Assembly (NCBI RefSeq): GCF_020907245.1
Contig: NZ_JAJJWH010000001.1
Span: 62,001-126,000, forward strand
Reading direction: 5' to 3'
Source of the DNA: Pontibacter harenae
Lineage (GTDB): Bacteria; Bacteroidota; Bacteroidia; Cytophagales; Hymenobacteraceae
DNA length: 64,000 nucleotides
In this document: in pieces, positions 1 to 64,000 of the stretch
Position numbering within the stretch: the first letter of the stretch is position 1
How the letters are laid out: every line of letters begins with the position of its first letter
Position numbers and translations under genes: made by a program
The notes under the pieces: model-generated
The model's database searches: none
Seen by the model: the letters and a program-made list of their open reading frames with translations, nothing else
What the model was told of the DNA's origin: nothing

Positions 1-255
1 CGTATACCTTACCACAAAGGCGTTTGCGGTGCCTGCTACACGCGCCAGGAAACCATACTTGTGCCTGATGTAGAAGCATTCCCTGGACATATTGCCTGCA
101 GCAGCGACTCTAAATCAGAAATTGTAGTGCCTGTAATAAAAGACGGAGAGGTAAAACTCGTTCTGGATGTAGACAGCGACAAACTCAACGATTTTGACGA
201 AGTAGACCAGCAGTACCTGGAGCAGCTGATGCAGTTGGTGGCCAGTTGGTATTAA
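1..255 (+). CDS. msrC: Free methionine-(R)-sulfoxide reductase, C-terminal part (cut by window edge)
   Basis: The open frame runs from base 1 with no start, so the 5' half lies outside the window. The 84 visible residues are the end of a GAF-fold fRMsr, a cytoplasmic enzyme that reduces free methionine-R-sulfoxide. Fragment Cys9 (in GVCGAC) and Cys33 (in PGHIACSS) are 24 residues apart, matching E. coli Cys94 and the catalytic Cys118. The following SxSEIVVPV strand and LDVDS...FDEVDQ region are typical of the family. The third family cysteine would lie about ten residues upstream, outside the window. There is an extra Cys at fragment position 12. No operon partner is visible; the next gene starts 189 bases later. 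Confidence 0.88.
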   Translation, partial: RIPYHKGVCGACYTRQETILVPDVEAFPGHIACSSDSKSEIVVPVIKDGEVKLVLDVDSDKLNDFDEVDQQYLEQLMQLVASWY

Positions 256-444
256 GAGCCTTCGCTTTGCAGACGTTCGCAGTGCGCGCAGCTCCTGCCA
301 GCGTCTGCACCAATAGCCGTTGCTTCGCTCATAGGTTTGAAAGACACAAAAGGTCTGCCTTAGCCACTGTCGTCTCTGGGATGGATAAATTTTTGTTCCC
401 TTATTTCCTTGTACACTAACTATACTTGAGTTTGACTCAACCCA

Positions 445-879
445 ATGATGAAAAAGAGCTTCTATACCCTTATCCTTTTTTCTACTACTGCACTATTAAC
501 CTTCTCCTGCTCTAAGTCGGTAGAAGTTACGTCTGTAGATGTGCCTGTCGGTACAGAATTCAGCATTTGCCTGGATGCCCCCGAAGACACTGCCCAGACA
601 GCCAAATTCTTTTACTCTATTTCATTTAAAACCAAAACCAACTTCAGGTATACCACAGAAGGCGCTTTATCACCAACTACTGTTACTGCTGAAAATTGCT
701 ATCGACAGAACAAAATGCAGTATAATGAAATAGCTTATTCTCCTGAAACAATGGAGGCCATTCGGAATATAAGCAATCAGAATATCGATACGCTTGTTGT
801 CACGATCTATAACGACCCACTGTTGGAGCCAAAAAGCTATGTTGCTGAAAAAATCTTCACCTCCGAGGATCTACAGTAA
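445..879 (+). CDS. Small lipoprotein of unknown function
   Basis: A 144-residue protein with a lipoprotein signal: a basic MMKKS start, a hydrophobic stretch and a lipobox ending at Cys22 (TFSC). It is therefore expected to be lipid-anchored and exported. The mature part is a soluble, beta-rich-looking domain of about 120 residues that I do not recognise. Two adjacent ATGs (445, 448) are possible starts. A short inverted repeat (TTGAGT-TTG-ACTCAA, 426-440) lies four bases upstream of the start and could be an operator, but this is speculative. The gene converges with psd and shares the palindromic terminator at 966-1013. Confidence 0.65.
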   Translation: MMKKSFYTLILFSTTALLTFSCSKSVEVTSVDVPVGTEFSICLDAPEDTAQTAKFFYSISFKTKTNFRYTTEGALSPTTVTAENCYRQNKMQYNEIAYSPETMEAIRNISNQNIDTLVVTIYNDPLLEPKSYVAEKIFTSEDLQ

Positions 880-965
880 CAGTTATTCGTTGATTGTTTT
901 TGGTTAATCGCTGATAGGCACTTACGTCTTACTTCGTGTAACACTAGCAGATGCTCGTAGATTCT

Positions 966-1013
966 ATAAAACAAAGGCCGCTGATATAGCTATATCAGCG
1001 GCCTTTGTTTTAT
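966..1013. terminator. 48-bp perfect palindrome, bidirectional terminator
   Basis: Two 24-base arms with no spacer form an uninterrupted palindrome (GC-rich core GGCCGCTGATATA flanked by AAAACAAA/TTTGTTTT). The flanking A and T runs give a U-tract on either strand. It sits between the convergent lipoprotein gene (stop 879) and psd (stop 1042), so it can end transcripts from both sides. Confidence 0.85.
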
Positions 1014-1041
1014 GAGTATGGTAATCTTTTATTTGAATCTC

Positions 1042-1725
1042 CTATCCAAACAGCGTAGGTGTTGCTGTTTTAAGTTGTGCGATAACGGTTTGGCCACCTT
1101 TTGTTTTCTGGCCTAGCTGCACTTTCACTTCGGTATCTAAAGGCACAAAAACGTCTACTCTAGATCCGAACTTAATAAAGCCGAACTCCTCGCCCTGGCT
1201 TACTTCGTCGCCTTCGCTTACATACCAAACTATTCGGCGAGCCATAGCGCCAGCAATCTGGCGGAACAGCACTTCGGGGCCAGCAGTAGATTCTACTACT
1301 ACCGTGGTACGCTCGTTCTGCGTGCTAGACTTAGGGTGCCACGCTACAAAATAATTTCCTGGGTGGTACTTGAAATACTTTACAATACCAGAAATAGGGT
1401 TACGCGTTACGTGCACGTTTATCGGCGACATGAAAATCGAGATCTGCTTACGCTTATCCTTAAAGTACTCTGGCTCCTCAATTTCTTCTATCACCACCAC
1501 TTTACCATCGGCTGGCGCTATCAGCAAATCTTCGTGCAGCAGTATGTTACGGTATGGGCTACGGAAAAACTGTAGAATAAGCAGGAAGAGAACAACAGAA
1601 ACAGCTGAGAAAATTCTGTTAAAGGTATTGTTGTCTGCATTAAAGTTGTAGAGCAGTAAATTCAAAACTACTAAAATCAACAACGTAAAAAATAAAATTC
1701 TTCTTCCTTCCTTATGAATTTTCAT
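1042..1725 (-). CDS. psd: Phosphatidylserine decarboxylase proenzyme
   Basis: Converts phosphatidylserine to phosphatidylethanolamine at the inner membrane. I choose the ATG at 1725 (MKIHKEGRR), the usual N-terminus of the short (about 220-residue) Bacteroidota form; the frame extends upstream to 1800 but that part overlaps a hairpin and looks non-coding. Two hydrophobic segments lie near residues 8-27 and 34-54. The C-terminal FGSRVD motif (Gly187-Ser188) is the short-form counterpart of LGST: self-cleavage there gives the beta chain and an alpha chain with an N-terminal pyruvoyl group from Ser188. The substrate-binding HVTRNP and HPG segments are present. It lies downstream of gdhA and cdsA; cdsA makes CDP-diacylglycerol for the same pathway. 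Confidence 0.93.
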   Translation of the reverse strand: MKIHKEGRRILFFTLLILVVLNLLLYNFNADNNTFNRIFSAVSVVLFLLILQFFRSPYRNILLHEDLLIAPADGKVVVIEEIEEPEYFKDKRKQISIFMSPINVHVTRNPISGIVKYFKYHPGNYFVAWHPKSSTQNERTTVVVESTAGPEVLFRQIAGAMARRIVWYVSEGDEVSQGEEFGFIKFGSRVDVFVPLDTEVKVQLGQKTKGGQTVIAQLKTATPTLFG

Positions 1726-1761
1726 CAGTAATAACTTTTGCCGCAGGCATTTATAAAACTT

Positions 1762-1797
1762 ATAACAGCCCATCCAGTTTCGTAGATGGGCTGTTAT
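1762..1797 (-). terminator. Hairpin between gdhA and psd
   Basis: Perfect 13-base arms (ATAACAGCCCATC / GATGGGCTGTTAT) around a 10-base loop. On the minus strand it follows the gdhA stop by about 50 bases and precedes the psd ATG by about 37. The trailing sequence is only moderately T-rich, so it may be a partial terminator or processing site that lowers psd expression relative to gdhA. Confidence 0.55.
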
Positions 1798-1845
1798 CAT
1801 TCAAAATTATAGAAACTTTCGATTATTCTTATAAAAATATTTTAA

Positions 1846-3123
1846 TTAGAAACCACCACGGTACTTATACGTCATGGCTACCTTGTCTATCGCCACTATA
1901 TAAGCTGCTATGCGCATAGGCACATTATACTTTTTAGAGGCTGCATATACACGCTCAAACGACTCCTTCATAATACGCTCCGCACGCTCATTTACGCGGT
2001 TCAGCGTCCATTTGAAGCCCATACGATTCTGCACCCACTCAAAGTAAGACACTGTTACACCACCCGAGTTTGCCAGGATATCCGGCACTACCATTATGCC
2101 TTTTTCGTTGATGATGTTGTCTGCTTTATACGATGTAGGCCCGTTAGCTCCTTCTACAATCAGCTTTGCCTTGATTTTATCTACGTTCTTAATCGTGATA
2201 ACATCTTCTACAGCAGCAGGCACCAGCACATCCACATTCATTGTCAGCAACTCGTCTGGATTTATTTTCTCGGCCTCTTTATAACCTTCCAAACGTCCGT
2301 TGTGGTCATTTTTGTACGCGATGGCTTCTTCTATATTAATGCCGTTGTCGTTCCAGTAAGCACCGCTTACATCGCTGATACCCAAAATTTTCACACCGCG
2401 CTCTGCCATTAGCTTAGCAGCCCAGGCACCCACGTTACCAAAGCCCTGCACCACAGCAGTAGATTGCGCTGGGTTCATTTTAAGCTTGGCCATAGCCGCC
2501 ATAGCCGATACCATAACGCCACGGCCGGTAGCTTCTACACGACCTAAAGAGCCACCCAATACTAGAGGCTTACCCGTTACCACACCATGTACTGTAGAGC
2601 CTTTCAGTTTTGAGTATTCGTCCATCAGCCAGGCCATTTCGCGCGGACCTGTACCCATATCTGGTGCAGGAATATCCTGATCGGGACCAAAGATATCTAT
2701 CAGCGAAGAAGTATAGGCTCTTGTTAAACGCTCTATCTCGCCAGACGACATAGAATACGGATCGCAGACAATACCGCCTTTGGCTCCACCGTAAGGGATG
2801 TCTACTACGGCGCACTTCCAGGTCATCCAGGCGGCAAGGGCTTTCACCTCGTCCAGAAACACATCGGGGGCATAACGGATACCGCCTTTCGATGGCCCAA
2901 GAATGTTAGAGTGAATAACACGGAAGCCTTCAAACACACGCACTTTACCGTCGTCCATTGTTACAGGCACATTTACGATTACCTGGCGGGTTGGAGACTT
3001 TAGCACGTTATAAGTTTCATCATCAAGTCCAAGCACTTCAGCAGCAATATTGAAGCGCGACATCATCGATTCGAACGGGTTTTCCCGATCTTTAATCGGC
3101 GCTGGTTCTTTGTACAGCATCAT
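1846..3123 (-). CDS. gdhA: Glutamate dehydrogenase (Glu/Leu/Phe/Val family)
   Basis: Interconverts glutamate and 2-oxoglutarate plus ammonium with NAD(P). The 425 residues match the 410-430-residue hexameric GudB/RocG-type enzymes. The N-terminal substrate domain carries PSKGGIR (Lys79) and the signature IPYGGAKGG with catalytic Lys115. The Rossmann domain has QGFGNVG at about 226-232. Coenzyme preference cannot be read with certainty. Two adjacent ATGs start the frame. It lies 105 bases after cdsA and is followed by a hairpin and psd, an unusual place because cdsA and psd commonly adjoin. A second family member, leucine dehydrogenase, is at 26.1-27.2 kb. Confidence 0.93.
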   Translation of the reverse strand: MMLYKEPAPIKDRENPFESMMSRFNIAAEVLGLDDETYNVLKSPTRQVIVNVPVTMDDGKVRVFEGFRVIHSNILGPSKGGIRYAPDVFLDEVKALAAWMTWKCAVVDIPYGGAKGGIVCDPYSMSSGEIERLTRAYTSSLIDIFGPDQDIPAPDMGTGPREMAWLMDEYSKLKGSTVHGVVTGKPLVLGGSLGRVEATGRGVMVSAMAAMAKLKMNPAQSTAVVQGFGNVGAWAAKLMAERGVKILGISDVSGAYWNDNGINIEEAIAYKNDHNGRLEGYKEAEKINPDELLTMNVDVLVPAAVEDVITIKNVDKIKAKLIVEGANGPTSYKADNIINEKGIMVVPDILANSGGVTVSYFEWVQNRMGFKWTLNRVNERAERIMKESFERVYAASKKYNVPMRIAAYIVAIDKVAMTYKYRGGF

Positions 3124-3228
3124 GTAAGCAAATTTTAATCGTGATTAATAGTTAAATATGTAGGTAGTTTAGCAGGGCTAATTTATGTAATTTAAACTGA
3201 CAACTTTCTAGTTTCAGTTTAAACAAAA

Positions 3229-4056
3229 TCAGATCACTTTCAGGAAAGCAACTATGAACGGAATGACCATGAGCAGGCTATCGAAGCGGTCGAGGATGCC
3301 GCCGTGGCCTGGCAGTAAAGTACCAGAGTCTTTCACACCCAAACTGCGTTTCAGCAGCGACTCCACCAGATCGCCCAGCACTCCGAAAATGGCCACAATC
3401 AATCCAATCCCAATCCATTGGTAAAGCACCAGATCTGTAAAGAACAATGCCAGCACATAAGCTACCAACAAAGTAACAACAGTACCGCCAGCCCATCCTT
3501 CCCAAGTTTTGCCTGGAGAAATCCGCTCAAATAATTTATGTTTCCCAAAAGATTTGCCGAAAATGTAAGCACCTGTATCGGCAGCCCATATCAGGAACAA
3601 AACGCCCAAGATAGGCTGCCAACTGTATGCGCCCCGCAAGTAACCTAGCAAATGCAGCAACCCGAATGGCCCTGCCACATATACTACGCCTAATAAGGTA
3701 AATGAGATATTCGTAAACGGTTGAGGCTTCTTGCGGTACATCTCCAGTATCAGCGAAAGGAAAAGCACAGGCAGCGAAAGGTATAGCAGCGTAGCTGGAA
3801 TCAGCTCCTTTATCACCAGAAAGACGGAAACAAAAAGAAGCCCGCTCAATACTAACCCTAAGGTTCTGTTTGGCTTTATACCTTGTGTGGCTACCAGCCT
3901 ATAAAACTCGGCCACCCCCAGCAGCGTGAGTGCCAGAAAAAGTAGGAAATAGGTCCATTCGCTAAACCAGATGCCTCCTATAAATACGGCTCCACCCAAT
4001 ACTCCTACTATTATTCGCTGACTTAGATTGCTGAGGGTAGATATTTTGTTGCTCAT
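3229..4056 (-). CDS. cdsA: Phosphatidate cytidylyltransferase
   Basis: Makes CDP-diacylglycerol from CTP and phosphatidic acid, the branch point for membrane phospholipids. The 275-residue protein is polytopic, with about eight hydrophobic segments. The C-terminal CDP-diglyceride synthetase signature (KR...KDSGTLLPGHGGILDRFDS, about residues 236-260) is intact with its acidic and glycine residues, and SPGKTWEG lies before it. It starts 50 bases after the CPBP protease gene and is probably cotranscribed with it. Downstream are gdhA and then psd. Confidence 0.95.
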   Translation of the reverse strand: MSNKISTLSNLSQRIIVGVLGGAVFIGGIWFSEWTYFLLFLALTLLGVAEFYRLVATQGIKPNRTLGLVLSGLLFVSVFLVIKELIPATLLYLSLPVLFLSLILEMYRKKPQPFTNISFTLLGVVYVAGPFGLLHLLGYLRGAYSWQPILGVLFLIWAADTGAYIFGKSFGKHKLFERISPGKTWEGWAGGTVVTLLVAYVLALFFTDLVLYQWIGIGLIVAIFGVLGDLVESLLKRSLGVKDSGTLLPGHGGILDRFDSLLMVIPFIVAFLKVI

Positions 4057-4106
4057 GAAAAGATGCTAAAGCGGCCTGGGCAGGCGAAATGGTATCGGTT
4101 TATAGT

Positions 4107-5084
4107 TTATATTTTGTCCTGATCATCTCCTCGATCAGGTTCTGCATCGTCTATACTCTCCTGCCGTACTGGCAAGGCAGAAAAACGCTGGTAAAGGTAG
4201 TAAATAACTGCAGCACTTAACACCAGCGATACAAGCACACTATACCATGGCATAGGCTCTGTGCTCTCCACATCAACGTCTATTCTGCCAGTTTGCTGCA
4301 GGTAAAGTAGAAATACAGTAAAGCCGTTGTTCACGAAGTGTGCCACCATCGGTACAATTATTCTGCCCGACCAGAAGTATAGGTATCCGAATAAGGCGCC
4401 TAGTATAACGCGTGGCACAAATCCGAAGAACTGCACATGTATGGCACTAAACACAATAGCTGCCAGCCAGATGGCCACATGCTGGTTATCGACCCAACGG
4501 TACAATTGCCGCTGCACCACGCCTCTAAACACCAGCTCTTCGCCAATGGCTGGAATAACCGCTATAACCAACAAGCCTAAAAACAACCTGGTCTCTGTGC
4601 CGAAGTTCGCGATCAGTTTTGTTAGTTCTGCCAATTCTTCCTCTTTTGCACGGGTCCATTGTTCGAAACCACGCATAAAATCTGGGAAGTCGAAATTTAC
4701 ATTCCAGTCTATGATTACAGAGTTTACGGGCATAATGAGTATAATCAGCAGGCCGCTTAGCAGCACGAGCCCCAGCATAGGCGCTACCTTCCAGCTTAAA
4801 TGTGGTCCTATTTTGTGCCCCATGCCCTTAATGAGGTAAAGCGGGGCAATCACAAAAGAAATAAACTGTACCACCCCCTGAAACATCAGCATAGCATCAG
4901 GGCCTTGCGGATGCGTGGCGGGGTCTAGCATAACGCCTGTCATGTCCATAAAGCCGATGCCAAAGACAGGCTCTACAAGTAAAGCAAATATAAAAGTGGC
5001 CACAAAATAGCCACCCAGCATAAAGGCTAGCAATAACAGCAGCACCCAAACAGGGTGTGTATCTTTAGAGATGAAACCTTTCAT
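4107..5084 (-). CDS. CPBP-family intramembrane metalloprotease (Abi/Rce1-like)
   Basis: A 325-residue polytopic membrane protein with the three CPBP/Rce1 motifs: EELVFRG (Glu182, Glu183, Arg187), SAIH (His216) and AHFVNN (His249). These residues form the intramembrane active site in Rce1 homologues. Substrate is unknown; bacterial relatives act in bacteriocin self-immunity or in processing lipidated peptides, but nothing here points to a bacteriocin. A hydrophilic Asp/Glu-rich C-terminal tail faces one side of the membrane. It heads the minus-strand block with cdsA and is divergent from dusB with only 52 bases between starts. Confidence 0.85.
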   Translation of the reverse strand: MKGFISKDTHPVWVLLLLLAFMLGGYFVATFIFALLVEPVFGIGFMDMTGVMLDPATHPQGPDAMLMFQGVVQFISFVIAPLYLIKGMGHKIGPHLSWKVAPMLGLVLLSGLLIILIMPVNSVIIDWNVNFDFPDFMRGFEQWTRAKEEELAELTKLIANFGTETRLFLGLLVIAVIPAIGEELVFRGVVQRQLYRWVDNQHVAIWLAAIVFSAIHVQFFGFVPRVILGALFGYLYFWSGRIIVPMVAHFVNNGFTVFLLYLQQTGRIDVDVESTEPMPWYSVLVSLVLSAAVIYYLYQRFSALPVRQESIDDAEPDRGDDQDKI

Positions 5085-5136
5085 AGGTGAGTTTAGGTTT
5101 TATTGACGTAAATTTACGCGAAAAATAGATTTTGTT

Positions 5137-6120
5137 TTGGTAAAGATAGCGAACATAGAATTGGGTGAATTTCCGTTGTTGCTGGCACCGATGGAGGACG
5201 TAAGCGATCCGCCGTTCCGAAAGGTGTGTAAGGCCAATGGCGCAGATTTAATGTATACCGAGTTTATTTCCTCTGAAGGTTTGATACGTGATGCAGCCAA
5301 AAGTGTGCAAAAACTCGATATTTTCGACTACGAACGCCCTATAGGCATACAGATTTTCGGCTCTGACATAGACTCCATGCGGGAAGCTGCCATTGTATCT
5401 GCACAGGCTGGCCCCGACCTGATTGACATTAACTATGGCTGCCCTGTTAAAAACGTAGCCTGCAAGGGAGCGGGAGCGGCACTGCTGCGCGACATACCTA
5501 AGATGGTGAAGATGACGGAGGAGATTGTAAAATCGACAAACCTGCCCGTTACTGTTAAAACCCGCCTCGGTTGGGACGAAAACACCAAAAATATAGTGGA
5601 AACTGCCGAGCGCTTGCAGGATATAGGTATACAGGCGCTAAGTATACACGGCCGCACACGTGTGCAGATGTACAAAGGCGAAGCCGACTGGACGTTGATT
5701 TCCGAGGTAAAGAATAACCCTCGCATGAAAATCCCGATTTTCGGAAACGGTGATATTGATACGCCGCAGAAGGCGCTAGAGTACCGCAACCGCTATGGCG
5801 TAGACGGCATCATGATCGGCCGTGCCTCTATCGGTTACCCGTGGATTTTCAATGAGATAAAGCACTACATGAAAACAGGCGAAATGCTGCCTGGCCCAAC
5901 ACTGGAAGAGCGTGTAGCCGTTTGTCGCCAGCATTTCACGCACTCGCTGGAGTGGAAAGGTGAAAAGCTAGGTATTTTTGAGATGCGCCGTCACTATACC
6001 AATTACTTCCGTGGTCTGTCGCACTTCAAGCCCCTGCGCATGCGCCTCGTGCAATCCGAAGACATTCAGGAAATCTACGATACACTGGAAGAAATTGCTC
6101 AGACGATGAGCTATGTTTAA
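5137..6120 (+). CDS. dusB: tRNA-dihydrouridine synthase (DusB/NifR3 type)
   Basis: FMN-dependent reduction of uridine to dihydrouridine in the tRNA D-loop. The 327-residue TIM-barrel protein has LAPMEDVSD (FMN site), GCP with catalytic Cys102, and SIHGRTR plus GNGDI/MIGRASIG phosphate-binding loops. The start is TTG at 5137 (MVKIANIELG); no ATG or GTG gives a complete barrel, and the family starts M(I/V)KI.NIEL. A promoter-like TTG (5103-5105) - 20 bases - TAGATTTTG (5126-5134) ends almost at the start codon, so the mRNA may be nearly leaderless. Degenerate repeats follow the stop codon directly. Confidence 0.93.
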   Translation: MVKIANIELGEFPLLLAPMEDVSDPPFRKVCKANGADLMYTEFISSEGLIRDAAKSVQKLDIFDYERPIGIQIFGSDIDSMREAAIVSAQAGPDLIDINYGCPVKNVACKGAGAALLRDIPKMVKMTEEIVKSTNLPVTVKTRLGWDENTKNIVETAERLQDIGIQALSIHGRTRVQMYKGEADWTLISEVKNNPRMKIPIFGNGDIDTPQKALEYRNRYGVDGIMIGRASIGYPWIFNEIKHYMKTGEMLPGPTLEERVAVCRQHFTHSLEWKGEKLGIFEMRRHYTNYFRGLSHFKPLRMRLVQSEDIQEIYDTLEEIAQTMSYV

Positions 6121-6320
6121 AGTTAGAGAGTTTAGGGGTTAGAGGGTTAGAGAGTTGTGTGCCTGTAGCTAAGGGTTGAACTGTTGAATAGGAGTGACTT
6201 GAAAATTTTCACTCTTAAACACTTTAACTCCTAAACTCTCTAACTTTTTAAATTTCTACCTTTCTAACTTATAGCCACTCTCTAAATCTCTAATTCCTAA
6301 ACCCTCTAACTTATCAAATC
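6121..6320. repeat. Degenerate GTTAGAG repeat tract, both orientations
   Basis: Between dusB and the DMT transporter. The first part (about 6121-6157) has variants of GTTAGAGA/GTTTAGGG head to tail. The second part (about 6220-6315) has the reverse-complement units (CTCTAAC, CCTAAACTCTC). The two parts can pair imperfectly into a long hairpin. Similar tracts occur at 37697-37745 and around 10420-10450. No coding frame or recognised mobile element is present. Confidence 0.6.
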
Positions 6321-6363
6321 TCAAGTTTCTTCCGCTCCAGAAAAAACCGCTTCTTCGCCACTT

Positions 6364-7218
6364 GTGTGGCTACTGGTGGTGGTGCTTACTTTTATCTGGG
6401 GCACCTCGTTTATACTTATAAAAAAGGGCCTCACGGTTTTTTCTTCGGATGAGTTGGGTGCTTTGCGGATTATTATTGCCAGCGCATCGCTGCTGCCTTT
6501 TGCAATAAGGAACCTGCGCAAGGTGGAGCTGCACCGCTGGCGTTTTTTGTTTGCGAGTGGTTTACTGGGCAACCTATTCCCCGCCTTTCTGTTTGCCTAT
6601 GCCGAAACGCGTTTGGCCAGTGGCTTGGCAGGTGTCCTTAATTCACTTACGGCTCTATTCACGCTGCTGATCGGAGCTGCTTTCTTTCACCAGCGCATTA
6701 CGTGGCTGCGTATGATGGGCATTTTAGTAGGTATAGCGGGCACCGCCATGCTTATCTTTTCTGGTAACGGCCAAGCTGATCTTGATAATAAGTTCTATGG
6801 CTTATACATTGTAGTAGCTACCATTTGCTACGGCGGCAGTGCCAACATCATCAAGTATAAGTTGCAAGGTATAAACCCTGTGGTTATGTCGAGTTTGGCA
6901 CTCCTGACGGTGGGGCCATTGGCTACTGCCTATCTTTTCACCACCGATGCTGTGGAGAAACTACAGCATGCCCCTCAGGCGTGGGAAGCGCTTGCTTACA
7001 TTGCCACCCTTGCTATTTTCAGTACCGCTATTGGCCTGATCCTCCTCAACAAACTGATTCACGTTTCCACACCGTTATTTGCCAGCACCACAAATTACCT
7101 TATACCCATAGTGGCCCTCATGTGGGGCGTACTTGATGGCGAAACTATTCAACTGTGGCACTACCTCGGCATGGTCGTTATCCTGATAGGAGTGTTTATT
7201 GTGAATAGGGCGAAGTAG
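6364..7218 (+). CDS. EamA/DMT-family metabolite exporter
   Basis: A 284-residue inner-membrane protein with about ten hydrophobic segments arranged as two EamA repeats (about 5-135 and 150-282), including FIWGTSF near the N-terminus and IGLILLNKLI...YLIPIVALMWG near the end. Family members export amino acids, nucleobases or other metabolites; substrate cannot be read. The only usual start is GTG 6364, which begins inside the first helix. In-frame sequence reads upstream without a stop back to an ATC at 6313 (IKSQVSS...), giving a more normal N-terminus but no standard start. The start is therefore uncertain. Confidence 0.8.
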   Translation: MWLLVVVLTFIWGTSFILIKKGLTVFSSDELGALRIIIASASLLPFAIRNLRKVELHRWRFLFASGLLGNLFPAFLFAYAETRLASGLAGVLNSLTALFTLLIGAAFFHQRITWLRMMGILVGIAGTAMLIFSGNGQADLDNKFYGLYIVVATICYGGSANIIKYKLQGINPVVMSSLALLTVGPLATAYLFTTDAVEKLQHAPQAWEALAYIATLAIFSTAIGLILLNKLIHVSTPLFASTTNYLIPIVALMWGVLDGETIQLWHYLGMVVILIGVFIVNRAK

Positions 7219-7397
7219 CGTGTTGTTAAGCATCTGCTGCTTTATAATTTGCACCTTATCCAAGGTCAACACTAGTCTCCTTCGTACCTATTTTAAAGAC
7301 ATAGCTTCTGCTAAAATCACCCCCACCAAAAGCAGATTTCTTATTTTAGGTTTTTTTTGCTTATTTAGGGGTTATCCTAATCTGACACGCTCCTTAA

Positions 7398-9368
7398 ATG
7401 AAGCTTTACAAAACGCTATTAGTCTTTGTTACACTCCTGGTACTATCGCTACAAATACAAGCGCAGGACAATAAAGCAGCTATTGAAGAACTGAAACTAC
7501 AGGTTGTAAACGATACAGCCTTCACCCTTCGCACCACAAACGAGGCTGGCAACCTGATAAAGTTTAGTGGTCCGCTTCCTACCCGCATTAACGGCACACA
7601 GCAAGAACTTGTGTTTGTAGATGGCGAAACGCAATTCTCAGTACCTGAACCTGCCAACCTGGTGCAGGTAAGCGCAAACCTTGGCACCCATACGCTTGCC
7701 CGCCTCTACCGCCTCGACGACGAAGCAGAACGAGGCCTGCAGGAGTTTCCTATGTGGTTGTCCATTTTGCCGCCGCTTATTGCCATTGTGTTAGCCCTTA
7801 TTTTCAGAGAAGTATTACTGGCACTTTTCGCTGGTGTTTGGATAGGCGGCTTCGTAATTTATGGGTTATCTTTTAAATCTGTTTTTACAGGGTTATTGGC
7901 CGTAGGAGATACCTACCTGCTACACGCCCTCACAGATGCTGACCACGTATCTGTTATCATTTTTTCGATGCTTATAGGGGGCATGGTAGCTATCATTTCT
8001 AAAAACGGAGGCATGGCTGGGGTGGTGAACCTTCTTTCACGATACGCCCGATCCGCAAAGAGCTCGCAGGTAGTTACCTGGTTTTTAGGTGTCGCCATCT
8101 TCTTCGACGATTATGCCAACACCCTTATAGTGGGCAACACGATGCGCCCTGTAACAGATCAGTACCGCATCTCCCGAGAAAAACTAGCTTATCTTGTAGA
8201 TAGCACGGCGGCTCCTGTTGCCGCTATTGCCTTTGTAACCACTTGGGTGGGTGCCGAGCTCGGCTATATCAAAGATGCTGCAAGCACACTAGGCATAGAA
8301 GAAGGCGCTTATTCCCTGTTCTTTCACTCGCTGGAATATGCTTATTACCCTATCCTTACCTTGATCTTTATGCTGATGCTGATTCTGATGAACCGTGACT
8401 ATGGCCTGATGCACAAAGCAGAAGTGCGAGCCCGCACAACAGGAGCAGTAAGTGCCGTACGCTTAGATAGAAAAGGAGAGGAAAAGCAACAACAGGAAAT
8501 GGCAGAGTTTGAGCCCGTTGACCCAAATCGCACTCGAGCCGTTAATGCCCTGTTGCCTGTGCTTACTGTTATACTCGGTACAGTAGTCGGCCTGCTTTAC
8601 ACAGGCTACAACGATGCCACCTGGGCCGATGCCAGCCTCGGCTTTTTCCGAAAGCTTTCCATTACCATTGGAGATTCAAACTCTTATGTAGCACTTATCT
8701 GGGCATCTCTGACAGGTGTTATCATTGCTGTTGTACTTACGGTCAGTCAGCGTATCATGAGCCTTACCGAAACCATGGAATCATTGGTGGCAGGTTTTAA
8801 AACCATGTTGCCAGCTATACTTATACTTGTGCTGGCATGGTCGCTTGCATCGGTTACACAGGAACTTTATACCGCAGAATACCTGACATCTTTATTCTCA
8901 GGCAACATTTCGCCTCAGTTTCTACCCGAAATCACGTTCTTCTTAGCGGCTATCATTGCTTTTTCTACAGGCTCTAGTTGGGGTACTATGGCTATTCTTT
9001 ACCCGCTCATGTTGCCGGCAGCCTGGTATGTATGCCAGATGCAGGGCATGAGCTTAGAAGAAACTATGCCAATCATCTATAACGTCATCTCGGTTGTGCT
9101 GGCAGGGTCTGTTTTCGGCGACCACTGTTCTCCAATCTCCGATACGACAATCTTGAGCTCTCTGGCCTCAGGCTGCAATCACATAGACCATGTTAAAACG
9201 CAATTGCCTTATGCAGTTACAGTAGCCCTTGTGGCAAATATTGTATGCACCAACCTCGCTAGCTGGGGTGTGCATTGGTTATTAGTATACGCCATAGGTG
9301 CGGCTATTCTTTGGTGTATAATCAGGCTCTTAGGAAAGAAAAGTGAACTAGACACAACCTTAGCTTAA
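7398..9368 (+). CDS. nhaC: NhaC-family Na+/H+ antiporter with secreted N-terminal segment
   Basis: A 656-residue protein. Residues 1-22 look like a signal peptide (LVLSLQIQA|Q), followed by a hydrophilic segment of about 90 residues that resembles an adhesive beta-domain and would sit in the periplasm. From about residue 117 it is a polytopic NhaC-type antiporter with FFDDYANTLIVG, a DSTAAPVAA segment and GDHCSPISDTT near the C-terminus, which are family hallmarks. The role is sodium/proton exchange for pH or sodium homeostasis. Standard NhaC proteins are about 450-500 residues without the N-terminal part. The stop codon lies inside the left arm of the palindrome at 9362-9424. Confidence 0.85.
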   Translation: MKLYKTLLVFVTLLVLSLQIQAQDNKAAIEELKLQVVNDTAFTLRTTNEAGNLIKFSGPLPTRINGTQQELVFVDGETQFSVPEPANLVQVSANLGTHTLARLYRLDDEAERGLQEFPMWLSILPPLIAIVLALIFREVLLALFAGVWIGGFVIYGLSFKSVFTGLLAVGDTYLLHALTDADHVSVIIFSMLIGGMVAIISKNGGMAGVVNLLSRYARSAKSSQVVTWFLGVAIFFDDYANTLIVGNTMRPVTDQYRISREKLAYLVDSTAAPVAAIAFVTTWVGAELGYIKDAASTLGIEEGAYSLFFHSLEYAYYPILTLIFMLMLILMNRDYGLMHKAEVRARTTGAVSAVRLDRKGEEKQQQEMAEFEPVDPNRTRAVNALLPVLTVILGTVVGLLYTGYNDATWADASLGFFRKLSITIGDSNSYVALIWASLTGVIIAVVLTVSQRIMSLTETMESLVAGFKTMLPAILILVLAWSLASVTQELYTAEYLTSLFSGNISPQFLPEITFFLAAIIAFSTGSSWGTMAILYPLMLPAAWYVCQMQGMSLEETMPIIYNVISVVLAGSVFGDHCSPISDTTILSSLASGCNHIDHVKTQLPYAVTVALVANIVCTNLASWGVHWLLVYAIGAAILWCIIRLLGKKSELDTTLA

Positions 9369-9424
9369 GCTATAAAGCAAGAGGGGCAGCTAATAGCTGC
9401 CCCTCTTGCTTTATAGCTTAAGCT
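9362..9424. terminator. 63-base palindrome spanning two convergent stop codons
   Basis: Two perfect 30-base arms around an AAT loop. The core is GC-rich (GAGGGGCAGCT) with TAAAGC/GCTTTA flanks. The left arm includes the nhaC stop codon and the right arm the stop codon of the convergent GNAT-like gene, so each message ends in its own terminator stem. Confidence 0.85.
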
Positions 9425-10346
9425 CATAAAAGTCATGTACAATTGCCCTGGCTCCAAAACTCTCCTTGTTCTGTATCAGGTTCTTGTTCAGATAACGCCC
9501 CTGCTGCTCCGTAGAAATGCCAAAGCTAAAGTACTTCTTATGAGCGTACTCTCTTGTAAGTAAATGGTCTACTAGCACATCCAAAGCACCAACCTCTCGC
9601 CCCCTGGCGGTCGTACTGATATATTGGCAATGCGCTACCGTGGCAGCCTCATATACCACAATACCCGCTATTATTTCAGTAGCCTCACAAACGGTGTACA
9701 ATTTAATGTTACTGGGAAAGAATGAAGCCAAGCTTGTAATCTCTTCTGCTGTATGGGTGGGCTGTGTATTGTATTTCTCCTGCAGCAGCTGTCGTTCCAG
9801 CTCCATAAAGCTGGCATAATTTTCACTTCTTCTAATATCCAGAGAAAAGCGTTGCGCTTGCTTTATCATTCTATTGCGCAGCATAGTATAAAGCAACTGG
9901 CTCTGCATATCGATTACAGAACTCACGTCTCTTCTGTAAAGTATGGCTTCGCTTCTAAAAAGAGCATAAAGATCTTCTTCCGCAGGAATTTGGTGGTAGA
10001 TGGAAGGGATAACCTTATACTTTAGGCGCTGGAAACCAAGCTGCTTAAAGTACAGCCGCATCGCCTCGAAAACATCTAGCATGACAGCCGCAGTCATTTT
10101 TTCTCCACTGATTATACCGCCGTAGCTAAGCCCTCCGTGTGAATGAATCTCTTCACCAGTCTCATTTGAAGGCAAAAACCCTATCAGCTTGTCCTTTTTG
10201 TAAAACAGCAGCGAGTGGTCACGAAACCGATCAGCATGGTACTCCATATAGTCTCGACGAAACATAAAGGTGCCGTTCTTAGAGGCATCCACAAAGGCAT
10301 CCCATGCAGCTTTATGTTCAGCACTATACTTTATTACTTCTACCAT
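9411..10346 (-). CDS. GNAT/FemAB-like (BioF2-type) acyltransferase domain protein
   Basis: A 311-residue soluble protein, probably cytoplasmic. The C-terminal half (about 150-290) has the long-helix-plus-strand pattern of BioF2-like GNAT or FemAB proteins (IIAGIVVYEAATVAHCQYIST, then LVDHLL and a final KESFGARAIVHDFYEL). The N-terminal half has a GGLSYGGII segment also seen in such proteins. Relatives are found in polysaccharide or peptidoglycan loci, but no such genes adjoin, so the acceptor is unknown. It stands alone, convergent with nhaC and downstream of no codirectional partner nearer than the histidine kinase. Confidence 0.65.
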   Translation of the reverse strand: MVEVIKYSAEHKAAWDAFVDASKNGTFMFRRDYMEYHADRFRDHSLLFYKKDKLIGFLPSNETGEEIHSHGGLSYGGIISGEKMTAAVMLDVFEAMRLYFKQLGFQRLKYKVIPSIYHQIPAEEDLYALFRSEAILYRRDVSSVIDMQSQLLYTMLRNRMIKQAQRFSLDIRRSENYASFMELERQLLQEKYNTQPTHTAEEITSLASFFPSNIKLYTVCEATEIIAGIVVYEAATVAHCQYISTTARGREVGALDVLVDHLLTREYAHKKYFSFGISTEQQGRYLNKNLIQNKESFGARAIVHDFYELKL

Positions 10347-10447
10347 AATTCAGAAGAAATCTGACACAGGACTTTTAGACAAAGGAAAACAGAGACCATA
10401 ACTGCTAAGCTTCGCTACAACTTCCCAACTTTCTAACTCTTTAACTT

Positions 10448-11623
10448 CTATCGGTTCAGCACAATACGAAATGTAGTACCTTTACCTATCTCAGACCATT
10501 TCACGAACAACTTACCATCGTGGTAATTATCGATAATGCGCTTAGCCAGGGCCAAACCTAATCCCCAGCCACGCTTTTTGGTGGTATAGCCAGGCAAGAA
10601 TACTGAATCTAGCTTGCTCTTCGGAATACCTTTGCCAGTATCGGTAATATCTACGGCTATACTGGCTTTACCCAACAGCTCCATCTTTATCGTTATACTT
10701 CCTCTTCCTTCCATGGCATCCACAGCATTTTTGCAGATGTTCTCTATCACCCAATCAAATAGCGGAATATTTACTTTGGCCGTAATATCTGGCGAAAAAG
10801 TAGCGTAAACATTTAACTCAACTTTCTTTGATATGCGGTTCTGAAGATAATTGATAGCATTTTCAGTTACCTGCAGAACGTTCTCGTCGCGAAGCAGCGG
10901 CACAGAACCAATGTTAGAAAAGCGCTCTGTAATTACCTCCAGCCTACGAATGTCTTTCCCCAACTCCTCTATGATAGGCTCATGCTCAAACTTAGGGCTC
11001 GACTTTATATACTCGTACCAGGCCATAAGCGACGATAGCGGCGTACCTAGCTGATGTGCCGTTTCCTTTGCCAGCCCTACCCACACACGGTTTTGCTCGG
11101 CACGGCGAGAGTAGCTAAAGGCGAAGTAGGCCATTAGGGCAAAACAAGCAATTACAATTAGTTGCACGTAAGGGTAAAAACGCAACTGCGACAGCAAGGC
11201 CGAGTCTTTATAAAAAACATAATTAACGCTTCCCTCTGCCCAAGGTACCTCAATAGGAAGGTGTTGCGCCTTCATCTTTTTAATTTCGCGCTGTAATAGC
11301 TGATTTTTTCGCTTTTCTGAAATGTTTTCGGGCATACTGATGTTCTTAGAATCAAGTATGTTCTCGTGCTCATCAGTCAGAATAACAGGCACTGTGTTGT
11401 TAGCAGAAAGGATTTCTTCCTCTATAAACACAATATTATCGTCGCTGGGCGCATTAATCATGTAGCGAAGCCCTTTAGCATATAGCTGCACGAGTTCTTG
11501 CTCCCTTTGCGATAACTTGCTAACTAAAATGTTTGTATAGGTAATGGTTAAAGCACCAATAAACAGGGCGACAATAACTACGATCAGTTTTATCCTGTTC
11601 TTCTGAGAATAGATTGAAAGCAT
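10448..11623 (-). CDS. Sensor histidine kinase (orphan)
   Basis: A 391-residue inner-membrane kinase when started at the ATG at 11623 (MLSIYSQKN); the frame continues upstream to 11689 but that adds an unlikely N-terminus. TM helices near residues 9-29 and 150-172 enclose an extracytoplasmic domain of about 120 residues. There is no clear HAMP domain. The HisKA H-box AHQLGTPLSS has phospho-acceptor His190, followed by N-box (ENICKNAVDAM), G1 (DTGKGIP) and G2 (GWGLGLAL) motifs of HATPase_c. No response regulator is encoded in the window. It is divergent from hemA. The signal is unknown. Confidence 0.88.
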   Translation of the reverse strand: MLSIYSQKNRIKLIVVIVALFIGALTITYTNILVSKLSQREQELVQLYAKGLRYMINAPSDDNIVFIEEEILSANNTVPVILTDEHENILDSKNISMPENISEKRKNQLLQREIKKMKAQHLPIEVPWAEGSVNYVFYKDSALLSQLRFYPYVQLIVIACFALMAYFAFSYSRRAEQNRVWVGLAKETAHQLGTPLSSLMAWYEYIKSSPKFEHEPIIEELGKDIRRLEVITERFSNIGSVPLLRDENVLQVTENAINYLQNRISKKVELNVYATFSPDITAKVNIPLFDWVIENICKNAVDAMEGRGSITIKMELLGKASIAVDITDTGKGIPKSKLDSVFLPGYTTKKRGWGLGLALAKRIIDNYHDGKLFVKWSEIGKGTTFRIVLNR

Positions 11624-11683
11624 GCAGATTACACGAAAATTATTTGAATTTAGTATAAATTGATGAATTAAGGACAAGTATGG

Positions 11684-11715
11684 TTTCATTTTAAAGAAAA
11701 TGAGCCGTAAATTTG
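11684..11715 (+). promoter_or_regulatory. Probable hemA promoter
   Basis: A -7 box TAAATTTG (11708-11715) matches the Bacteroidota consensus TAnnTTTG. TTTC at 11684-11687 is a one-mismatch -33 box, 20 bases upstream. Predicted transcription start is near 11719, about 20 bases before the hemA ATG at 11740. Confidence 0.6.
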
Positions 11716-11739
11716 CGCTTAAGTATTCCGTACACTATT

Positions 11740-13014
11740 ATGCTTCAGAACTTTAAAGCAATCAGCCTATCTTATAAGAAAGCACCGCTGGATATCAGGG
11801 AGTTGATTGCCTTAGATGAAACCTCATGCAGGCTGTTTCTACAGTCGCTCAAGAGCTTTATTCAAGCTTCTGACATACTCGTTCTTTCTACCTGCAACCG
11901 CACCGAAGTATACTATAACTCCGACAAAGACTATAGTACAGAGATTGTAAAGCTGCTTGGTATTACGAAGGGCATCGAGAATATTTCCCAATACTTGGAT
12001 TACTTCACCATCCTAAACGAGCACGACGATGCCGTTCAGCATCTTTTTGATGTGTCGATGGGGCTGGAGTCGCAGGTGGTAGGAGATATGCAGATTTCGA
12101 ACCAGGCAAAGCAGGCTTACCAATGGGCTGCCGACAACGAGACTGCTGGTCCGTTTCTGCACCGCCTCATGCACACGATCTTCTTCACGAATAAGCGTGT
12201 AGTACAGGAAACCTCTTTCCGCGATGGTGCCGCCTCTACTTCTTATGCTGCTATCGAACTGATTGAAGAGCTTACAGCTGATACAGTGGCAGATCCTGCC
12301 ATTCTGGTGGTTGGTTTAGGTGAGATTGGCGCCGATGTAGTTCGTAACCTGAAGGACAGCGGCTATACGAACGTAAAGATTTCTAACCGCACGCAAGCAA
12401 AGGCAAAAGCACTGGCAGAGGAATGTGGACTAGAGGTACTTCCGTTTGAGGATATAGTTAAAGGCATGAAGGAAGCAGACGTTATTATTTCGTCTGTGGC
12501 CCGCGAAACTCCTTTCTTCACAAAGGAAATGGTAAAGCGCCTGGATGTGCTTACGTTCAAGTTCTTCATCGACCTTTCAGTACCTCGCAGCGTAGAGCCT
12601 GATGTAGAGACGGTGCCAGGTGTGCTGGTTTATAACATCGATACCATCCAGAATAAAGCTTCCGAAGCTTTACAGCGCCGTATCAGCTCTATTCCTAAAG
12701 TAAAAGAAATCATTACCGAGTCTATAGATCAGTTTAATGATTGGTCGAAGGAGATGATGGTTTCGCCAACTATAAACAGGCTGAAGAATGCCCTTGAGAC
12801 AATCCGCCAGGAAGAGTTGGTACGCTATATGAAGAAGCTCGGCCCTAAAGAATCAGAGCTAGTAGAAAACATCACAAAATCGATGATGCAGAAGGTACTT
12901 AAGCTGCCTGTACTACAACTGAAAGCCGCGTGCAAGCGTGGAGAGGCAGATACCTTGATAGATGTACTTAACGACCTCTTCGACCTCGAAAATCAAACTG
13001 TTGACTCACAGTAA
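11740..13014 (+). CDS. hemA: Glutamyl-tRNA reductase
   Basis: First committed step of C5-pathway tetrapyrrole synthesis: NADPH reduction of glutamyl-tRNA to glutamate-1-semialdehyde. I start at ATG 11740 (MLQNFKAISL, 424 residues) because the frame's earlier TTG lies inside the promoter. The catalytic Cys52 is in STCNRTEVY. The NADPH domain has VVGLGEIG. The C-terminal dimerisation helices are present and length is normal. A terminator follows. gltX at 58.4 kb makes its substrate but is not linked in an operon. Confidence 0.96.
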   Translation: MLQNFKAISLSYKKAPLDIRELIALDETSCRLFLQSLKSFIQASDILVLSTCNRTEVYYNSDKDYSTEIVKLLGITKGIENISQYLDYFTILNEHDDAVQHLFDVSMGLESQVVGDMQISNQAKQAYQWAADNETAGPFLHRLMHTIFFTNKRVVQETSFRDGAASTSYAAIELIEELTADTVADPAILVVGLGEIGADVVRNLKDSGYTNVKISNRTQAKAKALAEECGLEVLPFEDIVKGMKEADVIISSVARETPFFTKEMVKRLDVLTFKFFIDLSVPRSVEPDVETVPGVLVYNIDTIQNKASEALQRRISSIPKVKEIITESIDQFNDWSKEMMVSPTINRLKNALETIRQEELVRYMKKLGPKESELVENITKSMMQKVLKLPVLQLKAACKRGEADTLIDVLNDLFDLENQTVDSQ

Positions 13015-13035
13015 TTTAATACTAAACAAAAATTT

Positions 13036-13064
13036 AAAAGCTGGCCTAAAAGCCAGCTTTTTTT
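13036..13064 (+). terminator. Rho-independent terminator after hemA
   Basis: AAAAGCTGGC (13036-13045), loop CTAAAA, GCCAGCTTTT, then a T run to 13064. It lies 22 bases after the hemA stop. Confidence 0.88.
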
Positions 13065-13225
13065 ATGCCCTTCCCTATTGCTCAATTATCATATTTATAT
13101 ATACATTTACAGCAACACTCTTTAAGCACAAAGAAATGCCTGTATAGTCAAACTCCTTTACAAGGTTTCCACGTAGCCGCGCAACACCTTATCTATCTAT
13201 AACCACTTAAAACTGTTTGAAAACT

Positions 13226-13819
13226 ATGAAAAAGCAATTCTCCCTGCTCGCCCTTATGGCTGTTATCCTGTTTAGCGCGTGCTCTAAAGAGCCTAATTAT
13301 TTCTCTCACACTCCTGTAGTGCTTCATAAGAAGCAAAAGGCTGAAGCCACGGCTACAACTAAAGAAGAGGCTGTTATAACTGTAGAGGCTTTGCCTACCA
13401 CAGAAGCTACAGCTACAACAGACGAAGAAACAACTGTTACAGCTTCGGTTGTTGCCATACCTGCTGTAGTTAAGCCTAAACTAAGCACATCAGAGGCTAC
13501 CACCGCTGTTGCTGCGGAAAATGCAATTACCAAGAAAGAAGTAAAGCATGCTATTAGAGAAGCTAAAAAAGAGCTTAAGGAAGCCACCAAGCAAGACGCT
13601 GGCGGTGGTGGTACTGGTAAAAGCCAGTTAGTAGCGCTTATTCTGGCAGCCTTGATAGGTGCACTTGGTATACACCGTTTCTATTTAGGCTATACCACTA
13701 TTGGTATTATTCAGATTCTAACATTGGGTGGCTGCGGCATTTGGGCTTTGATAGACCTTATCAGAATCATCACCGGCGATTTGAAACCAGCTAATGGCGA
13801 TTACTCGGAAAAACTTTAA
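13226..13819 (+). CDS. TM2-domain protein with lipoprotein signal
   Basis: Start ATG 13226 (MKKQFSLL, 197 residues). The N-terminus is a lipoprotein signal with lipobox LFSAC (Cys19). Residues 25-125 are a low-complexity Thr/Ala/Glu-rich linker, ending in a Lys/Glu-rich helix. Residues about 130-185 are a TM2 domain: GGGG linker, a first hydrophobic segment, the GIHRFYLGY turn and a second segment ending in DLIRIITGDL. A lipid anchor plus a two-helix membrane domain is an odd combination for either family. Function of bacterial TM2 proteins is unknown. It overlaps the next gene by 26 bases, implying coupled translation. Confidence 0.8.
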   Translation: MKKQFSLLALMAVILFSACSKEPNYFSHTPVVLHKKQKAEATATTKEEAVITVEALPTTEATATTDEETTVTASVVAIPAVVKPKLSTSEATTAVAAENAITKKEVKHAIREAKKELKEATKQDAGGGGTGKSQLVALILAALIGALGIHRFYLGYTTIGIIQILTLGGCGIWALIDLIRIITGDLKPANGDYSEKL

Positions 13820-14135
13820 GCAACAGCTAAAGGCCAACATTTACTGGAACAGTACGAAAGTATTTGGTTTGCTAGTTTTACCGTTAGTGCTCCTGCTCTT
13901 GCCTGCCACTTTTTTCGATGAAGGGCAGTCTATTTGTTTGAGCATGCTTTTGGCAAATACAGAATGCTACGGCTGCGGCATGACACGTGCTGTTATGCAC
14001 CTGATTCACCTAGAGCCAGAGCAGGCATTATACTACAACAAGCTTTCTTTTGTAGTGCTTCCGTTACTTGCCTTTATTTGGGGGCAGCATATATACAAAG
14101 AGTCTCTGCACCTTTACAAGCTTAGCAAAAACTAA
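13794..14135 (+). CDS. DUF2752-family membrane protein
   Basis: A 113-residue protein with two hydrophobic segments (about 25-42 and 84-98). Between them is the DUF2752 motif ECYGCGMTRA followed by LEPEQALYYNKL. The paired cysteines suggest metal or redox chemistry, but no function is known. The ATG at 13794 lies inside the 3' end of the TM2 gene. The two are often adjacent in Bacteroidota, so a joint membrane function is plausible (inference). Confidence 0.82.
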   Translation: MAITRKNFKQQLKANIYWNSTKVFGLLVLPLVLLLLPATFFDEGQSICLSMLLANTECYGCGMTRAVMHLIHLEPEQALYYNKLSFVVLPLLAFIWGQHIYKESLHLYKLSKN

Positions 14136-14151
14136 ACGTACAGAGGTTAAA

Positions 14152-14197
14152 TAACACAGAAAGGGATTGCCACATGTGGCAATCCCTTTCTGTGTTA
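14152..14197. terminator. 46-bp perfect palindrome, bidirectional terminator
   Basis: TAACACAGAAAGGGATTGC arms meet at CACATGTG with no unpaired centre (23 + 23 bases). It lies between the convergent DUF2752 gene (stop 14135) and the ArsR gene (stop 14233). Confidence 0.85.
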
Positions 14198-14232
14198 GAT
14201 CAGGCCAGAGCCTCTCTAAATCTAAAGTTCAA

Positions 14233-14541
14233 TTAAATATCAATGCAACACTCCTCCAGGCAATCTATCACATCAATCAACTTCGGAATGGCAAGAGAGT
14301 AATATATCTTAGTACCCACCTTGAAAGAAGAAAGTACGCCTTTATCTTTTAAAGTGATTAAATGCTGTGAAGCAATAGCCTGAGGTAAATCGAGGTACTT
14401 GTATATTTCAGTTACTGTCATTTTCTCCTCCTTACCTAAGAGGTCGACAATAGCTAGTCTTTTGGGGTGGGCCAGCACCTTTAGCATAGCCGCCGCTTTA
14501 TCTATCTTCTTAGATTCTATTCTGGATAATAAACTTTTCAT
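14233..14541 (-). CDS. ArsR-family winged-helix regulator
   Basis: A 102-residue DNA-binding protein. KVLAHPKRLAIVDLL starts the HTH; LPQAIASQHLITLKDKGVLSSFKVGTK is the recognition helix and wing region; YYSL follows. The classical ArsR alpha-3 metal motif ELCVCDL is absent (MTVTEIYKYL is found instead), so metal sensing of the arsenic type is unlikely. The C-terminus ends in ECCIDI; the paired cysteines might sense metal or redox state. No transporter or enzyme is adjacent: upstream is a 1.3-kb gene-free region. The target is unknown. Confidence 0.85.
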   Translation of the reverse strand: MKSLLSRIESKKIDKAAAMLKVLAHPKRLAIVDLLGKEEKMTVTEIYKYLDLPQAIASQHLITLKDKGVLSSFKVGTKIYYSLAIPKLIDVIDCLEECCIDI

Positions 14542-15386
14542 AATTAAAAAAATAACCTATCAGTTTCTACATACATTAAACATTCCTTTTCACAATTACA
14601 TTTATACGGTACCAGCAATATTTGGCTAATATTCTTTGAATCCATTTTACTGTTCTTAGCCTCAGGAACTCATTTTATCACGTAATTGGCCCTATGCCAG
14701 GCACACTTTTAGGTAGCCTGAACATTGCACACAGTAGATTTACGTAGAAAAATGAAAATTGGATATAGGAAATACTCAATGCTGCTACATTAGAATATAC
14801 CGATAATTGTATTGTCTATCTCCGTGATAATGGAAACGCGTCCGCAATAGAATTAATTGTACTCAGCCACTCTTTAAGGAACCTCATGAGAAAAAGTGCA
14901 AAAAAATTCATAAAGCAATACCTCTAAAGTTCAAGCTCCACAGCCTTACACAATCATACCATTCCTCTATAGCCATACCAACATATTTCGCTACAGATTA
15001 TACATAACGCCTATATAGCCATACACGTGCAACTGCCTGAAATATGCGTTTTTAACACTTTTGATGCAGTTTTTAAGGGCTTTTGAGCCCTTCTCGTCCT
15101 TATTTGAGACAATCTGTTTTTTAGCAACAGCACCTTCTGTATACAGCTCTTTAAAACTGCCAAAATCTCCTATACTACAAGTACACAAGCGATAGCTTTT
15201 GATACAAGTGCATACAATATGCAGCTCCACCATTTAGCCTCTCCTATGGGAAAGAACTCTGCCAAAAATGGCACCACGCATAGGGTAGGAATACTATAAA
15301 AACAGCTACTGGAAGGGTTAAATAAACCTCTATATTTTCTAGTAAACACACTAAAATCGTTAGGGAAAGAATGGGCTCTAAAGCAC

Positions 15387-15409
15387 GCATAGGCAAATCT
15401 TGCCTATGC
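15387..15409. repeat. Inverted repeat in gene-free region
   Basis: GCATAGGCAA - ATC - TTGCCTATGC: perfect 10-base arms with a 3-base loop. There is no T run, so terminator function is unlikely. It could be an operator or part of a structured RNA together with the neighbouring AGGTAA/TTACCT stem. Confidence 0.5.
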
Positions 15410-15726
15410 TAAGGCATATGCGGTAGGTAAAACTCAACCTTACCTGCCCACCTTAATACTTCCCAATTAGACTAATCGCTTCTGGTACTGCAACAGAATA
15501 GATGCCATACTTTTTTATAAGTAGCGGTAGTGCGTTTCATCAATCCTTGATGGCATGATAAAGAAATAAATTAGCCAAGGCTAGCATTTAAAATTCCTAC
15601 CGCAAAAGAAGAAGCTTTGCTCTACTGTTTATAGCTGCGCGCGCGACAAGAACAAAACGGCTGCAGCAGTGTTAGTGTCATATATTTAGGTTAAGGTTTG
15701 CAGGCACCAGCTTGCCTCTTATTCCG

Positions 15727-15734
15727 TACCTTTG
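15727..15734 (+). promoter_or_regulatory. Possible -7 box for mscS
   Basis: TACCTTTG matches TAnnTTTG exactly, but the nearest TTTG (15697-15700) is 26 bases upstream, longer than usual. It would give a leader of about 100 bases before the mscS ATG. Confidence 0.35.
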
Positions 15735-15841
15735 TAGATGGCTGATAGAGCATAAAGCGAAGAGCAATGAAAGACTGTACACACAGAAATTCATCTGCCC
15801 TATAGGTAGCCTTAAGCCAACTGTTTTACTACTTTTTTCAC

Positions 15842-17008
15842 ATGATAGATTATAAAGAAATTCTTGAGTACAGCTTCTTAGGCAACACTGTAGCCAACCT
15901 GCTTTGGTTTATAGGCATTCTGCTCATTGGGTATATCTTCAAGACAGTACTTTCGAAGTTGCTTACGAATGCAATGTTTAAGCTTGTGAGGCGCTTTTCG
16001 GAAGAAGAAAACCAAGCCACTTTCAGGCGATTCCTCATTCAGCCGCTTGAATTATTACTCTTCCTGATCTTTCTATACTTTGCTTTCAAAGTTCTGAATT
16101 ACCCTTTAGATCCCACTGAAGCTGCCAGAGGAAATGAGCCATTCCTTAAGCGGTTCACATTTCGTGTTTACGAAATATTTGTAATTGTATCGATCACCTG
16201 GATCATTGTTCGCCTCATTGATTTTATTGGTTTTATATTCAGCCACCGTGCCAGCGCATCTGTTTCTAAACTAGATGATCAGCTTGTGCCATTCTTCAAA
16301 GACTTTGCTAAGGTAATGGTGTGGATCTTTGCCTTTTTGATAATGCTGGGCTCTGTGTTTGAAGTGAATGTGGCAGGTTTGGTAGCAGGCCTAGGGGTAG
16401 GTGGTTTGGCTATTGCCTTTGCCGCTAAAGAAAGCTTGGAGAACCTCTTGGCCTCCTTTACCATTTTCCTGGATCATCCTTTTGTGGTGGGAGACCTGGT
16501 GGAGGTAAACGGTATAACGGGCGTTGTAGAGAAAATTGGCTTCAGAAGCACCCGCATACGCACGCTTGAGAAAACGTTTGTGACGGTGCCTAATAAAAAC
16601 ATGATTGACAAGCCACTGAACAACCTCTCCCTCCGCACCTTCAGAAGGGTTTACTTTGATATTAACCTGACTTACGATACTACATCAGAGCAAATCAGAA
16701 ATATAGCTAGGGATATACAAGCTTTTGTAGATCAGCACCCACGCACAAACCAAGACGGACGCATCAGGTTTTTGAACCTAGGCCCGCACTCAAAGGATGT
16801 GATGGTGCTTTATTTTGTAGACACCATGGACTGGAATGAGTATGTTGATATAAAAGAAGAGATTACATATGAGATAGTAGACATTGTACAGCGGCATGAA
16901 GCAGAGTTTGCTTTCCCAACTTCTACGGTCTACTTAAACCCCTCTTCACCTCTAAGAGAACAACCTCCTATAGAACCTGGGTTCGAGCCTGTTCCTAGTT
17001 CAGAATAG
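15842..17008 (+). CDS. MscS-family mechanosensitive channel
   Basis: A 388-residue inner-membrane channel that would release solutes on hypo-osmotic shock. N-terminal hydrophobic segments lie near 15-35, 60-80 and 105-130. The pore-lining helix is the Gly/Ala-rich GLVAGLGVGGLAIAFAAKE (about 178-200). The beta domain follows (DHPFVVGDLVEVNGITGVVEKIGFRSTRIRT), with FVTVPNKNM and an alpha/beta C-terminal domain ending in a Pro-rich tail. Length exceeds E. coli MscS (286) because of the extra N-terminal helices. It is a single-gene unit with its own terminator. Confidence 0.92.
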   Translation: MIDYKEILEYSFLGNTVANLLWFIGILLIGYIFKTVLSKLLTNAMFKLVRRFSEEENQATFRRFLIQPLELLLFLIFLYFAFKVLNYPLDPTEAARGNEPFLKRFTFRVYEIFVIVSITWIIVRLIDFIGFIFSHRASASVSKLDDQLVPFFKDFAKVMVWIFAFLIMLGSVFEVNVAGLVAGLGVGGLAIAFAAKESLENLLASFTIFLDHPFVVGDLVEVNGITGVVEKIGFRSTRIRTLEKTFVTVPNKNMIDKPLNNLSLRTFRRVYFDINLTYDTTSEQIRNIARDIQAFVDQHPRTNQDGRIRFLNLGPHSKDVMVLYFVDTMDWNEYVDIKEEITYEIVDIVQRHEAEFAFPTSTVYLNPSSPLREQPPIEPGFEPVPSSE

Positions 17009-17017
17009 TACAGAAAC

Positions 17018-17048
17018 AAAAAAGCTGGAGAAGCTCCAGCTTTTTTTT
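17018..17048 (+). terminator. Rho-independent terminator after mscS
   Basis: AAAAAAGCTGGAG, AAG loop, CTCCAGCTTTTTT, with eight T residues ending at 17048. It begins ten bases after the stop codon. Confidence 0.9.
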
Positions 17049-17365
17049 CACCCTTATATTTTCCAGTACATTGTACTATCTCAACTCTTTTAATGTATTA
17101 CATTATAATATTATATAGTTACCCCTTATATCCGAAATTTGTTACTAAGTAGTATTATCATAACCACTTGTGCAATTTTATATCTCTAAACGACAATCAA
17201 GCGCAATGGTTATACTTAAACACAATTCTATTGATATAACCTAGTATTTTTAGTGTGAAGGGACCAGATCTAGAAGTAAACACAAAATATAATTTTATAT
17301 ATATTTATCTTAAAACCAGTATTACATTTTATTTAAAAATTATAGAAAAAAAGATTTAAGCGCTT
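17049..17365. other. AT-rich intergenic spacer
   Basis: About 317 bases between convergent mscS and the AsmA-like gene. Strongly A+T-rich, with no open frame, no strong hairpin and no repeat that I can support. A short AAGCGCTT palindrome near the AsmA stop is too small to call. Confidence 0.5.
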
Positions 17366-19882
17366 TTACTCATCAAAATCAAAATATTCGTCTTGCTGTA
17401 GTTCTACCTTTTTCTCTTTTTCGCTCGGCTTTTTACCTTTTAGCAGGTCCTTCAACTCTTTCCCTTCCTGCTGTAGGTCTTTAGATATTTTTTCTCGCAC
17501 ACGAATATTATCGTAGGCAATCTTAAAATTACTTTCCTTTCCTTTAAGCGTCAGGAAGAGCATACTATCCCCTGCGTCCGTATCATCGGCCACCACACCA
17601 TAAACAGAGTCTTTATCTAGCTTCTTGTTCTTCGAAAGCGGCAGCTTAATTTTATAGTCCATGTCCTGGTCAAAAGTATGTGTGCCCGATATAGACACAA
17701 CAGGAACTGCAGAAAGGCTGGAGCGAATATCCATTTCTGGAATGAAAATGGTACCCTGCTGAATCCAGAAGCTATTGCGCAGCTCGGCAAAGTGCAAGTT
17801 TGCTAGCTCATGCCGCTTTACAAATGCCGACATTTTTTGCATGGGAGAGAAATTTATAAGCTTTCCGTTTAAAACGGTAGCTGCTATCTCTGCTTGCAAC
17901 AAATCTGTTTTAGGGTTCAGGTGGCTATCAAAGTATATTTCGGAAGCTATATTAGCCGATAATACGCCACGCAAATGCCTGTCCTCGATAAAGCTTTGCT
18001 TAAAGTTCTCGAATACATAAAAGAGGCTGTCTACACTCATGTTTTGCAGCACCGAAGCTGTCGTAACTTTTACATGGTCACGCTTGCGAGCATCTAAGGT
18101 ACCTTTCACAGCAAACCTACCTCCTATCGCATTAAAAGATATGTTAGGCGAAGAAACAACCTGGTTCCGAAGCTTTACCTCTCCTTTTATATTCTTGCCC
18201 TTAAAACGCCTAAATTGCAACCGTTTTACCTCTGTACTTAGATCGAAAGCCACATCAGGAGAAACTGTAAACCTATAGCTCGAAGCGCTTCCTTTTGCTT
18301 CGGATGAGTTATTGAGCTCCTCATTCAGTAGCTGATCAAAGTTTAGGTAATTGCTTTGCAGATCTGCCTCTACCAACAAGCGCTGCTTATCGAGCAGGAG
18401 CCATGCAATTACATTCCTGAACAGGCCGTTTAACTGGAAATCTGAGTCGCCTATTTTACCACTGAAACCAGAAACAGCCACATCATTATGCTTGAACATA
18501 AAATTGCCGTTAAGGCCTGTAAGCGGCAACGGTAAACTGCTTAGCGAAAGACCTACGTTGTGCAGTGTAATATCTCCTGAAGTGCTGAGCGTGCTATTGC
18601 CAGGCTTTGCTTTAAACCGATTCAGGTTACCCGCAAAGGCCACCTTTACATCTGCAATACCACTGCCGCTCCTCACCTCATCTAACCTTAAAAGCCCTAG
18701 TACATAAGCCACATCTATTTTGCCTTTTGCATCGAAAGCCACAGTTGGGTTATCGAAGTTCTTGTAGTTAAGGTTTCCTGAAAACGGCCTGCCATTCAAA
18801 ACGCCAGAAACTCCCTTCAACTCCAACACAGACGTACTGGCATCTTGCCTGTTCCCGTTTGTAAAGCTTCCATTAAAAGACAGCTTATCTACCCGTTGCT
18901 TTACATCAGGATGATAAAACGACGCATTTGTGCATCCAAAGTCAAAGCTTATTTCTGGGCTTTCTTTTTCGGAGGTATTGCCGACAACAGTGCCACTAAA
19001 ATAAATATCGCCCTCGCTTCTGTACTGCCGATAGTCTTCGCTAATGTTTTGCGGCAGCAGGGAGAGCAAGGATTGGATATTCGTGTTCTGCCCCTTTAAC
19101 TTGAGATCAAGGTGCGTTACATCTGCATAATCAATGTTTCCTCCAACTTCATAGGCTGCCTCCCCCACTTTAACAATCGATGGCTGCAATTGCACCTTCT
19201 TATCTTGTGTGTTTACAAGCAGAGCAGTATTCAAATCAATCTGTTTTCCTTTAAAATATTCTCCTGTACCTACTTTCACAGTCTGAACGGTAGCTTTGCC
19301 TACTGCTTTTATCTCTGTAGTTTCAGGGCTTATACCTAAAGCAGCCGACATATCGTGTGCCGTTAAGGCGTATGTTTGCTTTAGCTGCTGATCAATATAA
19401 TTCACAGCGACCTCGTGCAGGTTAATTTTCTCCAGGTTGAATGAAAACCCCTCGCTTGGTGCTGTTGTATCTGTTTTAACAATGTTATAATTCACCTGCC
19501 CGTTGGGGAGCACCTTTACGTAAATCTCCCCCTCCTCCAGGTGCAGTTCTTTTATGGTATAATCTCCCATCACCACATCCCATAAGCTAAACGTAAAGTA
19601 CAGCTTATCGGCACGGGCCAGCGATTCGTTGCTCTCAGGCAAAGCCTCTATTATATTTACCTTGTCAAGAGAGATAGCTACTTGCGGAAATTTCTCGAAA
19701 AGAGACAGCGAAATTTCTCCAACCTCGACTTTAGTGACAACGTGCTTGTTAGCCTCTGCCACAAACATGGCAATAATCTTGTCCTGAAAAGCATAAACTC
19801 CTCCCAACGCCAAGGCCATTACAATTGCTAAACCAGCAACTGCATAAAATAGCACTTTTTTCACAACTCGTATCTGCTTCAA
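17366..19882 (-). CDS. AsmA-like protein
   Basis: An 838-residue protein with one N-terminal membrane helix (about 9-30) and a very long periplasmic part. The N-terminal region (FPQVAISLDKV, LYFTFSLWDVVMGDYTIKELHLEEG) is typical of AsmA; the C-terminal AsmA-2-like part has repeated LNGKLINFSP and IPEMDIRSS stretches. It ends in a charged Lys/Glu-rich tail. AsmA-like proteins (TamB, YhdP) are thought to bridge the envelope and move phospholipid or assist outer-membrane assembly; the role here is inferred from family only. It is monocistronic, with tRNA-Val divergent upstream. Confidence 0.85.
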   Translation of the reverse strand: MKQIRVVKKVLFYAVAGLAIVMALALGGVYAFQDKIIAMFVAEANKHVVTKVEVGEISLSLFEKFPQVAISLDKVNIIEALPESNESLARADKLYFTFSLWDVVMGDYTIKELHLEEGEIYVKVLPNGQVNYNIVKTDTTAPSEGFSFNLEKINLHEVAVNYIDQQLKQTYALTAHDMSAALGISPETTEIKAVGKATVQTVKVGTGEYFKGKQIDLNTALLVNTQDKKVQLQPSIVKVGEAAYEVGGNIDYADVTHLDLKLKGQNTNIQSLLSLLPQNISEDYRQYRSEGDIYFSGTVVGNTSEKESPEISFDFGCTNASFYHPDVKQRVDKLSFNGSFTNGNRQDASTSVLELKGVSGVLNGRPFSGNLNYKNFDNPTVAFDAKGKIDVAYVLGLLRLDEVRSGSGIADVKVAFAGNLNRFKAKPGNSTLSTSGDITLHNVGLSLSSLPLPLTGLNGNFMFKHNDVAVSGFSGKIGDSDFQLNGLFRNVIAWLLLDKQRLLVEADLQSNYLNFDQLLNEELNNSSEAKGSASSYRFTVSPDVAFDLSTEVKRLQFRRFKGKNIKGEVKLRNQVVSSPNISFNAIGGRFAVKGTLDARKRDHVKVTTASVLQNMSVDSLFYVFENFKQSFIEDRHLRGVLSANIASEIYFDSHLNPKTDLLQAEIAATVLNGKLINFSPMQKMSAFVKRHELANLHFAELRNSFWIQQGTIFIPEMDIRSSLSAVPVVSISGTHTFDQDMDYKIKLPLSKNKKLDKDSVYGVVADDTDAGDSMLFLTLKGKESNFKIAYDNIRVREKISKDLQQEGKELKDLLKGKKPSEKEKKVELQQDEYFDFDE

Positions 19883-19995
19883 TGGAAAGTCCAGATTTTT
19901 AGCTCCTTACAAAACATAAAGGTACGGCGGCAAAAAGGCACGAACAATAGCTTAGGAGGGGTAGAAAAAATATTTAACATTTTTTTTCGGAATGT

Positions 19996-20026
19996 TTTGC
20001 ATTGTAAAAAAAACACCCCATATTTG
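19996..20026 (+). promoter_or_regulatory. tRNA-Val promoter
   Basis: TTTG (19996-19999), 19-base spacer, CATATTTG (20019-20026), one mismatch to TAnnTTTG. It gives a leader of about 38 bases before the tRNA. Confidence 0.7.
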
Positions 20027-20067
20027 CATCATCAAACGGGGACAAAAGGTCTTCAAAAACAAAAAAC

Positions 20068-20142
20068 GGGGTGTTAGCTCAGCTGGTTCAGAGCACCTGC
20101 CTTACAAGCAGGGGGTCACTGGTTCGAATCCAGTACGCCCCA
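20068..20142 (+). tRNA. tRNA-Val (anticodon TAC)
   Basis: A 75-base cloverleaf. The acceptor stem GGGGTGT pairs with ACGCCCC (one G-U), discriminator A at 20142. D-arm GCTC...GAGC, anticodon stem CCTGC/GCAGG with loop CTTACAA giving TAC, T-loop TTCGAATC. CCA is not encoded. A terminator follows three bases later. Confidence 0.97.
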
Positions 20143-20144
20143 CA

Positions 20145-20176
20145 AAAGGACAACTTAAAAAAGTTGTCCTTTTTTT
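20145..20176 (+). terminator. Terminator after tRNA-Val
   Basis: AAAGGACAACTT, AAAA loop, AAGTTGTCCTTT and a T run to 20176. Confidence 0.9.
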
Positions 20177-20718
20177 ATTTACAGCCTTTTCTTCATCCCG
20201 CTTCTTGGCACCTTTCTTCTTGCCTGTTATAGTTTTAACGTAGTACTCTTCCCTTCAAGTATAAAGCTGCTCATACTTTAGAAATCCTGCCAAAGTTGTT
20301 TCACCATCCCGCACGACAGATTGATAATAGACCATGACGTTAGATTGTAGATCTTATATTATACCAGTTAGTATTTAGCTTCTTCCATATCAGTATAATA
20401 AATTAGGTTTTACATTTCTCCTACAGAGCATAAAGCTTCTGCCAGGTGCACCAACGACAATTTTTTGTTTGAGCGTTCAGCGAGTTCAAAATCGTCTTGA
20501 TTCTTTTGCTTACTTTTCTCATCAAGGAGAAAAGTAAGGCCCCGCTGGCGAGGCGAAAAGCCAGCAGGGAGCAGCGTACTTCACCAGTTGCAGAGGGACT
20601 TGTGGGTTTGTAGAACGTCTGAAGCAATGAAAGCTCCTTTATGCGATTTGATCTAAATAGGCGCAGTATTCGCTCGCTCAGCGAAACACTAATAAAAGTA
20701 ATAAGCGAGACAGGCTGT
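20177..20718. other. Gene-free region with a probable dispersed repeat
   Basis: About 540 bases between tRNA-Val and coaE. The segment around 20440-20630 translates on the minus strand to a 68-codon frame (20421-20627) that I take to be a repeat-derived spurious ORF; its KVSKRIKTILNSLN stretch is of a kind that recurs in intergenic DNA of related genomes (from memory, not checked). It centres on a strong hairpin (20509-20538). No conserved protein is supported. Confidence 0.45.
20509..20538. repeat. Hairpin within a probable dispersed repeat
   Basis: CTTACTTTTCTC - ATCAAG - GAGAAAAGTAAG: perfect 12-base arms with a 6-base loop. There is no following T run in either direction, so it is unlikely to be a simple terminator. 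Confidence 0.6.
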
Positions 20719-21324
20719 CTAGCCTAATGATGAACTGAGAGAAAGGAACTGCTGGTGCAACGCCAGCACCTGAAGTATAACAAGCTGCTTATCGTTGTTG
20801 TAGACAACATGGTCGGCACGCGCTATCTTTTCTTCCTCGCTTAGTTGCTTGGCTACAATGCCTTTTATGTCAGCTTCTGTACGATGAGGGTCTCGTTGCA
20901 GCAAACGCTTTATACGCACCTCTAACGGCGCGTAAACCGTTATTACACGGTTCATCTGTCTCCACACCTCAGACTCATACATAATGGCGGCTTCTTTTAT
21001 CAGATAAGGGGCGGCTGCATTGGCATCGGACCACTGTTTGAAGTCTGAACCTACATGCGGGTGCACTAAGGCATTGAGTTGCGACAAGCGCTCAGGATTA
21101 TTGAAGGCTAGCTTGCCCAGATACACTCTGTCCAACTGCCCTTGCTCATTATAGGTTTCTGGCCCGAATGAAGCGATCAACTCCTCTTTAAGCGTACTGT
21201 TATGGTGCATTACCCACTTTGCACGGGCATCAGAGTCGTAGACAGGCACTCCCAGCAGTTGGAACATGCGGCAAACCACTGTTTTACCTACTCCAATTCC
21301 GCCAGTTATACCTATTATCAACAT
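20719..21324 (-). CDS. coaE: Dephospho-CoA kinase
   Basis: Last step of coenzyme A synthesis: ATP-dependent phosphorylation of the 3'-hydroxyl of dephospho-CoA. A 201-residue P-loop kinase with GGIGVGKT (residues 8-15), the DSDARAKWVM substrate loop, LVHPHV and a lid region with QRDPHRTEADI. It is the last gene of the nusB-to-coaE operon, two bases after the ybbR-like gene. panC and panD of the same pathway are at 51-52 kb. Confidence 0.94.
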   Translation of the reverse strand: MLIIGITGGIGVGKTVVCRMFQLLGVPVYDSDARAKWVMHHNSTLKEELIASFGPETYNEQGQLDRVYLGKLAFNNPERLSQLNALVHPHVGSDFKQWSDANAAAPYLIKEAAIMYESEVWRQMNRVITVYAPLEVRIKRLLQRDPHRTEADIKGIVAKQLSEEEKIARADHVVYNNDKQLVILQVLALHQQFLSLSSSLG

Positions 21325-21326
21325 GC

Positions 21327-22313
21327 TTAATCGTTTTGTCTTTCTAGTATAGCTTTTACGCGCTCAGGCCGAAGGGTTATGTTTCTTACGCCACTTGGCA
21401 TTTGCACTAGCTCTGGCACAATGGTAGAATCGAGAGGATTAAACTTTGCGAAATCGAGTACTACCTTAAATGCCTCTCTGTTTAAGGTTGCCACAGAGTC
21501 TGCCAATAATTGATAACGCACCAGAACAAAAGGAGGACGAAGGGAAAGTTCGCGCTGGGCAGGCACATTTACAAGTTCAGGTAACAGCTGGCGTTCTTCC
21601 TGAACTAGATTCCTAATATTTACGCTTGCACGCACCTGGTTCACGTTAGATTTTACCAGCGCTTTATAATCGTAGTTAAGCGGCACTTCTACCTGAGCAG
21701 AGGCCGTTAAAGACTCTGTTGGCAGGCGCACCAGGAAAGGATTGGCAATACTATCCACCATAGAAGATGGCCCTATAAAAGTAACAGAGTCTGGAGAGAA
21801 CTTTACTGGCCCTACCTGTGCAAACTGATCGGCAGCCACTTTCTGCTTAGGGTCTAACTTCAGGCCAACCGTACGCGTTATTTTCCTGTCGAAGTTAAAA
21901 TACACCGTATCCGTAACCACGAAGTTCAGCTCCATGCCATCTAAGGCATTTACTAATGCTGGGCGTAAAGCAGAACCAAGTAAATAATTTCTGCTAGGAA
22001 GGCTCTTGATATATATTTCGGCAGGTTGCACTTCTAGCCTCAACGACTTTCTGAAGAGCTTCCAGCCTTTACCTGTTACGTTTATAGTTACTTCTTCGGG
22101 AAGCGACTTTATCGGCACCAGGTTGTTTTCGTTGTAAACGAAATGAATGGGGTAGGTAATTTGGGTAGAGTAGCTTTTATTAAGCGCGTTAAGAAGCCAA
22201 AAGGTAGTGGCCGCCACAAAGCAAAGCAATACCACACGCCAGTATTGATTTGTTTGTGGCTTAAACGGCCCACTAAACCATTGAACTATATTTCTTGATT
22301 TCCCAAACGGCAA
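21327..22313 (-). CDS. YbbR-like (CdaR-type) domain protein
   Basis: A 328-residue protein with one N-terminal TM helix (about 24-43) and an extracytoplasmic part of repeated YbbR-type beta domains (TYPIHFVYNENNLVPIKSLPEEVTIN at about 54-79 is the first, not quoted in full as a motif but matching by pattern). In Firmicutes YbbR/CdaR regulates the diadenylate cyclase CdaA; no cdaA is present in this window, so function here is open. It lies between yajC (11 bases) and coaE (2 bases), an order common in Bacteroidota. Confidence 0.8.
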   Translation of the reverse strand: MPFGKSRNIVQWFSGPFKPQTNQYWRVVLLCFVAATTFWLLNALNKSYSTQITYPIHFVYNENNLVPIKSLPEEVTINVTGKGWKLFRKSLRLEVQPAEIYIKSLPSRNYLLGSALRPALVNALDGMELNFVVTDTVYFNFDRKITRTVGLKLDPKQKVAADQFAQVGPVKFSPDSVTFIGPSSMVDSIANPFLVRLPTESLTASAQVEVPLNYDYKALVKSNVNQVRASVNIRNLVQEERQLLPELVNVPAQRELSLRPPFVLVRYQLLADSVATLNREAFKVVLDFAKFNPLDSTIVPELVQMPSGVRNITLRPERVKAILERQND

Positions 22314-22324
22314 CGTCTTTAGCT

Positions 22325-22627
22325 TTAATTCACCTTAGCGGTGGCTTCCATAGAAATAGAAGATTTTTCGAATGTCAGACGGACACCTTTATCTACTTCT
22401 ATTACAACTGTATCGTTTTCCATTGCAACAATTCTGCCGTGCAGGCCGCCTATGGTTACAACGTTCATGCCTTTTGTGAGCTCATCCCGAAACTTTTTCT
22501 GGTCCTTCGCCTTCTTCTGCTGCGGCCTGATCATGAAAAAGTAAAAAACAAGGATGATGGCGCCAAACATAAGCAACTGAGGCATCATGCCTCCGTCTGT
22601 TGTGGCTTGTAGAAATATAGTCTGCAT
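22325..22627 (-). CDS. yajC: Preprotein translocase subunit YajC
   Basis: A 100-residue accessory subunit of the Sec translocon (SecDF-YajC). One TM helix (about 18-37), then the family motif FFMIRPQQKKAKDQKKF and a small cytoplasmic beta domain (VVTIGGLHGRIVAMENDTVVIEV). Spacing of 33 bases from DUF1573 and 11 from the ybbR-like gene indicates one operon. Confidence 0.95.
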   Translation of the reverse strand: MQTIFLQATTDGGMMPQLLMFGAIILVFYFFMIRPQQKKAKDQKKFRDELTKGMNVVTIGGLHGRIVAMENDTVVIEVDKGVRLTFEKSSISMEATAKVN

Positions 22628-22660
22628 GTATGTATTCTCTTTTATATAAGCTGATAGAAG

Positions 22661-23209
22661 TTAGTTCCTTCTGATAGGACCTTCTACACCAGCCGTTGGT
22701 ATGTTGTTAGATTCTACAGTGCCCTTCATGGATACTGTTGTGATGTTAGGAGTTGTATTAGCTCTAACAGTTACTACAGGAGATTGCTGTCCCATTTTGC
22801 CGCTAGTGTTAAACCTAACCTGAATTTCGGCAGACTCGCCTGGAGCAATAGGCTCTGTTGGTGGCTTAGGCACTGTACAACCACAAGTGGCAGAAGCGCT
22901 TTCGATTATAAGCGGAGACTTACCTGTGTTGGTAAATTTGAAGGCATGCTCAATTACCTCTCCTTGCCTTACTGTACCGAAGTCATAAACAGCCTGCTCA
23001 AAAGAAATAGCAGGCGCATTTTCTGGAGCGGCCTCCTGTTGTTCTGCCACAGGCACAAGGTTGGGATTATCTACTATTGGTTGAGCCTGTGTATTTGATG
23101 ATGCATTCTCTGTAACTACAGCTTCTTCACTTGTTGTAGTTGTATTGTCGCAACTGGTTGTAAAAACAGCCACTGCCAAACTTGCTACCAGAATCAGGTT
23201 CTTTTTCAT
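22661..23209 (-). CDS. DUF1573 lipoprotein
   Basis: A 182-residue exported lipoprotein: signal with lipobox FTTSC (Cys20), an Asn/Thr/Glu-rich linker to about 65, then a DUF1573 immunoglobulin-like domain (DFGTVRQGEVIEHAFKFTN, SATCGCTVP, PGESAEIQVRFNT). The CGC pair is characteristic of the family. Function is unknown. It begins 22 bases after idh in the same operon, upstream of yajC. Confidence 0.88.
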   Translation of the reverse strand: MKKNLILVASLAVAVFTTSCDNTTTTSEEAVVTENASSNTQAQPIVDNPNLVPVAEQQEAAPENAPAISFEQAVYDFGTVRQGEVIEHAFKFTNTGKSPLIIESASATCGCTVPKPPTEPIAPGESAEIQVRFNTSGKMGQQSPVVTVRANTTPNITTVSMKGTVESNNIPTAGVEGPIRRN

Positions 23210-23231
23210 AAAAAATAAAATTTAAGCTTAC

Positions 23232-24230
23232 TTATAGTTTAGCGATGATGTTCTGAGCGAACTCCGTGGTGCTGGCACGTCCACCCAAATCGCCTGTGCA
23301 TTCTTCTTTATTAGCCAACGTCGCTTCCAGCGCTGTTTCTATACGGTTTGCCTCCTCTTTCAAATCTAAGTGGTGCAGCATCATAATAGCAGAGCGCAAC
23401 AAAGCTGTAGGGTTGGCAATTCCTTTGCCAGCAATATCAGGGGCAGAGCCGTGTACAGCCTCAAAAATGGCCATGTTATCGCCAATATTGGCTCCAGCTA
23501 CTACGCCAAGTCCACCAACCAGTCCAGCACAAAGATCAGACAGAATATCACCAAACAAGTTAGTCGTCACTACCACATCAAACTGCTCTGGCTTAGCCAC
23601 CAACTGCATACACATGTTGTCGATAATCTTATCCTCCATCTGAATGTTTGGATAATCTTTCGCAATCTCGGCAGCAACACCTAAAAACAGGGCTCCTGCA
23701 CTTTTAAGTATGTTGGCTTTGTGGGCTACAGTTATTTTTTTGCAGCCATGTCTGTTGGCATACTCAAAAGCAGCACGTATAATTTTCTCGCTGCCTGTGC
23801 GTGTAACACGTGCAATAGAATCTGATATCTGTAGGCGCTCATCAAACGTCTCAAGGCCTGCATACAAACCTTCGGTGTTCTCGCGGAACAGCACCAGGTT
23901 CACATTATCGAAGCGGGTGTTTACACCTTTTGTTGTTTTCGCAGGGCGCACGTTCGAGTAAAGGTCAAACATTTGGCGCAACTGCACATTTACACTTTTG
24001 AAGCCTTTTCCTACGGGTGTAGTAATAGGGCCTTTTAGGGCAACCTTGTTCTTGTTTAAAGAAGCATTAAGGGACTCTGGTATAAGTTCGCCTACTGCAT
24101 CAAAGGTAGTTTGCCCAGCGTTTTCTTCTTCCCAGGTCAAAGGCACATTTGCCGCGCTAAAGATCGCCTTAACAGCTTCGGTAATTTCTGGGCCAATTCC
24201 ATCGCCAGGAATAAGAGTTACTTGTCTCAT
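23232..24230 (-). CDS. NAD-dependent isocitrate dehydrogenase family protein
   Basis: Oxidative decarboxylation of isocitrate to 2-oxoglutarate is the likely reaction. The 332-residue protein has the family start LIPGDGIGPEI, RENTEGLYAG with substrate arginine and tyrosine, AHKANILK, and the signature NLFGDILSDLCAGLVGGLG (about 224-242). HGSAPDIAGKGIANP marks the coenzyme site. Length and motifs fit the NAD-type IDH; an isopropylmalate or homoisocitrate role is not excluded, but no leu genes adjoin. It starts two bases after the YtxH-like gene. Confidence 0.82.
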   Translation of the reverse strand: MRQVTLIPGDGIGPEITEAVKAIFSAANVPLTWEEENAGQTTFDAVGELIPESLNASLNKNKVALKGPITTPVGKGFKSVNVQLRQMFDLYSNVRPAKTTKGVNTRFDNVNLVLFRENTEGLYAGLETFDERLQISDSIARVTRTGSEKIIRAAFEYANRHGCKKITVAHKANILKSAGALFLGVAAEIAKDYPNIQMEDKIIDNMCMQLVAKPEQFDVVVTTNLFGDILSDLCAGLVGGLGVVAGANIGDNMAIFEAVHGSAPDIAGKGIANPTALLRSAIMMLHHLDLKEEANRIETALEATLANKEECTGDLGGRASTTEFAQNIIAKL

Positions 24231-24232
24231 GC

Positions 24233-24538
24233 TTATAGTTCTTTCCTACTGTTTATTTCCTTTATAAGCGAATCTACATCGCCAAGCAGTTGCTCTGCTT
24301 TGTTTTTGGCATCCTGTATAACTCGCTGTCCTTCTGATTTAGCACTAGTAGGCAACTTTTCACGATCTGCCATCAATTGCTCCAGCAAATCGGAAAGTGA
24401 ATCCCTGTATTTCTCTAGTCTGTAGCTAAACCATGAACGTGTCTCTCTTCCTTTTTCAGGAGCAAATAAGATGCCAGCAACGGCACCCACAGCGGTGCCT
24501 GACACAAAGGCAACCAAAGCGGTTGTTTTCTTACCCAT
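24233..24538 (-). CDS. YtxH-domain protein
   Basis: A 101-residue protein with an N-terminal Gly/Ala-rich TM helix (VSGTAVGAVAGILFAPEKG, about 13-31), the YtxH/gas-vesicle-protein-like signature, and a charged amphipathic helical tail. YtxH proteins are stress-associated in Firmicutes; role here unknown. It sits between nusB (75 bases) and idh (2 bases). Confidence 0.85.
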   Translation of the reverse strand: MGKKTTALVAFVSGTAVGAVAGILFAPEKGRETRSWFSYRLEKYRDSLSDLLEQLMADREKLPTSAKSEGQRVIQDAKNKAEQLLGDVDSLIKEINSRKEL

Positions 24539-24613
24539 AGTTTTGTGTTCTATTCTTTCGGAATCATTTTTTATAGTTAGTTCTACGGCATATAAGGCAT
24601 ATAGTATGCCCGC

Positions 24614-25786
24614 CTACTTATTGTCTATCAGTCCGCGACCAGACTTCCTGATCTCTCCTTTAGTAGTAAGCTCTTGTGCCATTTTGTCTAATACACCATT
24701 TATAAACTGTTTACTCTTTGGTGTGCTATACAGTTTAGAAATTTCGATGTACTCGTTGATGGTTACCTTTACAGGGATGCTTCTGAAAATCTGCATCTCA
24801 CAAAGGGCCATTTTGAGTATAATTTTATCGAGCAGGGCCACACGCTCCACATCCCAGTTTTTCACGCTAGAAGAAATCAGTTCTTCGTAACGCTCATCGT
24901 CTTCGAGAGTTTGCTTATAAAGCTCTTCAAAGAATGCCCTATCCTCTTCCCAGTTGGCAGAAAGGTCGAGCAACACCTGGTCTTCTTCGGCTTCTTCGCC
25001 AAAGATTTTAATCGTTTTGTTTGCCAGGCTCTTTACAATGGATTTGTTTTCTACCCAATTCAGATCCTGCTCTTCAAACAAAGATTGTAAGTTTTTTTCT
25101 TTAAAGATAATGTTTTTGAAAATATGTTGCACCACTACCAGGTCCTCTTCCAGAGTGGGAGCAGACAAGCTCAGGTAGTTCAAAAACACTTCATCCTGCT
25201 TCAGAACGTTTTTATAGATAGAGCGAATTTCGCTTATATCAGAGCCCCAGCTAATATTTCTGCGAATAATGTGCTGCTGGTAAGACTTGTTTTGCAACAG
25301 GCGCTGCACAACGCTGTTGTTTGTGAAACGCTTTACATCAGGACCTTTGGCTACTGTAAAACGCTTTTCTTTCTTCTCTTCCTCTTCCGCTATCAGGTTC
25401 ACCAGCACTTCCAGTATTTGCAAGGTGCTCAGGTAGTGGTCGTAAATGCGCTCTACAGCATTCAGCATCTGGTTACCATAGTACTTCTTGTCTTTGCTGA
25501 GAAGGTTTTTGTAGTATACAACGGCTCTGTTTACCGCACTGATAATTTCCTGGTCCGTCTCTTCACTTTCCATCTGGCTTGTTTCGAACCATTCTTTAAA
25601 ATGAAGCTGAGCCATTTGTTTTTTGCCTTCGAGCAACTTCTTATCCTGCACCTCCATAGAGTTGAGGTTGGGTGCAAATTCTTCACTTATCTGGTCTAGG
25701 GCCAGCAGATAGTCAGAACCTTCGGCCTGCTTGTAGGCATAGATCGCTTGCATTGCCTTGATTCGTAGTGTTCTGCGGTTGAGCAT
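24614..25786 (-). CDS. nusB: Transcription antitermination factor NusB, N-terminally extended
   Basis: NusB binds boxA RNA with NusE (S10) in rRNA antitermination. The C-terminal part (about 245-375) is the NusB fold, with NWDVERVALLDKIILKMA and VKVTINEYIEISK...SKQFINGVLDKMA. A NusB-like first helix is also at the very N-terminus (MLNRRTLRIKAMQAIYAYKQ). Between them are some 220 residues of charged helical sequence. At 390 residues it is far longer than the 140-residue E. coli protein but of the size usual in Bacteroidota. It heads the seven-gene operon ending in coaE. Confidence 0.88.
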   Translation of the reverse strand: MLNRRTLRIKAMQAIYAYKQAEGSDYLLALDQISEEFAPNLNSMEVQDKKLLEGKKQMAQLHFKEWFETSQMESEETDQEIISAVNRAVVYYKNLLSKDKKYYGNQMLNAVERIYDHYLSTLQILEVLVNLIAEEEEKKEKRFTVAKGPDVKRFTNNSVVQRLLQNKSYQQHIIRRNISWGSDISEIRSIYKNVLKQDEVFLNYLSLSAPTLEEDLVVVQHIFKNIIFKEKNLQSLFEEQDLNWVENKSIVKSLANKTIKIFGEEAEEDQVLLDLSANWEEDRAFFEELYKQTLEDDERYEELISSSVKNWDVERVALLDKIILKMALCEMQIFRSIPVKVTINEYIEISKLYSTPKSKQFINGVLDKMAQELTTKGEIRKSGRGLIDNK

Positions 25787-26068
25787 AATCTTATTTTAAA
25801 GAGCGTGTTTTGTTAATGTTGTATTTGTTTGGCTGATGCTATCCGCAAGCATATTTTAACGTCATCTTTCACACCGCTAAGCATAATCTTCAGAACATGA
25901 AGCTGCTCGCTGGCAAAGATAAAATAAGATGAAGCCCCAAGGCTAAACATCAGCACCTTAAAAACTATAAAGGAAATGTAAGCTATGCGCTTATAGTTCC
26001 GTGTACTTATCAATCTATCTACAGCAAAGTGCTACAGGTTAATGCAGCACTTTTACCTTATATTTATC

Positions 26069-27169
26069 TTAGAATGTAGAGCGAACTTTCGCCATACTTT
26101 CAATGCGTTTCTCAGCAAGCTGTTTTGCTGCCAAATGCGTACTAATGCCTTCTTTTTCGGCCAGGTTAAGAATTTCCAGCGTGTAGCTATAGATGCGCTC
26201 TGTTTGCGCATAAGCTCTTTCGCGGTTGTAACCCACCAGCTCAGAATAAACATTTATCAAACCGCCTGCATTTATCAGGAAATCTGGCGCATAAACTATA
26301 TCGCGTTCCTGCAGGGCTGCCCCATGCACATCCTCGTCGCGCAGCTGGTTGTTGGCACTACCTGCAATTATCTGGCATTTTAGCCTGTTAACTGTATCAT
26401 CGTTTATGGTGCCACCAAGTGCACACGGCGCATGAATATCTACATTCAGGTCATACACCTCATCCATGCCCACTATTTTCGCTTTATACTTAGAAGACAC
26501 CTCTTTCAAGCGGTCTTCATAAATATCGGCAATGTATACGTGCGCTTTCTCCTTTGCCAGCAGCTCTACCAAATAGCCTCCTACGTTGCCTACACCTTGC
26601 ACCGAAATCGTTCTTCCTTCTAAAGAATCAGAGCCGTAAACTTTTTTTGCTGCGGCTTTCATTCCCATATAAGTGCCGTAAGCCACTACAGGAGAAGGAT
26701 CGCCACCGCCGCCCATAGACTCTGGCAACCCTGACACGTGCTCCGTCTCCATACGGATAAACTCCATATCTTTGGTTGTCATGCCAACGTCTTCGGCAGT
26801 GATGTAAGCTCCGTTCAGGTTTTTGATAAAACGACCGAACTTACGAAGCAGCGCCTCGTTTTTATCTTTTTTTGCATCACCGATAATCACGGCTTTGCCA
26901 CCGCCCAGGTTCAGGCCAGAAATAGCCGCCTTATAGGTCATGCTTCTGGAAAGCTTCAGCACATCTTCAAGCGCTTCTGCCTCAGACGCATATTGCCACA
27001 TACGCGTGCCACCCAACGCAGGGCCTAATACTGTATTATGAATGGCGATGATTGCTTTTAAGCCAGTATCTTTATCATGGCAGAACACCACTTTCTCGTG
27101 ATTGTACTCTGAAATTTGGGCAAAAACTGACTTCTCCCGCTGTACTTCCTCTTCTTTTAATTCAGCCAT
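26069..27169 (-). CDS. ldh: Leucine dehydrogenase (branched-chain amino acid dehydrogenase)
   Basis: Reversible NAD-dependent deamination of leucine, isoleucine or valine to the 2-oxo acid. The 366-residue protein has GPALGGTRMW, catalytic lysines Lys80 (SMTYKAAIS) and Lys92 (GGGKAVI), DVGM and the NAD motif QGVGNVGG. The compact length and motif order match leucine dehydrogenase rather than glutamate dehydrogenase. A clear promoter precedes it (27241-27270). A weak 8-bp hairpin follows (26026-26053). Products could feed branched-chain fatty-acid synthesis (inference). Confidence 0.88.
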   Translation of the reverse strand: MAELKEEEVQREKSVFAQISEYNHEKVVFCHDKDTGLKAIIAIHNTVLGPALGGTRMWQYASEAEALEDVLKLSRSMTYKAAISGLNLGGGKAVIIGDAKKDKNEALLRKFGRFIKNLNGAYITAEDVGMTTKDMEFIRMETEHVSGLPESMGGGGDPSPVVAYGTYMGMKAAAKKVYGSDSLEGRTISVQGVGNVGGYLVELLAKEKAHVYIADIYEDRLKEVSSKYKAKIVGMDEVYDLNVDIHAPCALGGTINDDTVNRLKCQIIAGSANNQLRDEDVHGAALQERDIVYAPDFLINAGGLINVYSELVGYNRERAYAQTERIYSYTLEILNLAEKEGISTHLAAKQLAEKRIESMAKVRSTF

Positions 27170-27240
27170 TTATTAAATGATTAAGTGTTAGCTTATATTT
27201 GTAGAGCGTAAGGAAGAAAGTATGTCTCCTGATTTGACCG

Positions 27241-27270
27241 CAAAATTAGCTCTTTTTTTTATTATTTCAA
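27241..27270 (-). promoter_or_regulatory. Leucine dehydrogenase promoter
   Basis: Read on the minus strand: TTG (27270-27268), 19 bases, TAATTTTG (27248-27241), an exact TAnnTTTG. The predicted leader is about 65 bases. Confidence 0.7.
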
Positions 27271-27320
27271 TTTGTCCTTTGTAACTCCACGTAAAAGCTC
27301 AAAGGCTTTAAGATCAAACT

Positions 27321-29105
27321 GTGAAATCATTAAAACACCTAAATAAGTACCTCCTTAAATATAAATACAGACTCATTCTGGGTTTGCTGTTCACCATTAT
27401 CTCTAACTTCTTCCAAATTCTGCCTGCCCAAATCGTGCGGCATGCTTTCAACCTGATCAGGGAAGGCATTAGCCTACATGGTTTGTACGAAGGATCGGGG
27501 CAGCAAGAAGCAGTATATGAGATTTTTGCAAAAAGTATTCTGATATACGGTGTGGTTATTCTGGCCCTGGCACTGCTCCGCGGCCTGTTCCTGTTTTTTG
27601 TGCGCCAAACCATTATTGTGATGAGCCGACTCATAGAGAACGACCTGAAGAACGAGATTTACGAGCACTACCAAAGCCTGCCACTAAGCTTTTACCGCAA
27701 GAACAATACAGGCGACCTGATGTCGCGCATATCAGAGGATGTGAGCCGTGTGCGCATGTACTTGGGTCCAGCCATTATGTACGGCCTTAACCTCATCATC
27801 CTGTTCCTGATGGTTATTCCGTACATGCTGTCGGTAAACGTGAAGCTGACACTGTATACTTTGATTCCGCTACCGATACTGGCCATCAGCATTTATTATG
27901 TAAACAATATTATACAGCGTAAATCTGATGAGATACAGCGCAGCCTTTCGGGCATAACCACCTTTGTGCAGGAGGCTTTTTCGGGTATAAGAGTATTAAA
28001 ATCTTTTGTGCGTGAAGACGATTCGCACAACAACTTTACCACCGCCAGCAACACCTACAAAGACAAATCGTTGGAGCTAAACTTTGTAAACTCCCTCTTC
28101 TTCCCGCTGATATTGTTCATGGTAGGCCTGAGCACCATAATCACCGTGTATATTGGTGGGCAGGAAGTGATGAACGGCAGCATTACAACTGGTAACATTG
28201 CCGAGTTCCTGATTTACGTAAATATGCTTACCTGGCCAGTTACCGCCCTCGGCTGGACAGCAAGTTTGGTGCAGCGTGCTGCTGCCTCGCAAGAGCGTAT
28301 AAATGAGTTTCTGCGCACCAAAACCGAAATTGTTACCACCCGCAACATCAGCAGGCCTATTGCTGGCGACATTGTTTTTGAGAATGTAGACTTCATTTAC
28401 CCCGACACTAACATACATGCACTGAAAGGCGTTTCGTTCCGCATAAACCATGGCGAGACCTTGGCTGTTATCGGCAATACAGGCTCTGGCAAAAGCACCA
28501 TTGCCAACCTGCTGCCTCGCATGTACGATGCCAGCAGCGGCCGTATTCTGATTGACGGCATTGATGTGCGCGAATACAACCTAGAGAGCCTGCGTAGCCA
28601 AATTGGTTATGTGCCGCAAGATGTGTTCCTTTTCTCCGATTCTATCCGCAACAACATTGGCTTTGGTTTGCCTAGCATAACCGAAGAGCAAATGATACAG
28701 TCTGCTAAAGATGCCGATGTGTATGAAAACATCATCCGTTTCCCAGAGCAGTTCGACACTAAACTGGGCGAACGCGGCATCACTTTATCGGGTGGGCAGA
28801 AGCAGCGTGTGTCTATTGCGCGGGCACTGGTACGGGAGCCTAGCATTCTTATTCTTGATGATTCACTTTCGGCTGTAGACACCAAAACAGAGAATGCGAT
28901 TCTGAACAGCCTGCGCCGCATTATGAATAACCGCACCTCTATCATCATATCGCATAGGGTATCGTCGGTGAAACTAGCAGATCGCATTCTGGTGATGGAA
29001 GACGGTGAGATTGTGCAACATGGCAGCCACGAGGAACTGATACAGGTAGAGGGGCTTTACAAAGTGCTTTACGAGCGGCAGTTGCAGACGGAGGATCTGG
29101 ATTAA
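27321..29105 (+). CDS. ABC exporter half, degenerate catalytic site (YheI/LmrC/TM287-like)
   Basis: A 594-residue half-transporter: six TM helices (about 15-320), then a nucleotide-binding domain with Walker A GNTGSGKS (385-392), Q-loop PQDVF, intact signature LSGGQ (489-493), Walker B ILILDD (509-514) and H-loop SHR. The residue after the Walker B Asp is Asp514 where the catalytic Glu is expected, and the LDDSLSAVD motif is typical of the subunit with the degenerate site in heterodimeric exporters such as TM287/288, LmrCD and YheIH. The start is GTG 27321. The complementary half is probably the convergent gene at 30399-32168. Confidence 0.9.
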   Translation: MKSLKHLNKYLLKYKYRLILGLLFTIISNFFQILPAQIVRHAFNLIREGISLHGLYEGSGQQEAVYEIFAKSILIYGVVILALALLRGLFLFFVRQTIIVMSRLIENDLKNEIYEHYQSLPLSFYRKNNTGDLMSRISEDVSRVRMYLGPAIMYGLNLIILFLMVIPYMLSVNVKLTLYTLIPLPILAISIYYVNNIIQRKSDEIQRSLSGITTFVQEAFSGIRVLKSFVREDDSHNNFTTASNTYKDKSLELNFVNSLFFPLILFMVGLSTIITVYIGGQEVMNGSITTGNIAEFLIYVNMLTWPVTALGWTASLVQRAAASQERINEFLRTKTEIVTTRNISRPIAGDIVFENVDFIYPDTNIHALKGVSFRINHGETLAVIGNTGSGKSTIANLLPRMYDASSGRILIDGIDVREYNLESLRSQIGYVPQDVFLFSDSIRNNIGFGLPSITEEQMIQSAKDADVYENIIRFPEQFDTKLGERGITLSGGQKQRVSIARALVREPSILILDDSLSAVDTKTENAILNSLRRIMNNRTSIIISHRVSSVKLADRILVMEDGEIVQHGSHEELIQVEGLYKVLYERQLQTEDLD

Positions 29106-29381
29106 ACAGACACAGGTAGCACGTATCAAGACATACGACCTTTTTGAGCATCAACATTCTGGCGCAATAATTATCTTGTCCCAATAAGCGTATCGCATTA
29201 ATATGAAGATTTATTCAGGAAAGGAAAACTTTGTCGTCTTTTGGACTCCACCACGCTATAAGCTTTGTTAACAGGGTATATGGTTCTGCTGGCATGCTAA
29301 AAACGATCGGCAGGAATTTTTTAGGACAAATTCTGTTATATGTACGTATAGCAGTCTAGAAATTCTTAAAAACGTAACAGT

Positions 29382-29798
29382 ATGGCAATCGACTTACAGC
29401 AAATCGGCAAAAGGTTTAGGTTTTACACTAATCTGAAAGAGCTAGAAATGGAACAGCTGAAATCCATAACTGGCAGCGACGAGCAAACCCTTTCTAATAT
29501 TATTTGTGGGCAGAATTACTTGCTGGATGACCTGGTTGCCATCATAAAGAACTTCCCAGACCTGAGTTCACAATGGCTGATTTACGGCGAAGGCAGCATG
29601 TTTAAGCCAATGGATGAAGACGGCAACTGCCACGACAGCGCCAAAGGCTGCCTGAAAAAAGATAAAACTGCTTACCTGCAACAGATGAAAGATATGCTGG
29701 TGGAGCTTGACGCAGCTGAGGTAGCAAAAGGCCATCATGCTGATGTGGACGCTTTGAAAGCAAAACTAGATGAGTACAAAGCTCAACAAGAGCAGTAG
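29382..29798 (+). CDS. XRE-like helix-turn-helix protein
   Basis: A 138-residue protein. Residues about 1-75 match the pattern of a Bacteroidota XRE/CI-type HTH domain: a first helix with IGKRFRFYTNL, a recognition region (GSDEQTLSNIICGQ) and the closing FPDLSSQWLIYGEGSMF, equivalent to the FPDLNPEWLLTGEG seen in this family. The C-terminal part is Lys/Asp-rich and probably a coiled-coil (residues 90-135). It lies between the two ABC exporter halves, which makes it a candidate regulator of them (inference only). It ends in a bidirectional terminator. Confidence 0.65.
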   Translation: MAIDLQQIGKRFRFYTNLKELEMEQLKSITGSDEQTLSNIICGQNYLLDDLVAIIKNFPDLSSQWLIYGEGSMFKPMDEDGNCHDSAKGCLKKDKTAYLQQMKDMLVELDAAEVAKGHHADVDALKAKLDEYKAQQEQ

Positions 29799-29823
29799 CC
29801 TGGTCTAAGACCTAAGAAAAAAG

Positions 29824-29863
29824 AAAAGCGCTAGCCGCCTCTACGAGGAGCTAGCGCTTTTTT
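29824..29863. terminator. Bidirectional terminator
   Basis: AAAAGCGCTAGC (29824-29835) pairs with GCTAGCGCTTTT (29850-29861) and T continues to 29863; A residues flank the other side. It lies between the convergent HTH gene and the GyrI-like gene. Confidence 0.88.
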
Positions 29864-29883
29864 AGCTTAAACACTTATCGAGC

Positions 29884-30402
29884 TTACTGCTTTACAGGCA
29901 CCTCTAGCATGGCTTCATCATCTTGCGGAAACCACTCCAGGTAAAACTGCTCTAATTCCATATTTTCTTCTTTGGCATAATCGAATACGGCGTTATACAA
30001 CTTACTTGGCGCCAGCGAATAATGCGCTTTTACCTGCCCTCTTAGCACCTTCCTGTTTCCTGGCACTACTCTCAACTCATAGCCTTCAGGCAACTGAACG
30101 GTTGTATCTGGAATGATAACCCCTATGAAGGCACTGATGGTATCACCTTTTTTTACGGGGTTGTTGTAATAGATGCTTCCCAGCATACCCTCCAGTTCCT
30201 TTTTATCCAGCACTTCTGCCGCCCGCTGAAAAACCTTACCTAAAGCCCTGTCATCTGTAGAGCCTAAAAAGGGTTGGCCTGCCACATATCTTATCTCAGA
30301 AGTGGCAACTGTTACATCAGGCTCTGTAAAACCGCCGATGTACGTATAAAATGTTAGAAACAGGACGCCCAAGGCAGCCACTACGTAGAAAAGTTTTTTC
30401 AT
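29884..30402 (-). CDS. Membrane-anchored GyrI-like effector-binding domain protein
   Basis: A 172-residue protein with an N-terminal TM helix or uncleaved signal (about 4-24) and a domain resembling the GyrI-like/BmrR-type small-molecule-binding fold: a first strand VTVATSEIRYVAGQPFLG, a middle DTISAFIGVIIP strand, PEGYELRVVPGNRKVLRGQVKAHY and the C-terminal MELEQFYLEWFP. In Rob, BmrR and GyrI this fold binds drugs or toxins. Here no DNA-binding domain is attached and the protein is membrane-tethered. Its ATG overlaps the stop of the upstream ABC half (ATGA, 4 bases), so translation is coupled to an exporter. Confidence 0.7.
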   Translation of the reverse strand: MKKLFYVVAALGVLFLTFYTYIGGFTEPDVTVATSEIRYVAGQPFLGSTDDRALGKVFQRAAEVLDKKELEGMLGSIYYNNPVKKGDTISAFIGVIIPDTTVQLPEGYELRVVPGNRKVLRGQVKAHYSLAPSKLYNAVFDYAKEENMELEQFYLEWFPQDDEAMLEVPVKQ

Positions 30403-32168
30403 AAATCAATCATGTTCTTATACTGCATCTGGTAAAGCTGGGCATAGTAGCCACCGTGCTTCAGGAGCTCTTCGTGGTTACCCATTTCTTTCAGCTCGCC
30501 CCTATCCAGCACAATAATTTTATCTGCTTTCTGGATGGTAGACAGACGGTGTGCAATTACGATGGAGGTACGGCCGTGCATCAGTTGGTCTATGGCGTAT
30601 TGTATCAGTTCCTCTGTTTCGGAATCTACGCTGGAGGTGGCCTCATCCAGAATAATTACCTCTGGGTTATATACCATGGCCCGCACAAAAGAGATCAGCT
30701 GTCGCTGCCCCACCGATAGGGTTGCCCCACGCTCCATTACATTATAATGCAGACCGCCAGGCAACCGCTCAATAAACTTACGGGCACCAACTAAATCTGC
30801 CGCATGCCACATCTGCTCTTCGGTTATGTTCTTATTTCCGAGGCTGATGTTGTCGGCTATACTTCCAGAGAATAAGAATACATCCTGCAGTACCACACCA
30901 ATATGGTGGCGCAGCACGCTCAGGTCATACTCCTTCAGGTCGTGCCCATCAATCACAATGTTTCCTTTATTAATCTCGTAGAAACGGTTCAGCAGGTTGA
31001 TAACCGAAGTTTTGCCAGCACCCGTAGCTCCCACAAAAGCCACCGTCTGGCCCGCCTTCACTTCAAAAGAAAGATCGCGCAGCACCCAATCCTCCTCCTT
31101 ATAGGCAAACCATACGTTCCTAAAGCTAATTTCGCCTTTTATTCTTTCGGGGGCATAGTTGCCGTTATCAGGTATCATCTCACGGCTATCGAGCAGGCGC
31201 ATGAGGCGTTCTGTACTTACCACCCCCAACTGTAGTGTATTAAAGCGGTCGGCAATCTGCCGTATGGGCCGAAAGAACATCTGGATGTAAAGTATAAACG
31301 CCATGAGCGTGCCTAACGAGGTGTCGTTATCTATTACGCCGTGGGCACCGTACCACACCAGCAAGCCTAAACCAGCCGCCGCTATAATTTCAGCCACAGG
31401 AAAATAAATAGAATAATACAGCACAGAACGGATATTGGCGCGGGTATGCTCTTTGTTGATGGCCTGGAATTTCTCCATCTCGCGCTTCTCGTTGTTGAAT
31501 ATCTGCACGATGCTCATACCCGTAATATGCTCCTGCACAAAAGAGTTTAGCCTTGCCACCGCCGTACGCACCTCCTGAAAAGTATCTTTTATCTTTTCTT
31601 TAAAGATATAGGTACTGATGATCATGAGCGGGAATGTAGAAAGGCTCACCAGCGTCAGCTCCCAATCGATGTAGAACATAAAGCCTACTATAAACACAAG
31701 CTGCAGAATATCGCCGATCATAGCGGCCAGCCCCTCACTAAACACATCTGAAAGGGTTTCTACATCAGAAACGTTTCGGGTAACGAGGGTGCCAATCGGG
31801 GTACGGTCGAAGAACTTGAGGCGCAGGTCCAAAATATGGCGGTACAGCTTGATGCGAATATCGCGTACCACGTGCTGCCCCAGCCAGCCGGCAAAATAGG
31901 TATGCAGGTACTGCACAATGGCATGTATTACCAGCAGCACAGCCAGCACCACAAACATCCTGTTCAGGCCCTCCCAGTCGTTCTGTAAAATCTCGTTATC
32001 TACTGTGTATTGAATCAGGAATGGCCGAATAGCAGCCAGCACCGCCGAGGCAAAAGTGAGGAACACAATAAAGTAGAAAGTCTTGATGTGAGGCTTTACG
32101 AAGGAAAAAAGCCGTCGCAGTATATCCGCATCAAAAAACTGTCCTGTATTTTTAGGTTTATCTTCCAA
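30399..32168 (-). CDS. ABC exporter half, catalytic-Glu subunit with degenerate signature (YheH/LmrD/TM288-like)
   Basis: A 589-residue half-transporter: six TM helices (about 28-310), Walker A GATGAGKT (380-387), LQDVF Q-loop, Walker B VIILDE with catalytic Glu509, and H-loop AHRLS. The signature is LSVGQ (484-488) rather than LSGGQ. A canonical Glu with an altered signature is the complement of the Asp514/LSGGQ half at 27321-29105, as in TM288 versus TM287. The pair would form one consensus and one degenerate ATP site. The gene is translationally coupled to the GyrI-like gene. Substrate is unknown; family members export drugs or lipids. Confidence 0.9.
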   Translation of the reverse strand: MEDKPKNTGQFFDADILRRLFSFVKPHIKTFYFIVFLTFASAVLAAIRPFLIQYTVDNEILQNDWEGLNRMFVVLAVLLVIHAIVQYLHTYFAGWLGQHVVRDIRIKLYRHILDLRLKFFDRTPIGTLVTRNVSDVETLSDVFSEGLAAMIGDILQLVFIVGFMFYIDWELTLVSLSTFPLMIISTYIFKEKIKDTFQEVRTAVARLNSFVQEHITGMSIVQIFNNEKREMEKFQAINKEHTRANIRSVLYYSIYFPVAEIIAAAGLGLLVWYGAHGVIDNDTSLGTLMAFILYIQMFFRPIRQIADRFNTLQLGVVSTERLMRLLDSREMIPDNGNYAPERIKGEISFRNVWFAYKEEDWVLRDLSFEVKAGQTVAFVGATGAGKTSVINLLNRFYEINKGNIVIDGHDLKEYDLSVLRHHIGVVLQDVFLFSGSIADNISLGNKNITEEQMWHAADLVGARKFIERLPGGLHYNVMERGATLSVGQRQLISFVRAMVYNPEVIILDEATSSVDSETEELIQYAIDQLMHGRTSIVIAHRLSTIQKADKIIVLDRGELKEMGNHEELLKHGGYYAQLYQMQYKNMIDL

Positions 32169-32255
32169 AGCTATTTCTAAACTGTAAAGCGGTTAGAGTG
32201 CAGCGCTCGCCACAGCACTATTTTCTCTTTACGAGCACATACTCTTAACCGACTG

Positions 32256-32263
32256 CAAAGTTA
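32256..32263 (-). promoter_or_regulatory. Possible -7 box for the ABC/GyrI-like operon
   Basis: TAACTTTG on the minus strand matches TAnnTTTG. No good -33 element is seen. The leader would be about 84 bases. Confidence 0.35.
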
Positions 32264-32327
32264 ATGGTTTTATACTTAGCGACGGAAGCTTATCGGTTTA
32301 GAATATGAGGCTGATGCTGCAGACAAT

Positions 32328-33074
32328 TTACTTCAAGAACAATCCTTCTGGATACTCCACCTTGGCTAGGTACAAGCCTTCTGCAGGCGCAGCACCACTA
32401 GCTTTGCTGCGGTCTTTGCTGGCAATTACCTGCTCAAACTGCGCTACGGTAAGTTTACCACGGCCCACATCCAGTAGTGTGCCCACCACCAGCCGCACCA
32501 TACCGCGCAGAAAGCGGTTAGCTCTGATGGTGAATTGCAGTTCGTCTCCCTCCTGCCGCCAAACAGCTTCGTACATGTTGCAGTTGTAGTGCTTGGTATC
32601 GCCTTTCACTTTGCTGAAGGTGGTAAAGTCGTCATACTTTAAGAGTACAGCAGCAGCCTCGTTCATTTTGGCTACATCTACGGAGCGGCTCAGGTAGTAG
32701 GCGTAGTAGCGTTTAAAAGGATTTTTATTTAAGCTGATGTGATAGTGATAGGTGCGGGCAAAAGCATCAAACCGGGCATGTGCCTCGTCAGGAACTAAGT
32801 ACAGGTTCTTAGCCACCACATCGGCAGGTAAAATGCGGTTGAAGCGGTACAGCGCCTGCTCCGTATCCAGCTCCTCCGCCACATCGAAATGCACAAATTG
32901 CTGGCTGGCGTGTACTCCAGTATCGGTGCGGCCACTGCCAGTAGAACTAACAGGCTGGCGCAGCACTTTGGTCAGGCAATCGTCCAGCACCTCCTGCACC
33001 GATAGTGCATTTGGCTGCACCTGCCAACCATGAAAACGGGTGCCATCGTAAGCTATTTCTAAAAAATACCGCAT
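32328..33074 (-). CDS. truA: tRNA pseudouridine synthase A
   Basis: Forms pseudouridine at positions 38-40 of the tRNA anticodon arm. A 248-residue protein with catalytic Asp51 in GRTDTGVHA, followed by FHARFDA-type residues (DEAHARFDAFARTYHY) and the C-terminal RANRFLRGMVR motif. Complete and of normal length. It is divergent from the DUF4293 gene, and its promoter ends close to the start codon. Confidence 0.95.
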   Translation of the reverse strand: MRYFLEIAYDGTRFHGWQVQPNALSVQEVLDDCLTKVLRQPVSSTGSGRTDTGVHASQQFVHFDVAEELDTEQALYRFNRILPADVVAKNLYLVPDEAHARFDAFARTYHYHISLNKNPFKRYYAYYLSRSVDVAKMNEAAAVLLKYDDFTTFSKVKGDTKHYNCNMYEAVWRQEGDELQFTIRANRFLRGMVRLVVGTLLDVGRGKLTVAQFEQVIASKDRSKASGAAPAEGLYLAKVEYPEGLFLK

Positions 33075-33079
33075 GCCTG

Positions 33080-33112
33080 CAAAGATAAGACTTCCTTCTA
33101 AAGTAAAGCCAA
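33080..33112 (-). promoter_or_regulatory. truA promoter, nearly leaderless
   Basis: Minus strand: TTG (33112-33110), 22 bases, TATCTTTG (33087-33080). The usual start point, about four bases after the box, would be 2-3 bases before the truA ATG at 33074. Confidence 0.55.
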
Positions 33113-33161
33113 CCCCACACCACTGAGCCGTAGCTAAAACTGGCAGAAGAAATCATTGATT

Positions 33162-33190
33162 TTTGTTTTACAGGTCTTTGGCTAATTTTG
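33162..33190 (+). promoter_or_regulatory. Promoter of the DUF4293 gene
   Basis: TTTG (33162-33165), 17 bases, TAATTTTG (33183-33190), an exact -7 consensus with a slightly short spacer. Leader of about 22 bases. Confidence 0.55.
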
Positions 33191-33215
33191 CAAATCCTAT
33201 TTAGAAAAATTACTT

Positions 33216-33716
33216 ATGATACAAAGAATTCAATCCGTATTCCTGTTCCTGTTGGTAATAGCGATGGTGTGTATGCTTTTCCTGCCGCTGTGGTCTAAAA
33301 CCGATACTACTACTGGCGAAACGGCGGTACTTACTGCCTGGAATTTAAAATCTTATTTTTTAGATGCTGAAGGAGAGCCTAGCACTGCTGGTAACCTGCC
33401 ACAGCGAGGCACCATTGCTATTGGCATGCTGGCGATTGCCGCCGCTGTTATTGCCGCTGTCGAGATTTTCAGATACAAAAGCCGCCTTACACAAATGAAG
33501 CTTGGCCTCTTAAACGCTATTATACTGGCTGCTTTGCTAGGCACTACTTTTTACTACGCAGCTTACGTAGGGCCAGAAATGGTAACCGGAGCTGACAACG
33601 GCTCTTACGAAGCTGGCTTTTACATGCCACTGCTTGCCCTGTTGCTAAATGCGCTGGCCAACCGCTTCATCAAACGCGACGAAGATCTGGTAAGATCAGC
33701 AGACCGATTACGCTAG
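33216..33716 (+). CDS. DUF4293 membrane protein
   Basis: A 166-residue protein with four hydrophobic segments (about 8-26, 66-84, 95-113, 130-150). The start MIQRIQSVFLFL and the pattern of a short soluble loop after helix 1 are characteristic of the Bacteroidota-specific DUF4293 family. Function is unknown. It is divergent from truA and followed by a 580-base gap. Confidence 0.85.
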   Translation: MIQRIQSVFLFLLVIAMVCMLFLPLWSKTDTTTGETAVLTAWNLKSYFLDAEGEPSTAGNLPQRGTIAIGMLAIAAAVIAAVEIFRYKSRLTQMKLGLLNAIILAALLGTTFYYAAYVGPEMVTGADNGSYEAGFYMPLLALLLNALANRFIKRDEDLVRSADRLR

Positions 33717-34194
33717 GTGGTTGCTGATGTGCTAAGTAAAGGGACACAAGTATCACGACACAAGACACACGACTTTTTACTGAAGACAGTACTGATGTTC
33801 AGTATATTACAGAGCATGATACACTTTTCTTCAAGTAAAACTAATTTTGGCTCCTTACTTAGTTTCATTTACATAGCACCTTCTGCTGTGAACCCACTGT
33901 AAACCCACCAAGGCTGATCTTGTAGGAAAAAAATAAACTACCGCAAGATTTCATCTTGTGGTTGAAATGGGGAAAGTTTTCAACTTTCGTGGAAGTGCTG
34001 GCTGGAAATTTCCCTTACGCAAGTTGAAAACTTGAAGCATGTTATCGGGGTTATCAGATTTAAATAGGGGAAGTCCTATCTAACTCTACAAGGAGGAGAA
34101 TTTTATACTCTTTCCCGAAACCTCCTCTCGGGAGGGGTTAGGGGTGGGTAAGTTTACACGACAGTCAGCAAAACGTAGTTTGAATTAACGAACC
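33717..34194. other. Gene-free region with repeat-like segments
   Basis: No convincing gene between DUF4293 and the terminator at 34195. Segments look like dispersed intergenic repeats: GCAAGATTTCATCTTG and GTTTTCAACTTTCG...AAGTTGAAAACTTG (about 33940-34035, imperfect inverted repeats), and a CTCTCGGGAGGGGTTAGGGG block (about 34124-34143) of a sort seen between genes in many Bacteroidota (recalled, not searched). Confidence 0.45.
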
Positions 34195-34241
34195 TAAATC
34201 AGCAAGGGCTTCTGTGATACACAGAAGCCCTTGCTGATTTA
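34195..34241. terminator. Bidirectional terminator palindrome
   Basis: Perfect 22-base arms (core AGCAAGGGCTTCTGTG) around an ATA loop, with TAAAT/ATTTA ends. It lies between the convergent DUF4293 and DUF4476 genes. Confidence 0.85.
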
Positions 34242-34293
34242 AAGCCTTACTTGTTTTAGCACATTAAAAATTTAGCACATCAGCACATTAGAA

Positions 34294-35043
34294 TCATCTT
34301 CTTCTGGTATACTCCTCCAGTTCGCGCACGCTCATATCAAACTTTAGGGCATCGTATACATAATAGAAGCGCTCTTTGTCGCATACATAATCATAGGCGA
34401 ACTTAGCGTACTCGAGGCGTGTGCTTTCATATTCGAACTGGTCTAGCAGAAACTTCAGGTCTTCGGAAAGAATGCTTGCATTGCGCAGCGCTTCACGGGC
34501 AATGGAAAGTCTGGTGCTCTCAAAGCTTCTGCTCTTCATCGATTCAATCAGCCTGTCCATATCATAGCTGGTGAGCAGGTTGCGGCACCTGTCGTTTGGG
34601 TTGTGATATGGGTTTTCAGGATTAATTGGCCCTTGGTCGGGGTAGCGTGGCGGAAGTGGCACTGGTACGGGTGCAGGCATTGGATCAGGCACTACAACTG
34701 GCGGCACCAGTGGCACCTGGCTCAAGAGGTTTATAGCTACTCTCCCTCTTCGGCCCGTAACACGCAGGCCAAAGTTGCGCTCATAACCAACCGCAGCAGT
34801 AATGTTAGTTCCCATACGATACACGCCACGTGGCCCCATCACTTTAAACTCCACGTAATGCTGCCCTGGTCGCAGGTGGTCTATCCTGATAAAGTTAGTG
34901 GCTCTGTGGTTCACAATTTCCCCGTTCAGCCTCACCTGAAAAGGCTCGCCGTGGCGGGTGGCAAACGTAATAACAGAGGCCTGTAAACTTGCTGGCAACA
35001 CCAGCAGCACAAGCAGGAGCGGAAGTAGTAATAGCTTTTTCAT
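34294..35043 (-). CDS. DUF4476-domain exported protein
   Basis: A 249-residue protein with a cleavable signal peptide (about 1-22, PASLQA|S). Residues 25-110 form a beta-rich N-terminal domain (FQVRLNGEIVNHRATNFIRI). Residues 115-145 are a Pro/Val-rich linker. Residues 155-245 are the helical DUF4476 domain (MDRLIESMKSRSFESTRLSIAREAL, not a complete quotation; then LDQFEYESTRLEYAKFAYDYV). DUF4476 is largely Bacteroidota-specific and of unknown function. Location is periplasmic or surface. Confidence 0.85.
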   Translation of the reverse strand: MKKLLLLPLLLVLLVLPASLQASVITFATRHGEPFQVRLNGEIVNHRATNFIRIDHLRPGQHYVEFKVMGPRGVYRMGTNITAAVGYERNFGLRVTGRRGRVAINLLSQVPLVPPVVVPDPMPAPVPVPLPPRYPDQGPINPENPYHNPNDRCRNLLTSYDMDRLIESMKSRSFESTRLSIAREALRNASILSEDLKFLLDQFEYESTRLEYAKFAYDYVCDKERFYYVYDALKFDMSVRELEEYTRRR

Positions 35044-35132
35044 AGGAGTATAGGTTTTCTCTTATACTTCTGCCGTACCAATTTCTGTGCCAGATCAGTA
35101 GCTAAATCAATGCCTTTCTACAACCTACACTC

Positions 35133-35185
35133 CAGATACTAAAAAGAGGCCTATCGTTTTGAGATAGGCCTCTTTTTAGTATCTG
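35133..35185 (-). terminator. Terminator hairpin upstream of DUF4476
   Basis: Perfect 23-base arms (CAGATACTAAAAAGAGGCC core) with a 7-base loop. It lies 27 bases after the end of the small minus-strand frame at 35212 and so would end its transcript. The A/T runs sit inside the stem, so it can act on either strand. Confidence 0.75.
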
Positions 35186-35211
35186 AACCAGCTTTAAGCA
35201 GTAGTGATTGG

Positions 35212-35490
35212 CTAGGATGTGAAAAAATACTTTTTAACAACGAAGTAAATAATTATCAGAACACCTCCAAGCACAGCGCCTAGCTTATTCTTCAGATACT
35301 TCTTCTCCTCCCCAATACTTTTGTAGGATAGATAAATCCATACTTGCAGTGTGAGCCCTATTCCAAACCCGATCTGTAAAGCTTTTATACCAGCCCAAGC
35401 AACCATTCCTATTGGTAAAATGGCTCAGAACACACTAAGTGTCTCCAGCGTCTTAATCCGCTTTTCAGTTGCGTGTGGTTTAGTGGTCAT
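35212..35490 (-). pseudogene. Small membrane protein gene interrupted by an in-frame TGA
   Basis: An ATG at 35490 opens a frame of 21 codons (MTTKPHATEKRIKTLETLSVF), then TGA at 35427-35425, and then the same frame continues for 70 codons to 35212. The second part (AILPIGMVAWAGIKAL..., ending KKYFFTS) has two hydrophobic segments. It could start again at the ATG at 35406 to give a 64-residue product. The TGA sits inside the first hydrophobic segment, where TGG (Trp) would fit. This looks like a recent nonsense mutation, a re-initiated short gene or a base-call error. The frame begins 24 bases after the beta-barrel gene, as in an operon, and a terminator follows it. Confidence 0.6.
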
Positions 35491-35514
35491 AATTGTTATT
35501 TACTTTAATATTGA

Positions 35515-36174
35515 CTAGTACAAGTTATAGTTAAGGCCTAAACCTATAGATTTGGCTCTTTGCGCGTAGTAACTGTTGTGGCCTATGTCTTTATAAAACA
35601 GATTTACTTTTCCGTATGCTTCAAAGCGCTTGCTTATTTTATAGTTAAGTACCACACCAGCTGTGCCAAGTAAATATATGCCTGAGTCATGCCCTTTATA
35701 AGTGATTTTAGTCTCACCTTCAAAAGTTTTAGTAGTCTGATGATTCACCTCGCCTATAACTGGAATTAGAGAAACTGTTGCATAAAGATTCCAACGTTTG
35801 GCTGGGTTAAAAGGAGTATATTGGATAGTAAGCGGAACAGCTATTCCATAGTTATTCCAACTTCTGTGATCGTAGATGATGGTATCACCGTATCCATAGT
35901 AAATTCCTGATAAACCACTTTCCTTCTCCCTCCCGTAAGTTAAGCCAACCTGTAGGTTTATTCTCTTGGTTAACCTGTAGCCCGCATTTAAATGGACTAT
36001 GGGAGTAAAATTCCCTCCGACCATTGTAGCATAGTTTTGCATTCCGTAGGATATGGTACTGAGCTCTATGCCTAAATATAGCTTACTACTAGCTGAGTCT
36101 GAAGCAGCAGGTTGTTGCGCCATCGCGGAAAAGAATACACATGAGAGCAACAAGGAAATGAGGTATGTTTTCAT
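35515..36174 (-). CDS. Outer-membrane beta-barrel protein
   Basis: Start ATG 36174 (MKTYLISLLLSC, 219 residues), which begins a normal signal peptide ending at about AMAQ; the frame's earlier ATG adds 11 residues. The mature part has alternating amphipathic strands with aromatic girdle residues (NLQVGLTYGREKE, GIAVPLTIQYTPF, FEAYGKVNLFYKDIG, SIGLGLNYNLY) and ends in an aromatic C-terminal strand, typical of small outer-membrane beta-barrels of the PorT/OMP_b-brl type. Ligand or role unknown. Confidence 0.78.
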   Translation of the reverse strand: MKTYLISLLLSCVFFSAMAQQPAASDSASSKLYLGIELSTISYGMQNYATMVGGNFTPIVHLNAGYRLTKRINLQVGLTYGREKESGLSGIYYGYGDTIIYDHRSWNNYGIAVPLTIQYTPFNPAKRWNLYATVSLIPVIGEVNHQTTKTFEGETKITYKGHDSGIYLLGTAGVVLNYKISKRFEAYGKVNLFYKDIGHNSYYAQRAKSIGLGLNYNLY

Positions 36175-36415
36175 AAGAGCAAATATATTAACCGCCAATT
36201 TTTTCACAGAAGGGTAACAGCTTGTTTAGTCAAGCCGCCTTGACTTTCAATGTTTTACAGCAAAGCAATATACCCAGCTACACCTATATAAAAAAGGCTA
36301 TTTTACAACCATTTGTAACATCACTTTTGCCACGCTTTTTCAGCATGAAGTGCTTAAAAAGGCTCCAACAGTTCATTGTGCTTCCACAAAAGCAATATTT
36401 TGTAACATGAGCTGT

Positions 36416-36454
36416 AAAAAAAATAGCCATGGGCAACTTGTCCATGGCTATTTT
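36416..36454 (-). terminator. Terminator after purM
   Basis: Minus strand: AAAATAGCCATGG, 9-base loop, CCATGGCTATTTT followed by further T (eight A on the plus strand at 36416-36423). It lies about 34 bases after the purM stop. Confidence 0.88.
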
Positions 36455-36487
36455 CCTGAATTAAAATTTCTAACTAGTACACCTAAA

Positions 36488-37657
36488 TCAGCCTTCGTAA
36501 TAAAACTCTCCGTGGCTGCTCTTTAGCGTGAGTTCGTTTGTTTTGCTGTCTTTTACACGGCCTATAACTTTTGCATCTACGCCAAAAGATTTGGAGATAG
36601 CGATCAGGTCTGCGGCATACTGCTCTGGCAGGTATACTTCCAGGCGGTGGCCCATGTTAAACACTTTGTACATTTCTTTCCAGTCGGTGTTGCTTTCCTG
36701 CTGTATCAGGCGGAACAGCGGAGGCGTCGGGAAGAGATTATCTTTTATGATATGCACGTTCTGAGTAAAGTGCAGCACCTTCGTTTGGGCACCGCCGCTG
36801 CAATGCACCATGCCATGCAGGTGTGGACGGTACTCCTTCAGAATTTCTTTTACAATTGGCGCATACGTACGCGTAGGCGATAATACCAATTTGCCCACCT
36901 CTACACCTGTTTCAGGCTCTATGTCTGTTAAGCGTTTTGTACCAGCGTACACCAAGTCGGCAGGCAGTTCAGGATCGAAGCTTTCGGGGTAAGAGGCCTC
37001 CAGGTACGTATGAAACACATCATGCCGGGCGGAGGTAAGGCCGTTGCTGCCCATGCCACCGTTGTATTCTGTTTCGTAGTTTGCCTGCCCGTAAGAGGCA
37101 AAACCTACAATTACATCGCCAGGCTGTATGGTATGGTTCGAGATTACCTCATCGCGGCGCATACGTGCCGTAACTGTGCTGTCTACTATAATAGTGCGCA
37201 CCAAATCTCCTACATCGGCTGTTTCGCCGCCTGTGCTGTAAATACCGATGCCATTATCGCGCAGCATCTGCAGCACCTCTTCGGTACCGTTTATAATGGC
37301 TGCAATTACCTCGCCTGGAATATGGTTCTTGTTTCTGCCGATGGTGGAGGAAAGCAGAATATTATCTGTGGCTCCTACACACATCAGGTCGTCGGTGTTC
37401 ATCACTACAGCATCCTGTGCTATCCCTTTCCAAACATCCAGATCGCCAGTTTCTTTCCAGTACATATACGCCAAAGACGATTTTGTACCCGCACCGTCAG
37501 CATGCATAATGGCGCAGTACTCGGGATCGCCAGTAAGTATATCAGGTATAATTTTGCAGAATGCCTTCGGGAATAAGCCTTTGTCAATGTTCTTGATAGC
37601 ATTGTGCACATCCTCTTTCGAGGCCGACACACCACGTCGCAAATATCTATTTTCCAT
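36488..37657 (-). CDS. purM: Phosphoribosylformylglycinamidine cyclo-ligase (AIR synthase)
   Basis: ATP-dependent ring closure of FGAM to AIR in purine synthesis. A 389-residue PurM/ThiL-fold protein with HADGAGTKSSLAY, the metal-binding AQDAVVMNTDDLMCVGA segment, STGGETADVGDLVR and CSGGAQTKVL. It is of the longer Bacteroidota type (about 390 versus 345 residues in E. coli). No other pur genes adjoin. A -7 box and a GTTAGAG repeat tract lie upstream. Confidence 0.9.
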   Translation of the reverse strand: MENRYLRRGVSASKEDVHNAIKNIDKGLFPKAFCKIIPDILTGDPEYCAIMHADGAGTKSSLAYMYWKETGDLDVWKGIAQDAVVMNTDDLMCVGATDNILLSSTIGRNKNHIPGEVIAAIINGTEEVLQMLRDNGIGIYSTGGETADVGDLVRTIIVDSTVTARMRRDEVISNHTIQPGDVIVGFASYGQANYETEYNGGMGSNGLTSARHDVFHTYLEASYPESFDPELPADLVYAGTKRLTDIEPETGVEVGKLVLSPTRTYAPIVKEILKEYRPHLHGMVHCSGGAQTKVLHFTQNVHIIKDNLFPTPPLFRLIQQESNTDWKEMYKVFNMGHRLEVYLPEQYAADLIAISKSFGVDAKVIGRVKDSKTNELTLKSSHGEFYYEG

Positions 37658-37675
37658 AGTTACTTAGGTTTCCTA

Positions 37676-37683
37676 CAAATTTA
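37676..37683 (-). promoter_or_regulatory. Possible -7 box for purM
   Basis: TAAATTTG on the minus strand, an exact TAnnTTTG, about 14 bases from the predicted start point to the ATG. The -33 region falls in the GTTAGAG repeat tract and has no TTG at the right distance. Confidence 0.4.
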
Positions 37684-37696
37684 AGAAAACAGGATG

Positions 37697-37745
37697 GAGT
37701 TAGAGAGTTAGAGAGTTAAAAAGTTAGAGATTTAGAAAGTTAAAA
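37697..37745. repeat. GTTAGAG repeat tract upstream of purM
   Basis: Head-to-tail units GAGTTAGA, GAGTTAGA, GAGTTAAAAA, GTTAGAGATTTAGAAA, GTTAAAAA. It is the same kind of degenerate unit as at 6121-6320. Confidence 0.6.
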
Positions 37746-37800
37746 AGAAAAGGCGGAGACTATAGGTTGTTTAACTATAGCCTCCGCCCTTTTCTTTTTT
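37743..37800 (-). terminator. Terminator after the OmpA/TPR lipoprotein gene
   Basis: AAAAGAAAAGGCGGAGACTATAG pairs with CTATAGCCTCCGCCCTTTTC with one mismatch and one bulge; A and T runs lie on both sides. It is 64 bases past the minus-strand stop at 37864. Confidence 0.75.
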
Positions 37801-37863
37801 ATTGTGGGCTCAAACTATTGAAGCAGCCCCCATTTTTAATTTTTAATTCTTAATTAAGCAAAG

Positions 37864-39789
37864 CTAGTCCACTCTAACCACTTTGAACTCTGTACGGCGG
37901 TTGCGCTGGTGCTGTGCTTCTGTTTGCGCGTTTCTTACCACAGGGCGGCTCTCGCCATAGCCCCTGGCTGTAATGCGCGAACGATCTATACCCTTCGAAA
38001 TGATGTACTCTACCGCAGACTCTGCACGGCGTTGCGACAGATCCTGGTTATAGGCATCGCTACCGCGGGCATCAGTGTGGGAGCTAAGCTCTATCGAAAT
38101 GCGTGGGTTATCTACCAGTATCTGTACCAGCTTATCCAGTTCTTCGGCAGCGTCTGGCCTGATGTCGGCTTTATCGTAGTCGTAGAAGATATTCTCCAGC
38201 ACAATTGCACGCTCCTTCACAATCTGGTTCAGCACCAGTTCTGCCGTTAAGCGCACCTCATTCTCCTGCTCTGGCAACTGATCCTGCGAAGGCATTTTAC
38301 CAACGGTTGTTACACGCTGACGTGCCGTAAAGAAACCTTGCTTCTCTGACACCAATGAGTACGTAGAAGCCGAATCTAAAGGAAACGTGAAGTTACCGTT
38401 AGCATCGGTTGTTGTTTCGTCTACTTTCTGGCCCTGTTCGTTCTGCAGCACTACTACGTTGTTGGATACTGTTGTTTGCTTGGCTCCTTCACGACGTTGA
38501 TACAGTGTACCGTCTACAAAGAAGTTAACTGTTTTACGCTTAGACCTGGAGAAGGCATAGATATCGTCACCTCCCTGGCCTCCTTCACGGTTAGAGGAAA
38601 AATACCCCGTATACTCATCCTGAAAATAAATTCCGAAGTCGTCGCCAGGTGAGTTCACTGGTTTGCCTAAGTTTATAGGTTTGCCGTCCTCAATTCTGAA
38701 AAGATCAAGGTTGCCCAAGCCAGGATGTCCGTCTGAGGCAATGTATACTGTTCCGTCTGGTCCTACAGACACAAAGCTTTCATTTCCTTTTGTGTTGATT
38801 TCAGGGCCGAGATTTACGGGTGTAGAGAAACGACCATTTTCTAAAGTCGATTTATAAATGTCGTGCCCACCTTGCCCGCCTCTGCGGTTAGAGGAAAAAT
38901 AGAGTGTTTTGCCATCAGGAGAGAACGCAGGAGAAGAATCCCAGGCTTGTGGGCTGTTTATGTTCAGCAGTTTTGCCTCGGTCCAGGCTCCAGAGCGGAA
39001 AGTAGACCAGAACAGGTCTACGTTTTGGCGGCCTTTACGGCTGCCTTCGTTGCCTCGGGCAAATACCATCGTTCTGCCTTCGTCTATAAAAGTGGCAAAG
39101 GCTTCATGAATTTCCTCCTGGTTTACACCTTCAAAAGGACGAATAGCACCAACGGCAGTATCAGTTAAAGCGGCGGCATATAGGTTTAAGAAGCCCTCGC
39201 CATTGCCCATATACTCTTTTCCCCCACGGGTAGACGAAAACACAAGTTCATTGTTGAGCACAAAAGGCGCGAACTCTGAGGCATCTGTATTAAGCCCTGG
39301 TATAGGTCGCACCTCAAAGTTTTCGTTCTTGCGCAGGATTTCAGTTAAGTTGCTATAGTTTTCTACCTCCTGCTGAGCCAGTGCTTTCAGGCGGTTGTTG
39401 CTACCCACTCTAATGTAATCCTGAAGCTCTTTTAGGGACTGCTCATACTTACCGTTGGCTTTTAAGGCCAGGCCATAGTAGTAGTAAGCATCCTCTTTGC
39501 GGAAGTTACCACTAATGGCTGCCTGGTAAAAAGGCTCTGCCTCCGATATCCTGTTCGACAGGCGGTAGGCTTCGGCTATTTTATAGTTTAGCTCGCCTTT
39601 GTTATCGGCATTTGGCAGTGCCTGCTTATAAAACTCAATAGCACGCTGGTACTGCTCCTGCCCAAACCTTTTGTCGCCTTTGCTGATATACCTGCCAGTG
39701 CCGCAAGCGCTGAGCAGCAGCGCCAACAGCATTACAACCATAAAGTTTATTTTGGGTGCCCTTGGCCTGGTATCTGTCGTGTAGTACAT
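37864..39789 (-). CDS. PorE-like lipoprotein: TPR, beta-propeller, carboxypeptidase-regulatory and OmpA domains
   Basis: A 641-residue lipoprotein (lipobox LLSAC, Cys29). Order of domains: TPR-like helices (about 32-155), PD40/WD40-like propeller repeats (about 165-420, with repeated SPDGKTLYFSSNR and GYFSSNREGGQGGDDIY), a carboxypeptidase-regulatory-like beta-sandwich (about 425-510) and a C-terminal OmpA peptidoglycan-binding domain (FYDYDKADIRPDAAEELDKL, SSHTDARGSDAYNQDLSQRRA). This is the layout of T9SS PorE and of many paralogues. No other T9SS genes are present, so an actual secretion role is not shown; anchoring the outer membrane to peptidoglycan is the safe inference. Confidence 0.88.
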   Translation of the reverse strand: MYYTTDTRPRAPKINFMVVMLLALLLSACGTGRYISKGDKRFGQEQYQRAIEFYKQALPNADNKGELNYKIAEAYRLSNRISEAEPFYQAAISGNFRKEDAYYYYGLALKANGKYEQSLKELQDYIRVGSNNRLKALAQQEVENYSNLTEILRKNENFEVRPIPGLNTDASEFAPFVLNNELVFSSTRGGKEYMGNGEGFLNLYAAALTDTAVGAIRPFEGVNQEEIHEAFATFIDEGRTMVFARGNEGSRKGRQNVDLFWSTFRSGAWTEAKLLNINSPQAWDSSPAFSPDGKTLYFSSNRRGGQGGHDIYKSTLENGRFSTPVNLGPEINTKGNESFVSVGPDGTVYIASDGHPGLGNLDLFRIEDGKPINLGKPVNSPGDDFGIYFQDEYTGYFSSNREGGQGGDDIYAFSRSKRKTVNFFVDGTLYQRREGAKQTTVSNNVVVLQNEQGQKVDETTTDANGNFTFPLDSASTYSLVSEKQGFFTARQRVTTVGKMPSQDQLPEQENEVRLTAELVLNQIVKERAIVLENIFYDYDKADIRPDAAEELDKLVQILVDNPRISIELSSHTDARGSDAYNQDLSQRRAESAVEYIISKGIDRSRITARGYGESRPVVRNAQTEAQHQRNRRTEFKVVRVD

Positions 39790-39816
39790 GAACTTTTAGA
39801 GTTATAAGTAGCCTGC

Positions 39817-40299
39817 TCAGAAGTAGCGGGAAAGCCAGCTGTTTCGGGCAGGCCTCGGCCACTCCGACTGTAGCTCTCCGTAATTATTTACTAAGGTATC
39901 GAAGTATAACGAATTTTCATTTATCTCACCAGCCGCTACTTTACTTTTTAGCTCATTCAGCCCTACTAACCGCACCTGCCCCTCCTTCATAAAAGCTAAT
40001 TGGGTACGGTCAAAGAACGAAACGTTCAGCTTCTCTTCTAGCGCCCGAACAAATTTGACAGATGCATCTATAGAGCAACCACTCGCAGAAGCGGCTGTTT
40101 CGTTATTCGCTAAAACGACAAACTGGTTATGCAGCAATACTGCCGATGCCTGCAAACCTTTGCCATGGCTACTCCATTCGGTAGCAAAACGTTCTAAAAG
40201 CGGATTTATTTCAGCCTGCTCAGCTTCGGTTAACGGTCTGCTAGACTGGTAAATCCAGAGGCGTGCGTGCGGCGGCAGTTGGTCAAACGGAATATACAT
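39817..40299 (-). CDS. Conserved Bacteroidota protein of unknown function
   Basis: A 160-residue soluble protein with conserved-looking blocks: LWIYQSSRPL at the N-terminus, WSSHGKGLQAS, FVVLANNE and SGCSIDASVKFV. From memory, homologues are sometimes labelled 'ABC transporter ATPase', but there is no Walker A, Walker B or signature motif here, so that label is not supported. It lies 27 bases upstream of the PorE-like gene on the same strand and may be cotranscribed. Confidence 0.6.
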   Translation of the reverse strand: MYIPFDQLPPHARLWIYQSSRPLTEAEQAEINPLLERFATEWSSHGKGLQASAVLLHNQFVVLANNETAASASGCSIDASVKFVRALEEKLNVSFFDRTQLAFMKEGQVRLVGLNELKSKVAAGEINENSLYFDTLVNNYGELQSEWPRPARNSWLSRYF

Positions 40300-40418
40300 T
40301 GTTTAGGTTAATTGTTGGTTGCTGATTGCCTGTTGCTGGTTTTCCAATACTAAATTAGTAGATGACTGAGTTATTAGTATTTCCCTAATAACAGCACCTT
40401 AAACCAACAGGTAATCAT

Positions 40419-41237
40419 TTATTTACTTAGTCCTTCTGCTTGTGCGATCAATTCGGCAATGTCAAAAACTTTTACGTTTTCTTCCTGCTCCTTGTTCTTC
40501 ACGCCGTCGCTCATCATTACCATACAAAAAGGGCAGGCTGTAGCTATCACGCTGTTGCCTCCACCTAAAGTAGCTAAAGCTTCCTCTGTTCTTTCTATAT
40601 TGATTTCCTTTTTCCCTGGCTCTGCGTCTTTAAACATTTGCGCACCGCCAGCTCCGCAGCAAAGGCCGTTGGCTCGTACACGCTTCATCTCTACCAGGTC
40701 GGCATCAAGGGCAGCCAGCACTTCGCGTGGCGCTTCATAAATATCGTTGGCACGGCCCAGGTAGCAAGAATCGTGGTAGGTAATGCGCTTGCCCTGGAAA
40801 GCCTCGCCACCTTTTACATGCACTTTGCCTTCGTTTATCAGTTGCTGCAAAAAGGTAGAATGATGGATAACCTCATAGTTACCACCCAGGTCAGGGTATT
40901 CGTTCTTCAGGGTGTTAAAGCAATGCGGACAAGCCGTCACGATCTTCTTCACATTATAGGCATTCATTACTTCAATGTTGGTAATGGCCTGCATCTGGAA
41001 CAGAAACTCGTTACCCGCACGTTTGGCTGGCTCGCCTGTGCAGCTTTCTTCGGTGCCCAGCACAGCATACTTTACGCCCACATGCTCCAGTATCTGCACA
41101 AAAGCACGGGTTACTCGCTTGTAGCGATCGTCGAAAGAGCCAGCACAACCCACCCAAAACAATACTTCAGGTTCCTCTCCATTCGCAGCCATCTCGGCCA
41201 TGGTAGGCACCTTTACTAATCTTTTATTTTCTTCCAT
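40419..41237 (-). CDS. HdrD/GlpC-like CCG-domain Fe-S protein
   Basis: Start ATG 41237 (MEENKRLVKV, 272 residues); the frame's upstream part is unlikely to be coding. Two cysteine-rich CCG domains: VGC / EESCTGEP / CPHC (about 28-105) and DSC / GLCCGAGG / CPFC (about 145-235). The first has Ser-Cys instead of Cys-Cys. CCG domains bind noncubane or 4Fe-4S clusters in heterodisulfide reductase HdrB/D, GlpC and LutA. The upstream partner is a NarI-like/ferredoxin membrane protein 165 bases away on the same strand. Together they equal the parts of an ETF:menaquinone oxidoreductase-type complex (inference). Confidence 0.85.
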   Translation of the reverse strand: MEENKRLVKVPTMAEMAANGEEPEVLFWVGCAGSFDDRYKRVTRAFVQILEHVGVKYAVLGTEESCTGEPAKRAGNEFLFQMQAITNIEVMNAYNVKKIVTACPHCFNTLKNEYPDLGGNYEVIHHSTFLQQLINEGKVHVKGGEAFQGKRITYHDSCYLGRANDIYEAPREVLAALDADLVEMKRVRANGLCCGAGGAQMFKDAEPGKKEINIERTEEALATLGGGNSVIATACPFCMVMMSDGVKNKEQEENVKVFDIAELIAQAEGLSK

Positions 41238-41402
41238 CTGATATTTTATGTAGATGCTAGACTTTAGACTTCTTTTGCACCTGAAGTTACAATCAACTAA
41301 AGCCGTTGACTTTCCTGCGCAACTCAGCCAGTTCTGACTCACCTAAACTTCTGCTTAAACATCTGTCTAAAATCTAATATCTATAAATCTAAGGTCTAAC
41401 TT

Positions 41403-42776
41403 CTAGTTTTTACTTGGTACATAAAGGTCTTCGGCCCAGTTAAAGCGATCTGAAGGCGAGAAGGCCCATGGCGCTCCGTTGTTCTCGATGTTCGTGAACA
41501 TGGAGTTCAGTGCCGCAGGAGCAGCCGATTCTTCCAATACCAGGAAACGGCGCAGGTCCATGATAGTAGACAACTGGTCGATGTTAACAGGGCAAGACTC
41601 TACGCAGGCATTACAGGTAGTGCAGGCCCAAAGCTCCTCTGGTGTGATGTAGCCACGTAGTAGCGTCTTTTCATCTGTTACCTCTACACGCTCCTCGCCT
41701 AACTCTTTATAGTGATTTGGAGCAAAGATAGCAGGATGCACGCCTTTCTCCTCCATACGGTCGCGGGTATCCATTACGATCTTTCGCGGCGACAATAACT
41801 TGCCAGTTATGTTGGCAGGGCAAACCGACGTACAGCGCCCACACTCGGTACAGGTGTAAGAATCCATCAGTTGCTTCCAGGTCAGGTCTTCCACATCCTT
41901 TGCCCCAAAGCGCTGGATAACTGGGTTTCCTTCGGCATCCATTTCTGGTGCTGGCGGCTGATAGCTTGGATCCAGCATGGCTTTAATCTCATGCGTTATA
42001 GCAGGGTTAGTGGTGAACTTACCTTTTGGCAGCAGCTTAGAGTAGTACACGTTCGGGAATGCCATGATAATATGGAAGTGCTTGGAGCTTGGCAGGTAAT
42101 TCATAAAAGCCAAGATACCGATGATATGGAACCACCAGCCTACACGCTCAATAATATGCAATGTAGTAGGGTTATCTCCAAAAATGTTCACGAACGCGCT
42201 GCTGATCGGGTAGCTACCAGCCACTTCGCCTCCTTGCAACTGCACCAACTTTAGCCCAGCAATGTTAAAGACAAACAGCGCCAGCATCAGCACAATTTCT
42301 GTAACCAGAATGGTGTTGGCATCTACCTTAGGCCAGGCGCGCAACTCTACCCCACTCGACAGGCGCGGCACTTTCGTTACATTTCGGCGCCACAGAAAAA
42401 TGGCACAAGACACAATTACCAGCGCCGCCAGAATTTCATTTATAAACATCAGGGCAGTGTATACTGGCCCTAGAAAGCCCAATACCCGATGCGAACCTGT
42501 TATTCCGTCTATCAGAATCTCAATCACCTCCACGTTTATTACCAGGAAGCCTACATACACAAACAAATGCAGTACTGCTGGCAACATGCGCTTAAACATT
42601 TTTTGCTGCCCAAATGCCACCAGTAATGTCTTTTTAACACGCTCCGAAGGATTATCAGTGACATCCAAATCGCGGCCCATGAGCACGTTCTTGCGGATGT
42701 TTCTGATTTGCCACACAAACAGACCTATGCCTATGGTGGCCACTATTAAGAAGATAATATTTTCGACTCCTATCAC
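41403..42776 (-). CDS. Membrane Fe-S oxidoreductase: NarI/HdrE-like domain plus two 4Fe-4S clusters
   Basis: A 457-residue protein. TM helices lie at about 5-22, 66-88, 100-125, 155-175 and 213-235, with histidines suited to b-type haem ligation (LPAVLHLFVYVGF, IERVGWWFHIIGILAF). The C-terminal part has two ferredoxin motifs, CTECGRCTSVCP (about 310-321) and CTTCNACVESCP (about 383-394). This is the HdrE+HdrD N-half or EMO N-half architecture: electrons move from Fe-S centres to membrane quinone. The CCG-domain subunit is encoded just downstream. Confidence 0.87.
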   Translation of the reverse strand: MIGVENIIFLIVATIGIGLFVWQIRNIRKNVLMGRDLDVTDNPSERVKKTLLVAFGQQKMFKRMLPAVLHLFVYVGFLVINVEVIEILIDGITGSHRVLGFLGPVYTALMFINEILAALVIVSCAIFLWRRNVTKVPRLSSGVELRAWPKVDANTILVTEIVLMLALFVFNIAGLKLVQLQGGEVAGSYPISSAFVNIFGDNPTTLHIIERVGWWFHIIGILAFMNYLPSSKHFHIIMAFPNVYYSKLLPKGKFTTNPAITHEIKAMLDPSYQPPAPEMDAEGNPVIQRFGAKDVEDLTWKQLMDSYTCTECGRCTSVCPANITGKLLSPRKIVMDTRDRMEEKGVHPAIFAPNHYKELGEERVEVTDEKTLLRGYITPEELWACTTCNACVESCPVNIDQLSTIMDLRRFLVLEESAAPAALNSMFTNIENNGAPWAFSPSDRFNWAEDLYVPSKN

Positions 42777-42877
42777 GGCAAATTATTCGTTATGCATACC
42801 ATTTAACACTTAAATATAGCTGTTCTGGCGCTAAAATGCATGTATGCGTATTTTTTTAAATTTTTTTTGACTTAACG

Positions 42878-42908
42878 TTTGACTTTTCAAAACAACCTGC
42901 TACTTTTG
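42878..42908 (+). promoter_or_regulatory. tRNA-Phe promoter, perfect consensus
   Basis: TTTG (42878-42881), 19-base spacer, TACTTTTG (42901-42908): exact match to the Bacteroidota primary-sigma promoter. The tRNA begins 36 bases after the -7 box. Confidence 0.85.
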
Positions 42909-42944
42909 CATACCCTTACAGAACAAAGGGGCACACCAAGAGCT

Positions 42945-43017
42945 GGTGATGTAGCTCAGTTGGTAGAGCAAAGGACTGAAAATCCTTGTGTCGTTGGTTC
43001 GATTCCAATCATCACCA
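42945..43017 (+). tRNA. tRNA-Phe (anticodon GAA)
   Basis: A 73-base cloverleaf. Acceptor GGTGATG pairs perfectly with CATCACC, discriminator A at 43017. D-arm GCTC...GAGC, anticodon stem AAGGA/TCCTT with loop CTGAAAA giving GAA, T-loop TTCGATT. CCA is not encoded. Confidence 0.97.
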
Positions 43018-43020
43018 CAG

Positions 43021-43051
43021 AAACCCTCTCCTTTAACGGTGAGGGTTTTTT
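43021..43051 (+). terminator. Terminator after tRNA-Phe
   Basis: AAACCCTC (43021-43028) pairs with GAGGGTTT (43041-43048), followed by T to 43051. It begins four bases after the tRNA. Confidence 0.8.
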
Positions 43052-43272
43052 ATTTTTATGGTCCTCTTCTACCGCTACAGGCCTTTATATACTTTATTTC
43101 AAGTATAAAGTTCATCGCTAATTATTGCAGGTAAAATCGCGCATCTTCTTCAAGCGGAACTAGAGCTTGCTAAAACAGATATAGTTTTAAGATACTTCTG
43201 AATAGAATGACTGGCATGTCAGTGAAAGAGCCATTTGCAATCAATAAAAGAATTAAGAAGGCAGAACTAATA

Positions 43273-44367
43273 TTACAAACAATTCGCTCGCATTTCTAAC
43301 ATAGCAGCGGAGTACCCTAAGCGATACGCCTCCACAAAATGCTCGCAGGCAGTATCATTTAACTCCTGCTCCAGTTCTGTTCGGCCAAGCAGATAGTACA
43401 CGCGCCCGTTATTGGCATCAGCCGCCAACACACGTTTATAATCTGTTTCAGATAAGGCATAAGCACCTATTTTATAGTAGCCAAAGCCCCTGTAGGTTAG
43501 CGCTGTGGCCCAAGCCTCACCGCCTTTGTTATGCTTTAAGTATTTTGTGAGGTCCTCAATAGCCGATTTGTACTCCTTCAGATAAAAGAGCCTTACTTCA
43601 CCTCGTTGCAGGTATACAGCATGAAGAGTACTATCCTTCTGTAAAGCCTGAGAAAAGTCTCTCTCTGCCATCTTGTAGCGCGACAGCTTTGATAAGCACT
43701 TACCGCGCATAAAGTACGTTTCACCAGCCACATTCTCCTGTAAGGCGATAGCCTGGTTCAGATCTCGCACAGCGGCTTCATAGTTCTCATACACGTTCAT
43801 CTCAATGCTGGCGCGGGTAAGGTAGGCCTCTGCATGGTCTGGCTGAAAATGGATGGCATCAGTTAAAAAGCTATGGGCACTGCTATATTTACCTTCGGCC
43901 ATAAAAGTTAAAGCCGATTTATAATTCTCTTCCCCCGAAATATAATCCATTGTAACTTTCAGCAGAAAGCTGAACAGCAGAATACCACCAACAAAAGCAA
44001 CTGTTATATACCAGTCTTTGCGGGAAAAGCGCCGCTTCTGCTGCCGCGGTATGTTACGGTAGTGGCGCTCTGAAACTGAAGCAGGAGGCCTTGTCTGGTA
44101 ATAACGCGCATTCTGATAGGCTTGCTGCTGCAGAATATGGCTTTGCTCCCGCAATATTTGCAGCTTCATGTCATAAATAGCACGTTTTCCTGCGTCAGAA
44201 AGTGTTTGGTAGGCAGTATTAACCAGCTTAAACCGCTCCTCCGACTGCGCATCACCTGGGTTTCTGTCTGGGTGATACTGCAGCGCAAGCTTTTTGTAAG
44301 CCAATTTTATTTCATGTGTGGTGGCACTTGAGCTTATTCCTAAAATTGTATAGAAATTCTGTTCCAA
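43273..44367 (-). CDS. DnaJ-domain and TPR membrane protein
   Basis: A 364-residue protein. Residues 4-68 are a J-domain with the HPD motif ([12 protein letters not shown]), so it should stimulate a DnaK-type chaperone. A basic Gln-rich linker follows, then one TM helix (about 122-142), then four to five TPR repeats (about 150-350; [43 protein letters not shown] and similar). There is no zinc-finger or DnaJ C-terminal domain, so it is a type III J-protein that probably recruits DnaK to a membrane site. It ends CL. Stand-alone gene. Confidence 0.88.
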
Positions 44368-44516
44368 CCTTGCTTTTTACTAATAGTAATAACTATAAAA
44401 TTAACGAAATTCGTACACGACCGCTCAAATTCCGTACTACTTTTCTATAAACTCTTATACTTAATGTAAATTTTTAAGTATAGCATCGTATACGAAAAAC
44501 TAAAAAGCTTAGCACT

Positions 44517-44897
44517 ATGGCCGAACCAGACAACGGAACAAAAGAAAAAAGCACTAATCTCGTCGAAAACCTGATGGGCTACATCGATACCCGTATCGAT
44601 ATTATTCGCCTCGAAATACAAGAAAAGCTCAAAGGAGCCTTTGTAGGCACCATACATGCCATTTTACTAGGGTTCGCTGCTTTTATGAGCCTTATTTTTG
44701 TAAATATCTTTTTAGGTTTACTGCTAAATCACTTGCTCGATAGTTCTTTTTGGGGGTTCGGAATTGTGGCGTTGTTTTATATTATCCTGTTGGTGATCCT
44801 AGTGATTGGTGTAGACAAAAAAGTATTTCAGGGCTTAGCCGATAAAACATTTGACAATACCTTATACAAGAACGACAAAAGAGAAAAATCTATATGA
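44517..44897 (+). CDS. Holin-like (phage_holin_3_6/YqjE-type) membrane protein
   Basis: A 126-residue protein with an N-terminal amphipathic helix (NLMGYIDTRIDIIRLEIQEKL) and two TM helices (about 44-67 and 77-100). The pattern matches the 'phage holin family' (Actinobacterial holin-X/YqjE) of cellular membrane proteins; no phage genes are near, so lysis is not implied. It overlaps the next gene by four bases (ATGA) and begins a three-gene operon ending with GGGP synthase. Confidence 0.78.
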   Translation: MAEPDNGTKEKSTNLVENLMGYIDTRIDIIRLEIQEKLKGAFVGTIHAILLGFAAFMSLIFVNIFLGLLLNHLLDSSFWGFGIVALFYIILLVILVIGVDKKVFQGLADKTFDNTLYKNDKREKSI

Positions 44898-45511
44898 GCG
44901 AGTTAAGCAACCCCCTGTTCGACAGCGAAAGAGAACTCCTGGAACGCCAAAAGGAAGAATATAAAAATGCCCTAATGGGAGATGTAGATACCATCAAAAC
45001 ACAGAGTCAGGAAATTGGCAAAAAAGTGGCCATAGCTGGCGGTGTTTTATTGGTAGGCGCTCTGATAACCCGTGCTTTTAGTGGCGGTAGCAGCGACTCT
45101 AAAAAGAAGAAAAAGCAAAAAAGCAAAAGCTCTAAAGAAGACAAATCTAAATTAGAGGTAGTGCATGTTGCCTCCAGCGATATGGGCACTAACCCTGCTG
45201 GGTATAATTCTTTCTCGCATGACCAGGAAGATGACTATACCTTATCGTCGGAGCGTATGCCACATGCACACCACGATAAGCAGCCTAAGTCTCAGAAGGA
45301 CAAGAAGAGTAAGTCTAACAGCTTCTTTAAGTCTGATGTGGCCAAAGCTATATCGCAGCAGCTAATGGCTCTGGCGGTAGTGTATGCTACCAAAAAGGTG
45401 GAAGAATACTTAAGTAGTGTCTCTGAAAATAACGATATTGCAGCGGACCAGGTAGAGGTTACTGAAATAGAGACTACTGAGTATATTATTCCCGAAAAGG
45501 ATGCCATTTGA
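44894..45511 (+). CDS. Lys/Ser-rich membrane-associated protein of unknown function
   Basis: A 205-residue protein. An N-terminal helical segment (ELLERQKEEYKNALMGDVDTI) precedes a Gly/Ala-rich TM helix (about 45-63, VAIAGGVLLVGALITRAF). A very basic low-complexity stretch follows (KKKKKQKSKSSKEDKSK). A His-rich patch (MPHAHHDK) and a second hydrophobic helix (about 150-170) come next, with an acidic C-terminal tail. I do not recognise a family. It resembles small YqjD-type envelope proteins in layout. Overlaps on both sides (4 and 11 bases) tie its expression to the holin-like gene and GGGP synthase. Confidence 0.7.
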   Translation: MSELSNPLFDSERELLERQKEEYKNALMGDVDTIKTQSQEIGKKVAIAGGVLLVGALITRAFSGGSSDSKKKKKQKSKSSKEDKSKLEVVHVASSDMGTNPAGYNSFSHDQEDDYTLSSERMPHAHHDKQPKSQKDKKSKSNSFFKSDVAKAISQQLMALAVVYATKKVEEYLSSVSENNDIAADQVEVTEIETTEYIIPEKDAI

Positions 45512-46271
45512 TATTTTTTACCAGAACAAGCAACAACAACCATCACCAGGCAGGAAGTACTTTGCAGTACTACTAGATCCAGATAACTTAAATGAGGCTT
45601 CCTGCCTGCAGATCCTTTCGCTGAGTGAGCTTCATCAGGTAGATTTTTTCTTAGTAGGCGGCAGCCTGATTACCTCACAAAGCCAGAGCGCTCTCATCCA
45701 GCTAATAAAGGACAATTCCAGCATTCCTGTTATACTTTTTCCAAGCAGCAGCCTACACCTCGACAAACAAGCCGACGGCATATTGCTGTTATCCCTTATT
45801 TCTGGCCGCAACCCTGAGTTCTTGATAGGACAACACGTAATTGCCGCGCCCATTCTTAAAGCTAGCCAGCTACAGATATACCCAACAGGTTATATGCTTG
45901 TAGACACTGGCAAGCAAACCACTGCCTCTTACATGAGCGGCACCACTCCTATTCCTTATGATAAACCAGCCATTGCCGCCTGCACTGCCATGGCTGGCGA
46001 GCAGCTAGGTTTGCGCTATATGTACTTAGACGGTGGCAGCGGAGCCCAGAAGCCCGTTAGCCCCGAAATGATTGCTGCTGTCCGCCAGGCAGTAGAAGTG
46101 CCTCTTATAGTTGGCGGCGGCATAAACACCCCCGAAAAAGCAAGAACAGCTCTAGCATCGGGAGCTGATGTAGTTGTTATTGGGAACCACATAGAAAAAA
46201 ACCCCAGCTTTTTGGCTGAGGTTTCTAAAGTTGTAGCTTCTTTCAATATTGCCTTAGATGTTCATCGCTGA
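45501..46271 (+). CDS. Geranylgeranylglyceryl phosphate synthase family protein (PcrB-like)
   Basis: Transfers a prenyl chain to glycerol-1-phosphate, forming an ether bond. A 256-residue TIM-barrel protein with LLDPDN at the first strand, FFLVGGS, PVILFPSSS, YMYLDGGSGAQKPVS and the phosphate loops VGGGINTPEKA and VVIGNHIEKNP. Archaeal GGGPS starts ether lipid synthesis; Bacteroidota carry a related group with activity on GGPP in characterised cases. Substrate here is inferred. The start lies 11 bases inside the previous gene. Its 3' end overlaps the convergent AraC gene by 18 bases. Confidence 0.88.
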   Translation: MPFDIFYQNKQQQPSPGRKYFAVLLDPDNLNEASCLQILSLSELHQVDFFLVGGSLITSQSQSALIQLIKDNSSIPVILFPSSSLHLDKQADGILLLSLISGRNPEFLIGQHVIAAPILKASQLQIYPTGYMLVDTGKQTTASYMSGTTPIPYDKPAIAACTAMAGEQLGLRYMYLDGGSGAQKPVSPEMIAAVRQAVEVPLIVGGGINTPEKARTALASGADVVVIGNHIEKNPSFLAEVSKVVASFNIALDVHR

Positions 46272-47177
46272 TTCACGGCGACGCATCTTACCAGCTGGTA
46301 TACCAAACATCATCTTAAAGCGACGGCAGAAGTAAGCTGTATCTTTGTAGCCCACATCCTTACCAATCTCACGGATACTCTTTTTAGTAGTTCTTAGCAA
46401 GAATACTGCACGTTCCATACGCTGGTACTCGATGTAGTCCTGCGGGTTAATGCCTGTCAGCATTTTGAAGTACTGCCCAACATAGTCTTCCGAAACGTTC
46501 GCAACGTTAGAAAGCACTTTGTTCGAAAGGTCTCCACCCAAATTCTCCTTGATATAGTTGAACAGGTCGATCAAACGAGGGTCTTTGAAGTAGGTGCTGT
46601 TAGTAGCCAATTGCTCCACAAACATTCTGTTCTTAAGAATATGGCGCACAATCTCTACCACAATTTGCTCGGTGTACAGGTTAATCAGACGCTCCTTACC
46701 TGGCAACCCTTGCATATTCTCTTCTACAACTTTTATAACCAGGTTGGCTAATTTGTTATTGTTCGAGATTAAGAAGGCAGGTAGGTCCAAGGATGCAAAG
46801 AAGTTAACTGAATCGAAAACTTTCGCCTCGAAGCTAACATAACTGTGGCTGTCCTCAGCATCACCTATCAAATCAAGATCGTTGTTGCTTTTAAAGAACT
46901 TTTCCCTGTTTGTAATCAAATCGTCGTTAGAGATGGTTCTTCCATCTATAGAGCCATAGGTAACTTTTGTGCTTCGACCTCCAGGAATAAACAGTAGTTC
47001 CCCTTCTTCTACCATTTGCTCCTCGTCGCCAAAGAAGATGCTGCCTTTATGAAGCAATATCAAGTTATTACCAACATCGTAGTAGTTGCGAACCTTAAAC
47101 GGCTGCTGCAACACCAGATTCTTAGCCTTAATGAACCGCACCCCAAGCGATTCAATAATTTTATTGTAATCTTCCAT
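46254..47177 (-). CDS. AraC-family transcriptional regulator
   Basis: A 307-residue regulator. The N-terminal part (about 20-130) is a cupin-like sensing domain with GELLFIPGGRSTKVTYG. The C-terminal part (about 205-300) has two HTH motifs: LSNKVLSNVANVSEDYVGQYFK and the signature KSIREIGKDVGYKDTAYFCRRFKMMFG, split here only by description. Ligand and targets are unknown. It has an AT-rich 160-base upstream region shared with the acyl-CoA dehydrogenase end. It converges on the GGGP synthase gene with overlapping ends. Confidence 0.88.
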   Translation of the reverse strand: MEDYNKIIESLGVRFIKAKNLVLQQPFKVRNYYDVGNNLILLHKGSIFFGDEEQMVEEGELLFIPGGRSTKVTYGSIDGRTISNDDLITNREKFFKSNNDLDLIGDAEDSHSYVSFEAKVFDSVNFFASLDLPAFLISNNNKLANLVIKVVEENMQGLPGKERLINLYTEQIVVEIVRHILKNRMFVEQLATNSTYFKDPRLIDLFNYIKENLGGDLSNKVLSNVANVSEDYVGQYFKMLTGINPQDYIEYQRMERAVFLLRTTKKSIREIGKDVGYKDTAYFCRRFKMMFGIPAGKMRRRESAMNI

Positions 47178-47337
47178 GTGTGTTACGAAGAAACTTTATA
47201 CTATAAACCCATTAAATTTTGGCATAAAGCTAAGGCTAATCTTTATAAAATTCAAATTATTTCTAAAAATTAAGTTTTAATTAAAGAAACACTATTTTCC
47301 TCAAAAGCACCATGGAAATAAGGTTTTGCTTCAGTTT

Positions 47338-48477
47338 TTACTTCAGCAATTCTCTTGAAATTACTATTTTCTGTATCTCAGAAGTACCTTCGTAAATCTG
47401 GGTGATCTTTGCATCACGCATTAAGCGCTCTACATGGTATTCTTTCACGAATCCATACCCTCCATGTACCTGCACTGCCTCTACAGCGGTGTCCATTGCT
47501 ACCTGCGATGCAAAAACCTTAGCCATAGCACCTGATTTACCATAATCTTGGTGTGTGTCTTTATCGTGGGCAGCCTTTAAGCATAACAATCGAGCAGCCT
47601 CAATGTTTGTCGCCATATCTGCTAGCTTAAACTGAATGGCTTGATGCTTCGAAATTTCTACTCCAAACGCTTTGCGCTCTTTTGAATATTTCAGCGCTAA
47701 CTCGTATGCTCCAGAAGCAATGCCTAGTGCCTGAGAAGCAATGCCTATTCGACCACCTGCTAAGGTGCTCATGGCAAATTTAAAACCAAAGCCGTCTTCA
47801 CCAATCTTATTTTCTTTAGGAACTTTCACATCGGTGAACATAAGGGAGTGCGTGTCGGAGCCACGAATACCCAGTTTGTTTTCTTTTGTTCCAACCACAA
47901 AACCTTCCATGTCGCGCTCCACTATCAGCGCGTTTATACCTTTGTGGCCCTTCTCTGGGTTTGTTTGCGCTATTACAATGTATACAGATGCAGTGCTACC
48001 ATTCGTGATCCAGTTCTTCGTGCCATTCAGCAGGTAGTAATCGCCTTTATCCTCTGCTGTAGTGCGTTGAGAGGTGGCGTCAGAACCTGCCTCTGGCTCC
48101 GATAAGCAGAACGCTCCGATAATCTCTCCTGTCGCCAGGCGAGTCAAGTACTTCTGCTTTTGCTCTTCTGTTCCGTAGTGCTCCAGGCCCCAGCAAACAA
48201 GTGAATTGTTAACAGACATGACAACAGAAGCAGAAGCATCGACTTTAGAGATTTCTTCCATGGCCAGCACATAGGCCACAGTATCCATACCGCCACCTCC
48301 GTATTTCGGATCTACCATCATTCCTAAAAAGCCAAGCTCGCCCATTTTCTTTACTTGCTCCGCTGGGAACCTTTGATGCTCATCGCGCTCAATAACACCA
48401 GGAAGCAGTTCTGTCTGTGCAAATTCTCGGGCAGCAGCCTGCACCGCTAACTGTTCTTCTGTTAGTTGAAAATTCAT
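47338..48477 (-). CDS. Acyl-CoA dehydrogenase
   Basis: FAD-dependent alpha,beta-dehydrogenation of acyl-CoA. The 379 residues are full length with ACAD signatures AFCLSEPEAGSDA (about 122-134), KNWITNG, and the C-terminal QVHGGYGFVKEYHVERLMRD. The catalytic base is Glu363 in IYEGTSEIQ, the position used in short/medium-chain enzymes. Similarity in motifs is strongest to butyryl-CoA dehydrogenases. ETF genes are not in the window. The Fe-S oxidoreductase at 40.4-42.8 kb could accept electrons from its ETF (inference). Confidence 0.92.
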   Translation of the reverse strand: MNFQLTEEQLAVQAAAREFAQTELLPGVIERDEHQRFPAEQVKKMGELGFLGMMVDPKYGGGGMDTVAYVLAMEEISKVDASASVVMSVNNSLVCWGLEHYGTEEQKQKYLTRLATGEIIGAFCLSEPEAGSDATSQRTTAEDKGDYYLLNGTKNWITNGSTASVYIVIAQTNPEKGHKGINALIVERDMEGFVVGTKENKLGIRGSDTHSLMFTDVKVPKENKIGEDGFGFKFAMSTLAGGRIGIASQALGIASGAYELALKYSKERKAFGVEISKHQAIQFKLADMATNIEAARLLCLKAAHDKDTHQDYGKSGAMAKVFASQVAMDTAVEAVQVHGGYGFVKEYHVERLMRDAKITQIYEGTSEIQKIVISRELLK

Positions 48478-48522
48478 AATTTATAACTGAAAAAGTTTAC
48501 TGTTGATTATAGTTAGACCTTA

Positions 48523-48530
48523 CAAAGGTA
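48523..48530 (-). promoter_or_regulatory. -7 box for acyl-CoA dehydrogenase
   Basis: TACCTTTG on the minus strand, an exact TAnnTTTG, about 42 bases from the predicted start point to the ATG. No strong -33 element. Confidence 0.45.
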
Positions 48531-48733
48531 AAAAATACAGTATATATACTCCCATAACCATATAAAATGTTATGCTTGCAGAGCTTTTTCTAAGCTAAAA
48601 AATATAATTAGTGATAGGTTCTAGAATTATCAGTGCAACTTTCTAGTAAGCCCTCGCTACATACAACTAACTAATACAAAACGTAAACCAGATACCTTTA
48701 TTTTGAGGTGTTGTAAGGCTTATTCTCAAGCAT

Positions 48734-48768
48734 AAAAAAAGCGCCACCCGCTGTAGTACGGGTGGCGC
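48734..48768 (-). terminator. Terminator after the zinc peptidase gene
   Basis: Minus strand: GCGCCACCCG, 8-base loop, CGGGTGGCGC, then seven T. It lies 30 bases past the stop at 48798 and ends the panC-to-peptidase transcript. The rest of the 48478-48797 gap holds the acyl-CoA dehydrogenase -7 box and nothing else I can support. Confidence 0.92.
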
Positions 48769-48797
48769 AGTAAATATGTAATAAACTGTAGGTTCTT

Positions 48798-49475
48798 TTA
48801 ATCGCGACGGCCCATCAGCAACGAAGCATAATATAATAATGTTGCCAGCGAACCAAGGGCAGCAACCACATACGTCATGGCAGCCCATTTAAGCGCATCT
48901 TTCGACATACCGTACTCCTGCTGTGTTACAACGTTATTTGTGCTTATCCAGTTTAGTGCACGCTTACTCGCATCAAACTCAACAGGCAGCGTTATAAAGC
49001 TAAACAAGGTGGTTAAAGCAAACAAAGCCACACCAACTGCCAACGGTATTGGCGTAGTCTGCAGCATAAAAATACCGATCAGGATGATCCACTGCATGTA
49101 GCGCGAAGCTATACTTAACGCAGGCACCATGGCCGAACGGAACTTGAGGAAGCTATATGCTTTAGCATGCTGCACAGCGTGCCCACATTCGTGCGCTGCT
49201 ACTGCTGCTGCGGCCGCACTTCTGGCCTCATACACATACTCGCTCAGATTTACTGTTTTATCGGCAGGGTTATAATGGTCTGTCAACCTACCCGCCACCG
49301 AAATAACGCGCACATCGGTAATACCATTATCTGCCAGCATCATTTCTGCAATCTCCCGACCCGTAAGGCCAGAGCTAAGCGGAATCTGCGAATACTTCTG
49401 GAATTTGCTTTTTAAGCGCCAACTAACCCACATGCTCAGCAGCATGAAGAGTATTACAATTGCATATATACCCAT
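48798..49475 (-). CDS. Zinc metallopeptidase (YugP family)
   Basis: A 225-residue membrane protein with zinc motif HECGH (residues 95-99), preceded by the helix SAAAAAVAA. Hydrophobic segments lie at about 2-20, 120-140 and 145-165, with another near 200-220. The family (neutral zinc metallopeptidase 2, YugP) is widespread but functionally unclear. Seventeen bases separate it from rfaE2, so it is the last gene of the panC-led block. Confidence 0.88.
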   Translation of the reverse strand: MGIYAIVILFMLLSMWVSWRLKSKFQKYSQIPLSSGLTGREIAEMMLADNGITDVRVISVAGRLTDHYNPADKTVNLSEYVYEARSAAAAAVAAHECGHAVQHAKAYSFLKFRSAMVPALSIASRYMQWIILIGIFMLQTTPIPLAVGVALFALTTLFSFITLPVEFDASKRALNWISTNNVVTQQEYGMSKDALKWAAMTYVVAALGSLATLLYYASLLMGRRD

Positions 49476-49492
49476 TTTGAATTTACCTTTTT

Positions 49493-49981
49493 TTAAGACT
49501 TAACTTGACTCTCAATTTTCTTTACGATGTTTGTAGTGGAATAGCCTTTTACAAGTGGCACCGTTTTCACATCGCCGCCCTTAGCCATAACGACATCGTG
49601 GCCTACTATATTTTCGACTGTATAATCATCGCCCTTCACCAAAATATCTGGCTGTACAGCCTTAACCAGTTCAAGCGGTGTATCTTCATCGAAAAGCACT
49701 ACTGCATCAATAAACAATAAAGATGCCATAACGCGCGCGCGTGACATTTCGTCCTGCAGCGGGCGTGTTGGCCCTTTTATACGGCTAATAGAAGCATCTG
49801 TGTTAAGCCCGAGCACTAACTTATCGCCAAGTTGTCGGGCTTTTTCCAGGTAATCTACGTGCCCAAGGTGCAGAAGGTCGAAGCAGCCGTTTGTAAAAAC
49901 AATTTTTTGGCCTTGGTTTTGCCAGCTTTGCAGCTGCTCTTTAAGTTGAGGTAAAGTATAGATCTTATCGGTGGATTTCAT
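49493..49981 (-). CDS. rfaE2: D-glycero-beta-D-manno-heptose 1-phosphate adenylyltransferase
   Basis: Forms ADP-heptose for the lipopolysaccharide core (domain II of HldE). A 162-residue nucleotidyltransferase with TNGCFDLLHLGH (30-41, the HxGH-type site) and KGDDYTVENIVGH. The kinase domain (RfaE1) is absent from the protein and from the window, as expected for a split system. It overlaps the upstream UPF0104 gene by 17 bases. Confidence 0.93.
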   Translation of the reverse strand: MKSTDKIYTLPQLKEQLQSWQNQGQKIVFTNGCFDLLHLGHVDYLEKARQLGDKLVLGLNTDASISRIKGPTRPLQDEMSRARVMASLLFIDAVVLFDEDTPLELVKAVQPDILVKGDDYTVENIVGHDVVMAKGGDVKTVPLVKGYSTTNIVKKIESQVKS

Positions 49982-51008
49982 CAGCGGTCACTTTAGTTTT
50001 GGCTACCTGAGCCACAGGATTTCTGCGCTTCAGCATAGTTGCCATAAAACTAATGACTCCCATCAGAACAACCAAAAGTGTTTGAGAAGTATGTGCTAAC
50101 AGCGCATAGGCCATGCCAGCCTCTTTAGGCACTCCGTACAGCAGCAGCGTTGACTGTACTACCAAGTGGTACACCCCCACCCCACCCTGCACAGGCGCGG
50201 CCATACCTAAGCTTCCGGCAACAAGCACCGAAAGGCCTGCTCGCCAAGTCAGGTCGCTGGTACTAGGCAAGGCATAAAAAACCACTACCGCACAAGCATA
50301 GTACATAAACCACACAAAAATGGTGTGTCCCCAAAAGGAGCCTTGGTTTTTTACCTTGCCTATACTAAAGATGCCTTTTATGACACCCTTCATAAATGCC
50401 ACGGCTTTATTGAAATAGCTATTGCGGTGCAGTCTCTTCAGGAAAACAAGCATAGTAGCAGCCAGCACGACAGCTAGTGCCGCAAGCAGTCCAATCAGCC
50501 AATATAAGGATGTTACTGTTTGCTCTAAGCTGTTGTACCTATCTGTTAACAGACCAAGGAAAAACTCCTGTATTCTGCCAAACTCAACCAGAAAGGTAAG
50601 TCCCAGCACAAACAGCAACATCACCATATCAATAACACGCTCGGCTATAACAGTGCCAAACCCTGTATCAACGGGCAGGCCTTCTGTACGCTTCAGCACA
50701 CTACAGCGGGCTAGCTCTCCCATGCGCGGAAGCACTAGGTTAGCTAAGTAGCCAACCATCATGGCGTTGTAAGTATTTCTGAGAGAGGGATGGTACCCTG
50801 TAGGTTTAATCTGCATTTGCCAGCGGTAGGCGCGGCTAAAATAAGCTGCAGCTCCCATCACTACAGATACTAACACCCATAGCACATCTGCATTCCGAAG
50901 CTCTGCCCACATCTTTTCAAAATCAAGCTCTTTCAGTGCATACCACATCAGCAACGCCGACAGGGCCAAAAGCAAGCTATATTTTAGAAAAGACAGTAGT
51001 TTCTTCAT
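49965..51008 (-). CDS. UPF0104/lysylphosphatidylglycerol-synthase-TM-like membrane protein
   Basis: A 347-residue polytopic protein with about eight TM helices. Motifs AYFSRAYRWQ, YLANLVLPRMGELARC and GLGMAAPVQGGVG (as GSLGMAAPVQGGVGVYH) are typical of the UPF0104/AglD/MprF-TM family, whose members include lipid flippases. Given the rfaE2 overlap (17 bases), a role in envelope lipid or LPS assembly is plausible but not shown. It starts 9 bases after panD. Confidence 0.85.
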   Translation of the reverse strand: MKKLLSFLKYSLLLALSALLMWYALKELDFEKMWAELRNADVLWVLVSVVMGAAAYFSRAYRWQMQIKPTGYHPSLRNTYNAMMVGYLANLVLPRMGELARCSVLKRTEGLPVDTGFGTVIAERVIDMVMLLFVLGLTFLVEFGRIQEFFLGLLTDRYNSLEQTVTSLYWLIGLLAALAVVLAATMLVFLKRLHRNSYFNKAVAFMKGVIKGIFSIGKVKNQGSFWGHTIFVWFMYYACAVVVFYALPSTSDLTWRAGLSVLVAGSLGMAAPVQGGVGVYHLVVQSTLLLYGVPKEAGMAYALLAHTSQTLLVVLMGVISFMATMLKRRNPVAQVAKTKVTADEIHR

Positions 51009-51017
51009 GCACGGCGG

Positions 51018-51365
51018 CTACACCAGTTTATTATGCTGATCAGGGAAAATAAGGGTTGGTTTGTGGTTTTTGGCGTCTTCAAACTTGATGCTGCAGTAAG
51101 AGATAATAATAACAACGTCTCCTACCTGTACTTTGCGGGCAGCAGGGCCATTTAAGCAAACGGTTCCTGTACCGCGCTCTCCTTTTATTACATAAGTTTC
51201 AAACCGCTCACCGTTATTGATGTTAACGATCTGCACCTTCTCATTTTCCACCATATTGGCCGCGTCCATCAGATCTTCGTCAATCGTGATGCTGCCAACG
51301 TAGTGTAATTCCGCCTGTGTTACCTTACAACGGTGAATTTTAGACTTTAAAACCTCGATATACAT
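51018..51365 (-). CDS. panD: Aspartate 1-decarboxylase proenzyme
   Basis: Makes beta-alanine for pantothenate. A 115-residue proenzyme with Tyr22 and the self-cleavage pair Gly24-Ser25 (YVGSITID), where Ser25 becomes the pyruvoyl group; also [14 protein letters not shown] and [12 protein letters not shown]. It lies 53 bases after panC, which uses its product. Confidence 0.96.
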
Positions 51366-51418
51366 GGTTTATTTTATAATTGGGCGCAAAGTTAGATAAT
51401 AAGCAGCACATTAGCTAC

Positions 51419-52315
51419 CTAGGCCACGCCTGTGCCTGCTATACCAAGCGTAACAGTATTGCGCTCGTTTAAATTCATCAGCATGTTATCTATCAGGCGC
51501 ACTGGCCCCACGTTGGCGGCCAGACAGAGCGCCAGTTCCTGCGTTTCGTGCGCATCCTGCACAGGCTGCATGGTGTAGGCATCTGCCACTTCAAAATACT
51601 CCAGCGCCACTTGTTTTATTTCATGTAAATAGCGCTGCACCTCCGCCTTTACAAGAACCACTGGTTGGCCTTGCAGCAATTGCTCCTTCGCCAGTTGCAG
51701 TGCTTTGTACAGATGCGCTGCCTGCTCACGCTCCTCCTGGCTTAACCTTGTATTTCTGGAGGACATGGCCAAACCGCTTGCCTCTCGCACTGTAGGATAG
51801 CAAACCAGTTCCAGGTCGAAACTCAGCGCATCTACCAGTTGCCTGATGATAGCGACCTGTTGTATGTCTTTTTGTCCAAAATAAGCTCTGTGAGGCTGCA
51901 CATAATGGAAAAGCTTGCTTACAATAGTGGCAACACCGCTAAAATGGCCAGGCCGATGCGCCCCTTCCATTACTGTTTCCAGCGCTCCGAAACTAAATTT
52001 TAATTGTGTCTGTTGCTGATATACCTCCTCCACATCGGGCACAAACAGGTAATCGCATGCTACTGCTTGTAGCAGTGCCACGTCCTGCACCTGTGTACGA
52101 GGATACAACTTATAATCATCGGGATTATTGAACTGGGTGGGGTTTACAAATATACTACAGATGGTAATATCATTCTGTTGGGCCGATGCCCTTAGCAGTT
52201 GCAAGTGGCCCTCGTGCAAAGCCCCCATGGTGGGTACAAGGCCGATGGTTTTACCACTGCACCGTAACTCCTGCACCTTGGCTCTGATGGCACTAACCTG
52301 CTCTATAACTTGCAT
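51419..52315 (-). CDS. panC: Pantoate-beta-alanine ligase
   Basis: Joins pantoate and beta-alanine, ATP-dependent, to give pantothenate. The 298 residues include PTMGALHEGHLQLL (the HIGH-like ATP site), FVNPTQF, GAHRPGHFSGVATIV and MSSRN (KMSKS-like loop). It leads the panC-panD-UPF0104-rfaE2-peptidase block. A divergent promoter region separates it from the GT5-like gene. Confidence 0.95.
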   Translation of the reverse strand: MQVIEQVSAIRAKVQELRCSGKTIGLVPTMGALHEGHLQLLRASAQQNDITICSIFVNPTQFNNPDDYKLYPRTQVQDVALLQAVACDYLFVPDVEEVYQQQTQLKFSFGALETVMEGAHRPGHFSGVATIVSKLFHYVQPHRAYFGQKDIQQVAIIRQLVDALSFDLELVCYPTVREASGLAMSSRNTRLSQEEREQAAHLYKALQLAKEQLLQGQPVVLVKAEVQRYLHEIKQVALEYFEVADAYTMQPVQDAHETQELALCLAANVGPVRLIDNMLMNLNERNTVTLGIAGTGVA

Positions 52316-52352
52316 ACAATGTTTGGCTTATTCTGTAATTTGTAAAAGTTGG

Positions 52353-52360
52353 CAAATGTA
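52353..52360 (-). promoter_or_regulatory. -7 box for panC
   Basis: TACATTTG on the minus strand, an exact TAnnTTTG. Predicted leader about 34 bases. The -33 region has no clear TTG. Confidence 0.45.
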
Positions 52361-52377
52361 AGTTGCAGCGCAGAAAA

Positions 52378-52408
52378 TTGAAAATCAGAATAAAAAATGC
52401 TAATTTTG
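52378..52408 (+). promoter_or_regulatory. Promoter of the glycogen-synthase-like gene
   Basis: TTG (52378-52380), 20 bases, TAATTTTG (52401-52408). Predicted leader about 41 bases. It lies back to back with the panC -7 box. Confidence 0.65.
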
Positions 52409-52452
52409 CACGTCCCATACTTTTTGCTTATTAATTTTTAATATAATTATCC

Positions 52453-53265
52453 ATGTCTAAATTGCGAATCTTATACGCTGCCACAGAAATCCTTCCTTTC
52501 CTACAAACCACGAAAGTAGCAGAATTTTTAAACACACTACCACAGGGGATGCAGGAACGCGGAATGGAGATTCGAATCTTTGTTCCTCGGTTCGGGCTTA
52601 TTAACGAGCGTAAGAACCGCTTACATGAGGTTGTACGACTTTCAGGTATAAATATCGCCATCGGAGACGATGAAAAACCGCTTGTAATTAAGGTGGCTTC
52701 CATTCCGAACGCCAAGTTACAAGTATATTTTATAGACAACGAAGACTATTTCCATAGAAAGTCCGTTTTTGTTGATAAGAACAACAAATTCCACCAGGAT
52801 AATGATGAGCGCGCCATCTTCTTTTGCAAGGGCGTGCTAGAAACTGTTAAGAAGCTGGGATGGGCACCAGACATTGTACATTGCAACGACTGGATGACTG
52901 GTTTAATACCAATGTACCTGAAGACGACTTACAAGAAGGACCCGATCTTTAAAGATGCTAAGTCTATGTTTACAGTTTATAACCACAACTGTCAGCAGAA
53001 ATTTGATGGTGATTTAGCTGAAAAAGTAAAAATGCTTGATATCGATGACAGCATGCTGACAAACCTGCAGTCTTCTGATGTTGATAGCTTTATAAAAATC
53101 GGCATGGAATATGCTGATTCAGTAATTAAGACAAACGAAAGCTTCTGCGAAAACATTGATGCTTTATTTACAGATTTTGTAAAGACAAACAGCATTAACA
53201 CGATTAGCGCAGACGATGACCTGTTAGATTCTTACTATAACCTGTATAATGAACTTAGCCGCTAG
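52453..53265 (+). CDS. Isolated N-terminal (GT5) half of a glycogen/starch synthase
   Basis: A 270-residue protein that matches only the N-terminal Rossmann domain of GT5 glycogen synthases: RILYAATEILPFLQTTKVAEFL at the start, IFVPRFG, VYFIDNEDYFHRK, and WAPDIVHCNDWMTGLIPMYLK. The C-terminal nucleotide-sugar-binding domain is missing, and the KxGGL glycine loop is replaced by KVAEFL. Both changes argue against catalysis. The stop is natural and the next gene overlaps by 17 bases, so this is not a window or frameshift artefact. A short stand-alone form beside panC and DUF4270 appears usual in Bacteroidota (recalled). Confidence 0.8.
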   Translation: MSKLRILYAATEILPFLQTTKVAEFLNTLPQGMQERGMEIRIFVPRFGLINERKNRLHEVVRLSGINIAIGDDEKPLVIKVASIPNAKLQVYFIDNEDYFHRKSVFVDKNNKFHQDNDERAIFFCKGVLETVKKLGWAPDIVHCNDWMTGLIPMYLKTTYKKDPIFKDAKSMFTVYNHNCQQKFDGDLAEKVKMLDIDDSMLTNLQSSDVDSFIKIGMEYADSVIKTNESFCENIDALFTDFVKTNSINTISADDDLLDSYYNLYNELSR

Positions 53266-54637
53266 AAGATTTCTTCTATTCTTCTTCTCTATCGCCACCC
53301 TTGCCTCCTGCGAAGACCCTACCGAAATAGGGCTAAACTTGCAGGATGAGAACCAAATTGGGACTAGCTATACCGATACCTTTAGCATAAGCACAGGAAC
53401 TGTTCTGCTAAACGACTCTATTTTGTCGTTCAGGCAGCAACCTGCTCTTATCGGCAGGTATACAGATCCTGTGTTGGGTAGCATTACCACTAATACCTTC
53501 ACCCAACTAGGGTTGAACGGTAGCACGGTTATGTTTGGGTCGTCTGATAATCCTGCTGTAGCCGACTCGTTGGTGTTAACGTTAGACTATAGTACAATTT
53601 ACGGTAACAGGGATAGTGATATTTCTGTAAGCGTGCATAGACTGCAAGAAGGCTTTGACGAAAAAACATCCTATTTCACTAATTCAGCTTTAGCGTATGA
53701 GGAAACTCCGCTAGGGTCTAGCACTTTCCGCCCAAGGCTTATCCCTATCAAGCGTAATAACGTGGAGGTAGATTCGGCTGTCTTAGTAAAAATCAAGCTA
53801 GACCCAGCACTTGCTAATGAACTAGTTTCACTTTCTGGCACCGATCCATTAAGGACGCAGGAAAACTTTAACAACTACTTAAAGGGCTTAGCATTTATTA
53901 CAACCAGCACTACTTCTGGGAGTGTGATTGGTATAAATTTAACATCAACGAATACAAGGCTTAGGCTGCATTATAAAACAGGAACAGAAGTAAAGCATCA
54001 TGATTTCAGATTCGCTACCTCAGGCCTATATTACTTCAACAATGTAGTTCCTGACCGTACGGGCACAGCTGTAGCAGATTTGCAAACCAAAGGCCAGTAC
54101 CTTTCTGCCGAAGAAACAAACGGAGATAGTTACGTACAGGCGAATACACAGCTTCTGACAAAGCTTATGTTCCCTTCTTTAAATAAATTTAAAGAGGAGC
54201 AAGGCAACATTATTGTAAACCGCGCAGAGCTTATCATTCCTGTTAAAGCAGCCTCTACAAATGTATTAGCACCATCGCCACAACTGGTGTTGTATGAAGC
54301 AACCAATGCTAACCGTATAGCTACAAATTCTAGTGGAACACCATTGGCTGTACAATTAAGTGCCGTTGGTGCTGCCAATACAACAAGTTACCCAGCTCCT
54401 GTTGCATACAACAGCGAGAAAAGTGCCTATACAATAAATGTTACTTCGTATGTACAGAACCTCCTGATGGGTCAAAAGCAGAATAATGGCTTATTATTAT
54501 CCCCTGGAGTTTCAGTAGCCGTTTCTGGACAATCTACGCGCCAGATCGTAACAGAGCCGTTCCCTTACAGAGCAGTTATCAGCAATACAGAAGCACAGCC
54601 TGTTAAGCTACGCCTGTACTTTTCAAAACTTCAATAA
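53249..54637 (+). CDS. DUF4270 lipoprotein
   Basis: A 462-residue exported protein with lipobox LASC (Cys21). DUF4270 features: EDPTEIGLNLQ just after the anchor, then TDTFSISTGTVLLNDSI, a YTDPVLGSITTNTFTQ segment and a C-terminal beta-rich part ending AQPVKLRLYFSKLQ. The family is Bacteroidota-specific and of unknown function, probably outer-membrane-linked. The start overlaps the GT5-like gene by 17 bases, and glmS follows after a palindrome. Confidence 0.85.
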   Translation: MNLAARRFLLFFFSIATLASCEDPTEIGLNLQDENQIGTSYTDTFSISTGTVLLNDSILSFRQQPALIGRYTDPVLGSITTNTFTQLGLNGSTVMFGSSDNPAVADSLVLTLDYSTIYGNRDSDISVSVHRLQEGFDEKTSYFTNSALAYEETPLGSSTFRPRLIPIKRNNVEVDSAVLVKIKLDPALANELVSLSGTDPLRTQENFNNYLKGLAFITTSTTSGSVIGINLTSTNTRLRLHYKTGTEVKHHDFRFATSGLYYFNNVVPDRTGTAVADLQTKGQYLSAEETNGDSYVQANTQLLTKLMFPSLNKFKEEQGNIIVNRAELIIPVKAASTNVLAPSPQLVLYEATNANRIATNSSGTPLAVQLSAVGAANTTSYPAPVAYNSEKSAYTINVTSYVQNLLMGQKQNNGLLLSPGVSVAVSGQSTRQIVTEPFPYRAVISNTEAQPVKLRLYFSKLQ

Positions 54638-54656
54638 ACTATTTATTCATAACCTT

Positions 54657-54692
54657 ATGTTAGTAGGTACCCACGTGGGTACCTACTAACAT
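54657..54692. terminator. 36-bp perfect palindrome between DUF4270 and glmS
   Basis: ATGTTAGTAGGTACCCAC and its exact complement with CACGTG at the centre and no spacer. It is 19 bases after the DUF4270 stop and only 14 bases before the glmS ATG. It may end the upstream transcript, act as an operator, or fold in the glmS leader. There is no long T run after it. Confidence 0.6.
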
Positions 54693-54706
54693 TTATTTTC
54701 CGAACT

Positions 54707-56542
54707 ATGTGTGGAATTGTTGCATATGTAGGGCATAGAGAAGCTTGCCCTATTGTTATTAAGGGGCTTAAACGCCTAGAGTACAGAGGTTATGACAGTG
54801 CAGGGGTTGCCCTGATGAATGGCTCTCTGGATGTATACAAAAAGAAGGGCAAGGTAAGTGAGTTAGAGGCATTTATTGCTGACAAAGATACTCACGCCAC
54901 TATAGGTATGGGCCACACTCGTTGGGCAACGCACGGTGAGCCTAACGATGCTAACGCGCACCCTCACTATTCTACTTCGCGCAATATCGCCATTATTCAT
55001 AATGGTATTATAGAGAACTACGCCACGCTTAAGAAACACTTAATCAGCAAGGGCCATACTTTCCAAAGTGAAACTGACTCTGAAGTATTCATCAACCTGA
55101 TTGAAGACATCAGACTTGACAGCAAATGCACGCTTGTAGAAGCCGTACGTTTGGCTTTACATGAGGTAGTTGGTGCTTATGCCATAGTAGTACTTGCCAA
55201 AGATGCACCTAACCAGCTTATAGCAGCACGCAAAGGAAGCCCACTCGTATTGGGTATAGGCCAAGGAGAATATTTCCTGGCTTCTGATGCCACTCCTATT
55301 ATTGAGTACACCAGCGATGTCGTATATCTGAAAGATCATGAAATCGCCATGATTCATGATGGAGAGTTGGAAATACGCTCTAGAGAAGACGTTAAGCAGA
55401 CGCCTTATGTACAGCGACTGGAGATGGCTCTGGAGCAGATTGAAAAAGGCGGTTACGAGCACTTCATGCTGAAAGAAATATACGAGCAGCCACGCTCTAT
55501 TTTAGACAGCATGCGCGGCCGTATGGTAGTAGAAAGCAATCAATTAATAATGAGTGGCCTACGCGAGTTTGAAAATAAGTTCGTTAATGCCGATCGTATC
55601 ATCATTGTTGCATGTGGAACATCATGGCATGCGGGACTGGTAGCGGAGTATCTTATTGAGGACTTGGCACGTGTACCAGTAGAGGTAGAGTATGCCTCTG
55701 AATTCCGTTACCGTAACCCTATTATCAGTGAGAGAGATATTGTTATCGCTATTTCTCAATCTGGTGAAACAGCCGATACATTGGCAGCAATAGAACTGGC
55801 TAAATCTAAAGGTGCTACCATATTTGGTATATGCAACGTAGTTGGCTCTTCTATCGCCAGAGCAACAGATGCAGGTGCTTATACGCATGCTGGTCCTGAA
55901 ATTGGTGTTGCTAGTACTAAAGCCTTTACGGCTCAGGTAACGGTGCTTACGCTTATTGCCATGATAGTTGGAAGTAAGCGCGGCACCCTAGAAACAACCA
56001 AACTTCGCCAGCTTATGGTAGAACTGGAGAATATACCTGCCAAAGTAGAGCAAATTCTGAAGCTTGACGAAGAAATAGAAAAGATCTCTGCGCAGTATAA
56101 AGATGCTACAAACTTTATCTACCTAGGTCGCGGTTATAACTATCCAGTGGCTTTAGAGGGTGCTCTTAAACTGAAGGAAATTTCTTACATACACGCTGAG
56201 GGATATCCTGCGGCGGAAATGAAGCACGGACCTATCGCCCTGATAGACGAGCACATGCCAGTGGTAGTAATTGCTACAAAAGACAGCTCTTATGAAAAAG
56301 TTGTATCAAACTTGCAGGAAGTAAGAGCCCGTAAAGGAAAAGTGATTGCTATTGTTACCGAAGGTGACACAACTATTCCTTCTATGGCTGACCATGTGAT
56401 TGAGGTACCTGAAACAAGCGAGCATTTAGCTCCGCTGCTTTCTGTTATTCCACTACAGTTGCTTTCTTACCACATAGCTGTAATGCGTGGTTGCAACGTA
56501 GACCAACCTCGTAACTTAGCAAAATCAGTTACTGTAGAGTAG
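54707..56542 (+). CDS. glmS: Glucosamine-fructose-6-phosphate aminotransferase (isomerising)
   Basis: Makes glucosamine-6-phosphate from fructose-6-phosphate and glutamine, the entry to peptidoglycan and LPS sugars. 611 residues: glutaminase domain with nucleophile Cys2 (MCGIVAYVG), RWATHG and HNGIIENY; then two SIS domains with ACGTSWHAG, SQSGETADT, SEFRY and the C-terminal PRNLAKSVTVE. Complete. No glmS ribozyme is visible in the leader, which is only about 70 bases to the previous gene and holds a palindrome. A terminator follows. Confidence 0.97.
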   Translation: MCGIVAYVGHREACPIVIKGLKRLEYRGYDSAGVALMNGSLDVYKKKGKVSELEAFIADKDTHATIGMGHTRWATHGEPNDANAHPHYSTSRNIAIIHNGIIENYATLKKHLISKGHTFQSETDSEVFINLIEDIRLDSKCTLVEAVRLALHEVVGAYAIVVLAKDAPNQLIAARKGSPLVLGIGQGEYFLASDATPIIEYTSDVVYLKDHEIAMIHDGELEIRSREDVKQTPYVQRLEMALEQIEKGGYEHFMLKEIYEQPRSILDSMRGRMVVESNQLIMSGLREFENKFVNADRIIIVACGTSWHAGLVAEYLIEDLARVPVEVEYASEFRYRNPIISERDIVIAISQSGETADTLAAIELAKSKGATIFGICNVVGSSIARATDAGAYTHAGPEIGVASTKAFTAQVTVLTLIAMIVGSKRGTLETTKLRQLMVELENIPAKVEQILKLDEEIEKISAQYKDATNFIYLGRGYNYPVALEGALKLKEISYIHAEGYPAAEMKHGPIALIDEHMPVVVIATKDSSYEKVVSNLQEVRARKGKVIAIVTEGDTTIPSMADHVIEVPETSEHLAPLLSVIPLQLLSYHIAVMRGCNVDQPRNLAKSVTVE

Positions 56543-56564
56543 ACTTATACACTCCAATATTAAG

Positions 56565-56593
56565 AAAGGGAAGCTTTATCAGCTTCCCTTTTT
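56565..56593 (+). terminator. Terminator after glmS
   Basis: AAAGGGAAGCT, TTATC loop, AGCTTCCCTTT plus two more T. Confidence 0.88.
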
Positions 56594-56725
56594 CTTTGCC
56601 CTTGTCCCATAATGTTCGGCTTTTAAAGAAGCAAGCGTTACGCATTATCGGAAGCCGCTGGATGAGCTTTTGAAGGAATTCCGACGATAATTTCTTAATT
56701 TTAAGCAACGAACAAATTAAAAACT

Positions 56726-57106
56726 ATGGCACACACTATCATCAACTCCCAAAACGCACCAGCTCCAATAGGACCTTATAGCCAGGCGACCATGGCCAAT
56801 GGTATTTTGTATGCGTCTGGGCAAATAGCGCTCGATCCTGAAAGCGGAGAATTAGTAAATGGAAGCATTGAAGAGGAAACGCACCAGGTAATGAAAAACG
56901 TTAAAGCCATATTAGAGGAAGCAGGTTTAAACTTTAGCAATGTGTTGAAGTGCACCATATTTGTAAAGGACCTGAACAACTTTGGCCGCATCAACGAAAC
57001 TTATGGCAGCTACTTCTCTAGCAATCCGCCTGCGCGCGAAACAGTGGAAGTAAGTCGTTTACCGAAAGATGTAAACGTTGAAATTTCATGTATCGCAGCT
57101 AAATAA
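56726..57106 (+). CDS. ridA: RidA-family enamine/imine deaminase
   Basis: Hydrolyses reactive enamine/imine intermediates such as 2-aminoacrylate. A 126-residue trimer-forming protein with APAPIGPYSQA, YASGQIALDP, KCTIFVKDL and PPARETVEVSRLP containing the conserved arginine; ends VNVEISCIAAK. All core residues are present. It is a single gene between two terminators. Confidence 0.95.
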   Translation: MAHTIINSQNAPAPIGPYSQATMANGILYASGQIALDPESGELVNGSIEEETHQVMKNVKAILEEAGLNFSNVLKCTIFVKDLNNFGRINETYGSYFSSNPPARETVEVSRLPKDVNVEISCIAAK

Positions 57107-57128
57107 GTCATCACAGAAGTAGAATTAG

Positions 57129-57174
57129 AATTACCAAGGCAGTGCTAATTGTACTGCTTTGGTAATTTTGTTTT
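57129..57174. terminator. Bidirectional terminator between ridA and the BrkB gene
   Basis: AATTACCAAGGCAGT (57129-57143) pairs with ACTGCTTTGGTAATT (57153-57167; one G-U), then TTTGTTTTA. Convergent genes lie on both sides. Confidence 0.82.
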
Positions 57175-57178
57175 ATAC

Positions 57179-58198
57179 CTAAATATCCTGCCCTGCGGAT
57201 ATAAAAACATCCTGCGACCCCTCATTCTCCTCCTCTTTAGAGGCATAAATTTCTACTGCATACTTGCCAGGCTCCGCATTTACCGCCGATTTTCCTACTT
57301 CTATCTCTTGCCTCACCACTCGCACGGCATAGTCGGCAGGGTAAATGTTGTAGCCGTATTTTCTAGAGTAGACAAAAGTGAACACGGCCCCAAAAAATAT
57401 GATTTGCGACACCAAAAACACCCAGGTAAGAATAACGATAACCGAGCCAGCAGCTCCGTAAATAGACCCTACACCAGTAGACCCTAAATAATAACCGATA
57501 ATACTCCTGGTAATAGTAAAAAGAAAAGCTGTTACCACGCCGCCAACCCACACATCACGCCATCTTATTTTAGCGTCTGGCAGAAATTTATAAACACAAG
57601 AAAACAGGAAGGTCACGATCAGCATTGTTAGCACGAAATTGGCAAAGTGCAGCACGTATACCACCCATCCAGAAAACCGATCGGTCAGAAAATTACCGAT
57701 CGCGACAAGCAGTGTATTTGATAGCAAGAATATGGTCACCACCGCCGCTATACCTAAAATCATCCCGAAGGAAAGAAATCGGTCTCTGATCAGCTTTAGG
57801 TAACCACGCTTAGGGAGTGGCTTTACACACCATATTTCGTTAAGTGAATCTTGTAAGGATATAAAAACACCTGTGGCTGCTATAAAAAGTGTGATAACAC
57901 CTATCATTGTAGCCAAGTTGAAGTCCGTAAATTCGTTAATACTCTCCACCATCTTCTGTACCTCATACGCATTAGCAGAGCCGATCAACTCCTTTATCTG
58001 GTAGTATATTTCGCCAGAAACAGCCTGTTCGCTAAAGAAGTAACCAGTTGCGTTGATAATGATGATTAGCATAGGAGGCAGTGCAAAAATGCTGTAGTAA
58101 GACAAAGCCGCCCCCTTTTGGAAGGAATTATTATCTACAAATTCTAAAACAGTTTCTTTAAGCAGACACCAGATTTTATTTAAGCGTTTCAGCAGCAT
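57179..58198 (-). CDS. YihY/BrkB-family membrane protein
   Basis: Start ATG 58198 (MLLKRLNKIW, 339 residues); a GTG three codons upstream is less likely. Six TM helices (about 28-50, 90-113, 135-160, 175-197, 210-232, 240-268). KGAALSYYSIFALPPMLI and DSLNEIWCVKP are typical of the family once annotated as ribonuclease BN. The family is now considered transporter-like with no proven substrate. A charged cytoplasmic C-terminal tail follows. Confidence 0.88.
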   Translation of the reverse strand: MLLKRLNKIWCLLKETVLEFVDNNSFQKGAALSYYSIFALPPMLIIIINATGYFFSEQAVSGEIYYQIKELIGSANAYEVQKMVESINEFTDFNLATMIGVITLFIAATGVFISLQDSLNEIWCVKPLPKRGYLKLIRDRFLSFGMILGIAAVVTIFLLSNTLLVAIGNFLTDRFSGWVVYVLHFANFVLTMLIVTFLFSCVYKFLPDAKIRWRDVWVGGVVTAFLFTITRSIIGYYLGSTGVGSIYGAAGSVIVILTWVFLVSQIIFFGAVFTFVYSRKYGYNIYPADYAVRVVRQEIEVGKSAVNAEPGKYAVEIYASKEEENEGSQDVFISAGQDI

Positions 58199-58313
58199 AA
58201 GGCACAAATCTGTTTTTCATCCATACGCAATTAATTGATTATGTTTATGATAAGCTTTTTGATGTAATAAGTCCGTTTAGCTGCTCACTCTTAACTCCGC
58301 CAGCCATAATGGG

Positions 58314-58345
58314 TTGCCACAAGCTCGCAATATTTTGTACCTTTG
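58314..58345 (+). promoter_or_regulatory. gltX promoter
   Basis: TTG (58314-58316), 21 bases, TACCTTTG (58338-58345). Predicted leader about 35 bases before the ATG at 58384. Confidence 0.65.
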
Positions 58346-58383
58346 TGCCTGATTTGAGTAGATCTGTATAGAAATAACCATAC

Positions 58384-59925
58384 ATGGAAAGAGAAGTTAG
58401 AGTACGTTTTGCCCCAAGCCCAACTGGCCCACTTCATATTGGCGGCGTGCGAACAGCCTTATACAATTACTTGTTTGCCCGTAAAATGGGTGGAACCATG
58501 ATTCTTCGTATTGAAGATACTGACCAAACGCGTTTTGTGCCTGGCGCCGAGGATTACATCCGAGAATCGCTGGAATGGTGCGGCGTAGAGTTGGATGAGA
58601 GTCCTTGGAAAGATGGTCCTTATGGTCCTTACCGCCAGTCAGAGCGCAAGCCGATGTACATGCAGTACGCCCTACAGCTGGTAGAAAGCGGCCACGCCTA
58701 CTATGCCTTCGACACCTCTGAAGAGCTGGATGAAATGCGTGAACGGTTGAAAGCGGCCAAAGTGGCAACTCCTCAGTACAACGCTATTACGCGTATGACG
58801 ATGAAGAACTCGCTTACGCTACCAGAAGATGAAGTAAAGCGTCGTCTGGAGTCTGGGGAGGCTTATGTAATACGCTTGAAGGTACCGCGCAAAGAGGAAG
58901 TACGCTTAAAAGATATGATTCGTGGCTGGGTAATGGTACATTCTTCTGCCATAGACGATAAAGTGCTGATGAAATCGGATGGTATGCCGACTTACCACCT
59001 GGCAAACATTGTAGACGACCACCTGATGAAGATTACCCACGTAATCCGCGGTGAAGAGTGGCTACCATCTGCACCACTACACGTGCTGCTTTACCGTTAC
59101 CTGGGCTGGGAAGATACGATGCCAGAGTTTGCTCACCTTCCGTTGTTGTTAAAGCCTGATGGCAATGGCAAACTGAGCAAGCGCGACGGTGATAAATTCG
59201 GTTTCCCTGTGTTCCCGCTAGAGTGGAAAGATCCTTTCTCTGGAGATATATCTATTGGTTATCGTGAAAACGGCTTCCTGCCAGAGGCCTTTGTTAACTT
59301 CCTGGCGTTCTTGGGCTGGAACCCTGGCACACAGCAGGAGATCTTTACCATGCCAGAGCTTATTGAAGCATTCAGCGTTGACCGCATCGGCAAATCGGGC
59401 ACTAAATTCGACTGGCAAAAGGCACGTTGGTTTAACGAGCAGTATCTAAGATCAAAACCAGATGAGGAACTGGCGCAATACCTGCTTCAGGCGCTGGAGG
59501 AGCATAATATAGAATGCTCTTTTGAGCAAGCTGTAAAAATATGCAGCCTAATGAAAGAGCGCGTAACGTTCCCGAGCGACTTCTGGCGTGAATCGTCTTA
59601 CTTTTTCGAAGCCCCAACTTCTTACAATGAGAAAGTAGCCTCTAAGAAATGGAATAGCCAGGCTGTAGCCGTGTTCGAAGATTTCAAGAACGAGCTGCCA
59701 AGCCTAGCTGACTATAATGCTGATGCTATAAAAGAGCTACTCAACAATGTGCTCGAGCGCCACGGCATGAAGATTGGCCAGGTAATGCAGGCGCTTCGTT
59801 TGGCTGTAACTGGCCTGGAAGCTGGTCCTGACCTGATGCACATCATTGAAATTATAGGTGCGGAAGAGACCAAAGCAAGAATAGAGGCCGCTATCGAAAA
59901 ACTAGCAGCTTATGCTTCTGCATAA
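58384..59925 (+). CDS. gltX: Glutamyl-tRNA synthetase
   Basis: Charges tRNA-Glu, and so also supplies hemA. A 513-residue class I synthetase with FAPSPTGPLHIGGVRTA (HIGH), RIEDTDQTRFV, IRGEEWLPSAP and GKLSKRDGDKFGFPV (KMSKS). The C-terminal anticodon-binding region (about 340-500) is complete. Length fits the non-discriminating or discriminating GluRS of Bacteroidota; which cannot be decided here. Confidence 0.97.
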   Translation: MEREVRVRFAPSPTGPLHIGGVRTALYNYLFARKMGGTMILRIEDTDQTRFVPGAEDYIRESLEWCGVELDESPWKDGPYGPYRQSERKPMYMQYALQLVESGHAYYAFDTSEELDEMRERLKAAKVATPQYNAITRMTMKNSLTLPEDEVKRRLESGEAYVIRLKVPRKEEVRLKDMIRGWVMVHSSAIDDKVLMKSDGMPTYHLANIVDDHLMKITHVIRGEEWLPSAPLHVLLYRYLGWEDTMPEFAHLPLLLKPDGNGKLSKRDGDKFGFPVFPLEWKDPFSGDISIGYRENGFLPEAFVNFLAFLGWNPGTQQEIFTMPELIEAFSVDRIGKSGTKFDWQKARWFNEQYLRSKPDEELAQYLLQALEEHNIECSFEQAVKICSLMKERVTFPSDFWRESSYFFEAPTSYNEKVASKKWNSQAVAVFEDFKNELPSLADYNADAIKELLNNVLERHGMKIGQVMQALRLAVTGLEAGPDLMHIIEIIGAEETKARIEAAIEKLAAYASA

Positions 59926-59937
59926 ACAGTAAAGCTT

Positions 59938-59979
59938 TAAACAAGAAAGGCTGGCCTCAGGGTCAGCCTTTCTTGTTTA
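59938..59979 (+). terminator. Terminator after gltX
   Basis: TAAACAAGAAAGGCTG and CAGCCTTTCTTGTTTA form perfect 16-base arms, with a 10-base interior that pairs partly. Confidence 0.85.
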
Positions 59980-60053
59980 TGGGTAATTTTACACTCTCTG
60001 AAACAAATTAGTCCTGCCATGCTTATACATCAGTAACCTAACCTGAAAGAATC

Positions 60054-60413
60054 ATGGCTAAAAATAAAAAAGAGGGCAAAAGCAAGAAAAAATCCAGAGT
60101 ACACAAGGACCTGGAAGGTTTCGAAATAAAAGTAAATGAGCATGGCGAGATTATCTCGAACTATAGCATCGATAAAATAAATGATTTTCTAAACCAAAAC
60201 GTGGACGATAAGAAGTTGCTGAAACGTGATGCCGCCGAACGTGCCAAGCGTGAGGAAGAAGAACAGTACCATATTGAGGAGGGCGAAGAAGAAGCAGAAG
60301 AAACAGATGAGGACTTCATCAAAAACACGAATAATACCTCTGACGATGAGGACGAAGACTTGCCTAAAGGCCGCCGTAAGGGTACTAAGGGCGACGAAGA
60401 GGATGAGGACTAA
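60054..60413 (+). CDS. Highly charged small protein
   Basis: A 119-residue protein with a Lys-rich N-terminus (KNKKEGKSKKKSRVHKDL), a short ordered-looking middle (GFEIKVNEHGEIISNYSIDKINDFLNQNVDDKKL, about 22-55, with no motif I know) and a Glu/Asp-rich tail. It has no signal peptide or membrane segment. The middle segment suggests a conserved core; the tails are probably disordered. Function unknown. It precedes the AIM24 gene by 143 bases. Confidence 0.7.
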   Translation: MAKNKKEGKSKKKSRVHKDLEGFEIKVNEHGEIISNYSIDKINDFLNQNVDDKKLLKRDAAERAKREEEEQYHIEEGEEEAEETDEDFIKNTNNTSDDEDEDLPKGRRKGTKGDEEDED

Positions 60414-60556
60414 TTAGAGCCGTGAGCCATAACTTATAAGTCGGGAATGAATTACAAAGAGGTAGTTTTAAGATCAGGAGTGAAGCGGAGGTTTCTTCTT
60501 TTGCATAAATAAGATTAAAAACTATCTTGCTTCTATAACAACCAGACCAAAAGACT

Positions 60557-61324
60557 ATGAGAAACTCACACGAAGTAGATTACAAGATTTTCGGCAACGA
60601 CATACAAGTCCTTGAAATTGAGCTAGACCCAAACGAGACTGTCATTGCCGAAGCTGGTGCCATGGTATACATGGAAGAAGGCATCGATTTTGAAGCCAAA
60701 ATGGGTGATGGCTCTAACCCAAGCCAAGGCTTTTTTGGCAAACTTGTTTCGGTAGGTAGCCGCCTCATCACTGGAGAATCGTTGTTTATGACGCACTTCA
60801 CGCACCGTGGCTATGGCAAGAGCCGTGTGGCATTTTCTGCGCCTTACCCTGGTACTATTTTACCTGTAGATTTAAGCGGCATGCGTAACAATAGCCTTAT
60901 TACGCAAAAAGATGCTTTTTTGGCAGCTGCTTTGGGTACCAAGTTAAGCGTGCACTTTAACCAACGCTTAGGTTCTGGCTTTTTTGGTGGCGAAGGGTTT
61001 ATACTGCAGCGCATGCAAGGCGACGGATTGGCTTTTGTGCATGCAGGCGGCACTGTGGTAGAAAAGCAGCTTAACAACCAAACGTTAAGAGTAGATACAG
61101 GCTGTGTGGTTGCTTTTGAAGAAGGAATAGACTTTAGCATTGCACGCGCTGGCGGCTTAAAATCCATGATATTCGGTGGCGAAGGAATTTTCCTGGCCAC
61201 GCTTCGCGGCACAGGCAGAGTATGGCTACAGTCTATGCCTGTGAAGAAACTAATTGAAGCATTGATGCCCCGCGGGGAGAACGCAAAGAAAGAAGGCGGC
61301 ACTTTTAGTAGCTTTCTCGAGTAA
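60557..61324 (+). CDS. AIM24/TIGR00266-family protein
   Basis: A 255-residue soluble beta-rich protein. The family pattern is clear: [21 protein letters not shown] near the N-terminus, [65 protein letters not shown] and [22 protein letters not shown]. It is related to yeast mitochondrial AIM24, and the bacterial role is unknown. It ends with a bidirectional terminator. Confidence 0.92.
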
Positions 61325-61345
61325 AGAGCACTGCAACCCATATTT

Positions 61346-61387
61346 AAGGCCACTCTAGCAACTCTTAATTGTTAGAGTGGCCTTTTT
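61346..61387. terminator. Bidirectional terminator between AIM24 and GH3 genes
   Basis: AAGGCCACTCTAGCAA pairs with TTGTTAGAGTGGCCTT (one G-U) and T continues to 61387. Confidence 0.85.
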
Positions 61388-61434
61388 AGCGAGTTTATTT
61401 GTTAGATGACAAGGCCTATCTACGGTTAAAGAAA

Positions 61435-62952
61435 CTAAAGCCCGTTCACTTCCATAATCTCCTCCAGGTACTCTCTGGTGTTCGATAGCCTAGGTATCTT
61501 ATTTTGCCCCCCCAACTTGCCTTTCTTGCTGAGCCAGTTCATAAAGGTTCCTTGTGGAACAGCATGCACAACAGGTTGCAACAGTGCTATGTCTTTCTGG
61601 CGCTTGGCATCGTAGTCTGAGTTTACCTCACGTAATGTATCATCTAACACCTGAGTAAACCGTTCCAAATTATCTGGTTGTTTCTCAAATTCGATAAGCC
61701 ATTCGTGCCCACCGCGCTTTTCGCTCTCTATGTAAATCGGTGCCGCCGTGAAATTAGAAATTACAGCGCCTGTCTCTTCACAGGCTTTCGTTACTGCCAC
61801 CTCTGCGTTTTCCACTATCACTTCTTCGCCAAAAGCATTAATGAAGTGTTTGGTGCGCCCAGAAATTTTGATGCGGTAAGGGCTTATGCTGGTAAAACGA
61901 ATTGTATCGCCAATTTTATAGCGCCACAGACCAGCATTGGTAGATATTACCAACGCGTAGTTCTTGCCCAACTCCACTTGGTCCAGTGTAAGGGTTTGTG
62001 GCTGCTCCTCCTCAAACTGATCCATGGGTATAAACTCATAGTAAACGCCATAGTCCAGCATCAACAGCATTTCATCTTCTGTACCACGTTGGTCTTGTAT
62101 GCCAAAAAAGCCCTCAGAAGCATTATATACTTCAAGGTAATGCATGTTGTTTGTAGGAATGATATCCCGAAACAGCTGACGGTAAGGCCCAAATGCGACG
62201 GCACCGTGTGTAAACAGCTCCAGGTTAGGCCACACCTCCAGTATGTTCTGCTTACCCGTAACTTCCAGAATACGCTTTAGCAACACGTAAGTCCAAGTAG
62301 GCACACCACTCAGGCTGGTTACATTCTCTAGTACTGTTACCTCCACCATCTTCTCTATCTTCTCCTCCCACTTATCCATTAGTGCCACCTTTAGCGGTGG
62401 TGTTCGCATGGCCTCTGCCCAAACTGGCAGGTTTTGCATGATTACGGCAGATACGTCGCCACAAGATATTTTGGAGTTATGTTCGCTTGGGTGATGGCTG
62501 CCACCTATCGACAAACCTTTGCCTGTAAAAAGCTTTGTGTCGGGGTACAGGTTTACGTAGATAGACAACATGTCTTTGCCCCCTTTGTAGTGGCAGTCTT
62601 CCAAAGACTCAGGGCTGACGGGTATAAACTTGCTGCGGGCATTGGTAGTACCCGACGATTTGGCAAACCATTCGATGGTACTTGGCCACAGAAGGTTTTG
62701 CTCGCCCTTCATCACACGATCTATGTAGGGAAACAGATCTTCGTAGGTGCTGATTGGCACGCGCTCCTGAAACTCCTTTACAGATTTGATGTCGCTATAG
62801 CCATACTTCTTACCCCATTCCGTATGTTTAGCGGTGCTAACCAGGTTACGGAAAAGCTCCTCCTGTACTTCATGCGGGTACTTCCGAAACAGATCTATGT
62901 CATGAATCCGCTTCTTCATTACCCACGTTACTATTGAGTTTATTATTTCCAA
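61435..62952 (-). CDS. GH3-family (auxin-responsive-promoter-like) protein
   Basis: A 505-residue adenylate-forming enzyme homologue. Motifs: AKSSGTTNARSKFIP (ATP-binding loop, about 108-122), EVYNASEGFFGIQDQ, LWRYKIGDTIRFTS and RTKHFINAFGEEV. Plant GH3 proteins join acyl acids to amino acids via acyl-AMP. Bacteroidota homologues are common, and their substrates are unknown. The N-terminal domain and hinge look intact, so activity is plausible. It is a stand-alone gene downstream of a 286-base gap. Confidence 0.9.
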   Translation of the reverse strand: MEIINSIVTWVMKKRIHDIDLFRKYPHEVQEELFRNLVSTAKHTEWGKKYGYSDIKSVKEFQERVPISTYEDLFPYIDRVMKGEQNLLWPSTIEWFAKSSGTTNARSKFIPVSPESLEDCHYKGGKDMLSIYVNLYPDTKLFTGKGLSIGGSHHPSEHNSKISCGDVSAVIMQNLPVWAEAMRTPPLKVALMDKWEEKIEKMVEVTVLENVTSLSGVPTWTYVLLKRILEVTGKQNILEVWPNLELFTHGAVAFGPYRQLFRDIIPTNNMHYLEVYNASEGFFGIQDQRGTEDEMLLMLDYGVYYEFIPMDQFEEEQPQTLTLDQVELGKNYALVISTNAGLWRYKIGDTIRFTSISPYRIKISGRTKHFINAFGEEVIVENAEVAVTKACEETGAVISNFTAAPIYIESEKRGGHEWLIEFEKQPDNLERFTQVLDDTLREVNSDYDAKRQKDIALLQPVVHAVPQGTFMNWLSKKGKLGGQNKIPRLSNTREYLEEIMEVNGL

Positions 62953-63238
62953 AGTTGGTTGCTTGTTGTTAATAGTTAGTTGATGGAAATCTACTTCTGT
63001 AGATTTAAATTAATTGCCTTTTTTTGCCGTTCAGCATTTTGGGCAACTTTTACAGCATAAAGAAAAAGTAGTTATACCCTTCACAGTACTAGTAGCTTCC
63101 TGGTGCTGAACTTCTCGTTCCAGCCTAAGCACTCATGACCAAAACGTCGGGTAAACTCAAAAGCTATACTTTCTCCTTCTTTCCATAACGGCCAAAGCCT
63201 TCTGCAATGTTAGCTGAAACACCATTAACAACTGACTA

Positions 63239-63970
63239 TCAGACTTTTCGCTTCAGCTCGAAGTGCTTGCCTAAGTACACACGGCGCACTTGCTCATCGG
63301 CAGCCAGTTCTTCGGCAGTACCAGCCTTTAGTATTCTTCCTTCAAACAGCAGATAGGCACGGTCGGTAATAGAAAGTGTCTCGTTTACGTTGTGGTCGGT
63401 GATGAGGATACCAATATTTTTGCTTTTTAGCTTGGCAACTATCGTCTGAATCTCTTCCACGGCAATCGGGTCTACACCAGCAAAGGGTTCATCGAGCAGC
63501 ACGAATTTAGGATCTACGGCCAGAGCACGGGCAATTTCGGTACGACGGCGCTCCCCTCCTGACAGCACAATACCCTTGTTTTTGCGCACGTGCGTCAGCG
63601 AGAACTCCTCCAGCAACTCCTCTACTTTTTCACGTTGCTCCTGCTTGGGCTTTTTTGTCATTTCGAGCACGGCCATAATGTTCTCCTCTACTGTAAGCTG
63701 CCTGAAAACGGAAGCCTCCTGCGCCAGATACCCCACTCCGCGTGTGGCCCGCTTGTACATAGGCAGGTCAGTTATATCCTCAGAATCAAGGAAAATCTTG
63801 CCTCTGTTTGGCTTCACTAAGCCTACAATCATGTAGAAAGATGTTGTTTTACCAGCACCGTTTGGCCCCAGCAACCCTACAATCTCTCCTTGATTCACCT
63901 CTACGCTCACGTCGTTCACGACCATGCGCGACTTATACTTTTTAAATAAGTTGTCTGCTCTCAGTATCAT
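63239..63970 (-). CDS. lptB: Lipopolysaccharide export ATPase LptB
   Basis: ATPase of the LptB2FG complex that extracts LPS from the inner membrane. Start ATG 63970 ([12 protein letters not shown], 243 residues); the frame's earlier ATG adds nine residues. Walker [11 protein letters not shown]-loop [11 protein letters not shown], signature [15 protein letters not shown], Walker [14 protein letters not shown] and H-loop ITDHNV are complete, and the LptB-specific [10 protein letters not shown] stretch is diagnostic. lptF, G, A and C are outside the window. Confidence 0.95.
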
Positions 63971-64000
63971 CGTGCTAAAGTTAAACATTAATGCCACACC

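Follow-up and report, generated by a model that had tools for sequence, protein, structure and literature searches.

GGGP synthase (GGGPS), which forms GGGP from GGPP and sn-glycerol-1-phosphate, starts the synthesis of ether lipids in Archaea. Homologs from Bacteroidetes have been reported active in vitro, as cited in PMC7852524. Surveys report a gap at G1P dehydrogenase in most bacteria of the FCB group (PMC6431249, PMC7852524), and one of them describes the activity and use of GGGPS in the lineages without this dehydrogenase as unclear (PMC6431249). According to a review, two Tyr and one Glu are strictly conserved in GGGPS, with an Asp and a Ser/Thr serving Mg and loop residues serving phosphate; the Glu (E167 Af / E180 Mt) is said to owe its strict conservation to roles in catalysis and stereospecificity (PMC9385802). 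PA3040-PA3042 of Pseudomonas aeruginosa, the closest studied operon with a YqjE-type gene that we found, is reported to be induced by envelope stress and in stationary phase, and the proteins of E. coli and P. aeruginosa are reported to have diverged in function (PMC11302039).

The window, by which we mean the whole stretch of 64,000 nucleotides of Pontibacter harenae DNA that was analyzed, holds a locus in which a holin-like gene comes first, a gene that we label KSH lies in the middle, and a GGGPS gene comes last. A conserved operon partner offers a handle on the role of GGGPS, and here the partners are two small membrane proteins, one of them from a family without a Pfam entry.

Layout of the locus

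The overlaps of 4 and 11 bases within the trio, which an earlier note on this DNA had pointed out, were confirmed from the open reading frames and the letters (Table 1). Both flanks of the trio are genes on the opposite strand, so that it looks like a closed unit, and holin, KSH and GGGPS together look like one operon, presumably read as a single transcript. Six terminator-like sites fall within 44300-46500, against a mean of 2.0 in shuffled sequences; a scan for sigma-70-like promoters gave 4 sites against a mean of 3.7 in shuffles, which is no excess, and an Rfam scan of 42700-47500 returned a tRNA and no other RNA. The genome itself, in an assembly 87.65% complete, has a single GGGPS match and a single PF07332 match. 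Relative to three genomes of the same genus, pN/pS is 0.14-0.19 for the holin gene, 0.38-0.40 for KSH and 0.24-0.26 for GGGPS; these ratios are rough, with synonymous sites near saturation, and their low values speak for three constrained genes. An AraC-like regulator on the opposite strand downstream of GGGPS recurs at 34 or more of the 88 loci of the order where the holin gene, KSH or both are present, a count that comes from a similarity cluster and that short flanks make a lower bound.

Table 1. Positions of the features discussed (window coordinates unless a locus is named).
Feature	Position	Strand	Remarks
DnaJ domain fused to TPR repeats	43273..44367	-	upstream, divergent from the trio
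Holin-superfamily-III gene	44517..44897	+	126 aa, ATG start; open reading frame and PF07332 match
Holin stop/KSH start overlap	44894..44897	+	4 bases, read from the letters
KSH gene	44894..45511	+	205 aa, ATG start; orphan Lys/Ser-rich membrane protein
KSH stop/GGGPS start overlap	45501..45511	+	11 bases, read from the letters
GGGPS gene	45501..46271	+	256 aa, ATG start; GGGPS/PcrB-family prenyltransferase, group II type
Asp codon, GGGPS residue 177	46029..46031	+	catalytic Glu position (E167 Af / E180 Mt numbering); coordinate derived from residue 177
Terminator-like stem, 12 pairs and T tail	46197-46226	-	within the 3' end of GGGPS, in position to terminate the convergent AraC gene
AraC-type regulator	46254..47177	-	convergent; overlaps the GGGPS 3' end by 18 bases
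Tested members of class neighbor clusters	L197:3659-4237, L214:3690-4316		class loci outside the order

The two membrane proteins

The first protein of the trio matches PF07332 Phage_holin_3_6 at 49.1 bits (cut-off 28.4), in agreement with its earlier description as holin-like, and the same family is matched at E <= 0.01 by 34 of its 34 aligned relatives. Its AlphaFold2 model (mean pLDDT 81.0) has a long helix, 7-74, followed by helices 79-98 and 101-124. The profile of the family resembles E. coli YqjE weakly (hhalign probability 24.6%, E 0.0008), and a PF07332 search also gives a match in E. coli.

The middle protein had been described as rich in Lys, Ser and His, which holds for Lys (12.7%) and Ser (13.2%) and not for His (2.4%). 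A simple hydropathy threshold is exceeded by one segment, 40-65. In the AlphaFold2 model, built on an alignment of 33 rows and with a mean pLDDT of 65.6, this segment lies within a helix spanning 7-62, which is joined by a low-confidence linker to a second helix at 148-180; two membrane passes are less likely than a single pass with the C-terminal helix at the surface. KSH in the window has no Pfam family above cut-off, no family matches more than 2 of the 47 KSH members that were scanned, and DUF883 is absent from the 25 families displayed (of 39) for these members.

Several candidate identities for KSH were rejected. Its hhalign probability is 0.4% against E. coli YqjD, 0.2% against YqjK and 1.2% against the holin partner. 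Structure gave no identity either, the model being of low confidence and the sole Foldseek match having an E-value of 7.3. Profile matches in the PDB, to TMH4C4 (E 1e-4), presumably a designed helical membrane protein, and to apolipoprotein A-I and similar entries, were read as matches of composition.

The enzyme and its active site

The identification of the third gene as GGGPS is borne out by three models, all over cut-off: PF01884 PcrB (121.6 bits, cut-off 23.9), NF003198 (270.3 > 247) and the equivalog TIGR01769 GGGP (176.4 > 161.55). The best solved relative, matched over its full length, is 4jej (1.5e-50, 175.3 bits), which we take to be the Flavobacterium johnsoniae enzyme; judged by GGGPS identity, the nearest named species are Pontibacter, with 78% to P. 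cellulosilyticus.

An inactive site on alignment, which the earlier note had named as a finding that would speak against its proposal, was not clearly obtained. The window protein has Asp177 in place of the catalytic Glu and, in the phosphate loop, Asn where group II enzymes have Thr, and the other residues named in the review are present. We studied 131 GGGPS loci of the order Cytophagales, the window locus and 130 from other genomes. The Mg-binding Asp (D25 Mt), the Ser (S54), the Tyr134-type Tyr and the glycines of the phosphate loop are invariant in 131/131, and the Tyr178-type site is Y in 116/131 (window included) and F in 15/131. The Glu position itself holds Asp at 107 of these loci and Glu at 24. 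Asp also occupies it at 69 of 89 loci sampled from the class Bacteroidia and at 79 of 80 loci of named species, the closest relatives, which are the best 80 of 565 and partly share genomes with the order set.

On a 220-row FastTree phylogeny of GGGPS, from which the Asp/Glu column was meant to be omitted, the site changes at least 19 times, as would be expected if both residues work. In view of this repeated change we regard the Glu as defining the archaeal-type site only and not the sequence family, and reading the Asp as the sign of a dead enzyme is not supported. Nor is a switch of acceptor tied to the trio: raw counts are 69 D / 5 E at loci with the trio and 24 D / 19 E at loci with neither partner, of which only 4 supported independent pairs remain on the tree, too few for a test. 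Co-variation of the site with the Thr/Asn position of the phosphate loop is loose. Within the genus, GGGPS has a pN/pS of about 0.25, estimated from nearly saturated synonymous sites, which indicates that the gene is maintained; this and the alignments suggest that the window GGGPS is probably an active enzyme. We conclude that the strict conservation of the Glu stated in the review does not, as judged from these sequences, extend to Bacteroidia GGGPS; a site that is mostly Asp across the class suggests that the statement was drawn from a narrow sample. No report of Asp for Glu in Bacteroidia GGGPS was found in the literature searched, which was mainly open-licence.

No clear G1P dehydrogenase was found. 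None of 59 order genomes reaches the cut-off of model NF002022 for this enzyme (0 of 59; best 39.7 bits against 413), yet no more than 3 of 14 control genomes do, so a bacterial AraM-type enzyme may be missed; PF13685, over cut-off in 34 of the 59, also matches 13 of 14 controls and is thus non-discriminating. Three PF13685 hits occur in the window genome, and the best of them was rejected as a G1P dehydrogenase because it is AroB. A UbiA protein of this genome passes NF009513 'prenyltransferase' (302.3 > 288) and stays below the DGGGPS-named models (best 182.9 < 278); this candidate DGGGPS-like gene (L167) lies on another contig (C45) than the trio. The other four UbiA matches include MenA, heme o synthase and EboC. 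The EboC gene (L169:491-2334, contig C39) lies directly behind a hydrolase-like gene that by eye resembles EboB, and is part of an ebo cluster.

Distribution of the trio

Of 194 Cytophagales genomes, 157 have a PF01884 match. The survey of gene neighborhoods proposed in the earlier note shows that the trio is kept far beyond this strain: the full set stands at 73 of the 130 order loci from other genomes, in every case with the same gene order and with all three genes on the same strand, and at 51 of the 80 named loci (KSH beside GGGPS at 57), where it spans Pontibacter, Hymenobacter, Spirosoma, Dyadobacter and Roseivirga. With the window locus included, the order loci comprise 74 with the trio, 7 with KSH and no detected holin, 7 with the holin and no KSH, and 43 with neither, as counted with profiles trained on the same loci and with flanks of only 1.5 kb for the first 31, where distant partners may be missed.

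In a whole-genome search the KSH profile was found in 137 of the 194 order genomes, nearly always once. Where the positions of both genes are listed (126 genomes), KSH lies no more than 2 kb from GGGPS in 91, belonging to 14 family groups, and elsewhere in 35, some of these being weak matches down to E 1e-4. GGGPS occurs without a KSH match in 24 of the 194 genomes, and 11 have KSH with GGGPS absent or unlisted by position, 7 of which do have GGGPS. Linkage follows families, with no linked genome in f2, f4 or f18, so that these counts are not independent. By parsimony on the GGGPS tree the trio state changes at least 17 times, with all class loci scored as trio-less although one of them, L219, has the trio.

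Outside the order the picture differs. GGGPS is found in 175 of 198 genomes of the class sample, 7 of them from the order, and KSH at E <= 0.001 in 22 of the 198, again 7 from the order. The only strong KSH match of this sample outside the order (E 2e-24) is in the genome that carries the full trio at L219 (G218); at a further class locus, L225, a weaker KSH (E 7e-8) stands beside GGGPS. In a phylum sample all 12 KSH matches at E <= 1e-6 among 296 are within the order. KSH is thus found almost only in Cytophagales. A contig labeled as a Bifidobacterium breve MAG (L300) carries a Cytophagales-type trio and is probably mislabeled or from a contaminated bin.

Membrane pair without enzyme, enzyme without pair

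Twenty loci with KSH away from GGGPS were examined, from 16 of the 35 unlinked genomes and from 4 genomes without a GGGPS match (G086, G113, G126 and G190; the assembly of G113 is no more than 89% complete). At 18 of them the holin gene immediately precedes KSH, 14 of 16 in the unlinked genomes and 4 of 4 in those without a match. Holin and KSH thus form a largely independent module of which GGGPS is a frequent but dispensable operon member, though the 7 + 7 order loci with a single partner speak against a strict pair.

The surroundings of these unlinked pairs vary. In family f18 (L248-L252) holin and KSH stand before acyl-carrier-protein-like genes, with a FabF-like gene in L248, L249 and L252; they adjoin a ClpX-like gene in L254 and L255 and a gene for a DksA/TraR-type zinc finger in L239 and L240. 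The neighbors of L248, L254 and L239 were confirmed by Pfam, and the remaining pair loci were judged by eye. GGGPS outside the order, or inside it with neither partner, has recurrent neighbors of its own, counted as similarity clusters with one member of each tested by Pfam: a 4'-phosphopantetheinyl-transferase-like gene upstream at 40 of 89 class loci, a ThiE-like gene downstream at 31 of 89, and a pyruvate kinase neighbor at 22 of the 43 order loci with neither partner.

Overlap of KSH and GGGPS

The genes for KSH and GGGPS overlap at 72 of 81 linked loci, that of the window included. For comparison, 87 class loci and 43 order loci with neither partner were examined. A same-strand upstream neighbor is present at 63 and 14 of them, and it overlaps GGGPS at 16 and 1, respectively. 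In all sets the GGGPS start nearest to the upstream stop was taken, which favors overlaps and treats the controls identically. The overlap therefore belongs to the KSH-GGGPS junction and not to GGGPS generally, and suggests translational coupling of the two genes. Holin and KSH overlap at 22 of 74 loci and lie within 200 bases of each other at 74 of 74.

Discussion

What does an archaeal-type lipid enzyme do behind two small membrane proteins? The earlier note had proposed that the lipid product and the membrane proteins work together, for example in envelope stress or membrane remodeling. That the trio is kept far beyond this strain, and that KSH overlaps GGGPS more often than other upstream neighbors do, speaks for this. 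That the pair is kept at 18 of 20 loci away from the enzyme, that 24 of 194 genomes have GGGPS without KSH, and that GGGPS is common in the class sample where strong KSH matches are nearly absent outside the order, speaks against it. From the two sides together, co-regulation of the pair with GGGPS is supported by the gene arrangement, and an obligatory joint function is not supported.

Our preferred reading, in which our confidence is evenly divided, is that the trio is an envelope or membrane-homeostasis module of the YqjE type to which a co-regulated lipid enzyme has been joined. The three genes would form one inner-membrane operon. Located in the cytoplasmic membrane, the holin-III protein and KSH would help to preserve envelope integrity during stress or stationary phase, as in YqjE-type operons of Proteobacteria. 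This role is favored by analogy with the induction reported for PA3040-PA3042. In much of Cytophagales GGGPS would be the end of the operon. Because its start lies inside the end of KSH, ribosomes finishing KSH could re-initiate on GGGPS, and synthesis of the lipid enzyme might in this way keep pace with that of the pair. The prenyl-glyceryl phosphate formed by GGGPS would presumably be converted further into a minor ether lipid of the membrane; the candidate DGGGPS-like UbiA protein of this genome is in line with this reading. Points against it are the weak match of the holin profile to E. coli YqjE, a KSH with no detectable relation to YqjD or YqjK, the divergence in function reported for the E. 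coli and P. aeruginosa proteins, the order loci with one partner of the pair, and a linkage that follows families.

The main rival is a shared operon without a shared function, which we regard as a real possibility, if on balance a doubtful one. GGGPS would be an old resident downstream of holin and KSH, and descent together with selection for compact operons would keep the order of genes whose jobs are unrelated. That linkage follows families fits this account well, as do the genomes with only one side of the arrangement (24 with GGGPS and no KSH, 4 with holin and KSH and no GGGPS match) and the other partners that GGGPS has in other orders, the phosphopantetheinyl-transferase-like and ThiE-like genes described above. 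It accounts less readily for an overlap found at nearly all KSH-GGGPS junctions and at few junctions with other upstream neighbors, or for linkage that persists in 14 families, with KSH proteins as little as about 20% identical to that of the window. A more intimate arrangement, in which KSH recruits GGGPS by contacting the enzyme or its membrane surface through the C-terminal helix, the product passing straight into the membrane and the holin-III protein serving as a platform, would make sense of the tight overlap, of a modeled C-terminal helix set apart from the membrane helix, and of an enzyme described as soluble with a hydrophobic product (PMC9385802). We consider it unlikely, since the C-terminal part of KSH is also kept where GGGPS lies elsewhere (in G039, G095 and G034, for example, nearly the whole profile is matched).

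The Pfam name 'holin superfamily III' is by itself the one point in favor of deriving the trio from a phage cassette for lysis or pore formation that acquired a lipid gene. This origin is disfavored to the point of being scarcely credible: the trio's membrane genes occur in about one copy per genome and are kept across the order, no phage gene is prominent among the neighbor clusters looked at, PF07332 is matched in E. coli as well, and the YqjE-like PA3041 is reported to be part of the P. aeruginosa core genome (PMC11302039). A bolder version of a joint role, which we think improbable, is that holin-III and KSH constitute a new, Cytophagales-specific membrane module that would handle the prenyl-glycerol ether lipids of a GGGPS with an Asp-type active site, by inserting, segregating or sensing them. 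If true, the widespread and unexplained GGGPS of Bacteroidota would gain a cellular role.

Systems of this kind are known; the combination of genes, the order-restricted KSH family and the overlap are undescribed as far as our searches reach, and no description of a link between GGGPS and a holin was found in the literature searched, an open-licence collection with few subscription papers. The homeostasis reading draws on PA3040-PA3042, with which the trio shares three tightly spaced genes, a YqjE-like holin homolog and an orphan third gene; it differs in that the first gene there is DUF883/YqjD, for which the trio has no counterpart, and in having a lipid enzyme, which PA3040-PA3042 is without (PMC11302039). 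KSH was compared with YqjD and YqjK of E. coli, and no homology was detected. In the E. coli K-12 cluster yqjC-yqjD-yqjE-yqjK a YqjE gene likewise stands beside genes for small proteins, and the overlap of yqjE and yqjK is, by annotation, also 11 bases, whereas GGGPS is absent and the partner families are other than those of the trio. The enzyme itself resembles group II GGGPS as solved in 4jej over its full length and keeps the Mg-binding Asp, the Ser, the Tyr134-type Tyr and the loop glycines, but has Asp for Glu and Asn for Thr and is encoded within a membrane-protein operon. A further parallel is the GGGPS-DGGGPS gene pair of Cloacimonetes, also archaeal-type ether-lipid genes of the FCB group where no G1P dehydrogenase is known (PMC7852524); the lipid genes there adjoin each other, whereas in the window genome the UbiA candidate lies on another contig and GGGPS keeps company with holin and KSH.
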